In this document: positions 1 to 64,000 of the stretch, piece by piece
How positions within the stretch are numbered: the first letter of the stretch is position 1
How the letters are laid out: each line of letters begins with the position of its first letter
Origin: Branchipolynoe longqiensis
Lineage: Eukaryota > Annelida > Polychaeta > Phyllodocida > Polynoidae
Length of the DNA stretch: 64,000 bases
Direction: 5' to 3'
Assembly (NCBI GenBank): GCA_030323885.1
Contig: CM059194.1
Span: forward strand, 186,001 to 250,000
Made by a program: the position numbers and the translations under genes
Notes under the pieces: model-generated
Told to the model about the DNA's origin: nothing
Databases searched by the model: none
The model's input: the letters and a program-made list of their open reading frames with translations, nothing else

Positions 1-3000
1 GACCCTCACAATGCTGAGCAAGACCCGGATCTGGCGGAGGTCAATGTGCTGGCAACGGATCTGTTCGTCGGTGCCGTCGACCACGATGCTGGTCAGGATG
101 CCGAGCTGTGGCATGCAATCGTTCGGGTGAACGGTTGTCCAGTCAAGTTCAAGCTCGACACCGGTTCGGAGGCGAACATGCTGCCGAGGTACGTGTTCGA
201 CAGAGTTGCTCCGGGGCGGTTGACGAACATTAGGTGTTCATTGGTGATGTTCTCCGGTCACCGGATCACTCCTGACGGGGAGGCACTGCTGGACATCAAC
301 GACAGAGTGCTCAAGTTCCAAGTGGTACCGGATTGTCAGCCTATTTTGGGCAAGCAGGCTTGTGTGACGTTGAACCTGCTGGTGCGGGTGGATGAGGTGC
401 ACTGCACTGTGCCGACGAACATGTCCAAGCCGACGAACAGTTCCAGCGCTCAGGCGGAGAAGCTGGTAAGCGAATACAAAGATGTGTTTCGGGGTTTGGG
501 GTTGATCAAAGCAAATGCTATCATTCATGTCGATAAATCTGTTCAACCTATCATTGATCCGCCTAGACGGATTCCATTTGCCATTCAGAATAAGGTACGT
601 AGTGAGCTTGATCGCATGGTTGAGTTAGGTGTCATAGTTGAACAGGATGAACCTACCGAGTGGGTCAATTCTATAACTATCGTAAAAAAAAAAAAAAAGA
701 TTAGGATTTGTCTGGATCCGACTAAGTTGAACAAAGCGATAAAGAGAGGGCCTTTCCCTACCAAAACTATTGATGAAATTATTGCTAAAATGGCAGATGC
801 AAAGTATTTTTCAGTTTTGGATGCAAAGACAGGATATTGGCAAATAGAATTAGATGACGAAAGTTCACGTTTGTGCACATTCAATACTCCGTGGGGCCGG
901 TACGGGTACACACGCTTGCCTTTTGGCATCAAAACAGCCGGTGACATTTTTATTCAGGAGACGCACCGTGTCATGGGCGATATACCCGGTATCGGGATAG
1001 TCACGGACGATATTTTGGTATATGGGTCAACGGTTGAAGAGCACAACGAGCGGCTCCGAGCCGTTTTGGACCGAGCTAGGTCGGTTAATCTGAAATTAAA
1101 CGATGCTAAATCTTTGTTATGTAAAACTACTGTGAAGTATGTAGGTCATCAACTTACCCAGCAGGGTGTGAAGCCTGATCCAGACAGAATACAAGCAATA
1201 GTTGACATGCCAGAGCCGTGTGACAAGCAAGAGTCCAAAGGTTCCTGGGCATGGTTGGATATGTACACAAGTTTATACCCAACATGTCCGAGATAGCCAA
1301 ACCACTACGCACGTTCCTAGCTAAGGACGTGGCATGGCACTGGCAAGCCGAACAGCAGGGCGCGTTTGATAAATTGAAGGAGAAGTTAAGAACTGCTCCT
1401 GTGTTAGCATATTACAATGTTAAGAAACCTATTGTGATTCAGGTAGATGCTTGTCAGTCAGATTTGGGTGCCATGTTGATGCAAGATGATAAACCAATCG
1501 CACTCGCATCTCGTGCGCTTAACTCAGCACAGTGTGGTTATGCCACTATAGAGAAAGAAATGCTCACCATATGTTTCGGATGCCAAAGGTTTCATGAGTA
1601 TATCTTTGGCAAAGAAGTTCAAATTCAGACGGACCACAAACCGTTGGTGGCGATAATGCAGAAACCAATACATAAACTTTCGGCTAAAATGCAGAGGATG
1701 CGGATGCGATTGCAAAATTACAATATTCAGTTATGTCACGTGAAGGGTTCTTTGATGTTTTTTGCAGACACGTTGTCCAGAGCGCATAGCGTCAAAGTAG
1801 GTCAGGATAGCCTGTTTGATGACACGTTCTGCGTTGCCGCAGTGGACATGCAGTCGTCGAGTCTGTTGAGTAAGATTATGCAGGAGTATGAGAAGGATGT
1901 ATCCATGTCCATGTTGATCTCACACATTGAAGATGGGTGGGATACTACACGCATACAGACACCGCCGTGTCTGAGACAGTACATCCCATACAAACACAAG
2001 TTAACGATAGAAAATAATCTTGTAATGAACGGCAATCGGGTGGTGGTGCCTCCGGGTCTTCGTGGTGAAATGATAGAGGCATTGCATGAGACACACTTAG
2101 GTGTGACGAAGTCCAAGCAGTTGGCACGTGACTGTATGTTTTGGCCGAATATGAACAAGCAAATTGAGGATAAGGTCAGTCGGTGTGACACTTGCCAGAA
2201 TAACCGGAAAAATTTGCATAGCGAGCCGTTGATAAATCACCCGATCGCCTGTCAACCTTATGAAAAAGTTGGTGCTGATTTGTTTGAGTTAAATCATAAG
2301 AATTACCTGATAACTGTAGATTACTACACCAAGTATCCTGAGGTGACGCTGTTGGGCGATACGTCGTGTGTCACGGTTATTGAAGCATTGAAGGATAATT
2401 TTGCAAGACACGGTATTCCTAGTAAGTTCATTTCGGACAACGGTCCACAGTTCAAGAGCCATGAATATAGGGAGTTTGCGCTACACTATGGGTTTAAGGC
2501 CGTGTATTCCAGTCCACAGTATCCTCGTAGCAATGGGCAGGTAGAACGGTTTGTGCAGACAGTCAAGGACATATTGAAGAAGTGCGAGAAAACTGGGTCT
2601 GATTTTCAGTTAGCTTTGTTAAATTATCGGAATACTCCGTTGCCCGTCCTAAATGCATCTCCGGCTCTGCTGCTCATGAGCAGGAGGTTGAGGGGCAGGT
2701 TGCCTATGGCGGAGGATATTTTGGTGCCCGAAACGCAAAATCCGAAGAGAAGCCAGACAGCTAAACGACAGCGTAGTCAGAAAGCGTTTCATGACCGGAA
2801 GTGTGGTAAGCCGCACAAGCCTATGAAAGTCGGGGATAATATAATGTACAAGAATCATGCTGGGTAATATGTTGTATCGTAACCGGGTGCAGATTATCAA
2901 GGCGCCTGTGGGGGGGCGGCCTGAGCTGGTCGGGCAGACGCAAACTGGGACAGCGTCAGTGCCGATTGTAAACAGTGCGGCTAATCTAAGTAGGTCAGGT

Positions 3001-3036
3001 CGGCTGATAAGGCCGGCGAGCAGGCTAGACCTGTAG
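1..3036 (+). pseudogene. Ty3/gypsy pol: protease, RT, RNase H, integrase (frameshifted)
   Basis: The first open stretch (1-1296) has the aspartic protease motif KLDTGSEANMLP and RT blocks including SVLDAKTGYWQI, RLPFGIKTA and the catalytic VTDDILVYG. Near 1225-1250 the frame breaks; the RT thumb, RNase H (QVDACQSDLGAML, TDHKPLV) and integrase (HLGVTKSKQLARD, CDTCQ, SDNGPQF, PRSNGQVE) continue in a second frame to 2867. The frame then stops at NHAG, and a residual C-terminal tail (2869-3036, RLIRPASRLDL) resumes after an apparent deletion of part of the C-terminal domain. A run of 15 A (684-698) lies in the RT between the VNS and RICLDP motifs, where the sister element codes KPNK, and suggests slippage or sequencing error. 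Assignment to Ty3/gypsy is firm; the copy is inactive as read. Confidence 0.88.
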
Positions 3037-3287
3037 GAGGTCAGTGTAGATTGAGTGGGTAACATGTGCATGTAGGAGTAAGTTTGGTTTCAGCTATTTA
3101 TCATTTTTGTTATTATGATGTATATGGACACTGTATGACGTCAGGCATTATGGCCGGTCAGTGAGAACTTACGTGCGTGGAGCATTCAGACATTTGCAGG
3201 GATGCATATAGTTTATTGTATATTGTGTGTCATCATGGTTATTTTGAAACATTTTGTTTTTGTTTCAGAAATACTTTGAGGGGGGGA

Positions 3288-3906
3288 TGTGATATATGCG
3301 TAATAGACGTACAGGTGTGTGGTTAATATATGTTAACGAGATGCAGAGGTTGAGACAAAGGGATATGCAAATGAGATGACGTCATGGAAAGTTTAGCTGG
3401 CGGGTCAAGCGTGCCCTAGGCCGTGAATAAACCATTCAGTATCCAGAAGTCAAAGTGTTCAGACGTTGTACTTTCACAAGGTTAATTAGCTGTAAACGAG
3501 TGTTCATTAAGAGCTTGAAACAAGATGATAAAGTCATGTCAATAACTGATAAATGTTGAACGGACATTGCTATGCCGATATTTGCTGATTCGGTGTGATG
3601 ATAATTTAGACTTAGACATCCTCAGGTGTGTTAAGTTTTTTGTTGTTGTTTGTTTTGTGTTGTGTGCGTGTTTCTTTACCTTGTCTCTTGAAACATTGTT
3701 TATCCCATTGCGTTACGCTGATCATGACGTTAGCTGACATAAAACGAGGATGCATGATGTAAATAACTTTTGTTTATTGAAAGGAAGATATGACATACGT
3801 AGGTGGGCAGACCCGGCCAGGAACCGGGTTGGTCACGTGAGCTGAATAAACAGTCAGTCGATATACAGAACTCATGGCGTTCGGGTCATTACTACACAAC
3901 ACTACA
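3288..3906 (+). repeat. 3' LTR of Ty3/gypsy no. 1
   Basis: The tract GAGGGGGGGA just upstream is a typical polypurine tract, followed by TGTGATATATG as the LTR start. AATAAA signals occur in the segments around 3426 and 3845. The right end is placed at ACTACA (3901-3906) by the TG..CA rule; without the 5' LTR in view the end is uncertain by tens of bases. Confidence 0.6.
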
Positions 3907-3937
3907 CTGGAAGTAGCCTCGTTCTCACGAAATTAGG

Positions 3938-4200
3938 TCATGCCCATATATGGCCAAACCGTGGCATCGTGTATTCTCGATGTCGGACATCCGGGCACTT
4001 ATTGCGTTCACAATGCGCGAAGGGTAAAACAAATGCCACTCTCATAGATAGGTACCCCAGAATCCGCCGGGGGCGCCACTGTCGCCAGACCATAAAACTA
4101 GTACAACTTCTTGCGACCTCCTGAACGGCAGTCATGTCGGAAAACGGCACCACACATGAAGCACATGCACACTGCATACATTGCTACATCCGTTTTTGAA
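3938..4200 (-). other. Possible decayed cysteine-rich coding fragment
   Basis: On the minus strand the translation has a C-x2-C pair (CFMCGAVFRHDC) followed by a basic stretch (RSGGRKKLY). After a stop codon, a second plausible protein-like stretch follows (FYGLATVAPPADSGVP). This looks like a degraded zinc-binding domain of a transposon or host paralogue. I do not recognise the family and there is no intact frame. Confidence 0.25.
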
Positions 4201-4207
4201 GCACCAA

Positions 4208-4625
4208 AGACTAAGCTGCACTGCAAAGGGGCATGTGAAATGTCACGGCCCACCAGAGGGATGGCCAATGGAAGGTAATCATGCCAAGAATAGCCAGATA
4301 ACACACCACACAGCTACGTACAAGCCTATGATATGTAAATAGGAGTAGGCTAGTCTAGTAATAAGAGTAGAACAAAATAAAATACATATATGCCAAGAAA
4401 ATCCAAAAAAAATAACATAGGCTACTAACCATACCAACCAATTATCTATCTGCTACTTGAATGCAGGCAATCAAATAACTTATCAGCAGCTGCTGTGTGG
4501 TAAGATAACACCAACACTACAACTGGCCAGCATTGAAAACAAGCCTGGGTACCCGGGCTTATATGCTATGGACAGTATAAATAACGCCTCAATATAAAAA
4601 AATATAAAAATAAATAAAAAAGAAA
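4208..4625 (+). mobile_element. 3' end fragment of a CR1-like LINE
   Basis: This segment matches, in opposite orientation, the 3' UTR of the LINE at 39940-41200. Shared stretches include the region around CTAAGCTGCAC, CATATCATAGGCTTGTAC (reverse complement), and the common ending GCCTCAAT followed by an A-rich tail. It is a 5'-truncated copy with only non-coding sequence. Confidence 0.7.
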
Positions 4626-5200
4626 GAAAGTACAGATAGAGACTATTTTCAGTGTTGTACGACATTTGAAAGGCATTTTACTAAGCCATTCAAGTCTTCA
4701 AATGCAGAAATCAGAGGTAAAATTGACAGGAATGTCCATGTTAACTATTAGAATGTGAAAATTTAGTATTTTTTCTTCCTAAAAATGGTCATACAATGAC
4801 TACAACTGGAATCGCAAGTCTAGAATCTGGCAGCCAAAAGTTGGTGTCAGGCAGTTATGACTGGATTCTCTAGGTCAGAATGTTATGTTTGGGGTGAGTG
4901 AGTCATCACACAGCCTATTATGCACCATCACACAGCCTATTATGCACTATCACAGCTCACGGTGCCCATGATGCGCGAGTAAACACATGCGCTCTCAGCT
5001 AGAGTAAACAAACGGCAACATAAATGTCTCAGACTTTAAAAAACGGATAAACACTGCTCAGGGAGGAACATTGGAAGTAAGAGAAGATAAGGATATCAGT
5101 TTCAGGACTAATCTGGGATGAAAAGCATTGGATATCACTTAATGAGCTGGTGTTGTTGTTGGGTGAGTGAGTGATAATACCAGTAGATTGTGAGAGTGAC
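4626..5200. other. AT-rich spacer without recognisable gene
   Basis: No coding signal was seen. It contains short direct repeats (CACAGCCTATTATGCAC twice near 4913-4950) and, at 4968-5020, a block (GCGAGTAAACACATGCG and flanks) that recurs on the far side of the following satellite at about 5825-5870. The satellite is therefore bracketed by copies of one sequence. Confidence 0.5.
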
Positions 5201-5214
5201 TATAGGCTACAGCC

Positions 5215-5815
5215 AAACATCTGAATGTTACATACTGAGTGTTACATACCGAATGTCACACACCGAGTGTCACATATTGAGTGCCACATACCGATTGTCG
5301 GATACTGAGTGTCACATACTGAGTGTCACATAACTGGTGTCACATACTGGGTGGCACATACCGAGTGTCAAATACTGAGTGTCACGTACCGATTGTCGGA
5401 TACTGAGTGTCAAATCCGAGTGTCACATGGTGGGTGTCAGATACTGAGTGATACTTACTGAGTGTCAGATGCCGATTGTCAGATACTGAGTGTCACATTA
5501 CCAGGTCCAGTTACTGAGTGTCACATTACCAATGGCAAACATCTGAGTGTTACATACTGGGTATAACATACCGAGTGTCACATACCGAGTGTCATATATT
5601 GAGTGCAACATACCGATTGTCGGATACTGAGTGTCACATACTGAGTGTCACATAACAGGTGTCACATACTGAATGCCACATACCGAGTGCCACATAATGA
5701 TTGTCAGATACTGAGTGTCACATCCGACTGTCACATAATGGGTGTCGGATACTGAGTGATACACACTGACTGTCAGTGCCGATTGTCAGATACTGAGTGT
5801 CACATTACCAATGGC
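5215..5815 (+). repeat. 14-16 bp minisatellite with ~320-bp higher-order duplication
   Basis: A degenerate unit close to ACTGAGTGTCACAT is repeated about 40 times with alternating ACCGATTGTCGGAT variants. The block starting at 5218 (AACATCTGAATGTTACATAC) recurs in the same variant order from about 5538, giving a higher-order repeat near 320 bp. It lies about 200 bp upstream of the NADAR-containing ORF. Confidence 0.85.
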
Positions 5816-6021
5816 ATCGGGAATGACGCACGAGTAAACACGTGCGTTATCAGCTGGAGTAAAGAAATGGTTGATGTTGTGTCTGTGACTGTGTGTGGCC
5901 AACGGCAAGGAAATTGAACTTTGAACCAACAGCAGCAAATCTGAGTTGGGACTGACTCAAGTGAAGGTATTGGGCACCCAATATCATTGTCATTCACTCA
6001 TAGATCACGATCCATCTCAGC

Positions 6022-7401
6022 ATGTCGCAGAGGCAGCAGATTGACACGGCCAGGACGCGTGAGAAGGCAGGATCACTGTCACAGTCGGAGGTGGCACAAC
6101 CCTGCACAACTTCGCCAGCCCGGATTAATACTGCCAAAAATGTGGACTACTCAAGTACCAATGATGCCAATGATTCTATGCTGGCCCAAATGTTGGCCAG
6201 GATGGATCAACTTGATGCCAGTATGGAAGTCAAACTATTGAATGTAGTGCATGTGGTTGATGATATACGTGACAGGGCCGCTGCTGACATGAGCAGATTG
6301 ACGGCCCTCCCAGAAACTAGCCATCAGGAACAGCAGGCTGACAGACGATCCCTGTTGTTTGCTAGGCAGAGCCTGATGGTTGCTCGAGAATCAAACAAGC
6401 GGTTGGAGCACCAGATCAATGAGCTGGAGAACCAATCTAAGTTGGGTAATATCAAGATAGATGGTAAGCCGGAACAGGGTGCAGAAAATCTACACCAATA
6501 TGTATATGATCTGGCTGCACATCTCGTTCCTGCAATGGCCCTTGAACGTCCGGCAATATTGTCAGTGTATAGGATCGGGAAACTGAGGTTGGGGGCCCCT
6601 GGGGTGCACCGACTGCGGATTCCCGGCCGTCCTTGCCCAATTGTGATTGCTTTCAAAAATGCAAATGAAAGAAATGCCTTTTATTTTGCACGTTCTAAGC
6701 TTAAAAATAGTGAGCTGTATAAAGGTATCTACCTGAGTGACGATGTCACCCAACTGACCTGGAGAATGAGAGATGAATGTAGGTCGGTTGCGGCACTCGC
6801 CAGGTCAGCTGGTGCAGAGGTGCGGGTGCATGGAGATGGTGTCATCATTGATGGGCATAAATATAAGCATATTGAGCTCAACTCCCTTCCACCCCACTTC
6901 TCACTGGCTAAGGCAAAAACAATTAATCGGGATGGAGAGATTTATTTCCATTCAGAACACTCCTACCTATCCAATTTTGCCCAGTCTCCTATTTTACATG
7001 AAGGGGTTGCATACCCAACAGCAGAACATATGTTTCAGGCAATCAAGTGCAAAATGGCTGATGACAGAGACCGGGTTGAACAGATTGCCCTGGTGTCAAC
7101 AGCTTTGGAGGCCAAGCGCATAGCAGACCAGCTCACGGAGTCACCGGAGTGGCGTGCTAAACGTGATGAAATGCTTGCATTGGTTGTAAACAAGAAATTT
7201 GATCAGAATCCACACATGGCAGGGTATTTGATTGAGACGGGAGACATGCCATTAAATGAGGCCACTTCCAATTCATACTACGGGATCGGAGCTACGCTAC
7301 ATAGTCGTGAGGTACGGGATAAATCATACAAGGGACTTAACAAGCTGGGTATGGCATTGGCTGTTGAGCGCAAAAGTCTTAAGAGTCTCCTGTCAGTCTG
7401 A
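6022..7401 (+). CDS. LINE ORF1-like protein fused to a C-terminal NADAR (YbiA-like) domain
   Basis: This is an intact 459-residue ORF. Residues about 50-142 are polar with a probable coiled coil (ESNKRLEHQINELENQ). Residues 143-300 (starting NIKIDGKPEQ; with VYRIGK and RPCPIVIAFKN) resemble the RRM plus C-terminal domain layout of L1-type ORF1 proteins, which bind nucleic acid. Residues 305-457 match the NADAR/YbiA family: YLSNFAQSPI, YPTAEHMFQAIK (Glu335), WRAKRDEM, KKFDQNP, LIETGD and NSYYGIG (417-423, where the family usually has D-x-x-W-G-x-G). Known NADAR proteins bind or hydrolyse ADP-ribose adducts, including ADP-ribosylated guanine. The ATG at 6022 is the first in this frame; the ORF starting at 5987 is a different frame. 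A decayed LINE EN-RT ORF lies 2.3 kb downstream on the same strand and may be its ORF2. A domesticated single-exon host gene is the alternative. Confidence 0.85.
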   Translation: MSQRQQIDTARTREKAGSLSQSEVAQPCTTSPARINTAKNVDYSSTNDANDSMLAQMLARMDQLDASMEVKLLNVVHVVDDIRDRAAADMSRLTALPETSHQEQQADRRSLLFARQSLMVARESNKRLEHQINELENQSKLGNIKIDGKPEQGAENLHQYVYDLAAHLVPAMALERPAILSVYRIGKLRLGAPGVHRLRIPGRPCPIVIAFKNANERNAFYFARSKLKNSELYKGIYLSDDVTQLTWRMRDECRSVAALARSAGAEVRVHGDGVIIDGHKYKHIELNSLPPHFSLAKAKTINRDGEIYFHSEHSYLSNFAQSPILHEGVAYPTAEHMFQAIKCKMADDRDRVEQIALVSTALEAKRIADQLTESPEWRAKRDEMLALVVNKKFDQNPHMAGYLIETGDMPLNEATSNSYYGIGATLHSREVRDKSYKGLNKLGMALAVERKSLKSLLSV

Positions 7402-7639
7402 AAACTGATCCAATATATGCTGACTTACTCTGGAACTACACCCCAATCTGACTCCTAGATTGACTGTTTTGGCAGAACATGTTCTCCCATATCCTCTTGT
7501 GTTTTCAAGATGATACTAGTAAAGTTCAGAGGCACTAAGCAAAGCTGAGACACCATGTTGGGCTATGACAGTACAGCAGCATGAGTATGTGATGCCAGTA
7601 TCATGTGTGCTTTTTGTGCTTCAGACAGCGAAGGAAGAC
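7402..7639 (+). other. Spacer between the NADAR ORF and the 140-bp array
   Basis: No gene or clear repeat was seen. No canonical AATAAA is obvious directly after the stop codon, so the 3' end of the transcript is not defined by sequence. Confidence 0.4.
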
Positions 7640-9115
7640 AATGGTGTTCATGACTATGAGCATAGATTTACCTACTCTTGCCTTAGACACATACTGCCTA
7701 GGCCGTCCTGATCTTTCGCTGTGTTCTGGCTTCCTTGTTGACTGTTCCTTGTATGACTGTGAGTGTGGGTGTATTTCTTTGAGCTTAGGTGTTCAAGATT
7801 ATACGACTAGAACCCACCTAGGCCTTAGGCACATATTACTTGTGCCATCCTGACCTTCTTGATGGTTCCTTGTGTAACTATGGATATATGTGTATCCCAT
7901 TAAGTGTTCATGGTTATGAATATGAGCATAGGCTTGCCTGGTCAGGCGTTGGAAGTTCACTGCATTCAGCATCCTGAACGTAGACTGTATTGGCTTCCTT
8001 GTCAACTATGAGTGTAGGTGTACCCCTTTGGGTTTAGCTCTTCATCCTAATATTGGACTACATACTAGCTTCATTATCAACTGTTCATATCAAATTGTTC
8101 ATGATTACGTATATGGGCTTATCTAGTCCTGCCTTAGACACATACTGTCTATGCCACCCTGATCTTGCACTGTGTTTTGACTTCCTTGTCAACTGTTCTT
8201 TGTGTAATTGAATGTGGGTATATTCCTTGAGCTTGGGTGTTCATGATTATAAGAATAGGCCTACCTAGTCCTGCCTTAGGCACATATTGCTTATGCTGTC
8301 CTGACCTTAGACTGGGTTCTTGCTTGCTTCCCAATGGTTCCTTGTATAACCATGAATGTATATGTATCACATTATATGTTCATGGCTGTGAGCATTGGCT
8401 TACGGAGTCCTACCTTAGAAACACTGCATATACCATACTAATCTTAGACTATGTGTTAGCTTCCTTGTCAACTGTTCCTCGTATAACTATGAATGTAGGT
8501 GTATCACTTTAAGTTTAAGTATTCATTATTATTGGTATGGGCTTAGCTATTCCTGCCTTAGAAACACACTGCATATACCATCCTGGTCTTGGATTATATG
8601 TTAGCTCGCTGGAATACTGTTCCTTGTATAACTATGAATATAGGTCCATCCCTTTGAGCTTAGGTGCTCATGATGATAAGAATAGGCCTACCTAGTCCTG
8701 CCTTAGGCACATATTACTTATGCCGTCCCGACCTTAGACTACATTCTCATGATTGTTGCCAATGGTCCCTTGTAAAACTCTGGGTATCCCATTAAATGTC
8801 CAGTGTTCATGGTTATGAGCATAGGTCTACCTAGTCCTGCATTGGAGATTCACTGCATACTCTGCCCTGAACTTAGACTGTATTGGTTTCCTTATCAACT
8901 GTTCCTCGTATAACTATGAGAGTAGGTGTACCCCTTTAAGTTGAAGTATTCATGATTTTGTAGACTACCTAGTCCTGCCTCAGAAACACTCCATATACTA
9001 TCCCGATATTGGACTACATACTAGCTTCCTTATCAACTGTGTTCATATCAAAGTGTTCATGATTATGTGTATGGGCTTACCTAGTCCTGCCTTAGACAGA
9101 TACTGCCTGTGTCAT
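7640..9115 (+). repeat. Degenerate satellite array, ~140-bp period, about 11 units
   Basis: Each unit contains a recognisable core such as TACCTAGTCCTGCCTTAG followed by ACACATACTGC and then a segment with CTTCCTTGTCAACTGTTCCT. Cores occur at about 7660, 7810, 7930, 8115, 8265, 8395, 8545, 8685, 8825, 8965 and 9075, with spacings of about 110-190 bp. Units are strongly diverged. The array separates the NADAR ORF from the LINE EN-RT sequence and has no coding capacity. Confidence 0.85.
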
Positions 9116-9686
9116 ATTTTTGATAGTTGTTTTGTGTGTGATGTGGTTGGGGTTTATGTGTATGTGTATAGATGCCCAGTTAGTCCATCACTAAACTTGT
9201 TATAGCTCCATATTGTTTCCCTTCCATCTCTCCTCTAGCACCTCATAAAAGTTAGGGCATTGAAATCAACTAATCCATGGATTTATAACCCAGGCAGTAC
9301 CTTACACTAAATTGCATGACATATAGTTGACACCCTGCTACCCATTGCAATCTTCTTGCTAACCAATACCCAGAACCTACAGAGACACGTGATAATATCC
9401 AAACTGAATACTCTAGCTAACCCCTCTAAAATCATAAGAGGGCAAATACTGGTGCCAAAGTCATCTAGGCATATATCAGCTTAAATAAGCTATTTATCTT
9501 CACAGAAACATTTTTGAAGATTTTATTTGTGTTCTTTTTTGTGTGTTAAAATTTTATCTTTTTAAATAGATATATATATAGATTGTTTTATTATTTTGTT
9601 CTTATAACTTTTAAAGGTTAATAGAATGACTGGGACAATGCGGGGGGGGGACCTGGGTACCGGGGGACAGTGTGCAGAGGATATGA
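9116..9686 (+). other. AT-rich spacer upstream of LINE ORF2
   Basis: This stretch has no gene. It ends in poly-T/AT runs (9500-9600) followed by an abrupt change to GC-rich sequence with a G8 run at about 9641, which may be the left edge of the LINE copy or the ORF1-ORF2 linker. Confidence 0.4.
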
Positions 9687-12596
9687 GCATGGGACAAGTG
9701 GCTGGGCAGGCTTCCTCTGAACGAACTGAAGGGTCTGCCAGGTTTCAAAATAGCACACCTGAATATACGTAGTCTCACACATAAAATAGAGCAATTAAGA
9801 ATTGATCTGCCAGGATCGGGACTTGATATTTTCACAGTATCAGAAACATGGCTCAATAGCCTCATAGAAAAAAAAACTAACTTCAATAACAAGCTACACC
9901 TTCCTTAGGTATGATCAAAAAGCAAAACATCTAAATGGGCAAGCCAAAGCTGGAGGTGGACTAGGAATCTACTGCCGAAATTCTCTACAAGTAGATTCTA
10001 ATAGATATGCAGATAACAATATTTCAAATGCTGTGCTGGAACTACAATGGGTGGTTCTAACAAGGCCTTATTCAAAGAAGATCCTAATTGGAAATGTGTA
10101 CAGACCACCAGATGGAAGTGTTAAACAGGCCTTCGAGGAATTGAGCAATGTGATGAGTGAAATAGATGACATAGACAAGTATGAGACCCTACTGATAGGC
10201 GACTTCAATGCAGACTGTAGTGCTAAGAGAAAGCTACCAGCCATAATCATAAATCAATTTGCTTCAGAACATGAGCTCCAACAGCTGATAGATAAACCGA
10301 CTAGGTCAACTAGAACTACTGCAACCACAATCGATTTAGCCTTTACTAACATCAAGTATTGCACTCAAGCAGGAGTCCTTAGCTACAATGTCAGTGACCA
10401 TAAGCCAGTCTATATTATCAAAAAGAAACCCAGAAACAACCTAAAAACCACCGCATACTGCGGAAGGACATATAGAAACTTTTCAACTGATGCACTTAGG
10501 ACAATCTTGCAGAGTTATAACCCCACTACAATATTTGAAGAACAGGATCCCAACAAATGTTGGGATATTTTAGAAGATATGATCAACCATGCAGCAGATA
10601 AACTTTGTCCGATGACTGAACTAAAAATAAGAGAGAACACGGCTGATTACATCACCAGTGAACTGATAGAACTACAAAAGGACAGAGATTATTTTAAGCA
10701 AAAGGCTGACCTGACCAAAGACCCAGGAGACCAGTTTATAGCAAAATGCTTAACAAGCAAAGCCAGAACAGAGGTGAGGAAAGCGAAATCTATGTACTAC
10801 ATTGAGCAAGCCATAAAGCACAACCAGAATCCTAAGAAATTCTGGTATGAACTAAGTCAAATTCAACCAGAAGCCAAACCACAGATAAACAGCATAGTAG
10901 ATGACAGCACAGGTGAGCGAGTACCTGATGGTCAGTTAGCTGAAGTAATAAACAACTATTTTGTAGACATTGGGGCAAACCTTGACAAGAAATTCAAACA
11001 AAAAACCGAGTATCCACAAAATTATCACCCAGTCGCAAATCAACATGAATACAATCTTGAGAAAACAACAAGAAAAGAAGTACTCACCAAGATTGAGGAA
11101 CTTTCGTCATATAAATCATCGGGTATGATGAATATAAATTCAGCCTTCATTAAGACTGCCATTAGCATCCTAATAAATGAATTTACACATCTCTACTACC
11201 TTGTCATTGAAACAGGTGTATTCCCAGATAAATGGAAAATAGCTACTGTCACACCAATACCAAAGATAAGTAATCCTAAATCATGCAATGAACTACGACC
11301 AATATCAATACTGCCCCTCCCTGGCAAAGTTATCGAACAAATAATCCATGATCAAATAAAAACCTTCCTGGAAGACACCAACTACCTTGCCAAACAGCAA
11401 AATGGCTTCAGAAAATATAAATCAACCACAATAGCCCTAGCCACTCTATTAGATGAACTGCTGACTAACATGGATAGAGGAGATCTGACAATAACTGTTT
11501 TTCTTGATTTCAAGAAAGCTTTTGACACAATAGACCATGACATTTTACTGTGGAAAATTGAAAGGGCAGGACTTGGTCCTAAATCTTGTACATTTATAGC
11601 CGACTATCTATCAAATAGACAACAAGTTACAAAAATAAATGGCACTAAGTCAATGGAGAGATCAATTACAACTGGAGTACCCCAGGGTTCCACGCTTGGG
11701 CCACTACTCTTCCTCATATTCATTAATGACTTGCCCTTGGTAACAAATGAGGCCATGTCCACACTGTTTGCTGATGATGCGGCCCTGACAGTCCATAGCC
11801 CAAACATTGCATCTGCAGCAGAGGTAGTTGAAGATGTACATCACACATCACACTAGCTAAGGTTAACATCTGGTGTAAGGAAAATAAACTGACAATTAAT
11901 GCGAAGAAATCTGAATACATAATTTTTGCAACCAAAGTAAAAAAATCCAGAGCACAACCTATCAATTTACATTTGGGTGATGCAGTATTGAATGAGGTAG
12001 AATCATACAAATATTTAGGGACCACACTCGATTCTACACTAAATGGTAATCGACAACTCTCAAGACTTAATCAAATGATAGCCATAAAAATGACAACTTT
12101 CAGAAAAATTAGGTACTACATGAGCGAGAATACAGCCCTGTTACTATATTAAGCCACTATTCTTCCAATAATTGACTACAATGATTTAATATATGGACTG
12201 CTGACAAAACAACAAGAAAACAAATTACAGAGGATTCAAAACAGGGCACTTAGAACTGTCTACAGAGGGAAAAACCTGTCTGTAAAGGAAATGCATGCTA
12301 AATCACAAGTCAGCTACCTTAGCCAAAGGAGGGACACACATCTCCTCAGTCTCATGTATAAAAGATCCAATGATGAACAATATGTTGACCATACAAACAG
12401 AGTAACCAGACAGAGCGATGCTACACTTCTAAAAACACCCAAGCCATTAACAAACAAACTGACTAAAGCACCGATTTACAGAGGTGGCACATTGTGGAAT
12501 AAACTTCCAGTGAGGACAAGACGGTCCACAAGTCTCCTTGAATTTAAAAACTTAATGAAAATACAACAGGCCTGTCAGACCCCGACACAGTTATAG
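9687..12596 (+). pseudogene. CR1/Jockey-type LINE ORF2: endonuclease and reverse transcriptase (decayed)
   Basis: An apurinic-type endonuclease begins with KIAHLNIRSLTHKIEQL and SETWLN, then shifts frame near 9868-9905 at an A-run. It continues with GGGLGIYCRNS, GNVYRPPDG, GDFNAD and SDHKPVY. The RT follows in the 607-codon frame from 10033: TPIPK, LRPISILP, QNGFRKYKST, FLDFKKAFDTIDH, GVPQGSTLGPLLFLIF and catalytic FADDA (about 11767). After about 11840 the frame shifts again; the thumb and C-terminal region continue to 12596 with one more stop at about 12151 and end LWNKLPV. The element family is by RT motifs only. This copy cannot encode a functional ORF2. It may or may not belong to the same element as the upstream NADAR ORF. 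Confidence 0.85.
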
Positions 12597-13383
12597 GTAT
12601 TCTAAAGGCCATCCTTGCCCTGACCCTTGTACATACATATATATATATAAATGTTTTCAAATGCACTACATAGCACTGCACGCTGATCCCCTTCCTGCCC
12701 CTACCCCACCCCTACTACACCTTCTTTCAAAACCTATTACCTAACATTTTCCTTTAAATTGACATGAAACCTGTCTGATGTAAGTCCCCACAGCAATCTC
12801 AGACCTCGATCCCATCATTAGGCCACACAGAACGGAACACTTGTGATGGGATTTAAAAAAATGGGCAGGTTTCCGCATTTGGTATTGGTGATTGGATCCA
12901 CTGATTTGCATATTTACAATATAGTATATATATGTGTATTGGAGATATGTAATATCTTTTTGAAAAAAAGAAGAGAGAAAGCAAGGAAGAAAGAATGTTT
13001 AAAGACAATTCCTAGATTTGTTGTGTACATTAAATTGATGGTCTAACCAAGTGCATATACATAAGATGAACTGAATCGGCATGCAGTTACAATTACGACA
13101 AATAGTCACTTAGATTATGCATCTAATTATCGAACAGGTTTTTCATGTGGTTATTATTGCAACTGATATTGTCATTTATGTACCAACAAATTGTAATGAA
13201 CGGCCGGAAGACCAGTGCTCTGGCACTGACAAAAGACATTATTCGCTGAATAAAATACATTTAGTAAAAAAAACAAAAAACAATGCATCTGCTCATCACC
13301 GAATTTTCATGAAAATTGGTCAATACATAGAAAACAGAAATACGAAAATGAATATGGTAGATTAAAAAATTAATATCCTCAAA
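12597..13383 (+). other. LINE 3' UTR and unannotated AT-rich sequence
   Basis: The first hundred or so bases, with an (AT) run near 12636-12650, are probably the LINE 3' UTR. The remainder is AT-rich with purine runs near 12960-13000 and short fortuitous ORFs. No gene was recognised. Confidence 0.4.
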
Positions 13384-13485
13384 TAATAGTATAGTTATAC
13401 GAGTCTTACCTGGGTATAGATGATGGATAACTCTTGTTTTCCCGAGGTATAAGCCTCGGATAGACGTGGGCTAGGGAGAAGGAAG

Positions 13486-13635
13486 TGTAGTGAAGAGACG
13501 ATGTGACTGCTTCAAGGTTCAAGTAGCAAGTGCTAGTTTATTGTTCTTCAGTTACCACATCAACTTCCTGCGCATGCGCATGCGTGTCTACCGGCGCTGG
13601 TACCGTTCAGCGCTCTGTACATATCATATACTACA
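13486..13635 (-). repeat. 3' LTR of Ty3/gypsy no. 2
   Basis: Read on the minus strand it starts TGTAGTATATGATATG directly after the polypurine tract GAGGGGAAGA and ends CTTCACTACA. It is about 150 bp and aligns with 17871-18038. Confidence 0.85.
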
Positions 13636-13895
13636 TCTTCCCCTCAATAATAAACTTTTTTTTTTTTTTTTAACTTTTATTTATATATATTATTTTTTTT
13701 CAAAAAAAGAAAAAAAGAAAGAAGAAAAATCCATATATATATACTGTTCTGAAGCCAATCTCTCAATACTACATATCTATCACAATTCTTTGCGAAAACG
13801 TCAATACCATACCTCTAACATTGTATTGCACTCATCCTTTTCGTACAATATTATCCACACAATCATCTTCTGCAACCCGTGTTTGCATTACCACC

Positions 13896-16800
13896 TCACG
13901 TTACTTCGTAACGCCTCACAGGTTTTACCTCCCTACCTGTCTTAGTTATATAATTTGCTGTCGTTTCCTTCACCTCACTCCGGCTGTTTAGCCCCCTGCA
14001 CGCTGTCCCTGTCTGTCTCCCTTCCTTCGGTGCCGGAATCACCATCGATCTGTTTCTCGTTACTATTTTGCTTTCGTCATTCTCTATCCTGTATGACCGG
14101 TTGTGTTCTGCGTCCCTGCCTACTACACACCCTGTCACCCACTCTCCTTTATGACTTACATATCTGACTCGTTCACCTGTCTTGAGTGTTCGATGCTGAC
14201 TCCCTGCATGCTTGTCATGATACGTTTTCTGGGCTAACTGATGCTTCTCTATGTGTTTCTTACGTGATTGCACTGCTTTGGCTTTCAGCAATTTCGGTAT
14301 TGTTGGGATGCAACACCGCAACCGCCTACTCATTAACAACTGGGCCGGAGACGCCCCTAGGTCATGCATGACTGTATTTCTGTATGTCAATAAAGCTAAA
14401 TAAACATCCAAACTATCTGCCTTGGACTTTTTTATCATTGACTTGACTGTTTTTACGCATCTCTCTGCTTGACCGTTACTCCTGGGATACAACGGGCTAG
14501 AATGTACTGGCTTGAATCCATATTCCTTTGCGAATAACTTGTAATCATCACTCACAAACTGAGGACCATTATCCGATACCACCATACTCGGTATCCCCTG
14601 ACGAGCAAAAACCTCCTTCATACTCTTTATTACCGCTCTACTGGTCGTGCTTTGTAACTGCACTACCTTGGGGTACTTGGAGTAATAATCTACAATTAAT
14701 AGATAATTATCATGTCCCTCATGAAACAAATCTATTCCTACCTTGTAGAATGGAATATCAGGTATGTCATGAGATATTAATGGTTCCTTCCCAGGACGGT
14801 CACGTGTCATCTGACACGCCTGACATCGAGACACTTTATCTTGTACTTGACTGTCTATACCCGGCCAGAATACATAGTCACGAGCTATCTGCTTAGATTT
14901 CACAATGCCTAAGTGCGATGCATGAATTTTGTTTAGCATTTGATGTTGCAACAATTTAGGAATTACAATCCTGGTACCCTTCATTATAATACCATTTTGC
15001 ACAGTTAACTCATCCCTGAACGTTTGGTATGGTTTCAACGAATGTTCAATGTTACTTTGATCAGCCGGCCATCCGTGTCGTATATAACCAACTAACTTCA
15101 CAAGGGTGCTGTCTGCTCGCGTCTCGAGTGCTATGGCCGCCAACTCGTCCTCCACGTAGTTTAGCGCTGCAATGGACATTACATTATCATATAAATCTAA
15201 CGGTCTGCTTTTGGTTGTATGTGCCCGTGACAACGTATCCGCAAAGAACATATCCGCACCCTTTACATATACCAGCTTTAGATCATAATTTTGCAATCTT
15301 AGTCTCATTCGCTGCAAGCGCGCGGTCATCATATGTATAGGTTTTTCCATGATATTTACTAATGGCTTGTGATCTGTCTCAACTGTTACTTGCTTGCCGA
15401 AAATGTATTCATGAAACTTGGCACATCCAAAACATATGGTTAACATTTCCCGCTCAATCACAGCATAATTACCCTGGCATTTATTTAAGGCTTTCGATGC
15501 CATGCTCACTGGCAACCCACTTTGCAACAACGCTGCCCCAAGTCCGCTCTGCGACGCATCCACTTGCATCGTTATTGGTTTGTCTACTTCATAATACTTT
15601 AACACTGGGGCCGTGACCAACAACTGTTTCAATTTTACAAATGCACTTTCTTGTTCATGGTCCCAGTGCCAAGCCACATCCTTTGCTAAGAGTACTCTGA
15701 GAGGCTTTGCAATATCTGACATATTCGGGATAAATTTATGCACATATCCCACCATTCCCAAAAATCTTTGGACACTGGCTTTATCCGTCGGGGTGGTTAA
15801 CTCAGTGATAGCTTGCACCCGTTCTGGGTTTGGCATTAACCCCTCTCCTGTCAGTAAATGCCCCACATAATTTACTTGCGACTTACACAGTATCATTTTG
15901 TTCGGGTTCAATTTCAACCCAGCTTGCTGTACCCTCTTCAGAACTGCCTCCAGCCTCTCATTATGCTCGGTTAATGTTGCAGCATATATCAAAACATCAT
16001 CAGTTACAACATCTACCCCAGGGAGGCCTGTCAATATTTTTTCCATTTCTTGAATGAAAATATCCCTGGCTGTTTTAATGCCGAAAGGCAGCCGGGTAAA
16101 TCTGTACCTCCCCCAGGGCGTGTTAAATGTACACAACAATGAGCTCTGTTCGTCTAATAATATTTGCCAGTACCCGCTTTGCGCGTCTAGCACTGAAAAG
16201 AATTTGGCACCCGAGGTGTTAGCCACCACTTGCTCTACCGTTTTAATTGGATACAGCCCACGTAGAATAGCCTTATTCAACTTGGTAGGGTCAAGGCAAA
16301 TTCGTAACTTATTTGGCTTTCGCACTATAGTAACCGAATTAACCCATGGTGTAGGCTCATTTTGTTCGACTATCACCCCCATATCCAACATTCTATCTAA
16401 TTCAGTCTGTACTGCATTATTAATGGCGTCTGGAATGCGCCTCGGTGGGTCAATGACTGCCGGCACACTCTCATCTATATGTATAGTCGCATTCACTTTA
16501 ATACACCCAAGTCCATTAAATACAGATTTATATTTATTTACCATTTCTTTTGCTTGCTTGCTGTCTGTTTCTGCCGGCCTCTCCTGAATGTTCACCGCCT
16601 GCACACGGCTGACGAGGTTCAGGCTAACGCATGCGTCCTTTCCCAAGATAGCACATCCGTTGTCTATTATTTGGAAACGCACCGGCTGTCCTTGGACGTC
16701 CATGATGACCTCGCCCCGTGGCCGAATTCGCTCCCCCGAATACGTTATGAGCCGACACGTTGGTTTTTCCAGTCGGGTGTTGGGCATCCTCATGAATTCT

Positions 16801-16922
16801 GCCTCCGGTATGATGTTGGCTTCTGAACCGGTGTCCAACTTGAAACGTACTTGTTCGTCGCCCACCGTCAAAGTCTCGAACCACAGACCCGACTCTTCGT
16901 CCACTTCTGTAATGGCGCCCAC
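13896..16922 (-). CDS. Gypsy pol polyprotein, intact 1008 aa
   Basis: The polyprotein of a Ty3/gypsy element makes cDNA from the element RNA and inserts it into chromosomes. Domains in order: aspartic protease with D30-T31-G32; reverse transcriptase about 150-370 with FSVLDAQSGYW and catalytic V-T-D-D at 306-309; RNase H starting about 449 (QVDASQSG, D455; TDHKPLV); integrase with an HHCC zinc region (H667/H670, C700/C703), the D731, D784, E820 triad (VGIDLF, SDNGPQF, SNGQAE) and a basic C-terminal domain. No internal stop or shift is seen, unlike the paralogous pol at 1-3036. The start is arbitrary, since pol is normally made by frameshift or overlap with gag, whose zinc-knuckle frame overlaps its first codons. 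Confidence 0.92.
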   Translation of the reverse strand: MGAITEVDEESGLWFETLTVGDEQVRFKLDTGSEANIIPEAEFMRMPNTRLEKPTCRLITYSGERIRPRGEVIMDVQGQPVRFQIIDNGCAILGKDACVSLNLVSRVQAVNIQERPAETDSKQAKEMVNKYKSVFNGLGCIKVNATIHIDESVPAVIDPPRRIPDAINNAVQTELDRMLDMGVIVEQNEPTPWVNSVTIVRKPNKLRICLDPTKLNKAILRGLYPIKTVEQVVANTSGAKFFSVLDAQSGYWQILLDEQSSLLCTFNTPWGRYRFTRLPFGIKTARDIFIQEMEKILTGLPGVDVVTDDVLIYAATLTEHNERLEAVLKRVQQAGLKLNPNKMILCKSQVNYVGHLLTGEGLMPNPERVQAITELTTPTDKASVQRFLGMVGYVHKFIPNMSDIAKPLRVLLAKDVAWHWDHEQESAFVKLKQLLVTAPVLKYYEVDKPITMQVDASQSGLGAALLQSGLPVSMASKALNKCQGNYAVIEREMLTICFGCAKFHEYIFGKQVTVETDHKPLVNIMEKPIHMMTARLQRMRLRLQNYDLKLVYVKGADMFFADTLSRAHTTKSRPLDLYDNVMSIAALNYVEDELAAIALETRADSTLVKLVGYIRHGWPADQSNIEHSLKPYQTFRDELTVQNGIIMKGTRIVIPKLLQHQMLNKIHASHLGIVKSKQIARDYVFWPGIDSQVQDKVSRCQACQMTRDRPGKEPLISHDIPDIPFYKVGIDLFHEGHDNYLLIVDYYSKYPKVVQLQSTTSRAVIKSMKEVFARQGIPSMVVSDNGPQFVSDDYKLFAKEYGFKPVHSSPLYPRSNGQAERCVKTVKSMIKKSKADSLDVYLALLTYRNTVMHDLGASPAQLLMSRRLRCCIPTIPKLLKAKAVQSRKKHIEKHQLAQKTYHDKHAGSQHRTLKTGERVRYVSHKGEWVTGCVVGRDAEHNRSYRIENDESKIVTRNRSMVIPAPKEGRQTGTACRGLNSRSEVKETTANYITKTGREVKPVRRYEVT

Positions 16923-17760
16923 GAACAGGTCTTCATACTCGTCACTTCCTCGGGTTCACTATTTTCGTCGTCTATTCCTATAGCATTTACTGGCGCTGCT
17001 GCTCTCCTACCACCCCTGCATACCTTGGCAGAATGACCCATCCGCCCACACGTAATGCACTGTTTCTCAATTGCTGGGCAATTGTCACGTGTGTGTACGT
17101 AACCGCACCGGCTGCAATTAGCCTGGTCAGGGCCCGGTTGCGCCTGGCTGCCCCGCCTGCCACCTCTCCCAGCACTTGTATTTCCAGATAGTGCCGGCGG
17201 CCGACTAGGTGTCGGGGGGCCGTGCCCTATACGTGTCGCGTCTGTCGCGCCGGTCAATTGCATGAACCTCAGCTTGCTGACCGCCGTCACCGCCCCCTGC
17301 CAGCTGTTCGTCATTGTATTCGCTTAGACTGCATACTTCTAGACATTTCTCCAACGTTAAATTTGACATTCTAAGCAGCCTATTCCTCAATTTCCGGTCT
17401 CGCACCCCACACACCAGCCTGTCACAAAGCGTTGAGTCCTCATTATTTCCATAGTCACACAACTCCACTCGGTATTTCAGCTCCCGAATGTACTCTTCAA
17501 TGTCTTCCGACCCCTGGTTGTAACTGTTAAACTGATACCGTACTATAGTTCTGTTCGACTTACTTTCACAATAAGCTCTGAATGCCTCTGTCAGTACTCC
17601 TATGCGCTCCCGCTCTCCACTTGCAATGTTCATAGTATGAAAAAGCTTCTGTGCCGGCAACCCGGCAATGTGTAAAAATGCACAACATTGCATCTTCTCT
17701 GGCTTCGACGCCAATCCTGTCGCGCCTGCAAATAGCTCATAGGAGTCATTTAAGATAAAA
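16868..17760 (-). pseudogene. Gypsy gag: capsid and two zinc knuckles (N-terminus degraded)
   Basis: A capsid-like frame (17714-17205) contains KMQCCAFLHIAGLPAQKLF and EDIEEYIRELKYRVELCD. A second frame (17314-16868) supplies the nucleocapsid knuckles CSRCGYVHTRDNC (C-x2-C-x3-H-x4-C) and CITCGRMGHSAKVC (C-x2-C-x4-H-x4-C). The first frame ends inside the linker, so a frameshift separates capsid from nucleocapsid. Upstream of 17714 stops interrupt the expected N-terminal capsid sequence. Gag would package the RNA; this copy appears defective. Confidence 0.8.
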
Positions 17761-17870
17761 ACAGTTCAAACGCTAACGTTCCGTCTAACCATTCAAAACG
17801 GCGCCGGCAGTGTTTCAGTCCACTGTAGTGCCATGGTGTTCCTGTACGTCACCCCACACATCTGACACCA

Positions 17871-18038
17871 TGAAGTGAAGAGACGATGTGACTGCTTCAA
17901 GTCTAGTAGCAGCGTCTAGTTTATCGATTCTTCAGTTACCAACATCAACTATCCTGCGCGACCAGCGCATGCGTGGTCTAACCGCGCTGGTACCGGTCCA
18001 TGGTCAGGCGCATCTGTACCTATCATATACAACTCACA
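17871..18038 (-). repeat. 5' LTR of Ty3/gypsy no. 2 with adjacent primer binding site
   Basis: On the minus strand it starts TGTGAGTTGTATATGATAGG and ends CTTCACTTCA. The next bases TGGTGTCAGATG (minus strand, 17859-17870) begin with TGG and are the likely tRNA primer binding site. About 168 bp, roughly 80-85% similar to the other LTR by eye. Confidence 0.82.
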
Positions 18039-18270
18039 GGAAGCACATAGGAAGCACATCCGGGTCCAGCAATCTTTACCTACTTATTCAGGATAAAAAT
18101 GATCTTTCAATACAATGGATACTATGATTTTCCCGTAATGGTACAATAACGGAATAGACGTGGTAGGGTGTGGTGGGCGGGCCCTAGCCCACGTCTATCC
18201 GAGGCTTATACCTCGGGAAATCAAGAGTTATCCATCATCTATACCCAGGTAAGACTCGTATAACTATACT

Positions 18271-18316
18271 ATTTTACCTCGGTATACAGCCTCAGGCTAG
18301 CCTCAGGCTAGGGAGA
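18271..18316 (-). repeat. DIRS no. 1 terminal inverted repeat, 3' side
   Basis: The + strand reads ATTTTACCTCGGTATACAGC followed by a duplicated CCTCAGGCTAG and GGGAGA. It is the reverse complement of the segment ending at 23240. Confidence 0.8.
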
Positions 18317-18429
18317 CTTTTACATAATTCATTTTTATCCTTAATATCATTTATTCTTATTATAACATGCTTATGTGTCATTGTATTAGTAATTGTATCA
18401 TTCAAAGTTTTTGTTCTCACCTATTCTTG

Positions 18430-19537
18430 TTAGTTGGTGAGCAGGCGCTTTGCAATGCCGGTAGGCTTTTCTAGCTGTTTGTTGTAATGTTTTGCAAACG
18501 ACTTAGCCGTCTTCCAGCCTGAGTGCGCTAGTATTCTTTTTACAGAAATGCCGAGCAAACGTGCCTTGGACACCATGGCACCTCTGGTTGAGTGGGAAGA
18601 GTATTTGCCCGTATCCACTCCAGCCAATTTCAACACCGTGATTGTCCATCTGGCAAGGGTGTCTCTTGAAATTGCCTTATGTGGCTTTATGAAGCTCACT
18701 AACAGTTGTTGTGATGCACATTAGTCCTTAGTCTTGGATATAAGCCCGTATGGCTGACACAACACATAATTTACGATCGTCTGGGAAATAGTCTAAGTGA
18801 ACCGTAGATAAAGGGTCACCTAATCTGTTCGATTTTAGCAACTGTGCTAAATCAAACGTAGCTTGTTTCTTGTCTATTTCTAATCCATTTAAGGATAATG
18901 CAACAATCGTTTGTCCTCTGAGTCCCGTTACTAACAGTAACAAGACAGCGACCTTAAAACCTAATTGTTTTATATCTAACAAAGAGTTGTGAGGCCAAGC
19001 CTTAAACAACTTAAATACTATAGAAACATCCCAAAAGCGACTATACTTTGGTTTTGGAGGATTCCTTTGATAAATTGACCAAAGTAGATAATGAAGGACA
19101 TAATGTTTACCAACTGTATCTCCCTCAATTCTAGGTAAGATAATTGATAACGCGCATCTGGCCGCATTGACCGCCCCAAACCCTAGTCCTTCATCCTCTA
19201 GAGAACGAAGAAAACGGGCTACTTGTGCAATTGTTGGATTTGTTGGCTTGACTTTCATTAGCAAACAATGTACACCCCATTTCTTTAAATATGTTGTGTA
19301 CATTTTGACAGTTCTTGGCCTCCATGCATCGGCTACTATTCTGTCTTCAGTAATTTTATCCAATCCAAATTGCTGTAGGTGTTTCCTTAGAAAAGGAATG
19401 CCAATAGGGGTGTCGCTGACACGTCGCCGTGAGCCACTAGCGGTCCGTGGTGCGTTAGGTTCCCGGCTTTTCTTGGGAATCGTATATGTTCTTTTGCCAG
19501 TTGTGAAACTGCTGGGAGCCAAGGTTGCGTGTCCCAA
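18430..19537 (-). pseudogene. DIRS tyrosine recombinase (one shift, one stop)
   Basis: The N-terminal part (19537-18728) contains a SAM-like helical region (WRPRTVKMYTTYLKKWGVHC) and the first catalytic arginine in LLLVTGLRGQTIVAL. The C-terminal part (18699-18430) contains H-x-x-R (SSHSTRGAMV), the AHSGWK motif and the nucleophile tyrosine in KHYNK. The two parts are separated near 18720 by a stop and a frame change. All catalytic residues survive, so decay is recent in evolutionary terms. The N-terminus overlaps the RT module, as in other DIRS elements. Confidence 0.88.
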
Positions 19538-21010
19538 TCGGGCACAATCAGTATGGCGTGTGTCCCTGCCATGCTGATTTTTCTCACCACTCGGCTGATA
19601 ATGCTAAACGGTGGGAAAATATAGAAATAATTATTTGCCCAGGTAATAGCAAATGCATCAACTTTCCAAGCATCCGGTTCGGGATGCCAAGAAACATAGC
19701 AGGGCAACTTGTTATTGTTTCGTGATGCAAACAAGTCAACTTTAGGTGTACCCCATTTTGCACAAATTAAGTTAAACAAGGGTGTAGAGAGGGACCATTC
19801 TAAATGGTCATGGAATTTTCTACTCTTATGGTCTGCAAGTGTATTTTGTGACCCTGGGATATGCGCTACAGTCAGCCAGTTGAGCCTGTGCTCAGTTCCA
19901 AATCAGTTTAGATAACTGATTGCAAGGCTTTGATTTTGTTCCACCCATGTTACGGATATATGCCATAGCAGTAGTGTTATCAGTTAGTATTCTAACTTGT
20001 TATTTAGTTATCTTTACTAAGCTACGTAGCCCCAGATAAATAGCACGCAATTCTAGCGCATTAATGTGGTCTGACTTTTCATCATCTAGCCATCTACCTC
20101 CTGTTGCTACCCCATCTTGATGGGCTCCCCAACCTTCTAGAGAAGCGTCAGTGGTAATTACTGTATTTGGTTCCGCCATGCGGATTGGATTGGGTGAATT
20201 TTAATATGGGCTTTCCCGTATAGAATAGCGGGTGCATAAGATATCATTATTCCGATAAGGACTGCGACCTGTCTAATCTTAGGTTTCGGTAACTTAAGAA
20301 GCTGGGTCGCTGTGGTCATAAACTTATTTAGTTTATGTTCTGTTATCGACACTGTTAGGGACTGTGTATCAAGAATAAACCTTAAACATTTTAGTTCTTT
20401 TGTTGGTTTAAGCACTGACTTATGTGGATGTACATAAAACCCCAATTTAGTGAGTAATGCACATAAATCCATGACTGCGTTTACACAATCAATTTGTGTT
20501 GACGCCATTATAAAGGAATCATCTATGTATGGAAACATTATGTGACCATTCTGCGCCATAACTGAGAAAACAGGCTTTAGCAGTTTAGTGAACAAAGCAC
20601 AAGCTAAGCCATTTGGCATGCAGGTAAACTCATAGAGTTGGTTATCCCAAAGAAAGCGGAGAAATTTCCGGTGTTGTTCCGCTATGGGAACCATGTAATA
20701 TGCATCTTGTAAGTCAACACTAGCCATCCACGCATCTGGTGTAATCAGATCTCGTGCCGTATCTAGCGAGAACATTTTAAAATGTCGATATTCGATCATT
20801 TTGTTAAGGGTTGTTAAATCCAGGATCATTCGAACGTCCCCGTTAGGTTTTGGTCTCGAGAAGATGTTTGAAATAAACTCTCCTGGGCAGTGTGTCACTT
20901 TTTGTATAATTCCTTTGTCAAAATTTTTTTGTACCTGTTCAGTTAGTGCCTCTCGTTCAAGTGGTTCAATTTTATAGGGAAAAGGAACTCTCCCTTGTAC
21001 CGGTATTTGT
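19387..21010 (-). pseudogene. DIRS reverse transcriptase / RNase H
   Basis: RT blocks include FISNIFSRPKPNGDVRMILDL, VDLQDAYYMVPI, MPNGLACA and catalytic PYIDDSFI; the frame is open upstream of 20898 to about 21010. Near 20180 it shifts into the RNase H region (ITTDASLEGWGAHQDG, NALELRAI), which has one stop near 20000. The DIRS-specific extension follows at 19779-19387 (PKVDLFASRNNNKLP, YIFPPFS, VPDWDTQPWLP). Gene order and the YIDD motif distinguish it from Ty3/gypsy RT. Not translatable as one protein. Confidence 0.85.
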
Positions 21011-21119
21011 ATGAAGGGAATTTATATTTAAAATATCTTGATCACTGGTAATTTTGTTCCATTCAAGAAAATGGTTATTAATATTGCCAGCCACAAAGTT
21101 GCTTACAGTTTGTGTGGTT

Positions 21120-22560
21120 TTAGAGGCCGCGGGGACTTGTAATATCTGTGTTTGGGCCTCTACTTGGGCCCGCCCCTGGGGAAGGGTCTCGGGGAGTTGA
21201 AGCCTCGGCCGATCGGCCGTGTGGTGTTGTCGGTCCAGCCTGGGCGGGCGCCCCGGCCCCGGAAAGACTGACTGAAGGTTGAGCCCGGTCTGGTTCCTCT
21301 GCCGAGCCGTCGTGGGCGAAAATCCCCTCGGGATCTTTTGAGGCGTGGGGCTTCTGGCTTCTTTCTCCCGTCCATGTTTTTGCCACTCTTGGCTGCGGTT
21401 TCCACCTATTTAAAGAGGTATTGTAGCTGACCCCCGAACATTTTCGTTTTATCTAAAGGTTTCCCTTTGATCGGTTCTGGACCCCGAAAGAGCGTATACT
21501 CTTTCCCATCATTGTCTATGACCTTCTTTGAGTGGGCCACCTCTTTGCCGGCGTCTGTGCAAACCGACTTGAAGACATTCTCGTATCTTCTGTACGACAG
21601 GTAATTACCTGCCGCCGTTAGCATCGCGATGCCTTTGTCCATGGTTTTGGCCAAGGACGAGAACTTGTTTTCTCTTTGCATCCTATTTGCCACCGGAGTG
21701 ATGGCCGTCAGGGTACCGAGCACCGCTTTATGCACTAGGTGCAACACGCCTTCGAATTTCTTACGGTCTTCCGTGATGTTTACATCCCTGTCCATCTCTT
21801 TGATGATGGAGTTGGGGACGCCTTTAATGGCCGTCAGTTCATCTCCTAGCTTGGAGATGATTTCCGCAGGTTTGAACGTGCGGAAATGACCATTAATGGT
21901 CCCGCGGATAAGCGTGGTGGTTTTCACCCGTTTAGCTTTAGGCTTCTCCACCTTCTTAGACACTTTGCCACCTATGGCAGCATAGACCCCTTCGTATTGT
22001 GTGTCTGAGTCTGATTCCGTTGATGTGGAATCTGGGGAGGAATCGGAAGAAGAATCTTTCTTCTTCTTCTTCTTGGACTTGGGCTTGTGGTTTTTGCGCA
22101 GCCCCGTCTTGTTCCTTTCTTTGGTGAAATCGTCACCCGAAGAACTGACCTGTTTCTTCTTCTTCCTCCGTTTAGGAGGAGGAGATGCCCTAGGCTCAAT
22201 CTCTGAGTCTGTTTCCGAGAAATCTTCCCAGTCAGACTCGTCGTGGAACCCCGGCATTTGCCGTTTCCGAGACGGCGGTGATTGGAGAGACAGAATGTGA
22301 CTCTCCATAGCCACCCATCGAGGCTCCCAATCTGGAGCTGTCGGGCCCGCAGGCATTGTCTCCTCTTCCGCGTCGGAGAGGATATGCGCCCCGTGCTGTG
22401 GTGAGGGCATGGCTGACAACACCGGTGAGGAGTCATACTCCCTCGTCCGAGCCTCTCGGAGCGCGTCCCTCCGCTGCTGCTGCAACGCGCTTACTCCACT
22501 TCGTGGCCATCGGGATCTGAAACAAAGTTCTTGGTCAGTCCCGGTATTTCTAAATGTCAC
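21120..22560 (-). pseudogene. DIRS gag-like protein
   Basis: A 384-codon frame (22560-21406) has a low-complexity acidic/serine and lysine-rich region (SSSDSSPDSTSTESDSD; KKRRKKKKQ) followed by a helical region (FRTFKPAEIISKLGDEL). It is closed by a stop at 21406 and continues in the same frame to about 21160 with an RG-rich tail (SFRGRGARPG) suited to RNA binding. Homology to other gags is weak, so the call rests on its position upstream of a DIRS RT. Confidence 0.65.
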
Positions 22561-23182
22561 AATCTTGTTTATAACTTAATTGGACATCTAGTGGTGTTAG
22601 AGAACGTGTTTATATCGTTCTAACACAGGCGTAATAAGCTAAATTTTTGGCGTAGATTGTGGGTCAAGCCCAAATCTTACGCGGGGTCGGGACCACTGTA
22701 TCGGCTCGTCCATCCCTCTGTTCCGCACACTTCTCCCTCCGGCGACTATTACGCCAGCAGGTTGGAGAAAATGCTACGAAACTCGGAGAAACGCCTGAAA
22801 AAGTTTGTGGGGAGTCTATAAAAGAAACCCAGGAGCATCTCCAAGAACACTCTCTATTAGAGTCCGAGAGAATTTCCACAGATGAGGCAGAGCCCACATC
22901 TCTACACATGTCACACGGGTGTTGATAGAACCGCTAAGTATCGGTTTCGTTCCTTAGATCAAGGAATCTAGAGCGTTCTATCCTTGGTTTTTTATAACCG
23001 AATAAACTAGTCCAAAATGGACCAAAGAAAGTTCTGAACTTTCCAATTTGATGCTATAATGCATCATAAGTAAGCTAACCACAGTTATTAATATACTTAC
23101 TGTGTATTAGCTTGTTTGTAGACTAAATTTGCGGGAGCAACTCAACGCAACGTAATCCAATCGTGAGTTGTTTATGCTAATT
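22561..23182 (-). other. DIRS no. 1 5' untranslated region
   Basis: No additional gene is evident. Two 80-90 codon antiparallel ORFs at 22659-22925 lack any recognisable motif and lie between the 5' terminal repeat and the gag start. Confidence 0.45.
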
Positions 23183-23240
23183 GCTGGACCCGGATGTGCT
23201 TCCTTCTCCCTAGCCTGAGGCTGTATACCGAGGTAAAATA
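23183..23240 (-). repeat. DIRS no. 1 terminal inverted repeat, 5' side
   Basis: The + strand GCTGGACCCGGATGTGCTTC followed by CTTCTCCCTAGCCTGAGGC and the CTGTATACCGAGGTAAAAT end is the reverse complement of segments at 18042-18065 and 18271-18316. Confidence 0.8.
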
Positions 23241-23497
23241 ATAAATATTCATGATTATCGGCCGGAGCGAAAGTCGGGTAAATACTGTGATAGGCACATG
23301 CCTAATACTCATTGGATAATAGGAGTAGAGCTTAGGTGATTACACCAATGAAAAGAGCTCATTCTAAAGGTTTTAAATACAAAGTTTCATGATATTCTAT
23401 AAACAATTCACCATTCTACGGACGCTAAACGGACATGGAATGTACATTAACGAATAGCCAACGGACGAGAACCAGACGTTTTGACTGGATTCTCTAG

Positions 23498-23985
23498 GTC
23501 ATGGAAACCTACATTTTCCTGTGATCTAATTTTTTTTATATCAGTTTTGATAAGCTGGGGTGATTTGCTATACGAAGAAGAACCTTGATGTCAAGTTTGA
23601 TCAGGATCAAACCAATAATAAAGAAACTGCAGTTGTGGGCATGATTGTCTTACGGTTGCCATGGAAACCTAGATTTTTATGTGATCTAATTTTTTTAATA
23701 TCAGTTTTGATAAGCTGAGGTGATTTGCCAGACCAAGAAGAACCTTGATGTGAAATTTTATCAGGATCTGACCATTATTTAAAAAGAGCTACAGTTGACT
23801 CATGAGTGATTGTATTATGGTTGCCATGGAAACCTACATTTTCCCTTGATCTATAATTTTTATATAAGTTTTGATAAGCTGGGGTGATTTGGTATACAAA
23901 GAAGAACCTTGGTGTGAAGTTTGATCAGGATATGATCATCAATAAAGAAACTACAAAGAAATTTTGTTATAATTAGTCTATTTGA
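23498..23985 (+). repeat. Three tandem units of a ~164-bp repeat
   Basis: Units start at CATGGAAACCTA (about 23498, 23659, 23825). Each contains TTTTGATAAGCTG, a GGTGATTTG core, AGAAGAACCTTG and TTTGATCAGGAT. Units are about 85-90% similar by eye; non-coding. Confidence 0.85.
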
Positions 23986-25256
23986 CAGCCCTAAAATAGC
24001 TAAATAAGGCCCTTCTCTAGTGCATTAGCTAATACAAAAAATCTTAAATTCAACAAATTTCAAATGCACATATCTCATTCAATTTTTGGAATATCTTAAA
24101 AATTCAAAAAGCATATTGCTTTTGATTCATTGGAGCTTCCAATGAAATTATAATTTGAATGTTTGGAATAATTTGAACATTTTACTCGGGTACCTATCAA
24201 GTATCATAGAGACAACATTAAAACTGCCCCAACTATCACAGTAATTTCTGCTTTTTGGTGCTTTCAAAGCAAATTTCTTTTGTGTCTATTAAATAGTTCA
24301 GATCTTTCTCTACAATTTCACATTCAGCTTTTTTTTATTCAGCCAATTGGAAGTTCTTTTATTTATTTTGCGAAAATAGTTTTTGAGGCCATGATCTGTA
24401 TGGCTAACTAGTAACAGTAACACTGACACTCAGAATATCCCAACTTTCACTATTATCTCTGTTTTTAATACTTTCAGAGTAAATTGTTCTTAGGTTAAAT
24501 TAATTACTTCAGATCTTCCTCTTCAATCGCGCATTAAGATATTTTTAATCGATCCAATGAAAGCTTTTTAATTCATTTTGCAAAAATAAATGCTCCGCAT
24601 AGACATAGCATTGCTGCAGCACACACCACTGCGGTGTTTTACCCTTCGCGGGTTAAATTACGGGGTTATGACGTCACGCCGACATCGAGAATGGAAAAGT
24701 GCCAGTCGAATGCGTCCATTGACATATGCTATGCGGGAAGTGGATCGGTCCATCGGTGGGAATGCGAATGTGGCTCCAATTCCCATAGAGTATAACTACA
24801 ACTTTGACTTTCCTTCACAAATGTGGCTGCTTAATCCGTGCCCCGAGCGATAATACGAGTAGATTGAGCACATTACCCGCCCTCTCCTGATTGGATGATT
24901 CATTTTGATTCGAAAATCGGCGGGCGACAAACCTTTGAAGAGGAAGGCCAAAGTTATTCCAGAAATACAGGTAAGGAAAACCTTTTATGTCGTTGCATAT
25001 GATACACATTCACAGATTGAAAGTACTGGTTTTCGCTTCACAAAAGTGTACTATAGGTTTGGCAATGGCATGAAAATAGATAGCATTTCCAGCCCGAGCG
25101 AGTCCATTTGGCCACAGCCGAATCAAAACAAGGCTCTGCAGACTGGCGCGTTCGTTTCTGACCGGCGCATGGCACGGCGCGCCGGGCACCGCCCGACGCC
25201 TCTACACGAAACACGAGTGTCAAACGGAGGCTGCAATCGAAGCAAGGGCTTCAAAT
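23986..25256. other. Non-coding AT-rich sequence with a short CpG-rich patch
   Basis: No gene recognised. A CpG-rich patch at about 25140-25215 (GGCGCGCCGGGCACCGCCCG) stands out. The segment around 24750-24830 shares ACTTTGACTTTCC and TCACAAAT blocks with 29355-29480, so it is probably a fragment of an interspersed repeat. Confidence 0.4.
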
Positions 25257-26625
25257 AGGTATCCCAAGTGATTTTAAAAAACAGGTCTGAGCTTAATTTA
25301 ATGGATTTCATCTGTTAGTATGTTTAATTTGAAACAAAATGATACTTCATTTATCAAAATCGCTCTAATATTAAGGAAGATATGGGCGTTTTTAGGTTGT
25401 TACTTAATTGGGCCCATCCAAACCTAAAACTAAAAAAGATAGCATTTTTGATGGTCCCCCAAATTAAAACTAGTCACCTTATCTCACTTCTATTGTTTTT
25501 TTCTGGTGATTTCATGGCCTGTATAAAGAGAATATAGAGATCTAGGGGTATGAGATGGTTACATTTCAAGATATGGATCTTCAAAAATGCTAAAAACTAC
25601 AATTTCCCATAACTCACCATTTTTCAAATTTAGCTGTGGAGCACTTTTAGAGGTGCGCTTGTGGAAAAAATATGCACCCCAGATGGATTATTCTTATTTC
25701 CCGCTGACCTATAGGTGAGTCTTGTCACCTCTATTTTTTTTCAGGACCGCATACCATTGAGAAAAGTTGATAGAAATAGGTCCAAAATGCTCCAGAGCTC
25801 AATTTGGCAAGTGATAAAATCTGGTAAAAAATGAGAAAGTTTTAAATGACACAGAAAATCACATGTACAAGATAATTGCATGAAATTTTCAGGCTTTATT
25901 AGGCTCAATATCTTCTTTCTATTTCAAATATAAAAAATACACTTTGATATATGTGAATTATTTTAATTTTACAATGATTATGATCAAATCTAGCAAATTG
26001 CCCAATTTTGAGCAAGTTTAAAATGACACAGAAAATCACCCGTACAAGATAATTGCATGAAATCTTCAGGCTTTATTATCGTCAATATGCTCTTTCTATT
26101 TACAGTATATACAATGTGCTTTGACATATGTGAATTATTCTAATTTTATAATGATTGTGATCAAATCTGGCAAAAAATGCCCAATTTTGAGCAAGTTTGA
26201 AATGGCATAGAAAAACACATGCACAAGATAATTCCATGAAATCTGGAGATTGTATTATCCTCAATATGCTCCTTCTATTTACATCATAATCTATATAATA
26301 AACTTTGATAGATGTGAATTATTTTAATTTTACAATGATTTTATATATTTCTTCAAAAGTAGCAAAAATCCTTGCACATGGCCAGTCAGGTAATAAGTAC
26401 TACTACCACATAGGTATCCCAAGTGATTTTAAAAAACAGGTTTGAGCTTGATTTAATGGATTTCACTTGTTAGGATATTGAATTTGAAAGAAAATGACAT
26501 TTCATTTGTCAAAATTGATCTAATATTAAGGAAGATATGGACGTTTTTAGGTTGTTACTCTATCGGTCCTGCTCAAAGCTAAAAAGATAACATTTTTTAT
26601 AGCTCCCAAAATTAAAACTAGGGCA
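25257..26625 (+). repeat. Composite repeat: ~215-bp direct repeats flanking three ~180-bp units
   Basis: The segments 25257-25475 and 26411-26625 both begin AGGTATCCCAAGTGATTTTA and share TAATATTAAGGAAGATATGG and GGTTGTTACT, ending AATTAAAACTAG. Between them, units starting near TGACACAGAAAATCAC (25838, 26020) and TGGCATAGAAAAACAC (about 26203) form a three-copy array with a period of about 180 bp. The long direct repeats about 1.15 kb apart could be LTR-like ends or a second array. No ORF inside. Confidence 0.7.
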
Positions 26626-27570
26626 ATGAGCAGTGGAATGAGGAAGACCAGTTCTCCTGATTAAACTACTAATGTACCAAAAATTTAAATTAAAATAGCC
26701 CCCAATTTTTAGTCATTAAATCGCCGTGCGCATGAGCGCCATAGGTTAGCATGAGCGCTGGTAATTATGATTGGACAGGGAATTAAATTCTCTTTAATTC
26801 AATACCAACTTTTAAGGGTTTTAAAATTATATTTTCAGTAGAAAATAGCACTTGAAATGGAAATTTTTGTAACTTCAAATTTCAATCAATTTTTTTGCAT
26901 TTTCTCTAAAATTAAAACATATACAGTTTTATATGAATGGAAAGCTCGGAATCTCACCTATCTAGGGGTATTAGTACCTTTTTCGTGGGTACTTTGATCA
27001 ACAAATGGCGTTGTTGCACAAATTGGATGTATACTAGCTAATTCTACTAGGGATACCATGACACATCTCCACCTGGGAATTACCATGGTTTGAGAGTGAA
27101 AACTGGGAGTTGGTGGTAGTTTTTATTTAGCTATATCAGGCTTATTTATTTGAATAATAAAATGAATCCAAGACCAGGTTAAAGGTAAGAGAACAAAGGT
27201 TGTTTCTGCTGTAATACATTTGTAAAACTCCTTTGTGGTTTGTTTTGCCAGGGTGTTGAAGTGGAGCATTTTTTGACAGAATTTGGCATATTCAACAAGT
27301 AATCAGCCTGTGTTTGGGATACCTACTTCAAATCGAACACCGCAATCAGGGCGCTTCCATAGTTTGTCACTGCTGTGGTCGGGAATGGATAGTTTGTCTA
27401 GCTTAAGCCGTTTATTTGCTGTTGTTTATCGTCTGTGCATCAGGATAAATACGAGTGACACATTTTATATAAATATAAGTGATAGAAACAAGCAAACAAT
27501 TTCACTTGTCCATACCTAGATAAAAGATTCACCCGGTACTTGTTGTACACGGGTGAACGACAACGTAGTC
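26626..27570. other. Non-coding AT-rich sequence
   Basis: No gene, RNA or clear repeat was recognised. The 78-codon ORF at 27283 lacks any motif. Confidence 0.4.
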
Positions 27571-27573
27571 TAA

Positions 27574-28167
27574 AGCCGTGTTCACACGGGAAAAGTTTAA
27601 ACCGATTTAGACAAGGCAAATTATATAAATCGATTTAGAGGCCCGTTCACACGGACCGAGTTTGAAAGTGTGTCGTGTTCACACGGGCAGTGCATGAGTC
27701 GGTTGACGGCGGAAGTGGATATCTGCGCATGAGCAAGTCGATACTAACCAGATATCTATGGACTGAATCGTATTATTTTGGAACGATCAAAACTTCTGCT
27801 GGGCAGTGAAAACCTAAAAATAAATGATGAAAAAAATATCTGCGCGCAGCTAGCGGTTTATAGACTAAATTCTATAATATGCGCTTTTGATCGACCGGAA
27901 AATAAACAAACTCAAGTCTCGACTGCGCATGCGTGTGACGTCCTTAATCCGCATCAAGTAAGTCAGTTGCCTTCACATGGGCGATATAAGTCAAATCATA
28001 AAATTCGGTTCATATAAACCACCTACTTAGGTGGTTTATAAAATCCGATTTATATGAGTCGAATCAGCCCTAAACCGCCTCAGCCGCGCATTCACACGCC
28101 AAATGTGAGCCGAACTAGGCAAGTCGATTTATATGATTCGAATTAGCTGCCCTGTGTGAACAGGGCT
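27574..28167. mobile_element. PIF/Harbinger-type MITE, 594 bp, TSD TAA
   Basis: Terminal inverted repeats read AGCCGTGTTCACACGGG on the left and, reverse complemented, AGCCCTGTTCACACAGGG on the right. Both ends are flanked by TAA (27571-27573 and 28168-28170), the three-base target duplication typical of PIF/Harbinger elements. There is no transposase; the interior is rich in TTTATATGATTCGAAT-like palindromic stretches. Confidence 0.85.
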
Positions 28168-28170
28168 TAA

Positions 28171-29068
28171 AAATAAATACAGGCGAAAATAGCCTCAGTA
28201 TGGAACAGGGAATAGAATGTCTGCCTCCAGTGTCAAATGGATATTTATATAGGCACCGAGTTGGTGAAATGGGAGAGAATGCAAAAAGACAAGATGGCGG
28301 TCGCAGAACGCCGTCGATTTCACTTTTAAATCTTATTAAACTAGATATTATATTATATTTTTCAACTCAAAGGTAGCGGGCTAATAATAAGACAGATGTA
28401 AAGAATAATTGTTGCTTCTTACATTGTGAAATTAGGCTCTCATTTCATTGACCCGTTTTTTCGACAGGTTTTACATAGGGTTGGTTTGCACCCCTACTGC
28501 AGCAGTACGGGGTGAATCTTGTATCTAGTCCATACCTAGCCAAGGCCTATGATCAGGTTATGGTATGGGCTATGCCTATGCTATGCCTATGCTATGGACA
28601 AGTGAAATATTAGGTTTGTTACAAACAAATTTAAGTCAGTGTATAGAGGGGGTGTAATGACGTCGCGAGGAAACTTTCGGTGGCCATATTGGATGACATA
28701 CAGATGGCTTGCAACTGCCTACACTGTGGTTATTTACTGATTTGTTAGTTTATTTGTTTCTGTTTTGAGCAGTTTGGCCTCAGAAGTTGTTGCTAAAGTG
28801 CGGTAAGTAAATACACTGGATGTAAACTTACCAGAGCTTCCCATAACACAAGAAAACTGTTTTACTGCATCTGCATGCATTCACAACATCTCAGACTGAC
28901 AAATTCAAAAACGAGACCGTTCATAGAAGTTTGCCAATGTGTGATGTCACCGGGATTCCCTGCTTGTCCCATCCGCTAGCCAATGAGGGGCGATTTTTGC
29001 AGGTATCTCGACATACGTTCGGGCAATCCTGATCACAGCGTTCGGGAACAAAATGGCGGCCACTATTC
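28171..29068. other. Non-coding sequence
   Basis: No gene recognised. A short tandem CTATGC repeat at about 28570-28595 and GACGTCGCGAGG near 28660 are the only notable features. Confidence 0.4.
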
Positions 29069-30165
29069 ATGGGTATTTCCACATACCTAGAAATATGGCA
29101 TTATTTGAGGATGATGTACGAGAAGAATATTGCAAAGAAAATCAAGGAAAACCCAAAGATATTTTGGGGGTATGTCAGAAGGAGAATGAAATACCGAATA
29201 GGTATTCCAGAACTTGAAGTGGAAGATGGTACTATTCTCACGAAGGGGAATCAAGAAAAGGCTGAGGTACTATCAAAATTCTTTGCATCAGTGTTTAAGC
29301 TGAGATTCCATATACGTGGTATGCGGAATGGAAAAGCATATAAATAAACATGGTTGCTTCCATATGGCCGAATGCGAATGCCGCAAATGGATCAACTCAT
29401 GGACTGATCGGTGCGAATGTGAATACTGCTGCGTTTGCCACAGAAAACAAGAGTAACTTTGACTTTCCCTCACAAATTTGGAGCAAATAAATCAAAAAAA
29501 TGGGATGGGTATCTTTTTTTATCAACCCCCCAACTGTTAGTTATGGATCACCACACACATACAACAGGGCAGGTGAGGCCAAAGCAGCCACAAGGCATGG
29601 TGGTGGTGGGTAGATCACAGTTGCCATGGTGACACAAGAATGCTTGCTGTTCATTGGGGGACCTAGAAATGCTTGTTGTTCATTGGGAGCATGGTCAGGT
29701 GGTATACCATATCAGATCCATGGACCACTATATAAGAATAAACCTGAGGGTACAAGCTCTCACTCTACTTGCACTCTTTACTCTGCCTTTCTTATCCTTG
29801 CCTGTATTGATTTCCTATTAGCCTGCCTACACAACTACAGCTGCCAGACGACGACTTTACACAAGGATATTGAGGGACCTAAGTGACATCTGACACATAC
29901 CACTATATCCATTATTATCAATAGCTCAATACATACAGGAATATTGCCCTCAGACCGGAAGAGTGCTGATATTTCAGCAAGAAGGGTCCAAAACAAAAGG
30001 CAGGAAATTATCGGCTAGTGAGCCTAATAAGTGTGGTAGTGAAGATGGCAGAATCAGTTATCAGAGAAAAAAGAATCAGTCATATGAAGGAGAACCAACT
30101 TTTCAGCGACAAACAATTTGGATTTTTGGAGGGAAGATCAACTGTGCTACCCCGAATGAGTAGAG
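29069..30165 (+). pseudogene. Two fragments of a LINE reverse transcriptase
   Basis: The segment 29120-29310 encodes the region before RT block 1 (KKIKENPKIFWGYVRR, GIPELEVEDG, EVLSKFFASVF). The segment 29940-30165 encodes later RT sequence in shifted frames (VSLISVVVKMAESVIREK, NQLFSDKQFGFLEGRSTV). They fit one CR1/L2-like RT in order, separated by about 600 bp of unrelated sequence that contains GACTTTCCCTCACAAAT, also seen near 24810. The element is 5'- and 3'-truncated, and the catalytic motif lies in neither piece. Confidence 0.75.
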
Positions 30166-30412
30166 TGTCTGTCTCCAGTTTTGGGAGATCCGCCTGGCGC
30201 TCAACATTATTAGGATAGGGCAAGGACTGGTTGGCTCAGGATAATGTGACTGCGTGGGACATCAGGTCATGGACCTGGTGGCCTGGTTTCGCAGTGGGGC
30301 AGCACTATAAAGTCACCATGAGTGTGCACTGTCACAAGTCGGTGCCCGTCCTGATATGACCTTAGGTGTTGCTAGGATGTAACACAACACACACTCAACT
30401 GTGCTACAACTA
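30166..30412 (+). mobile_element. SINE of a gastropod-type family
   Basis: The body contains GATAATGTGACTGCGTGGGA and GGGGCAGCACTATAAAGTC and ends CCTGATATGACCTTAGGTGT TGCTAGGATGTAA with a CA-rich tail. The overall pattern resembles, from memory, tRNA-related SINEs of gastropods. The same tail occurs alone at 44624-44670 and 58407-58460. Confidence 0.72.
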
Positions 30413-30656
30413 GATATCCCAAGTCATTTTTGCAACTCAATAGAAAGTAATATCTTTTGATATAGTTCAACAGCTCTTACCAGAAGAAAAATGACAACGT
30501 TGATTAAAATCGGATGATTAGTTAAAAACTTGTAGGGCTTATAATATGGCAAACAAATGAAATATGAGCCATAGGGGGCTGGAGGTTCACTCGGGTCCTG
30601 CATAGCTACGGCATTGCCATCCATATTGATGGCCTGGCTTGGCCCCGCCTCCGGGG

Positions 30657-31411
30657 CACCAGTAACCTGCTGCACTCTACACAAACTCTGTCACCGGGGC
30701 ACCAGTAACCTGCAGCACTCTACACAAACTCTGTCACCGGGGCACCAGTAACCTGCTGCACTCTACACAAACTCTGTCACCGGGGCACCAGTAACCTGCT
30801 GCACTCTACACAAACTCTGTCACCGGGGCACCAGTAACCTGCTGCACTCTACACAAACTCTGTCACCGGGGCACCAGTAACCTGCTGCACTCTACACAAA
30901 CTCTGTCACCGGGGCACCAGTAACCTGCTGCACTCTACACAAACTCTGTCACCGGGGCACCAGTAACCTGCTGCACTCTACACAAACTCTGTCACCGGGG
31001 CACCATAACCTGCTGCATCTACACTAACCTGCTGCACTCTACACAAACTCTGTACCGGGGCACAAAATTGTAGGGAAGTAAGCTGCACTCTGCGCAAACT
31101 CTGTCACCGGGGCACCAGTAACCTGCTGCACTCTACACAAACTCTGTCACTGGGGCACCAGTAACTGCTGCATCACTTTACGGGGCACCAGTAACCTGCT
31201 GCACTCTACACAAACTCTGTCACCGGGGCACCAGTAACCTGCTGCACTCTACACAAACTCTGTCACCGGGGCACCAGTAACCTGCTGCACTCTACACAAA
31301 CTCTGTCACCGGGGCACCAGTAACCTGCTGCACTCTGCACAAACTCTGTCACTGGGGCACCAGTAACCTGCTGCACTCTACACAAACTCTGTCACCGGGG
31401 CACCAGTAACC
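30657..31411 (+). repeat. 43-bp minisatellite, about 17 copies
   Basis: The unit starts CACCAGTAACCTGCTGCACT and ends CTGTCACCGGGG. Most copies are identical or differ by one base; a degenerate, partly deleted segment lies around 31005-31175. The ORF on the minus strand that enters the array (30424-30684) is fortuitous. Confidence 0.95.
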
Positions 31412-31884
31412 TTTGCAATGGTAATGGCAACTGCTGTATCACATAACATTTTTACAGTGAAGCGTAACAGTATGTGAAACACTTATTGAGAACTTCATTG
31501 GTTTTGAAGTTTTTTTTGTAATTACCACCCGTGCAAGCCATATCGTATGTGTAACGTCAACAGCGGAAAGCCGAGCCAACTCGATATTGTAGAGCCTGGT
31601 AGCGATCAGTGGATTGCTAAACCTCTTTTCACCGTGCCGAAAGTGAAGATTCACAGTAGAATCCTGGGAGTATATGTCTAACCAAGGCTGAGTTATGAGA
31701 GAACTCCATCATAGCTCCGAAATATAAATAGCAGGTGTAACCCAGAAACAAACTCAATCGGCAGCCATATTGAAAAAACTTGACAGCGAGAACACGCCGT
31801 CACACGATCCGGAAGTACCAAATACGGGTAACTGGTCATGGTGCTAATGTCTTATGGGTGAATACAGTGCAAATCCTCCGGCGG
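31412..31884. other. Non-coding sequence
   Basis: No gene was recognised between the minisatellite and the inverted-repeat element; a 71-codon antisense ORF here has no motif. Confidence 0.4.
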
Positions 31885-32465
31885 AATAAGCGAGTTCAGC
31901 ATCTCGGGCGCGCAGTGGTTGATGGGAAGTCATCGGGATAAACAAACCCACGTGCATGACTCAGCCTGGCGGTACGTGCAGTGCATAACGTTTTTTATTC
32001 AAAATTAATAGAAATGCAGAACCCTAACCATATAAATTTAATATAATCTATTCGTTGAATATGTTTTCTATATGTGTTCCAAGCGGTTTGTCTCTAGGTG
32101 GTGTGGTTTTGGAGATATTTCACTTTTTCTGTAAGAAGATTGCTCACGGCCATTGACAATGCACTGAGTTTGCCGGTATGTGCAGTGCAAAACGTTTATT
32201 TTATTCAAAATTAGTAGAAATCCAGAACCCTAATCGTATCAATTTAATATAATCTTCTTGGTAAACATGTTTTCTATATGTGTACCAAGCGATTTGTTTC
32301 TAGGTGGTGTGGTTTTAGAGATATTTCACTTTTTCTGTAAGAAGATTGCTCACGGCCATTGACAATGCACTGAGTTTGCCTGCAAACGTGGCTTTGTTTA
32401 TCCCAACAGCCGACGACTGGAAGTCGGTCCTGCACATGCGCGCTGGCAATGCTGAACTCGCTTAT
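31885..32465. mobile_element. Foldback/MITE-like element with internal 204-bp tandem duplication
   Basis: The ends are inverted: AATAAGCGAGTTCAGCAT on the left and its complement at 32448-32465. A second inverted block is GGGATAAACAAACCCACG (31935-31952) versus CGTGGCTTTGTTTATCCC (about 32385). Between them lie two tandem copies of a 204-bp unit (starting about 31971 and 32175) that share GAGATATTTCACTTTTTCTG. No coding capacity; no clear target duplication. Confidence 0.75.
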
Positions 32466-32772
32466 TGATTTGTTGCAAACACCCTCACAAACTCCCGGAT
32501 CTGTAATTACCTTTTAATCTAATATCACCGATGTCGGATTTATGACCTATTACACAAATATAGTCACAATTTTGGGGTTTAAGAATACCTTAAACTCCCA
32601 GTAAAAAGTAAAAACGTACCTTGAAACAACTCAGTGTGTATCTGAGTTTGTTGGAAATATGCTAATTGACTTGAGACCGGGGCTGCTTCATCTCCCTGGG
32701 CTGTGAATGCCTTGGTGGCAACAGCCCGAGGTAAAATATATATTTATAATATATATATGTGTGTAACATATG

Positions 32773-33703
32773 TGGGTCGTTCTCAGAAGTTGTGTACCAA
32801 TACAGTACTGTGACATCAGTACCACAAATTCAAAATGCTGTCAAAGTCTATATATACAAGCTTCCTCAATGTGTATGTCCTTTTGCATCTGTATAATTGA
32901 AAATAAACATATTCTCACATTTTTAAGTAGGTCAAATGATGCTCACATCCAATAAATAGCAGTATAGATTGGAAACCAATCTGACTCCAAAATCAAATAT
33001 TTTCCACACAAAGCTTGACATTTTTAGGACATTTCACATGCCACTTGCTTTATAAACAGTAGTGATAATAATTTGAAACCTCATTGCTATGGTTTTGTGT
33101 TATTTGTGATGATTAAAGAGAAAGGGAGAAAAATATTAACAATGTAACAGCCCAAGTGGAATCAACAATTTTACACAAATGTTTAGGGGCAATTTCAGGA
33201 TTTATCTTTTACTATACCATAACTGGGTCCGTGCATAGAGTGTCAAATGGTGAAAATAGTTCCTGTACAGTATCTGTACTCAGTGTTTGATACAGAGTTT
33301 CATAGTACTTGCAAGTCAAAACGAAATGATACGATGTTAATGTCTCCAGAAAAGGTTAACTATTTCATAATTTTTATGATCTATTTAGAAATATATGTCT
33401 TCAACTTAGATTTGAAGTGAAATGCGCTGTTGTTCAGAGGTTTTCATAAGTTTGTGACCCTTTATTTTCAATGCTGTTGACAATGTCATAAATTAGTGAT
33501 GTAATTTTCTATTTATTTAGCTACATCTATCCCAATAACATACATAATAAACAATATTAACATTTACATTTGATCTAAAATATCTTCCACATTATTGGGC
33601 TAAATGATGAAATCTAAATATTGACACTCCAATAATGGGTTTCTTTGAAATATGCATTTCAAGTAGACTACCTCAAGTGGTACACAGTTTCTGAGAATGA
33701 CCG
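32773..33703 (+). mobile_element. Non-autonomous TIR element, ~930 bp (copy A)
   Basis: The left end TGGGTCGTTCTCAGAA and the right end, reverse complemented, TCGGTCATTCTCAGAA continue for about 27 bp of terminal inverted repeat ending TGTGTACCA. A second, inverted copy lies at 49037-49930 and matches along its length. There is no ORF. Flanks are TATATGTG-rich, so a target duplication cannot be called. Confidence 0.8.
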
Positions 33704-34457
33704 ATATATGTGTGTATAATATATACATATATATGCAAGTGCCTAAATGCTTATTAACATGTCGTTGGGGGTGTTTAAAAAAAAACCAAACAGAAACTTG
33801 AGGACTAGAGCAGGCCTCAAACCCACACTTCCGCCATTCAGGAGTTAGGCCACAAAGCCCAAGTGGAAATGTGCTATGTAAGCAGTATGATATGAACAAG
33901 TTAATGCTTTCCCATTTCCAAATGTTGGCAGCTATGGCTTTAAGTATTTAAACAAAAAAACAGTTTGGGGACACAATATGTTACATTCCTATGACGTTTG
34001 AGTACTACTAAACATGAAAAACGATTGAAATATATATATATATGGTTCATAGTCTGCGATTCACACAAAAATCATTACTCTTTCCCATTTTCAAATGTTG
34101 GCTATGCAAATTGGGTGATATCGTTATGTCAATTTGTCTCCCATTTGAGTCCTGTTGTGAAGTTAGGATTCATAAATTAAGATAGTAACTAATATGTATT
34201 GTTATATCCAAACAGTCCCAATTTTATTGTACATTTAAAGTAACAACCAGGAAGCTAGAGATATGCAACATATTTTTCAACTTGAATATATAAGTTGAAG
34301 TAAACTTTTCAGTTATATCAGCCAAGTGTAAAAATACAGCCCCTCCCCCCCCCCACCCCACCCCCACCCCCAAACAAACAAAACACCACATAGAAACAAA
34401 CAGAAAAAAAAGCATGCTTCGTTAATTGCATGACAAATGATGTGTCCATGAGTGCTA
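33704..34457. other. Non-coding AT-rich sequence
   Basis: This contains (TA)n runs, a C-rich/purine stretch at 34340-34375 and a short direct repeat of CTTTCCCATTT-CAAATGTTGG at about 33908 and 34080. No gene. Confidence 0.45.
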
Positions 34458-34571
34458 TCGAGTCGTGCTGGATATATCGAGTCGTGCTGGATATATCGAG
34501 TCATGCTGGATATATCGAGTCGTGCTGGATATATCGAGTCATGCTGGCTATATCGAGTCGTGCTGGATATC
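34458..34571 (+). repeat. 19-bp minisatellite, six copies
   Basis: The unit GAGTCGTGCTGGATATATC is repeated six times with C/T and A/G variants. It ends just before the LINE target duplication at 34573. Confidence 0.95.
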
Positions 34572-34599
34572 TGCTAAGTTGTACATAAAGAAAAAAAAC

Positions 34600-34821
34600 C
34601 AACCATCAGTCGAACCGAGCCCTATTAAAAAGGCTACGGCTATAAAACGAAAACCTAAAGTTGTTTCGGACAGAGTCCCGAAAGGGTCTCTGTCCCTAAC
34701 TAAAAACAGATTCGAGGCGCTGGAAGAAGTAGAGATGGCTGAGGCCTCGACTAGTCGAGACCGCAGTCTCTCCCCCAAACCTAAGGGGAGGGGGAGAACA
34801 CCTGTCACTGCCCCAAAATGA
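34600..34821 (+). pseudogene. LINE ORF1, C-terminal remnant
   Basis: The frame encodes a lysine/serine-rich tail (PSPIKKATAIKRKPK, SLTKNRFEALEEVE, SLSPKPKGRGRTP) and stops at 34819-34821, overlapping the ORF2 ATG (ATGA overlap at 34818). The nucleic-acid-binding and zinc-knuckle portions of ORF1 are missing because the copy is 5'-truncated by target-primed integration. Confidence 0.7.
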
Positions 34822-37800
34822 CAGTGAGAGGTGGTTCTCTGCTTCAGTGGAATTGTAGAGGTTTCAAGGGCAGCATTGAAGAGTTATCTCTTCTGTGCTG
34901 CAACCTCAACCCTCTTGCCATTTGCTTACAAGAAACTCACGTGAGAGCTTCTGAGAGTTGTAGTCTTAAAGGCTACATCAATTTTGACAAATCCGCACCG
35001 GATGGAGACCGGGCCGCTGGCGGCTCCTCCATCCTGGTTAGACGTGATATTGTATGTACGCCAGTGGCGTTAGACACAACACTACAGGCTGTAGCTGTTC
35101 GTCTGACGCTACATAAGACTATAACTCTCTGTTCCATCTATGTTCCTCCGAGCTCCATTCTCACCTTACAAGAATTGGATGCTCTTGTGAGCCAATTACC
35201 GTCCCCATATTTACTTATGGGTGACTTTAACGGCCACAACCCACTGTGGGGAGGGACCACTAGGAACCCAAAGGGCAAGAGGATTGAGGACCTTGTGGAC
35301 GGTTGTGCACTGTGTGTATTGAACGATGGTTCATGCACATATCTGCATCCCACCTACGGAACATACTCTGCCATCGACCTTAGCATTGTTGAACCAGAGC
35401 TGGCGCTGGACTTTTCGTGGAGGGTCTGGAACGACCTCTGCGGGAGCGACCACTTCCCAATTATTCTTAATTGTGAAGGGGCATCTCCCGTAGAGCGAGA
35501 GAGGAGCTGGCGGCTGCGTCAAGCCGACTGGCCCTCCTTCCGGACCCTGTGCCGCGAGGAGTTCACTCCAGACATCAGTGACATTGATTCATTCACTGAA
35601 ATGCTGAGGTGGATTGCAGATAAAACTGTTCCGAAGACTTCTGCAATTCCCAAGCGTCTCACGCCTCCATGGTTGGATGACAGCTGTAGGGGGGCTATTA
35701 AGGAACGGAAAAAAGCTCAGCGTAGATTCCACAGGAGACCGACTGCTGAAAATCTGGCGCTCTTTAGAATTCTGCGCGCTCGCGCTCGCAGAACAATCAA
35801 AGAAGCGCGGAGGCAGTGCTGGAGATGATTCGTTTCTGGCATTAACACGGGCACGCCATTGGGCAAAGTCTGGACGATGATCAGAAGAATCAAGGGAAGG
35901 GGAGATGATTCTTCTGTAGTCCACCACTTGAAGCACAATGGCACCATTCTCACATCACTCAAGGAAATAAGCGAAGAATAGGCTCGTGACGTTGCCGGAA
36001 ATTCGTCTTTGGCAAGCTACCTCCCGGGCTTTCTGGCCGTCAAGGAATGCCAAGAGCGTAAGCTCTTGGAATTTTCCTCTGACGGCAGGGAGCACTACAA
36101 CTCCCCATTCAGTATGGGTGAGTTGAGGTGTTCTCTAGAAAGCTCGCATGATACAGCAGTTGGACCTGATGGAATCCATTATCAATTCCTTAAGCATCTC
36201 CCCAAATCTGCGCTGAGACTGCTGCTTCAACTCTTTAACAACATCTGGGAGTCGGGTGTCGTCCCCGCCTCTTGGCGGGAGGCGACAGTAATACCGATTC
36301 CCAAACCTGGTAAAGACAAGAGTGAAGCTAACAACTACCGTACTATAGCCCTCACAAGCTGCATCTGTAAAACCATGGAGCGTATGGTAAATAAACGCCT
36401 CGTCTGGCTACTGGAGTCAGGGCACCACTTGTCCGACCTCCAATGTGGCTTCAGACGAGGCCGCAGCACCCTCGACCATTTGGTTCGCATGGAGAACTTC
36501 ATAAGAGATGCCTTCCTTAAGAAGGAGCACGTTGTGGCTGTCTTTTTCGATCTCGAAAAAGCCTATGACACAACGTGGCAGCATGGCATTATGGAGGATC
36601 TCCATGCGATCGGCCTTCGTGGTCACCTGCCAAATTTTATTAAGAATTTTCTGGCGCTCAGGCATTTTCGCGTCCGCGTCAAGACTACATATTCTAGTCT
36701 GCACTCGCAGGAATTGGGAGTACCCCAAGGCAGCATACTGGCAGTGACTCTTTTTGTAGTCAAGGTCAACGCTATTGCTGCCGCTGTTAAAAGGGGGGTC
36801 TCCTGTAGTCTTTTCGTGGACGATTTTGTTTTATATTATAGAGGTACTGGTATGAATGTCATTGAGAGACAGCTTCAATTGTGTATAAATGGGATTCAGC
36901 GATGGTCAGTTCTGAATGGATTCAGATTTTCCAAGGCCAAGACAGTCTGCATGCACTTCTGCCAGTTGCGCAGAGTGCATGCAGAGCCAGAGCTGACCCT
37001 CGATGGGGATCCCATAAAAGTTGTCAAAGAAACCAAATTTTTGGGTCTCACTTTTGACACGAGGCTGTCTTTCGTGCCTCATATCAAGTACCTCAAAACG
37101 CGATGCCTGAAAGCGCTAGACGTTCTGAGGGTGTTGTCCAGTTCAGAGTGGGGAGCGGACAGAGATGTTCTGCTCGCTGTGTACCGAACCCTAGTTCGGT
37201 CACGGCTAGATTACGGCAGCATAGTATACGGCTCCGCAAGGAAGTCGTATATTGGGCTGCTGGACACGGTGCATCATCAGGGGCTGCGTCTGGCCATTGG
37301 CGCCTTTCGCACCTCTCCAGTTCAGAGCCTATACGTCGAAGCCAACGAACCATCACTTGACACTAGGAGAACCAAACTGGCCATGCAATATGTTGTCAAA
37401 TTAAAAAGAAAGCCATTAAATCCTGCGTACAGTTGTGTTTTTGAGACACACAACGACTCCAAGTATGAAGCCAAGCCAAATTTCATTCGGCCCCTGGGGC
37501 TCCGGATGAAACCTCATTTGGAGGCTTTGTACTTGGATCTGGATGTATTACAGAATACCCAGGTCCCAGAATATCCCCCATGGTCGTTGAGGAAGCCATC
37601 GGTCATCCTCCGACTCACGGAACTGAGGAAGTCTGGGACACATCCACTTGAGTATCAACGACTGTACGCAGAGATTCAAGGCCAGTTTGAAGACCACTTC
37701 TCCATGTATACCGATGGTTCCAAAGACCTAAGCCGGGCAGCTGCTGCTGGAGTTTGAAGAAATTTGGCGTTCGCATGCCTGATCAGAGCTCGAATTTTAC

Positions 37801-38488
37801 GGCGGAAGCCCGAGCACTCCTTCTCGCGTTGGAAGTCATTGAGCTGTCCAACTACACTAAATATGTAATATACAGCGATTCGTTTTCCTGCCTGCAAGCT
37901 GTTGCTGGGCTAAAAACGGACCACCCTTTCGTGGCAAAGGTCATTTACAAAATGAACCAGCTAGCAACAGATGGATATGACATCCACTTGTGTTGGGTGC
38001 CTGGCCATGCCGGCATCCAGGGAAACGAACGAGCTGATCGGGCTGCGAAGGAGGCTCTGAACTATGATGTTGAGCCATGTCTGATACCCCACTCTGATCT
38101 GAAACCACTAATAGCCACCCACATCAAATCCAAATGGCAACATGAGTGGGATGAAAACATAAATAAACTTAAAGAAATTGAACCATCTGTGGGAAAACCA
38201 CCACATTCTCATGTGGGGGGTCGGCGGAACCAAGTGGTCCTTAGCCGCTGCCGTATTGGCCACTCGTGGCTAACACATGTTTTCCTGCTCAAGGGGAACC
38301 CTCCCCCTGAATGTATTGGATGTCAGTCCCCACTGACAGTCAAGCACATTTTATTAAACTGTGTTGATTTTATGGCACTGCGCCAACAATTTTACACTGC
38401 AAACAGCATGCATGACCTTTTTACCAAAGTTAAACAAGAAGACATTTTAGCTTTTTTGAGGGCAGCTGGTCTGTACCACCTCATATAG
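34818..38488 (+). pseudogene. LINE ORF2: endonuclease, RT, RNase H (2 stops, 1 frameshift)
   Basis: The endonuclease spans 34818-35500 (LLQWNCRGFKG, LQETHV, MGDFNGHNPLWG, GSDHFPI). RT spans about 36100-37300 (VIPIPKPGKDK, NNYRTIALTS, QCGFRRGRSTLDHL, FFDLEKAYDTTW, LGVPQGSILA, catalytic LFVDDFVLYY). RNase H spans 37700-38100 (SMYTDGSK, NFTAEARALLLAL, YSDSFSCLQA, VPGHAGIQGNERAD), followed by a C-terminal cysteine/histidine stretch (ECIGCQSPLTVKHILLNC). In-frame stops are at 35826-35828 and 35979-35981, and the frame shifts at about 37755 between the first RNase H aspartate and its second motif. Otherwise the sequence is well preserved. Confidence 0.9.
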
Positions 38489-38634
38489 TTCATTAAAACA
38501 ATTTTTATTAATTACTTCTTACATCTATTTTATTTAATTATATGAATTTGGCCTTTTAAAAATTAATAAGTGTTATGCTGCCGACACGGCGTAAAGAAAC
38601 CACCAATCAATCAATCAATCAAAGCTAAGTTGTA

Positions 38635-38674
38635 TATTATTCTACTTTTCATCTTCAAGGTGGAAAGAAGCAAA
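38635..38674 (+). promoter_or_regulatory. Borealin 5' leader; possible 3' splice site of a 5' UTR intron
   Basis: The tract TTCTACTTTTCATCTTCAAG (38640-38659) looks like a polypyrimidine tract with AG, suggesting that an upstream non-coding exon may be spliced to 38660. If so, the LINE at 34584-38623 lies inside that intron, about 36 bp from the acceptor. No TATA or CpG island is visible here. Confidence 0.4.
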
Positions 38675-38810
38675 ATGCCGCGTAGAAAAACGATCCGCGC
38701 TGCAAAAAGGGCGACGCCTAGAACACACGAGGAGCAGGTGGGCGCCAACCTGACGGGCGAGAGCAAGGCGGACAAGCTGGACGTGCTGCTCAAGGACTTC
38801 GACCAGGAGG
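38675..38810 (+). CDS. CDCA8: Borealin exon 1 (codons 1-45 plus one base)
   Basis: The start ATG is followed by a basic N-terminal tail (MPRRKTIRAAKRATPRT) and the borealin signature KLDVLLKDFDQE. In borealin this region begins the helix that packs with survivin and the INCENP N-terminus to target the chromosomal passenger complex to centromeres and the midzone. The donor GAGG|GTCAGT leaves one base (phase 1), completed by TG of exon 2 to give valine. The reading frame continues by chance into the intronic 17-bp repeat, so the apparent 391-codon ORF is not the real protein. The LINE 3' end lies about 50 bp upstream. Confidence 0.82.
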
Positions 38811-38830
38811 GTCAGTACAGCGCGCAACTC

Positions 38831-39716
38831 AGTCTTACCACTTACTCGGTCTTACCACTTACTCGGTCTTACCCTTTACTCGGTCTTACCCCTTACTCGG
38901 TCTTACCCGTTACTCGGTCTTACCCCTTACTCGGTCTTACCACTTACTCGGTCTTACCACTTACTCGGTCTTACCACTTACTCGGTCTTACCCCTTACTC
39001 GGTCTTACCCCTTACTCGGTCTTACCACGTACTGGGTCTTACCACTTACTCGGTCTTACCCTTTACTCGGTCTTACCCCTTACTCGGTCTTACCCCTTAC
39101 TCGGTCTTACTCGGTCTTACCCCTTACTCGGTCTTACCCCTTACTCGGTCTTACCCCTTACTCGGTCTTACCCCTTGCTCGGTATTACCACTTGCTCGGT
39201 ATTACCCCTTGCTCGGTATTACCACTTGCTCGGTCTTACCTTTTACTCGATCTTACCCCTTACTCGGTCTTACCCCTTACTCGGTCTTACCCTTTACTCG
39301 GTCTTACCCCTTACTCGGTCTTACCCCTTACTCGGTCTTACCCCTTACTCGGTCTTACCCCTTACTCGGTCTTACCCTTTACTCGGTCTTACCCCTTACT
39401 CGGTCTTACCCCTTACTCGGTCTTACCCCTTACTCGGTCTTACCCCTTACTCGGTCTTACCCCTTACTCGGTCTTACCCCTTACTCGGTCTTACCCCTTA
39501 CTCGGTATTACCACTTACTCGGTCTTACCTTTTACTCGGTATTACCACTTACTCGGTCTTACCCCTTACTCGGTCTTACCCTTTACTCAGTCTTATCCCT
39601 TACTCGGTCTTACCCCTTACTCGGTCTTACCCTTTACTCGGTCTTACTCCTTACTCGGTCTTACCCCTTACTCGGTCTTACCCCTTACTCGGTCTTACCC
39701 TTTACTCGGTCTTACT
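38831..39716 (+). repeat. 17-bp minisatellite in borealin intron 1, about 52 copies
   Basis: The unit CGGTCTTACCCCTTACT has CCTTT, CCACT and GGTATT variants. It starts about 20 bp after the exon 1 donor site. Because 17 is not a multiple of three and the unit lacks stops in these frames, all three + frames are open and translate to the same 17-residue repeat. Confidence 0.97.
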
Positions 39717-39939
39717 GTCCTATAGAGGCCCTAATTGTACCGTAATGTTGCTTGCCAAAATTATGTATTTGCGCGGAAATTCACCGTCGGTTGCAGATAA
39801 CTTCACCATAGATTCCCGTTTTTTTTGGGCCGGAGACCACTTTCACCCCTGATATATTACTTATAAATAGAAGAGGTAAACTGAATAAATCTCAAACATA
39901 AAACCTGTATAGTCCTCACGCACGAGCAATCTGTTATGT

Positions 39940-41200
39940 CATATTTATTTTTTATTTTTTTATTGAGGCTGTATTTATACTGTCCATAGCATATAAGCCT
40001 GGGTATTCAGGCTTGTTTTCAATGCTGGCCAGCTGTAGTGTTGGTGTTGTCTTATCACACAGTAGCTGCTGATAAGGTATTTGATTGCCTGTATTTCAGT
40101 AGCAGATAGATAGTTGGTTGGTCTGGTTAGTACTATAGTAGTCTATGTTAATTTTTTGGATTTTCTTGGCATATATGTGCTTTATTTTTTCTACTCTTAT
40201 TTCTAGACTAGCCTACTCCTATTTACATATCATAGGCTTGTACGCAGCTGTGAGGTGTGTTATCTGGGTGCTTTTGGTATGGTTACCTTCCATTGGGCGT
40301 CTCGCTGGTGGGCCGTGACATGTATCACCTGCCCCTTTGCGGTGCAGCTTAGTTGGGGGTTCCTAGCCTTATTTTGCACAGATATTTTTTGTATGTTTTT
40401 AGGTCAGGAATTTGTCGTTCCTTTACTGTTTGGGCATTCCACACCTTGGCAGCCATTTCTAGCGTGCTTCTCTCGTGAGCTTTTATTTGGCTTCTGGTCT
40501 GCTTTAGTAGTGGCGCATTATTTGCTCTAGTTGCCCTTTGTGGTTTTGTTAGGAGTTTATTGTCTTGACTATAGCTGTATGCTAATGTTTTCAGATGAAT
40601 TATTCTCCTATTTTCTAGCAATTTTACTTTGGTTCTTTTGTGTATGTCATAGGTGGGGTGCAGCTTGTCTACTCTGAGGCAGATTTTCAGGGCTCTGTTC
40701 TGTAGTGTTTGCAGTTTTTTTAGAAGTTCTTTCTTTGCACCCATGTAGTTTACATCTCCATAGTCAAAATAGGGTAGCACCATGCCCTTGAAGATTTTTA
40801 TTGACATTTCTTGTGTCATGTAGTCTCTTAGCTTTGCAAATAGCCACAGTTTGTGGTTTACCTTTTGGACAATTTTGTTTATACATAGGTTGTAGTTTAG
40901 TTGGCTGTCCAACTCAAGGCCTAGGTATTTGTAATGGTCTACATTTTCTAGTGTTTGGCTTCCTAGCTTACAGTGTAGTTTTCTTTCTGGCATTTGTTTA
41001 TGCGAGAAGAGAACTGTTTTTGACTTGCTTGTGTTGATGGTTATTTTGTTGGACTCACACCACTCATCCAGTTTTAGTAGGAGCTTGTTTAGTTTAGTTA
41101 TTACCTCCTCTTCTGTGGTGCCGTTTGCATATATGACTGTGTCATCTGCATATAGTTGGAGGCATTCGGTTTGTAACCATTTTTCAAGATCGTTTATGCG
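39940..41200 (-). mobile_element. CR1-like LINE, 5'-truncated, minus strand
   Basis: It contains the second half of an RT ORF and a 3' UTR that matches the fragment at 4208-4625, ending in A-rich sequence after GCCTCAAT. The 5' end is truncated inside the RT just upstream of INDLEKW. It lies in borealin intron 1, antisense to the gene. Confidence 0.82.
40349..41200 (-). pseudogene. LINE reverse transcriptase, C-terminal half
   Basis: The open frame has INDLEKWL, catalytic YADDTVIYANG, the block NKITINTSKSKTVLFSH, YKYLGLELDS, LPYFDYGD, LQNRALK and a C-terminal domain ending KIRLGTPN. The fingers and most of the palm, plus the endonuclease, are absent. Although uninterrupted for over 280 codons, it cannot be functional. 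The apparent first methionines (up to 41230) come from flanking, non-LINE sequence. Confidence 0.85.
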
Positions 41201-41219
41201 GCGTTTACCTAGCGTTGGC

Positions 41220-41425
41220 ATAAGATCCATGTATATTGGTTAAAGCTCAGTAGTATTTAAGCAAATCCGGGCTTTTGATAAATACTGTATCTCAGTTACT
41301 GTTACGGCGATAAAAGTTATTGATAAGATCCATGTATATTGGTTAAAGCTCAGTAGTATTTAAGCAAATCCGGGCTTTTGATAAATACTGTATCTCAGTT
41401 ACTGTTACGGCGATAAAAGTTATTT
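41220..41425 (+). repeat. Perfect 103-bp tandem duplication
   Basis: The block starting ATAAGATCCATGTATATTGG at 41220 recurs immediately at 41323. The two copies look identical by eye, which points to a very recent duplication or an assembly artefact. Confidence 0.93.
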
Positions 41426-41640
41426 TAATCACTAATCAATTTCCAAATTGATTAGCAATTGTTGATAATCAAAATTTTCCAAACAAAATGCACCCTGTGT
41501 GTATATGTTACTGTAATGTATACAGCTGTTCCGTATCGTGTCGTGAATCGCGATACAAGTTATGTAGATCGCTAATCAATTTCCAAATTGATTAGTGCAA
41601 TTATTGCTAATCAAAATTTTCCAAACAAAATGCTCCCTGA
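41426..41640 (+). repeat. Diverged direct repeat (~140-bp period)
   Basis: CTAATCAATTTCCAAATTGA and AATCAAAATTTTCCAAACAA occur at 41431-41490 and again at 41571-41632, each preceded by a CGATA-AAGTTAT block that is also in the adjacent 103-bp unit. CAATTTCCAAATTG is itself palindromic. Part of an unclassified non-coding repeat. Confidence 0.75.
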
Positions 41641-42415
41641 TCTTTATGAGAGCCAAAGAAATGTTGATAATTTGGACAACGATTAGCTGCTAAAACAATT
41701 AGGTGCTAAAATGGTTTGGTGGAGCCAGTTCAACGCCGCATAAATTCATGTCTAATAACACAATATGATTCTGATGGCAGTGGATTGTGAAGGCATGGTG
41801 GAATATATTTTGAAGCTTTTTGATGAGGTAGTTCTTTGTGAAAGTAACAAATGTGTTACTGTTAGTAATTTCGAATATGGTTCAGTGGTAAACAGTTACA
41901 ACTGCTCTGAAGTATACAGCGCTACATCAGTTCATGAAGTTCACTTATCACTGTAGACAAAATTAGTTATCATTTGGTATACATTAAATGGAATTTCAAT
42001 GTGTCGAGCTCTGAACTGGATAAGGCCCTGTCACATTACAAGGCATCTCGCAAGTGCGCCACCAACATGTAAAATCACTTTTTTGCATCAAACCTTTTGG
42101 CGCGGGGGGTCAGCGCAACGTAGTGGACGTAAGCATAGCGTCGGTCCGACATTGTGGTAACGTATGTTGACGCATGAGAGGAAATAAAACAAAAAATGTT
42201 TGGCACAACATGTGGCTAACGTGCCTCTTGCTTGTGCGGCGTTTACCTAGCGTTGGCATAACGCGCTCCCAAATGTTCCGCTAGCGGCCGTTAAACCGTG
42301 CAAGCGCCTGAGCGACACATGTCCAACGACAGTTCGGCAATGCGCGCGACTTGGCGTAACACGTGAGTAACGCATGACACATGCGGAGGAGGAGCACCCG
42401 ACCCACCTGCGCCGT

Positions 42416-42428
42416 GCATATAAATAAG
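42416..42428 (+). promoter_or_regulatory. TATA box of the transposon + strand gene
   Basis: CATATAAATAAGG lies about 140 bp upstream of the ATG at 42561, inside the transposon's GC-rich left arm. Good match to a TATA element; transcription itself is not shown. Confidence 0.6.
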
Positions 42429-42560
42429 GCTGCAGTCTCGCGCTCTCCTCACAACACCTCCACCTCGATGAGTCGGGGGAGCTGCTGGAGACCCCGAAGC
42501 CGGTTGCATCACGGGCCATGACAGTGGGGGGCGGCCTTTGGTTATTTTGTCAGGGGCGCG

Positions 42561-43246
42561 ATGGAGACTAGGTCCAAGGCCCAAGAAAAGAAGGCGCGGG
42601 CCGGGATTTATCGCGTCCTGATGGAGATGCTGGATGAAGACCCGGCCAGGTCCAACCCCTCCACAACCCCTCCTGTGCAACCCCCGTGCAACGATGTCTT
42701 GGCCATCGACGTCGTTTCCCGTGTCCTCCTGTCCGTCACTGAGCGAGATGTACCAGCCGTATCCCCACCAGTGGAGACACCAACCACCACCAGGATCCCC
42801 ATGGACTTCACAGAGCCAGGAGTATATGCAGCAGTACATGGTGCTGCCTGTGCTGGTGGTGGGGCTGCACCAGCCAGCGGTGGGGCTGCACCAGCCGGCG
42901 GTGGGATTGCACAAGCTGATGGGACCGATGCAGCACCAGCCGACGGCGCAGGTACTGCAGCCGGTACTCTGTTTGGCCAGCAGCCCATGGGTCTGCCTCT
43001 ATCGGTGGGGATGCCTTCACCACCGACAGCACGTCCAGCACCTTCACCAGTATCACCTCCTGTAGCACCGGCAGCAACGCCACAACCGACTGGCAACTAT
43101 GCCGTCATGGCGTGGGTTTCAGCCCAAGCGGTGCTGAACCAGTTCACCAGTACTCTGACAGCATGTCCCGGCTGTTGGGCATTTCCAACGTGTCCAACTT
43201 GAACATTGAGGCTCAGGAGCTGTTTGCTCCTGCCCTGGAGGAGTGA
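42561..43246 (+). pseudogene. Transposon accessory protein, Pro/Ala/Gly-rich (C-terminal frameshift)
   Basis: The frame from 42561 gives a charged N-terminal helix (METRSKAQEKKARAGIYRVL), then a long Pro/Ala/Gly region with repeats of GGGAAPA. The last part (SNLNIEAQELFAPALEE) is in another frame and ends at the stop 43244-43246; the shift is near 43130-43150. It has a TATA box upstream and AATAAA at 43352, so it was a real gene. In PIF/Harbinger elements the second gene usually encodes a Myb/SANT-like DNA-binding protein; I see no clear Myb domain here, so its function is unknown. Confidence 0.55.
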
Positions 43247-43351
43247 CTGTAATGTTGGTGCTATATGTATATATTTATTGTTTGTAGTATGTAAATATTG
43301 TAGCCATGTATATACGTATATTTCTTTGTGCCTCTATACACTGTTTGTGTA

Positions 43352-43357
43352 AATAAA
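43352..43357 (+). promoter_or_regulatory. Polyadenylation signal AATAAA
   Basis: It lies 106 bp after the stop of the + strand transposon gene. Confidence 0.6.
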
Positions 43358-43669
43358 ACTATATGTATTTTAATCCAGATTTGGTCTTTTTTCTTTCTAA
43401 ACATTATTTATCCTTATTATTCAAATCCCCCAAATGCAATGTGGTAAAAATAAATTTAATGAAACTTATAATAATTTAGGCCTTTGCCCAGTTAGCCTAC
43501 TTTACAAAAACTAATCTGACAGGTAACTAAATAAGAACCCTGCCCCCCCCCCCCCCTTAAAATAAGTGACATGTTAAATTTGGCCCTTAAAAAGTAAGTA
43601 AACTTCCCCATGATGCGCGACAAGGAAGGAAGAGGAGGCGGGGGTGGAGAAAAGCACTTTATTGATAGT

Positions 43670-44020
43670 GCTAATATGTACAGGATAATGCAGGTTAAAA
43701 CAGGATAATACAGGGTAAGCAGGATAATACAGGTAATAGAGCAATGTTATGCAAACAGGATAATACAGGTAAGATAAGAGGGTAATGAAAGCATTACGAC
43801 CAAACGACGATGTAAATGTGTCAGTGTAAAAGTAATCTTACACCCAAGTTAATAACTGACATGTAAATTTGTCAGTGTATATAATTGGGCCCAGACAAAA
43901 TTTAAGAAACCTACCCCACCCAAATTAAGAACTGACATGTAAATCTGTCATTGTATATAATATGGCCCAGAAAAAAATTTAAGAAACCTACCCCACCCAA
44001 ATTAATAACTGACATGTTAA
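43670..44020 (+). repeat. Short direct repeats between convergent transposon genes
   Basis: CAGGATAATACAGG recurs four to five times at 43680-43770. A ~65-bp unit containing AACTGACATGTAAAT and CCTACCCCACCCAAATTAA recurs about three times at 43835-44020. A minus-strand AATAAA (43658-43663) could end the transposase transcript. Confidence 0.7.
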
Positions 44021-44160
44021 GCTTGGTTCGGTATCAACAACAGATATTGATACCTTTTATTTAAACCAATAGAACTATCACATTTTTTAACATACAAATA
44101 TCACAGTAAATATCACAAATGACCGAGATCACAGTACAATAACATCACAGTACAAAGACC

Positions 44161-44623
44161 TCACTGGATCATGTTGTTCTGCCATTCAATGGAACCGGCT
44201 GGGGAGTTGGTCCAGTCCTTGATGAGATTCCACTGCTCCTTTCCTGCCCTGAAGCCAGTGTTCATGCCAGGTACTTGAGCGGCTAGGTCTGGCAGGTTTA
44301 GGCCCTCTCTCCATGCTCCGGGGATAACCTCATGCGTCATACCCCTCCGGCTGTAAGGCTTCATCATTGTCGGGCGTATGGCGAAGGCATCGTCACCGAT
44401 CAGGAAGTAGGGTACAGCATCCTGGCCGTTCACGATAAGGTCGCTGGCAGGAGACCGAAAGTACCATCTTCGATGCCCGCCTTCAGCTCAGAGTCATTGA
44501 AAACCTGCGCGTCTGATTCCGAACCTGTTCCACCGACATCGCCCAGATGAACTTGTAGTCTGCAACAACGAGCGCCAGGAGAACTATGGAGTAGAATCCC
44601 TTATAGTTGTAGTACAGGGACCC
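44161..44623 (-). pseudogene. PIF/Harbinger (HARBI1-like) DDE transposase, C-terminal remnant
   Basis: The minus strand encodes GSLYYNYKGFYSIVLLALV, then (frameshifted) SESDAQVFNDSELKAGIEDG-like sequence, then VPYFLIGDDAFAIRPTMMKP with a catalytic Asp, RRGMTHE and a C-terminal tail (IPGAWREGLN, AGSIEWQNNMIQ). The block with the catalytic Glu is deleted between THE and VIPGAW, and the N-terminus is cut off by a SINE tail at 44624. The enzyme would cut and move the element; it is inactive here. Confidence 0.82.
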
Positions 44624-44670
44624 ATATGACCTTAGATGTTGCTAGGATGTAAAACAACAAATAAACAACC
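44624..44670 (+). mobile_element. SINE 3' tail fragment
   Basis: ATATGACCTTAGATGTTGCT then AGGATGTAAAACAACAAATA matches the end of the SINE at 30166-30412. It directly abuts the transposase remnant, so the SINE inserted into the transposon. Confidence 0.7.
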
Positions 44671-45306
44671 CATCTTCTGAGATGGTGAAGTATTAATTGG
44701 TTAACATTATGGTGATGTTGGAGATTGGCTATTTGGTATTCCTGCAGCAGCCTTGCAGGGACATCCATCATCTCCGAAGAGCTGAACTGTTCTGGGCAAA
44801 AATTAAATCTGATCTCTTTATATACTCCAAGCCAAAATGCTCACAATACATTCGCAAAACGCTCACAACACGTTCGCAGAATGCCGGCCAATGTTAAGCG
44901 AGAGCCAGATGCGCACCCTATACGTTGAGACACGGTGGAGAAACGCCAACTGCTCTGTGTCAGAGGAACGAAAGTCAACATAGGACAACATGAGAACAAC
45001 GTTCCTCCAAAGCGCATCAATGTATCTTGACGTACGCCTAACGTAGGTGTAACGTAAGCACCCATGTGTTGTCGTACGTCGAAAGTTTGTGCATGCACAA
45101 AACTTTGTCGACCTTCTGACATGCGCCGATGCGCATTAACGTATACCAATGCGCGCCTGATGCGCGCGTAACGCATAATGACGTGTCCCGATGTAGCAGC
45201 AAAAAATCACATACGTCACCCTAAGTTTGCGCGATGCGTCGTAATGTTCCGCTAGCTCCATAACAAGTGAGTTCATTGTAGGCCACCTGAGGCCTTTAAA
45301 ACAATA

Positions 45307-45780
45307 TAATGTAGTTAGTGGTGTGTGTTGGGGTGCAGCTGCTCTGCCTGACCCGTCACCTAACAACATGATGTAGTTAGTGGTGTGTTGGGGTGCAGCT
45401 GGCCCATCACCTAACAACATGATGTAGTTAGTGGTCTGTCTGGGCGTGTCTGGCCCATCATCTAACAACACGATGTAGTTAGTGGTGTGTCGGGCTGCGG
45501 CTGGCCCATCACCTAACAACAATATGATGTAGTTAGTGGTGTGGCTGGCCCATCACCTAACAACAACATGATGTAGTTAGTGGTGTGTCGGGATGTGCCT
45601 GTCCCAACCCCAAACAACAACATGATGTAGTTAGTGGTGTGTCGGGGTGCGGCTGGCCCGTCGCCTAGCAATAACATGATGTACTTAGTGGTGTGTCGGG
45701 GTGCATCTGGCCCGTCACCTAGCAACAACATGATGTAGTTAGTGGTTTGTCGGGGGTGCGGTTGGCCTGCCTGGCCCCTC
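45307..45780 (+). repeat. ~50-60 bp minisatellite in borealin intron 1, nine copies
   Basis: Units share ATGATGTAGTTAGTGGTGTG, followed by TCGGGGTGC, CTGGCCC and CACCTAACAACA. Unit lengths vary between 45 and 63 bp. It ends about 65 bp before exon 2. Confidence 0.92.
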
Positions 45781-45845
45781 ACCTAACTTGCACTGACTAG
45801 ACTGGCATCTGGAGCCTGCTGCTGACCTGAGACCTTTTGTTTCAG

Positions 45846-45974
45846 TGGAGCTCCGCCTGAAGGAACTGTCCTCATATTACGAACACCTGCTGATAGATGT
45901 GGAGAAGATGTACTTGTTCGAACATCATAGGTTACCCAAGGCCGTCCTAACTAAGAAGTATATTCAATTCTGTG
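45846..45974 (+). CDS. CDCA8: Borealin exon 2 (long helix of the survivin/INCENP-binding bundle)
   Basis: It encodes ELRLKELSSYYEHLLIDVEK and a second helix with MYLFEHHRLPKAVL. It follows directly on the DFDQE|V of exon 1, matching the borealin order DFDxE-VEIRIKQ...LRLPKAL. The acceptor TTTTGTTTCAG|TG and donor TGTG|GTGAGT are strong. Length 129 nt, phase 1 to phase 1. This is the best conserved exon and the main basis for the gene assignment. Confidence 0.85.
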
Positions 45975-46429
45975 GTGAGTATTGCTGTTTCTCTCATCTT
46001 ATGCAATTTGTTATCACATCATGTTCTGCTCACAACACGATGGTCAGAATCTTTTGTCAGCTAGTCTTTTGCAGCAACTACCATTGACATAAATTAAAAC
46101 AGTGATGACAGAAGGTTCCTTTGATCAGCTAGTGCTCATTCTGGTCGAGTGCAGAAAGCTAGGAATAGAACCAACATAAGCCGGGTTCCCTGGGCTTTCT
46201 ACTAATACATGATTTGACTTCGGTCAAATAAATGATCACTTCAAATTTTGCATTTTAAATTATTTGTCAAGTTTACAGCCTTCTGACTAAAAGATGACTA
46301 AGACCTCATAAGATTTAGAATGGATAGATATACAATTAAGCATATATTACCACGCGTGAGTTCGAGTCCTGATAGGAATTTAAAAAGAAAATTGTGATAA
46401 TTTTCATTTTTTACTGTACCTGAGACTAA
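45975..46429 (+). other. Borealin intron 2, 5' part
   Basis: No gene. GAGTTCGAGTCCTGATAGG at about 46358-46376 looks like a Pol III B box and may be the head of the SINE that follows, but an A box is not convincing. Confidence 0.4.
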
Positions 46430-46706
46430 CTTACTGTTGTATGGTTTCGAGGAGGACCATCGACCCCGACACACAGGTGTTGGTGTGACACAACTGGTTC
46501 ATCGAAGGATGTGGTATGTGTTTTCCTGTCTGTGGGAAATTTCATATAAAAGACCCCTTGCTGCTTATCGGAAAGAGTAGTCTGTGTGGCGGCAGTGGGT
46601 TTCCTCCAAAGAAATATGTCAGAATGACCATATCTTTGACGTCCACTAGCCAATGATATGAACAAAATATCAATGCGCTCTAGAGGCGTGGTTAAATAAA
46701 ACAAGG
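46430..46706 (+). mobile_element. Molluscan-type SINE
   Basis: It contains CCTGTCTGTGGGAAATTTCA, ATAAAAGACCCCTTGCTGC, GCGGCAGTGGGTTTCCTCC and ends GCGCTCTAGAGGCGTGGTTA AATAAAAC. This order matches a SINE I know as very common in gastropod and bivalve sequence. It is the best taxonomic marker in the window. The 5' end is uncertain. Confidence 0.78.
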
Positions 46707-47073
46707 TTCATTTGGTGCACTAGCTAATGATTTAGGACAGCATATATATATGCGTCACTCTCCTGAAAACTGGTTAGCATGGGATGGGATTTTAAAGCAT
46801 CAATAAAAAAAACTTTCTACATATTTTGTTCCTTATACTTTTCATATTCATGTTTAGATTTGATGAAAGAAATAAGGGAAATAAAATGAACTGTGTGGAA
46901 CTTTGGTCCTTTTAGTTATGAAGTGTTTTTGTACCAAAAAAACCCATTTTACAGTCAGCCATATGTAACATGACATATGGGATGTGGTTGAATCTTTATT
47001 AATATCTTGTATTGCATTGATATATCAAACAAAACAGTTCCCAAATCAAAAAGGAAGTATTTATTAATGGTGC

Positions 47074-47215
47074 TGTCACATTACGACGTTTCTCGCCAAC
47101 GCGCGTCGACGTGTGTCACTTTTTGGCGAATCATCGGCAGACGTTAGGAAGCGTTAGGCGCGCGTTGGTATTCGTTGATCTCCGGATGTCCAGTCGAAGT
47201 TTTGTGACACCATAG
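47074..47215. mobile_element. Short MITE related to the Harbinger end at 42024
   Basis: GGTGCTGTCACATTACGACG at the left shares GCTGTCACATTAC with the transposon end at 42027. An imperfect complement, TTTTGTGACACCAT, lies about 140 bp to the right. The interior is GC-rich with GCGTTAGGCGCGCG-type motifs as in the larger transposon. Confidence 0.5.
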
Positions 47216-47304
47216 CCTGGGCTGTTTTAAAGTTGCATGGTCTCATGAACCATAATTCTTTTTTCAAAGTCAAACCACATACTTACATTTGATCCTATTT
47301 TTCC

Positions 47305-47625
47305 AACTCAGATGGAACAATGTTAGACTGAAGATCTGAAGCTACCCAGTGCTTTATTTTGGTACCTCAGTTGATTAAGTTGGGTAATTTTCAATCGTAG
47401 ACAAATGGTATCTCACTTTTCCTTGCCATAATGCCTTATCCTAATAATGCCGAATGACAGGCAGTGGAGCGACAAGTATAAAGTTTTAGCATAGACTACA
47501 TCACCCTTCCAGCCGCGCGGTGCATTGTGGGATGTGTCAGCAAAACAAACCCGCGAGAAGCACATGGCACATGCTAATACACTGGGTATAGCTATGAAAT
47601 GTCATTGTTCCATCTCAGCTCTTGT
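47305..47625. repeat. Inverted repeat pair (possible MITE)
   Basis: CTCAGATGGAACAATG at about 47309 and its complement CATTGTTCCATCTCAG at about 47603 face each other about 300 bp apart. No coding capacity; one short inverted repeat alone is weak evidence. Confidence 0.4.
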
Positions 47626-49036
47626 TTGAAACATAGAATACCAACTAAAAAAATATATATATAATAAATTAAGATATTAATCTTTTATTCAGCATTGCAT
47701 TTACATCAATATGATCAGCACATCTTATGCCATGTGCATTTAGATTTAAACAAATCTGCCATAGCCAGTCAGTTTTACTTATTTTATTCATGTTTTTATT
47801 TATATCCTATTATAATATCTACTGGATTGCTCGACCACATGTGCACCAGAGAATATCATAAACTCTCCCCATGCTGTTACACCCACCTCTCTTAAACAAA
47901 CTCATAAACAAACTCATAAGGAAGAAAGGGAAGACAAGTCACAGCAGATTGACACTGACAGTGAAGAAGTTGTGCTTTATTGGCATCAACTCCTGTTAAC
48001 CTGCTAGTGACCCATCACCCTCACCCCCCTACCTTCTATCCACACAGAGTCTCATTACCTCTTTAGCCTGTCTATGAATCAGTGCCTACAGCCCATTGAA
48101 CCGGAGTCCCCTGGTTGTTGCACACATCTCAATTTGGATATATGAAAGGTGGTAGCATCAGACAGAGTGTCTGGGGTCCTGTTCTAGAGTAGGTGTGTCT
48201 CACTCAAGAGCCAGGAGTAGAGTGATCTCTCCAGTGTGTCTGGAGCAGTTTCTTGAATAATTAATATCAAAGTGAGGCTAGCGTGGTCAGGTGGTCAAGG
48301 GAGCGCAGGTGACTGGACATCCCACAACCAGCCCAATCAGGCACCCTTCACAGCCTGGGAGGGCCGCACCCCCAGTATGGGTGGCTGTCACTCAACCCAG
48401 CTGTAGGTGGTTTCCTGCCTGTATGCAGATACGGCTGGTGTGCTTGCCCATCGGCATTATGGTAACAGTTACAAATATATATATATATTAAAAATGTGCT
48501 TTTCCTCCACTTGCACTCTTTATGGATGCATAGGGGAAACATTTCAACAAACATGTACTGTCTCTTATATAGGAACATCTCTTCATAATCTCGGGCATCA
48601 TGTATAAACATATATTTCACATAGCTTATATCATGTCATAATGTGAGTGGGGCACCATTGCTTTTAGATTACATAACCTTGTCCCCACTCTGTCGCCCAA
48701 GAATAATACTGCTCTCTGCCAATATATAATATATAATTCCGAACTGAAAATCCGTATATTTTTACACTATTGTTAATGACATATGTAGATTAATCAGATA
48801 TTGGTTATATATTTCTTTGAAACAAGTTTTTGTTGACACGTTTGGCATTTTAATATTTAGAACAAGAATTACTTCTGGCTAATCAATGGTGATGTAAACA
48901 TCAGCCTGTAAAGTGACTAAAATTGTATGTTTCTTAGCTCAAAATGCTTAATTATGGAGAGTTGTGTCTTAAACATATTCATTATATTATTATATTCCAT
49001 CCTTCCGTTCATGTTTGTGCCAAATTGTTATGTATT
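47626..49036. other. Borealin intron 2, non-coding
   Basis: No gene. The segment 48275-48465 (GTGGTCAAGGGAGCGCAGGT, GGTTTCCTGCCTGTATGC) has the look of a tRNA-derived SINE with an A-box-like start, but I cannot name it. Confidence 0.35.
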
Positions 49037-49930
49037 TGGGTCATTCGCAGAAACTGTGTACCACTTGAGGTAGTCGACTTGAAATGCATATTTCAAAGAA
49101 ACCCATTATTGGAGTGTCAATATTTAGATTTCATCATTTAGCCCAATAATGTGGAAGATATTTTAGATCAAATGTAAATGTTAATATTGTGTATTATGTA
49201 TCTTATTGGGATGGACAGAATTGAAAATAAAGTGTCACAAACTTAATGAAAACCTGAACAACAGCACATTTCACTTCAAATGGTCATATACAATGTCTTC
49301 ATTAAGTTGAAAAAAATTATTTCTTAAATTATAAAAATTAATAAATAGTTAACCTTTTCTGGAGTCATTAACATTGTAACATTTCGTTTCCACTTGCAAA
49401 TACTATGAAACTGTATCAAACACTGAGTACAGATACAGTACAGGAACTATTTTCACCATTTGACACTCTTTGCATGGACCCAGTTATGGTATAATAAAAG
49501 ATAAATCCTGAAATTGCCCCTAAACATTGAAAGTTGAGCCGAACATTTGTGTAAAATTGTTGATTCCACTTGGAATGTTACCGTGCTAATATTGTTCTGC
49601 TTTTCTCTTTAATCATCACAAATAAGACAAAACCATAGCAATGAGGTTTCAAATTATTATTACTACTGTTTATAAAGCAAGTGGCATGTGAAATATCCTA
49701 AAAATGTCAAGCTTTGTGTGGAAAATATTTGATTTTGGAGTCAGATTGGTTTCCATGCTATACTGCTATTTATTGGTTGTGAGCATCATTGACCTATTTA
49801 AAAATGTCAAAATATGTTTATTTTCAATTATTCAGATGCAAAAGGACATACACATTGAGGAAGCTTGTTTATAGGACTTTGACAGCATTTTGATTTAGTG
49901 GTACTGATGTCACAGTATTGGTACACAACA
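49037..49930 (-). mobile_element. Non-autonomous TIR element (copy B, inverted relative to copy A)
   Basis: It matches 32773-33703 in reverse complement along nearly its whole length. The end at 49037 has the terminal motif GGGTCATTCGCAGAAACTGT. The other end stops at TGTGTACC, lacking the outer ~18 bases, where it meets the truncated gypsy no. 3. Confidence 0.8.
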
Positions 49931-49945
49931 CAATGTGCTCATTAG

Positions 49946-52557
49946 TCACACGTATTCAGATAAAGTGGCCAGCCAACGCCCCATCATCCCCTCAGCTTCC
50001 TTGAAATTCAACAGCCACCGAAGAGAATGATGATCTGCCCGGATAATAAAATCCGACCCAACTAGGAAATGTTTCCACTTCCTACTATACACGACGATAG
50101 CCATCAACTCACGCTTTGTCGTGTAGTAGTTCCGCTGTGCTTTATTAAGTTTATTACTCGCAAAAGACAACCGGACCTCCACCCCATCCTGAACCTGACT
50201 TAAACGCGCCCAAGATTGCAAACCCTGATGCATCATTGTCCAGAATGAATCGCCCCACCGCATGCGGATATCGCAGCACTGGGGTCTGGGTAAAGGCACG
50301 TTTCAAGTCCAGAAATGCCGCTTCCTGAGCCTCGCCCCACAGTGACTAAGTCCTGCAAAGGAACGGCTAACCGGTAATATGACACAAACCCAAGGAATGA
50401 TCTAACCTCCTTCATATCCTCAGGCCTGGGCCACCCCGCAATTGCAGAGAGCTTCTCCGGCAGAAACAACACGCCCTAGGTACTGGGTCTCTCGCCTAAA
50501 AAGTCTACACTTTGAAGCCGTGAGCTTTAGTCCATAGGAGCGCAAACGATCAAACACTGCTTGAAGCCGATCCTGGTATTCGTTCAGCATCCGACCAAAG
50601 ACTGATATCTAAATACACCAGACAGATCCTCCACTGAAGACCAGCTAGCATATCCGTCATCATCTTTTCGAACGTGGCTGGAGCATTACACAATCCAAAC
50701 GGCATCACGTTCCACTCGAACAAGCCCATGTGAGTACTAAAAGCAGTTTTAGCAATGTCCTCCGGATCCATCGCTACCTGATGATAACCAGATTGCAGAT
50801 CCAGAGTGCAAAACCACTCATTACCCCCCAAACTCTCAAGCGACTCATCTATGCACGGTAACGGGTAAGCATTTTTCCGCGTCACAGTATTGAGTTTTTT
50901 ATAGTCAACACAGAAGCGAATTGAACCGTCTTTCTTCTCGACTAAATGGACAGGTGAACTCCACGGGGAGTCACTACTTCTACTCACCCCACTATCCAAC
51001 AGCTTATGCAGCCCCGTCTCCAGTGCATCCTTTTTAGAATGCACGAAGCACCGATAGGGAATCCTAAAAGCAGCGGAATCGCCGACATCAATGCTGTGCT
51101 TAACCACCTCAGTCCAGCCCAACGTCTCACCAGGAACTGCGAAAATCTGAATATTACTTTCCAGAAATTCCACAACCTGAGAGTGCTCAGACTCAGTTTC
51201 CACCTCGCACCCCATAGCTAAAGGTACCAGATGGGCAGGCAACCTGCCACCCAAGGCCCCAGATACCTCAGGGGGTGCCACACACTCCTCCGTAGTACCA
51301 AAGGTAACCGTATCAGAAACGTCCCTCAGTGCCACAATGCCCACTTCCACTCTACTACTCACAACAATAGAGGAACAATTTAACTGCATCGCCTGCGGTT
51401 GCGCGACATGCAGATCAGGCCAACCACTGCCCCAATTACCATGTAACTGAGAACAGCATGCCGCAACACTGCCCCGCACCAACCCCGATCACTCGGTCAA
51501 CTGCTCTCACAGCTGACTCGGCGACCTCGTTGCTGCGAGCAATGTCAACACCGGATTGTTTATCTAATTCAACTCTCGCGTATTCGCAATGAACATTGCC
51601 AAAGTCAGTAGCTTCACTAATTAACCCGATGGTCGTACCCTTCTGCAACCTAACCGTATAACGATTTGGATTAAACAAAGGCACAACTGAATCAACAGGA
51701 CTCCACAATAGCGTATTCTGACCCCTCAATCCCAGCTCATGCAATTCCGAGACTAATGGTTCAAATAGGCTTTGGTGATCCCCGTCAACCCGTACAGCTG
51801 TAATTTTAACATCACAACCGGTCATCGGAGCAATGCGAACATCTTGCACAACTGCAGACACAGTCTGACCATTGCGACGCAATTCACACTGCACCGTGAG
51901 GCGGTACGGATATTGAAGATATAGGATGCCAGCATGTCGCAGCTCACAACCGTAATACTCCAAAAATTCAGCACCCAAAATACCATCTTCTGAAATATCG
52001 GAAACAGTAGGGGCATAATGAAAAATTTTCCCCCTGATCTCCAGAGATAGTATGACTTGTCCGTACTGCTTGAGTGGCGCACCGGTGACAGTGACAGGCT
52101 TCACGCTATTATCGAAAAACACCTTGTCACCGTCTAACTTATCGAAGAATTTCCGTCCAACACATGTGACCGCAGCCCCACTGTCTATTAAAAAATACCC
52201 GATAGACCCTCTAACGCACACTCTCGCATACCACCGTTTTCCGTCCAAAGTCCAGAGAGTGGAATCCACGAACAGGCATCTACCACAAGGGTGAGATAGG
52301 TCGCACCCCTGACGCTGTACTATAAATTGCATACAGTCGTCCAGAGGCGCGGGAGCCAAAGCAGAAACGCAGCGCGCTATCTGCTTCATGCCATCCCACA
52401 ATACCGACTCCACTGGGATTGAATCACCACAGGCGATCACCGGCGGTCCCGCGCTAGCATCAGACTGCACACCGGCTTCCTCATTAGTCAACACCGCAAC
52501 CGTTTTGGCGGTATTCAGGCTTGACAATTGGGTTGGGCCCAAGCCCACACGGTCCAA
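49946..52557 (-). pseudogene. Gypsy no. 3 pol: protease, RT, partial RNase H
   Basis: Protease (52557-51436 frame) has YFLIDSGAAVTCVGRKF and GILGAEFLE. RT (51482-50550) has SPWSSPVHLVEKKDGSIRFC, FCTLDLQSGYHQVAMD, MPFGLCNAPATFE and LVYLDIS at the catalytic site. There one of the two expected aspartates is missing and the frame then shifts. Later RT (50472-50233) has AGWPRPEDMKEVRSFLGFVSY; RNase H (50299-49946) has LNKAQRNYYTTKRELMA and ADHHSLRWL and stops after LATLSEY. Integrase is absent. Clearly inactive. Confidence 0.87.
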
Positions 52558-54428
52558 CCCGAAGCATTTAAATTGGGCTTAGCCTTAGCATCCCTATCTT
52601 TACGGAGACGCGCCAACCTAACCCGATCCACACCTGAGTTGTCCCTACTCTCGCGATCACCGGCCAATACAGTCTCCTCGAGAGTACGCTTTACCCCAGT
52701 ACATTGTATAGGCCAATGACCAAACGCAAAGCAACGACCACATTCATGATCACGAGCACGCATATCTTTCTTAGCTACGCGCCTGCGCGCAGATAACCCC
52801 GAGGAACCAGGTCCACCCGTTGGCACTTGCGCCGCAGATTTCTGCTCGCCTATCACATCACGGACCCAGCCCTGCACCAGTTCCTTAGTGATGGGTGGGG
52901 CGCGATAACCCCCCCCCCCCAACACCCCAACACCCCAACACCCCAACACCCCCCCCAGAGCTCCCTCGAAAGTTGCCACCCTCACGATAGCCCCCTCCTG
53001 CTGAACCCCGGAAGTTATTACCATCACGATATCCCCCCCCCCCCCCCCCCCCCCAAGTTACTACCGCCGCCATCACGTGTGGCGCATTATAAGCCGCCAC
53101 CTCCACCTCAAACTAACTATCCGACTCATCTGTGAGCCGAATAGCCTCTACCGCAGTCGACCACCCATCACGCAGTGCCTTGGTGCAGTAATTATCGACT
53201 ACCTTGAACATCTCCTCCGGAGATGATTTGCCCGGACGCCAGCGGTCGTAAGCAGCACGCTGCTCACCGGGATCTAAGAGTGAGCACACAAAACGCTTGA
53301 CAATTTTGGTCTCGATCGCGTGCTCACTCATCCCCGTATCTCTCGCAGCCTCTCTGCCATCAACCTGCAGCTGCAAACCGTACGCACGGTACGTTCCATA
53401 AACGGGCAGTTTGGACGCGCTTCTTCCACTGATACCAGCGCGCCATGGGATCCACAGGACGGAATTTATGAGATGATGGGGAGTAGCTCCCTCATCGTCG
53501 TCAACCCATGACGCCTCCACGCGTCCAGACAGTCCTGCGCCGGTCCATGCCTCAACAGAGGCAACAGTTGGATGAGAGCTACATTCTCATCCCACATATT
53601 AGAACGCATATCCAACGTAAAGTCCTGCCACCAGGTATTCCACTCTTGCTTAATACCCGTAAATGGCTTTGGACGTAGCGTAGGGATACGCGCAGACCCA
53701 GCCACAGGATACCTCAAAACATTCTCATCAAGCTCAAAAGTATCCCGATTACACGACTCCCAGCCAGCCCCACCCCCAATAGAAGTCGGTTCACGAATCA
53801 CATCCATTATTGCTGGATGATTCCTGAACAACCACAATTCTTCTACTGAGTACTGACGGCCCAGGCAGCGACGCAATTGGAAATGCATCACCATCCAAAC
53901 TCGTCGGGCCCCTCTCTACGTATATTAACATGAGATTTTCCCACATATACGGAATCCTGAACAACCCCACGTTGATGTTGAACAGAAACCCCCCCCCCAC
54001 CCCCCCACCCCCCTGTGACACTATCACCTGAACGAGCGCTCAACTGCGTGCTAAGACCCCGCCCTGTACTGCAACCGGTGTAAACAACGGCGCAATACCC
54101 GGCGTGGGACTGGCACTGAACTGCGCTAACTGTGTCCAATCGCTATCAGACACTGCGACGCCTTCAGCGACGCCACCGGTGCAGGCACGGCAGTGGCTAC
54201 GCACCCCCGACCAATTAACACCTCGCAGCCCTCCCCGATGATGCTGGCACCTGTATTTGGAACAAACGTATCACAAACATCCCCAACAGGCATTGACAGA
54301 GCGCGGTGTGGTGTACTCACCACAGAAGCGTCCGCGCTCACCGACGGTCCTTCCGCGACGGGACGCCCACCACCATCAATTTGGTACGGGCGCCCACTAC
54401 GCAGACGGGCTGTCGACATCCCCTCCAT
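52515..54428 (-). pseudogene. Gypsy no. 3 gag (several frame breaks)
   Basis: Capsid-like sequence is split between frames (53894-53466: KPFTGIKQEWNTWWQDFTLD; 53520-53113: IETKIVKRFVCSLLDPGEQR). The nucleocapsid has one CCHC knuckle, CGRCFAFGHWPIQC (about 52710-52750). Poly-C/G runs at about 52911, 53035 and 53993 coincide with low-complexity Gly/Pro ORFs and frame changes. No complete gag can be read. Confidence 0.75.
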
Positions 54429-54509
54429 ATCAATTCATGAAGAGAACTTACCTTCGGAATCCATGGCCCAGGTCTAATGACGCAGAAGGCGAGCTGGTCA
54501 TGGCACCAA

Positions 54510-54793
54510 TGTAATGGCCCACGGCCCTCCCGACTCCCACACTGCCACGCACACACGGAAGAACGCCAAGATCCAATATCAGTACGCTTCAACTTGGTTT
54601 ATTGAACCAATCTGCTCTCCGTGGCGTCCACAGTCAACTGACCCGCCCCCTGACTCGTAGAGGGCAGCCCAGTCTGGGTCTGCCCGGTGGCTAGCCTGCC
54701 GCCACCTAGCGCAGTTCAGTGTAACTGCATAGGTGTGCGGCGTAGTCTCAGCCACTACCGTGTGGTAGTGGGGCTCATGTACAGACTACTACA
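54510..54793 (-). repeat. 5' LTR of Ty3/gypsy no. 3
   Basis: On the minus strand it runs TGTAGTAGTCTGTACATGAG ... GGGCCATTACA (284 bp) with AATAAA near 54600. It is followed by TTGGTGCCATGACC, whose TGG start fits a primer binding site. Confidence 0.8.
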
Positions 54794-54895
54794 GTATTCT
54801 TCCTATTTTATGCTCATATTTGTTCAGATGGAATCCTGTGCCACCTATTTCCCCTGACCCTGACTGACCGTGACATGCCACCTCAGACTAGCCTG

Positions 54896-57352
54896 TGACA
54901 TGGTGAGTAGAGACATCACTGTTTGCACCTGATGTACCGTGTGATGTGGTCAGTAGACACGTGACTGGCTGCACCCCGTGTACCGTGTGACATGGTCAGT
55001 AGAGACGTGACTGGCTGCACCCCATGTACTGTGTGACGTGGTCAGTAGAGACGTGACTGGCTGCACCCCATGTACCGTGTGACGTGGTCAGTAGAGATGT
55101 GACTGGCTGCACCCCATGTACCGTGTGACGTGGTCAGTAGAGACGTGACTGGCTGCACCCCATGTACTGTGTGACGTGGTCAGTAGAGATGTGACTGGCT
55201 GCACCCCATGTACTGTGTGATGTGGTCAGTAGAGACGTGACTGGCTGCACCCCATGTACTGTGTGACGTGGTCAGTAGAGAGGACTGCTGCACCCATGTA
55301 TGTGTGACGTGGTCAGTAGAGAGTGTGGTGTGGGGTGATGGCTGCCCCTGTTTGTGTGGTAGTGAGAGTGACTGGTGCACCCCATGTACTGTTGACGTCA
55401 GTAGAGAGTGACTGGCTGCACCCCAGTGGGTGTGGGTGTTGGTGACTGGTGCACCTTTGTTGACTGGGTGATGATGTACTGTGTGACGTGGTCAGTAGAG
55501 AAGTGACTGGCTGCACCCCATGTACCGTGTGATGTGGTCAGTAGAGACGTGACTGGCTGCACCCCATGTACTGTGTGACGTGGTCAGTAGAGACGTGACT
55601 GGCTGCACCCCATGATGTGTGATGGTCAGTAGACGTGATGGTGCACCATGTGTGCGAGTGATGCTGCACCCCATGTACTGTGTGACATGGTCAGTAGAGA
55701 CGTGACTGGCTGCACCCCATGTACTGTGTGACGTGGTCAGTAGAGATGTGACTGGCTGCACCCCATGTAATGTGTGACGTGGTCAGTAGAGACGTGACTG
55801 GCTGCACCCCATGTACTGTGTGACGTGGTCAGTAGAGACGTGACTGGCTGCACCCCATGTACTGTGTGACGTGGTCAGGTACTGGCTGCACCCCATGTAC
55901 TGTGTGACATGGTCAGTAGAGACGTGACTGGCTGCACCCCATGTACTGTGTGACGTGGTCAGTAGAGACGTGACTGGCTGCACCCCATGTACTGTGTGAC
56001 GTGGTCAGTAGAGACGTGACTGGCTGCACCCCATGTACCGTGTGACGTGGTCAGTAGAGACGTGACTGGCTGCACCCCATGTACTGTGTGACGTGGTCAG
56101 TAGAGACGTGACTGGCTGCACCCCATGTACTGTGTGACGTGGTCAGTAGAGAAGTGACTGGCTGCACCCCATGTACTGTGTGACATGGTCAGTAGAGAAG
56201 TGACTGGCTGCACCCCATGTACCGTGTGACGTGGTCAGTAGAGACGTGACTGGCTGCACCCCATGTACCGTGTGACGTGGTCAGTAGAGACGTGACTGGC
56301 TGCACCCCATGTACTGTGTGACGTGGTCAGTAGAGACGTGACTGGCTGCACCCCATGTAATGGTGCTGGTCAGTAGACGTGACTAGCTGCACCTCGTGTA
56401 CGGTGTGACATGGTCAGTAGAGACGTGACTGGCTGCACCCCATGTATTGTGTGACGTGGTCAGTAGAGATGTGACTGGCTGCACCCCATGTAATGTGTGA
56501 CGTGGTCAGTAGAGACGTGACTGGCTGCACCCCATGTACTGTGTGACGTGGTCAGTAGAGACGTGACTGGCTGCACCCCATGTACTGTGTACGTGGTCAG
56601 TGAGACGTGACTGGCTGCACCCCATGTATGTGTGACGTGGTCAGTAGAGACGTGACTGGCTGCACCCCATTATGTGTGCGTGGTCAGTAGAGACGTGACT
56701 GGCTGCACCCCATGTACTGTGTGACGTGGTCAGTAGAGACGTGACTGGCTGCACCCCATGTACTGTGTGACATGGTCAGTAGAGAAGTGACTGGCTGCAC
56801 CCCATGTACCGTGTGGCGTGGTGAGTAGAGACGTGACTGGCTGCACCCCATGTACCGTGTGACGTGGTCAGTATTGACGTGACTGGCTGCACCCCATGGA
56901 TTGTGTGACATGGTCAGTATCGACGTGACTGGCTGCACCCCATGTAATGTGTGACCTGGTCAGTAGACGTGACTAGCTGCACCTCGTGTACGGTGTGACA
57001 TGGTCAGTAGAGACGTGACTGGCTGCACCCCATGTATTGTGTGACGTGGTCAGTAGAGACGTGACTGGCTGCACCCCATGTAATGTGTGGTGTGGTCAGT
57101 AGAGACGTGACTGGCTGCACCCCATGTAATGTGTGACGTGGTTAGTAGAGACGTGACTGGCTGCACCCCATGTACCGTGTGATGTGGTCAGTAGAGTCGT
57201 GACTGGCTGCACCCCATGTAATGTGTGACGTGGTCAGTAGAGACATGACTGGCTGCACCCCATGTAATGTGTGACGTGGTCAGTAGAGACATGACTGGCT
57301 GCACCCCATGTAATGTGTGACGTGGTCAGTAGAGACGTGACTGGCTGCACCC
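54896..57352 (+). repeat. 46-bp minisatellite in borealin intron 2, about 50 copies
   Basis: The unit CAGTAGAGACGTGACTGGCT + GCACCCCATGTACTGTGTGA + CGTGGT is repeated with mostly single-base variants. Degenerate, partly deleted copies lie near 55280-55480 and 55610-55660. The array ends about 140 bp before exon 3. ORFs on the minus strand are products of the repeat. Confidence 0.97.
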
Positions 57353-57494
57353 TGGCTCAGGCTGCTGTTGACACCTTACAACTGCACAGCTTCCTTTTCA
57401 CTAGTCTTCAACCATATTAATTATTAAGTTGTCAAAACTTTGATCTCATTAATTTTTTAGAATTTAATAAAAATAAATAAATAAACACTTTCAG

Positions 57495-57591
57495 AATCGG
57501 GTTGTTCGGCGAACATGGTGCAGTTTGAAGAACAACACCAAGACTTAATTGAGCTGCTGAAGCCGGTCCGCGCCCGGGCAAGAACCGACCG
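57495..57591 (+). CDS. CDCA8: Borealin exon 3
   Basis: It encodes SGCSANMVQFEEQHQDLIEL and LKPVRARARTD after a glutamate codon split with exon 2. The acceptor CACTTTCAG|AA and donor GACCG|GTGGGT give phase 1 in and phase 2 out, matching both neighbours. Similarity to known borealins is weak here; the exon is accepted because of open frame, phase and splice signals. Confidence 0.7.
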
Positions 57592-58406
57592 GTGGGTAGC
57601 CTTTGTTCACCGTCTTCTCAATACTGGTTTTAAACATTACTGAAGTAGTAAATTGGCTTATAATGGAAGTGTTCGAGTGAGAATTTCAGCACAGAAAGGT
57701 AGTGGAGACATGGTGTGTTAACCGGCACATGGCTGATATATGTTGGAGTGGCAGTTAGCTTTCTGTCGTATGGTTATGAATAGAAATACTTAGGAACAGA
57801 TAAACTAACAGGCCCACACCAGCTAAATATAACAGTTTGTGGGAGATCTCCCTGATACACAAATTGGAAAGAAGCAGAAATAGGTGGCTGATGGCCGGGG
57901 GGGGGGGGATCTCAGGCATCCCCGGAAATCTTTGATGAAAGTGATGCAAAATGGTGCATTTTGAAGGACAATATGCATTAAAACGCCCAGAAAAAGCTAG
58001 TCAATTAAAAAAAGAAAGATTCTTTGGTGGGAGATTACAAATTAGAAGTGTGGGAAATCAGGAGATTGTAGTTGTTTTGCCATATTTTAGTGAGACGTCC
58101 CGCTAAATTGGGGAGACTGCAGCTCTAGCATTGTTCAACAAATGGTTTAGTTGTGTTGTGGGTGTGTGTGTTCAGAGAGCTGTGAATGTTATCAGGGTTT
58201 AAATGTGTTATGTGGTGTGTATCTGAGCTGTGTGTTCATACACCAGTGAATATTGTCATTGTTTAGTTTTAGTTATTTGTCTGGGGGATCATTCGATAGT
58301 GAATGGTGTCATGGTTTATTTGTGTGTGTGAGGATTCATCCAGGTGTGACTTGTCATGGCTTAGTTATGTGTATGTGAGGGTTCATTCAGGTGTGACTTG
58401 TCATGG
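57592..58406 (+). other. Borealin intron 3, 5' part
   Basis: No gene. From about 58150 a degenerate tandem repeat of about 50-60 bp appears (GTGTGACTTGTCATGGCTTA, GTGAGGGTTCATTCAGG). A G12 run lies at 57897-57908. Confidence 0.5.
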
Positions 58407-58460
58407 CTCCTGATATGACCTTAGATGTTGCAAGGATGTAAAGCTCCAACAACCAAACCA
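58407..58460 (+). mobile_element. SINE 3' fragment with 11-bp TSD
   Basis: TCCTGATATGACCTTAGATG then TTGCAAGGATGTAA and an AACC-rich tail equal the end of the SINE at 30166-30412. ACTTGTCATGG flanks it on both sides (58396-58406, 58461-58471). As that motif also belongs to the local tandem repeat, the target duplication is likely but not certain. Confidence 0.65.
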
Positions 58461-58472
58461 ACTTGTCATGGT

Positions 58473-59006
58473 TTATCTGTGTTTATTTATTTTTTCTGAG
58501 TATTTTATGGTGCACCCATCCCTCTCCCACGTAAAGTCACGTCTGCGCATCATCCCCAGCGCCTGCAGCCTCTGCCCTGTGGCCAGCATGAAGAGGCACA
58601 CTGTCCTTTTGTTCAGTTTGTCCAGTTCCAGTGACTGTATGGGTCCCCATGTCTGCAGGTGTGCTAGCAGTAGTCTCATGTTGGAGTACTTGGGTAATCC
58701 CGGTTTTAGATTCCCTATGCCTCTGAGCAGTCTGGTGACCAGTGGGTGTTCTCCGAACGATCGTCCACCCACCGTCACAATGGTGGACAGGAGTGAACGT
58801 ACTGTGTTGATCGTATTTCTTGCGGCACCTGCTGCGAATAGGTTCTGCAAGTATGCCACGCCTTCTTCAAGTCTCGGTCGTAGCGGGTCGATTCCCTCCC
58901 GCTTGCAGTGTTTGTGCCACCTCCTGAGCACTAGCGTATACTGTTTCTGTGTAGCTGTTGCCCAGGACGCGGTGAGTGTGTCGGCTGCCTCTCCGCTCAC
59001 TCCCAT
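58473..59006 (-). pseudogene. DIRS tyrosine recombinase, truncated
   Basis: N-terminal SAM-like region: WATATQKQYTLVLRRWHKHC and EEGVAYLQNLFAAG; first catalytic Arg in FMLATGQRLQALG. The frame ends after IKYSEKINKHR. The H-x-x-R box and nucleophile tyrosine seen in element no. 1 are absent, so the enzyme is inactive. Confidence 0.82.
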
Positions 59007-59023
59007 CGTCTAGAACATTGCTT

Positions 59024-60916
59024 TTAGAGTTTCACCGCCAGTAGTGACATCCTGTTCGTTAATGGGAATTCTTTCCCTGTCACTCCCTTGAGTGTCAGTG
59101 TGCCTTGCTGTATAGGGATCCTCCTCGCCTTCGGGTAGCCCAGTAGTCTCCTGAGTCGTGGGCACCGTGGTTGTGTCGGCCAGTCTGGCGCTACCAGTAT
59201 CCCCTCCGGTCATTCGTCCGTTAACTTTTGCAGTACGCGGGACAGGCAGCTGAAAGGGGGGAAGAAAAAACCTTTAGTGTTCGTCCAGCATAGGGATAGT
59301 GCATCAGTGCCAATGGCGTTTTTGTCGAATTCTCTTGAGACATATTTTTCTAAACAATTGTTGTGCCTGGTGGCGAACATATCTACGTCTGGTGCGCCCC
59401 AGTCCCTGAATAGGTTGTTTAGTTCTGTCCTCTCTAGCGCCCATTCCCCTGCGTCTGTGAACGCTTTGGACGCCCAATCTGCCTCGACATTCTCAACCCC
59501 GGGGCAGAATCTAACCGTTAACAGGATGTTCTTACTTTCTGTTAGCTTCCAGACTTCCTCCGTCTCCCCCTGGCACTCTTTTGATCTCGCTGAACCCCCC
59601 TTGCCTATGCATGCCACGGCTGTAGTGTTATCTGCAAATACTCAGACGTGCTTGTTCTCTAGCTTTGGTCCCAGGTGTTCTAACATTCTGCGTATCGCCC
59701 TTAGTTCTAGCACGTTTATGTGTGTGTCGTTTTTTACAACCTCGTCCCACTGTTCTCCATAGTGTGTTTTGTGGGTCTGGCTGTAGTAACCCCACCCATG
59801 TGACGAGGCATCCGTGTAGACACAGACGTCCACCGGTCTGGGTCGATAGTCTTGACACGCACTCCCTATGTTAGCCAGCCAGTCGTCAAGACATTCCCGC
59901 ATCCTCCTTGTAAGTGTGCACATTTTCGTGTAGTCCCACTTACTCTGTCTGAGGTTCCAGTTTAGAGCCCTAGCTATCACCATCATTCTTATGTTAGCCC
60001 AGCTGTTCCCAGGGTCCGTGGCCACCAGCCTCCCCAGTAGTGTGGCCAGTAACTTTATCGTTAAGTTCCCTTTTCCTAGTACCTCCCTGATCAGCTGTTT
60101 TAGTTCTTCCCCCTTTTTGTGTGGCACGTGTACCTTAAGGGTTAGCGTGTCACTTTGGAATCCTAGGAAGGTTAGGTCCTTCGTGGGCCCTAGCACAGAT
60201 TTTTCCCTGTTAATCGTGAAACCTAGCCTTTCCAGCAGTTCGAGCGTTATTTTTACTGCCCCTTTTACTTCCCTTTCCGTTCTACCTATTATTATCGTAT
60301 CGTCGATGTAGAAGCATAGTAAAATGTTGTAAACGGTGCGTAAGTGGCTCATGACCGCTCTCATGATTTTAGTGAACGTTCTCGGCCCCGAGCTCAATCC
60401 ATTGGGTAACACCCTGAACCTATACCGTTCTCCCTCATGAATGAATTGTAATAGGTCCCTATCTGCCCTGGCAATTTCCAAACTGTGGTAAGCTTGTGAG
60501 ATGTCTATAATAGCTACCCAAGCGCCCTTGTGAATGAGTTGCATTACATTACACAATTGGCTCATCTTGAAATGCCTATACACCACGTGGTCGTTTAATT
60601 TTGATAGGTTTAGGATGGGTCTGTAGTCCCCATCCTTTTTTGGCCTTAGGAACAGGTGACAGATGAACATTCTGTCTCCCTCCTCCGCGGGTTCTATCAC
60701 CCTTTGCTCCGCCATTTCCCGTATCTTTACCTTCAGTAACTCATTCTCTCCCTTTTTATCTGAGGTGGGGTGGCTGGCCTGTCGAGGTAACTTCAACAGC
60801 TCAATTTTTATGGCTTTCACCATGCTTCTGACCCAGGTGTTGTCAGTTATGCTCTCCCACTCCCTTGCCTGTGCAGTCACCCCGCCAGCTATAAAGTTTG
60901 TAACTCGTTTACTCAC
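59024..60916 (-). pseudogene. DIRS RT / RNase H (one stop, one frameshift)
   Basis: RT blocks: HLFLRPKKDGDYRPILNLSK, IIDISQAYHSLEI, VLPNGLSSGPRTFTK, catalytic CFYIDDTIIIG. RNase H: VYTDASSHGWGYYS, NVLELRAIRR; a single TGA at 59642-59644 interrupts it before FADNTTAV. The DIRS extension follows (GAPDVDMFATRHNN, FFPPFSCLSRVLQK). After a shift near 59210 the frame continues with ILVAPDWPTQP and ends at about 59024. Otherwise well preserved. Confidence 0.87.
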
Positions 60917-60927
60917 GTTTGGTGTCT

Positions 60928-62621
60928 CTACTGGCGGTAGTTGCGGCTCTTGAGGTGTTGTGTACCGCGGCCCCGCCCCCCTCCTGCTGGGCGTGTCGAG
61001 CCTGCGCCGTTTTGTCGGTGGGGGTACTGTCTCTCCTCCTGTCTCGGCTTTGGGAAGTATTGTGTGTGGCGGCCCCTCCCGTGGCCGCCTCTGGAGTTTC
61101 CCTGGTGGGTGGCTTCCTTGCCGTGGCGCTTGTTGTTATGAAGCGGCCTGGTTGTCTGGGACCTTACGATTGCGTGTGCTGTTTTATTGGAGGACTCTAA
61201 TGCCGCCACCTGCGACGTCAGGTCCTCACCCACCAGGTAACGGAAACCGTTGTTTCCGTCCTTCTTTGCCATAGGCTTGATTTGGTTGAGTAGAGCCGGC
61301 CGTACGTTGTCCCGGCTCATGCCTAGGAGCGTGTTGCTCGTGCGTACCATGATTTTCAGCGCGTTGACCAGCTCTCCCACCATCTCCTTAGTCTCTAGTG
61401 GTTGTCCCTTCTCGATCCCATCCAGGATCCGTGCAATGGGCCTGGCTGCGAACTGTGCTCCCCATTGTGTGCCTGCCAATGCCGCGTCATTATCCTTCAC
61501 TCTCTGTTGAAGGGTTTGCTCGATCTCTGGGTTGAGCCTTGTCTTGTGGAGCGCCTCCACGTTCGCTGGTCTAGGGAGTGTTGCATAGACCTCTGCCGTC
61601 TCGGTCTTGGTCATGGGGTTCGTCCACAAAGAGTTGATCAGCCTGGCTGTTGTTTTTGCCAGGTCATGTCCTTCCGCATCCAGAGGCGCCTTTTCTATTG
61701 GTATGAATTGTTCGAGGTACGAGTTTGTGGTTGCTGCCTGTGCCTGTGCTCGGGCTGGAGCCGTTGTCTCACCCCTGGTGGGTGTGCCCCGTGCAGCCGG
61801 TGTGGGTGGGCGTGGCACCTCTCTTGTCTGCCTCCCTCCCCGCAGGTGGTCTCCCCGTCGCCGCTAGCACTCTCCTGGTGGCGTTGGACGAGTGCGCGGG
61901 GGTAGGGGGGCTGTGCGTGCGGAGTACGGTGGTGGTTCCTCCCCTGCCACCCCCCAACTTGTTCTTGTTGGTGTGAATGCCGATGGTGTGGGTCTCCTGG
62001 CCTCGGGTGGCGGTGGGGGGGGGGGGTTTCCACTGGAAGGGTTGGGGGTGACGGTCCCTCGTCCCCCTGTGTCCCGTTTATGGAGTAACCCACCCGTCGA
62101 TCTCTTATTTCTGCTTCCAGTTCCTTTTTCCTCTCTTCCAATCTCTCCAGCTCCGCGATCGGTGAGGGCACGTAATTCGGTCCCTTCCATTGGTCCGCCG
62201 CTGCTGGGTCTGGAGGCGGGCTGAATGTCTGCCCCAGGTCTGCTACCACCATTCGTAGTCCTCGGTGGAGTTCGCCTAGTGGTGGTGGGGTGTAGGTCGG
62301 AGAGGTGGACGCCAATACAAGTCTTTTTGTACTGCCCTCCCTGGTAACCACCGTGTCGGGTGAGGGTGGGCGTTTATACAACTCCTGTCGTTCGTCTCTT
62401 GTCGGTGTCCCTGCCCTCGACTCAAGGTCTGAGCCCACTTCCATGTCGATTTCCGAACCGTGGTGGGATTCGTGTGGTAGGGGTACGTACAGGGCCCCCG
62501 GTGGAGACGCGACACGTTGCTGTTCAGCTACCTCAATGAAGCCGGCGAGCAGGCTCTCTGGCTCCGTCTGTCCTTTGTCTGGTACCGTTGGTGACGGTGA
62601 GCGTGAGATGTAGTGTGCCAT
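60928..62621 (-). pseudogene. DIRS gag-like protein (frameshift at a G-run)
   Basis: The N-terminal half (62621 to about 62020) is Pro/Ser/Glu-rich with a coiled-coil segment (ELERLEERKKELEAEI). The C-terminal half (61818-60928) is helical (ENLEQF-type region; EKAPLDAEGHDLAKTTARLI) and ends with an RG/His-rich tail (RGGHGRGRHTQ). The frames change near the 12-base G/C run at about 62019-62030, which could be a sequencing error. Position upstream of a DIRS RT supports gag. Confidence 0.7.
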
Positions 62622-62885
62622 GGTGTGAGCGGTACTGGCTGCGGCTGCTGCTCGTACGGTTATCTAGTACCCGTCGCCTCACTAATTGCTCTGCGGATTA
62701 GAGCCGGGTTATGGGTCTCACTAGCTCGCGGTCAAGTACTCTCCCCCCCACACCCCCCTGTGACCTATGGGTCGCGGTGCCGAGCACCCGGTGGCTTCTG
62801 TGTCAGCGTCCCCACGCCGGGTCTAGTGTGCGGCGTGGGTGGGTGGGTAATGGGGGGGGGCGGTCAGCGGGACCCCCTCCACGGC

Positions 62886-63230
62886 AAGCCAACTGGCTAG
62901 AGGTAGAGAAACTCTCCTCCTCCCACAAGGTGGGGAGATCCCCACGGATCCTCCCAGGGCTCAGCACCCTGGGGAACGGGTACCCCGTCTCGGTTATGAA
63001 CCGGAGCCCTCAGGCCTCGCCAGCGGTGGTACCCAGCCGGGTGACGTGTGAAGCTGATCCGGTCCTCCTCGGCGAGCCCGGCGGCTAGAGGTAGAACAAC
63101 TCCTCCCACTGAGTGGGGAGATCCCATGGATCCTCCCAATGCCGAGGCAGAGGGGAACGGGAATCCTGTCTCGGTTTACGAACCGGACCCCATAGGCCTC
63201 GCCATAGGCGGTACACCAGCACGGGTGTGT
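62886..63230. repeat. ~190-bp direct duplication in the DIRS no. 2 leader
   Basis: The block starting GGCTAGAGGTAGAGAAACTC (62892) and containing GGTGGGGAGATCCCC, GAACGGG, CCCGTCTCGGTTATGAACCG and CAGGCCTCGCCA recurs from about 63083 with 75-80% similarity. It may represent tandem terminal repeats or a duplicated promoter region of the element. Confidence 0.75.
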
Positions 63231-63340
63231 ACTTACTGTACGTCAGGTGCCGACTCGCTCAGAGGCGTCGCCCGACTGCGCCTCGCTGCCCGCCCCTCGG
63301 GCGTGAGCAGCTCTGTGGACATCTGCTCTCTCCGATAGCT

Positions 63341-63697
63341 TACCTAAAAGTGACGAAAGCTCTACCTAGGCGACACCTAGTAGCGGCTGGCCCTCATGGC
63401 CATTACCACAATAATGGGTGTTTCAAAGTGAGTGTCTAAAGGGGTGAGCTTATAAATTCAGTGGTTATTCTGTATATGCTGTCCCAAATCATTAGCTAAA
63501 ACACCAGTATCTAAGTTGGATATATGGGATCAAATGTAAGTAGTTGTTTTAATTTTGACAAAATTATATTTCATCAGACCATGCAACTTTAATGGTGTCA
63601 ATCTGCTACACCTGCTGCTTTGTAGGTGTTTGTGCTGTTTGAAACTGTTATTTCATCTGATTATGTATCATCCTCACATATACATTGATGTTTACAG
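63341..63697 (+). other. Borealin intron 3, 3' end
   Basis: AT-rich sequence without gene or repeat, ending in the acceptor GATGTTTACAG. Confidence 0.5.
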
Positions 63698-63779
63698 GAA
63701 AGCAAAAGCCGTGCCCCAACTGATGGATACAATAGCCGAAGATGGTCAAAACTTTGAACCCCTCACTAAGTTAAGGCTG
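63698..63779 (+). CDS. CDCA8: Borealin exon 4
   Basis: It encodes KAKAVPQLMDTIAEDGQNFE + PLTKLRL, with its first base completing an arginine codon split with exon 3. The acceptor TTTACAG|G and donor CTG|GTAAGT are strong; 82 nt, phase 2 in and phase 0 out. The downstream exons encoding the C-terminal dimerisation domain lie outside the window. Confidence 0.72.
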
Positions 63780-63889
63780 GTAAGTGTCCAACCTATATAA
63801 GTGATAAACAACAATATTTTCCATGTGCGCGCAAAAGGCAGAGCACTAACATTAAGCCTCCCCTAAAGGGAAGCAGGAAGTGAACTGCG

Positions 63890-64000
63890 ACCACGTGTTG
63901 TGTGTCTGTCTTTGTGTTGTGTGGCCTGTGTTTGTGTTGTGTGGTCTGTGTCTTTATAATGCAGTTATGTGGTTTGTGTTGTGTGGTTTGAGTTAAGTGG
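63890..64000 (+). repeat. GT-rich short tandem repeat at window edge
   Basis: TGTGTTGTGTGGTCTGTG-like units repeat with variation in what should be borealin intron 4. The array is cut by the window edge. Confidence 0.75.

Follow-up and report, generated by a model that had tools for sequence, protein, structure and literature searches.

An intact LINE-1-type ORF1 frame with a C-terminal NADAR domain in Branchipolynoe longqiensis, and the residues kept and changed in its putative ligand pocket

We identified a single open frame on the forward strand of the 64,000-nucleotide stretch of DNA analysed here (the window), running from an ATG at 6022 to a stop at 7401 with no internal stop and encoding a protein of 459 aa. 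By profile matches and hydrophobic periodicity, the architecture of this protein is a coiled coil, an RRM and a CTD, as in an ORF1p of the LINE-1 type, followed by a NADAR domain. Across its relatives the NADAR domain carries the catalytic residues of the YbiA type, and three residues that contact ADP-ribose are changed in most rows, so that substrate or geometry may differ in the LINE NADARs. The reading we tentatively prefer, with a little less than even chances, is that the protein would act as a ribonucleoprotein-bound ADP-ribosyl (guanine) hydrolase shielding the RNA or cDNA of the element.

The ORF1-NADAR frame and its relatives

The stop-free frame of the original prediction was borne out. 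When the first 13 kb of the window were mononucleotide-shuffled 2000 times, the longest open run was 289 codons. The frame and its parts, all on the forward strand, are as follows.

6022..7401, forward strand: ORF1-NADAR protein, intact frame of 459 aa
6163..6447, forward strand: coiled coil, residues 48–142, from heptad periodicity
6448..6687, forward strand: RRM-like region, residues 143–222 (approximate boundary), from the profile match to LINE-1 ORF1p and the core profile
6688..6909, forward strand: CTD-like region, residues 223–296 (approximate boundary), from profile matches to LINE-1 ORF1p
6928..7380, forward strand: NADAR domain, residues 303–453 (Pfam match 311–453), from Pfam, NCBIfam and PDB matches

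Single-sequence searches matched the C-terminal part to Pfam PF08719 (E 6.2e-23; 82.3 bits, cut-off 35.1), to NCBIfam TIGR02464 (E 1.2e-21, 77.6 bits against a cut-off of 73.7), and to the PDB entries 2b3w (YbiA; E 4.4e-10) and 8bau (E 2.3e-4). With a profile of 101 rows, consisting of the 6022..7401 protein and its best 100 listed relatives, the values for 2b3w and 8bau were 2.3e-21 and 6.8e-20, and PF08719 was matched by all 101 members at an E value of 0.1 or better. By its score, which exceeds the curated cut-off, the protein belongs to the NADAR superfamily PF08719.

The front part of the protein had no Pfam match by single sequence, LINE-1 ORF1p was also missed by the single-sequence PDB search, and no L1 ORF1 family was among the 25 listed of 107 families for the 101 members. 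The 101-row profile matched the LINE-1 ORF1p structures 2ykp and 2yko (1.4e-6, over residues 91–261) and 2ldy (2.1e-4), with a weak match to 2w7a (0.017), and a 10-row profile restricted to the core gave 1.2e-6, 1.2e-6, 2.5e-5 and 0.0055 for 2ykp, 2yko, 2ldy and 2w7a, respectively. In 84 of 100 rows, residues 48–142 had a 3.5-residue hydrophobic periodicity stronger than in 95% of shuffles, with z 2.92 for the 6022..7401 copy. As judged by these profiles and the periodicity, the front part is a homologue of L1-type ORF1p with a coiled coil ahead of the RRM, and the predicted fusion of such an ORF1 to a C-terminal NADAR held up.

The relatives were the best 100, ranked best-first, with scoring limited to the 7998 candidates that shared most words. 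NADAR (PF08719) was present in all 100 relatives among the matches listed, so the case in which every other copy lacks the domain did not arise; the figure overstates the universality of NADAR, since the list is best-first. Identity to the 459-aa protein was 34–95% among the matches listed and 34–94% in the alignment, mostly 39–49%, and the closest of the listed relatives (P0002) was 95% identical across 90% of the protein. The lengths of the 101 rows clustered near 460 aa, and every row had M at its start. Mean pairwise identity in this set was lowest in the N-terminal part (0.206), followed by the RRM (0.380), and reached 0.526 in the NADAR and 0.547 in the CTD; conservation of the NADAR is close to that of the CTD and exceeds that of the RRM. 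Invariant columns numbered 17 of 151 in the NADAR and 12 of 74 in the CTD region. The identities of core and NADAR were correlated (r 0.71; maximum over 2000 permutations 0.13), as expected for joint evolution as one protein.

A core-only search restricted to proteins of 110–350 aa gave seven matches. P0105 had a complete NADAR and P0103 ended 38 model positions inside one, while similarity was lost at or before the junction in P0102 and P0104, likely through a frameshift or an end. The remaining three (P0106, P0107 and P0108) were distant, at 25–26% identity, and lacked the domain, indicating that NADAR-less ORF1 relatives exist beyond the close family.

Catalytic residues, ligand pocket and origin of the fusion

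Residues were mapped by profile alignment to 8bau and by the P. nicotianae NADAR numbering of PMC11543638. An offset of two between the two numberings gave the correct letter at 11 of 11 hand-checked contact residues, and from this agreement we infer that 8bau is the P. nicotianae NADAR. The positions concerned are listed below.

7024..7026, forward strand: E335, counterpart of the catalytic-site E43, kept in 101 of 101 rows
7045..7047, forward strand: K342, counterpart of K50, kept in 99 of 101 rows
7126..7128, forward strand: D369 at the R79 position, D in 92 of 101 LINE rows
7150..7152, forward strand: W377, counterpart of W89, kept in 101 of 101 rows
7258..7260, forward strand: E413, counterpart of the catalytic E125 (YbiA-type glutamate), kept in 101 of 101 rows
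7270..7281, forward strand: N417 and Y420 at the D130 and W133 positions, from the pocket comparison

K365, the counterpart of K75, was kept in 100 of the 101-row set. The YbiA type is defined by glutamate, not Asp or His, at the E125 position (PMC11125620, PMC11543638), and every row has that glutamate at E413. The K50 and E43 counterparts expected of a guanine-ADP-ribose hydrolase are likewise present as K342 and E335. The catalytic residues are in place and kept across the family.

In P. nicotianae NADAR, the pyrophosphates of ADP-ribose are held by R79, D130 and W133 (PMC11543638), contacts that come from one solved complex and are not a stated family rule, and this set is changed in most LINE rows. 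R79 was replaced by D in 92 of the 101 LINE rows, D130 by N in 92 and W133 by F or Y in 100. Free-standing NADARs (n = 37, counted without the short P0156 and without 11 rows that were fused or fragments) had R or K at R79 in 31, D at D130 in 36 and W at W133 in all 37. The counterparts of Y84 and D86 were also not kept in the LINE rows when the alignment was read by eye. In the LINE NADARs, the catalytic function looks retained and the way the ligand is bound looks altered. The changes at R79, D130 and W133 are new here; they set the LINE NADARs apart from free-standing ones and predict a shift in specificity.

D and W at the D130 and W133 positions are retained in P0101, which has diverged most among the full-length rows, and, judged by its letters, also in P0113; P0101 stood opposite the main group in a midpoint-rooted core tree. 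These two rows are suggestive of a pocket change that postdates the fusion, with reversal possible and the trees no proof of the order.

The NADAR tree was built from 88 rows, made up of 40 LINE rows taken from the 101, 10 labelled ORF1 fragments and 38 others. One branch (99/95) consisted of the 40 LINE rows, eight fragments and P0122, the bootstrap of this tree not having settled, and the LINE label needs seven changes on it, since fragments sit among the LINE rows. P0133 and P0153 fell in a separate branch, with letters resembling the end of an ORF1 CTD ahead of the NADAR. They were labelled ORF1 fragments by eye, with core-profile E values of only 0.006 and 0.01, and a second, independent capture of NADAR is possible for them. 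The same labelling by eye was applied to P0111, P0112, P0113 and P0114, for which the core profile gave no backing: P0114 had E 0.19 and the remaining three were not listed. In the core tree of 41 rows, P0106/P0107 and P0108 lay on very long branches, and a single gain was not settled. The full profile search of viral contigs found no relative; the NADAR profile found 89 there, the best 80 of the 89 being phage-type at 25–40% identity. A search of prokaryote contigs with one LINE-type pattern gave zero NADAR matches, a result that says nothing on prokaryote NADARs generally.

Genomic surroundings and state of the copy

The features that bear on the state of the copy, upstream, within and downstream of the frame, are the following.

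5217..5805, forward strand: array with a repeat unit of 14 bp, in 42.3 copies with 70% matches, upstream of ORF1
6634..6636, forward strand: codon 205, encoding Cys; all 100 remaining rows of the 101-row alignment, P0002 among them, have Arg at this position
7631..9130, forward strand: diverged tandem repeats spaced by approximately 140–145 bp, lying downstream of ORF1 and upstream of the EN-RT remnant
9687..12593, forward strand: remains of a decayed LINE ORF2 with endonuclease and RT, spread over changing frames and interrupted by an in-frame stop at 12150

The 14-bp array is flanked by a 48-bp repeat (4968–5015 and 5823–5870, 83% alike) and is either a repeat-built 5' UTR or a target satellite. 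Array and flanking repeat together are reminiscent of monomer-built LINE promoters. Downstream, the 8406–8706 section of the diverged repeats has a period of 145, and the EN-RT remnant begins approximately 2.3 kb past the ORF1 stop, beyond the tandem repeats, with matches to RVT_1 (4.4e-26) and Exo_endo_phos_2 (9.2e-10) over 10033–11856. The motifs of this remnant resemble those of the CR1/L2 side of LINEs and not those of L1/Tx1; it is probably another LINE type. No L1-type ORF2 was recognised downstream of ORF1-NADAR within the window.

Cys205 is a sign of some decay of the 6022..7401 copy. The original prediction had read the open frame among broken transposon ORFs as a mark of recent activity or selection, and the case for recent activity is weakened: the intact frame and the 95% identical P0002 speak for it, whereas Cys205, the lack of a recognised L1-type ORF2 and an open neighbouring ORF speak against it. 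The neighbour, at 13896–16922 on the reverse strand, is an open 1008-aa ORF of an LTR-type element with RT, RNase H and integrase, and the surrounding transposon ORFs are thus not all broken as had been stated.

Elsewhere on the forward strand of the window, 34818–38488 holds another LINE, whose EN and RT ORFs (Exo_endo_phos_2, RVT_1) lie in three successive open pieces. It is followed at 38570–39852 by long overlapping ORFs in three frames, whose translations repeat motifs like LLGLTPYSVLPLTRSYP; this stretch is a tandem repeat and not likely to be a gene.

Proposed function and comparison with known systems

Under the hydrolase reading that we prefer, the coiled coil would multimerise the ORF1p, presumably as a trimer, and the RRM and CTD would package the RNA of the element, as in LINE-1 ORF1p. 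The NADAR would ride on the ORF1 particle as a working hydrolase and clear the element RNA or first-strand cDNA of ADP-ribosyl-type adducts, most likely those on guanine, leaving host ADP-ribosyltransferases unable to block reverse transcription. That relatives keep the NADAR active site suggests that the element uses the domain. According to PMC11543638 and PMC11125620, guanine-ADP-ribose is hydrolysed by the NADARs of several E. coli and phage proteins and by those of two cellular proteins. DNA is ADP-ribosylated at guanine-N2 in six edible clam species (PMC11209040), which places a matching host activity in the phylum of the published NADAR LINEs. The erasure of pierisin and CARP-1 marks by NADARs is an unconfirmed assumption of the authors of PMC11543638. 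ZAP, a PARP-family protein, restricts human L1, and its zinc-finger domain suffices for this (PMC4441479), so the example does not demonstrate an ADP-ribosyl mark. What counts against the hydrolase reading is the combined change at R79, D130, W133, Y84 and D86, since ADP-ribose may be bound otherwise or the ligand may be different.

The altered pocket may leave room for a different substrate or for a reader role. It is possible, if somewhat unlikely, that the domain works as an N-glycosidase on something else, for example another kind of base adduct, a derivative of a free nucleotide, or a product of RNA ends or of repair, and aids RNA processing and not defence. A new substrate would explain why R79, D130 and W133 changed LINE-specifically while the catalytic glutamates stayed; moreover, the NADAR protein SNA-3 acts in RNA metabolism (PMC9303266), and processing of RNA intermediates was proposed in PMC12477816. 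There is, however, no known substrate for such an enzyme, and the counterparts of K50, K75 and W89, which lie at or near ADP-ribose, are kept. We consider it unlikely that the domain is a binding module that tethers the ORF1 particle to chromatin, RNA or protein bearing ADP-ribose, for example at damage sites, with catalysis unneeded: the altered ligand contacts would fit this, and a terminal position in a protein that packages RNA would suit targeting, but pure binding would not need the two catalytic glutamates, both of which are invariant in the 101 rows.

The two further readings concern how the frame came to be open. The 6022..7401 copy could be a stranded or host-adopted ORF1, kept open by chance or host selection, which we regard as quite improbable and which bears on this copy and not on the family. 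An L1-type ORF2 was not recognised after it and it has Cys in the otherwise Arg-only column 205, but at least 100 relatives of similar length and 34–95% identity are a better fit to a multicopy element than to a single host gene, and the C. gigas counterparts are classed as LINE ORF1 in PMC12477816. A chance read-through of ORF1 into a NADAR-like stretch, an artefact that has nothing in its favour except the missing partner ORF2, deserves almost no credence. Chance fusion was rejected because the same junction occurs in 100 listed relatives, most of them 39–49% identical, and because core and NADAR diverge together.

Going beyond the preferred hydrolase reading, LINE NADARs might be a specialised eraser subfamily whose pocket was retuned after capture for adducts within the element's own RNA or cDNA, for instance guanine ADP-ribose made by host transferases of the CARP-1/pierisin or PARP kind; we hold this to be doubtful. 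If true, it would mean counter-defence against nucleic-acid ADP-ribosylation inside a retrotransposon packaging protein, and would be evidence of animals using ADP-ribose marks against retroelements. That a NADAR active site has been maintained through such deep divergence suggests that ADP-ribosyl chemistry is under selection during retrotransposition. The role of nucleic-acid ADP-ribosylation and of NADARs in animals is described as an open question in PMC11125620, and ORF1-NADAR offers a defined protein for testing this chemistry.

Within the literature on NADAR with retroelements, only PMC12477816 (2025) proved relevant, and we found no study of the conservation, residues or function of LINE NADARs; earlier mention in older works is possible. 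One sentence of that paper notes that the ORF1s of several Crassostrea gigas Tx1 LINE families appear to hold YbiA-family NADAR domains, and the original view that the fusion had not been described is accordingly not supported. Those ORF1s (Repbase, PMC12477816), compared here by description, likewise join a LINE ORF1 to a YbiA-family NADAR. Human and mouse LINE-1 ORF1p (2yko, 2ykp, 2ldy) have the coiled coil, RRM and CTD in common with the 459-aa protein by profile (residues 91–261) and, unlike it, lack NADAR. YbiA (2b3w) and P. nicotianae NADAR (8bau) have a common fold with the LINE NADARs by profile, and the counterparts of their E43, K50, K75, W89 and E125 are kept in the LINE set; both are free-standing, whereas the LINE set mostly has D, N and F/Y for R79, D130 and W133. 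NADAR is also reported in the Ectocarpus Gypsy elements (PMC12477816), likewise retroelements with an acquired NADAR, which differ in being of the LTR type, in carrying the domain elsewhere, in a polyprotein, and in residing in a brown alga. The esterase-bearing ORF1p of ZfL2-1 (PMC3905857) is similarly a LINE ORF1 with an added hydrolase domain, but this is an SGNH esterase with a proposed lipid role, in a protein reported to have no structural RNA-binding domain.
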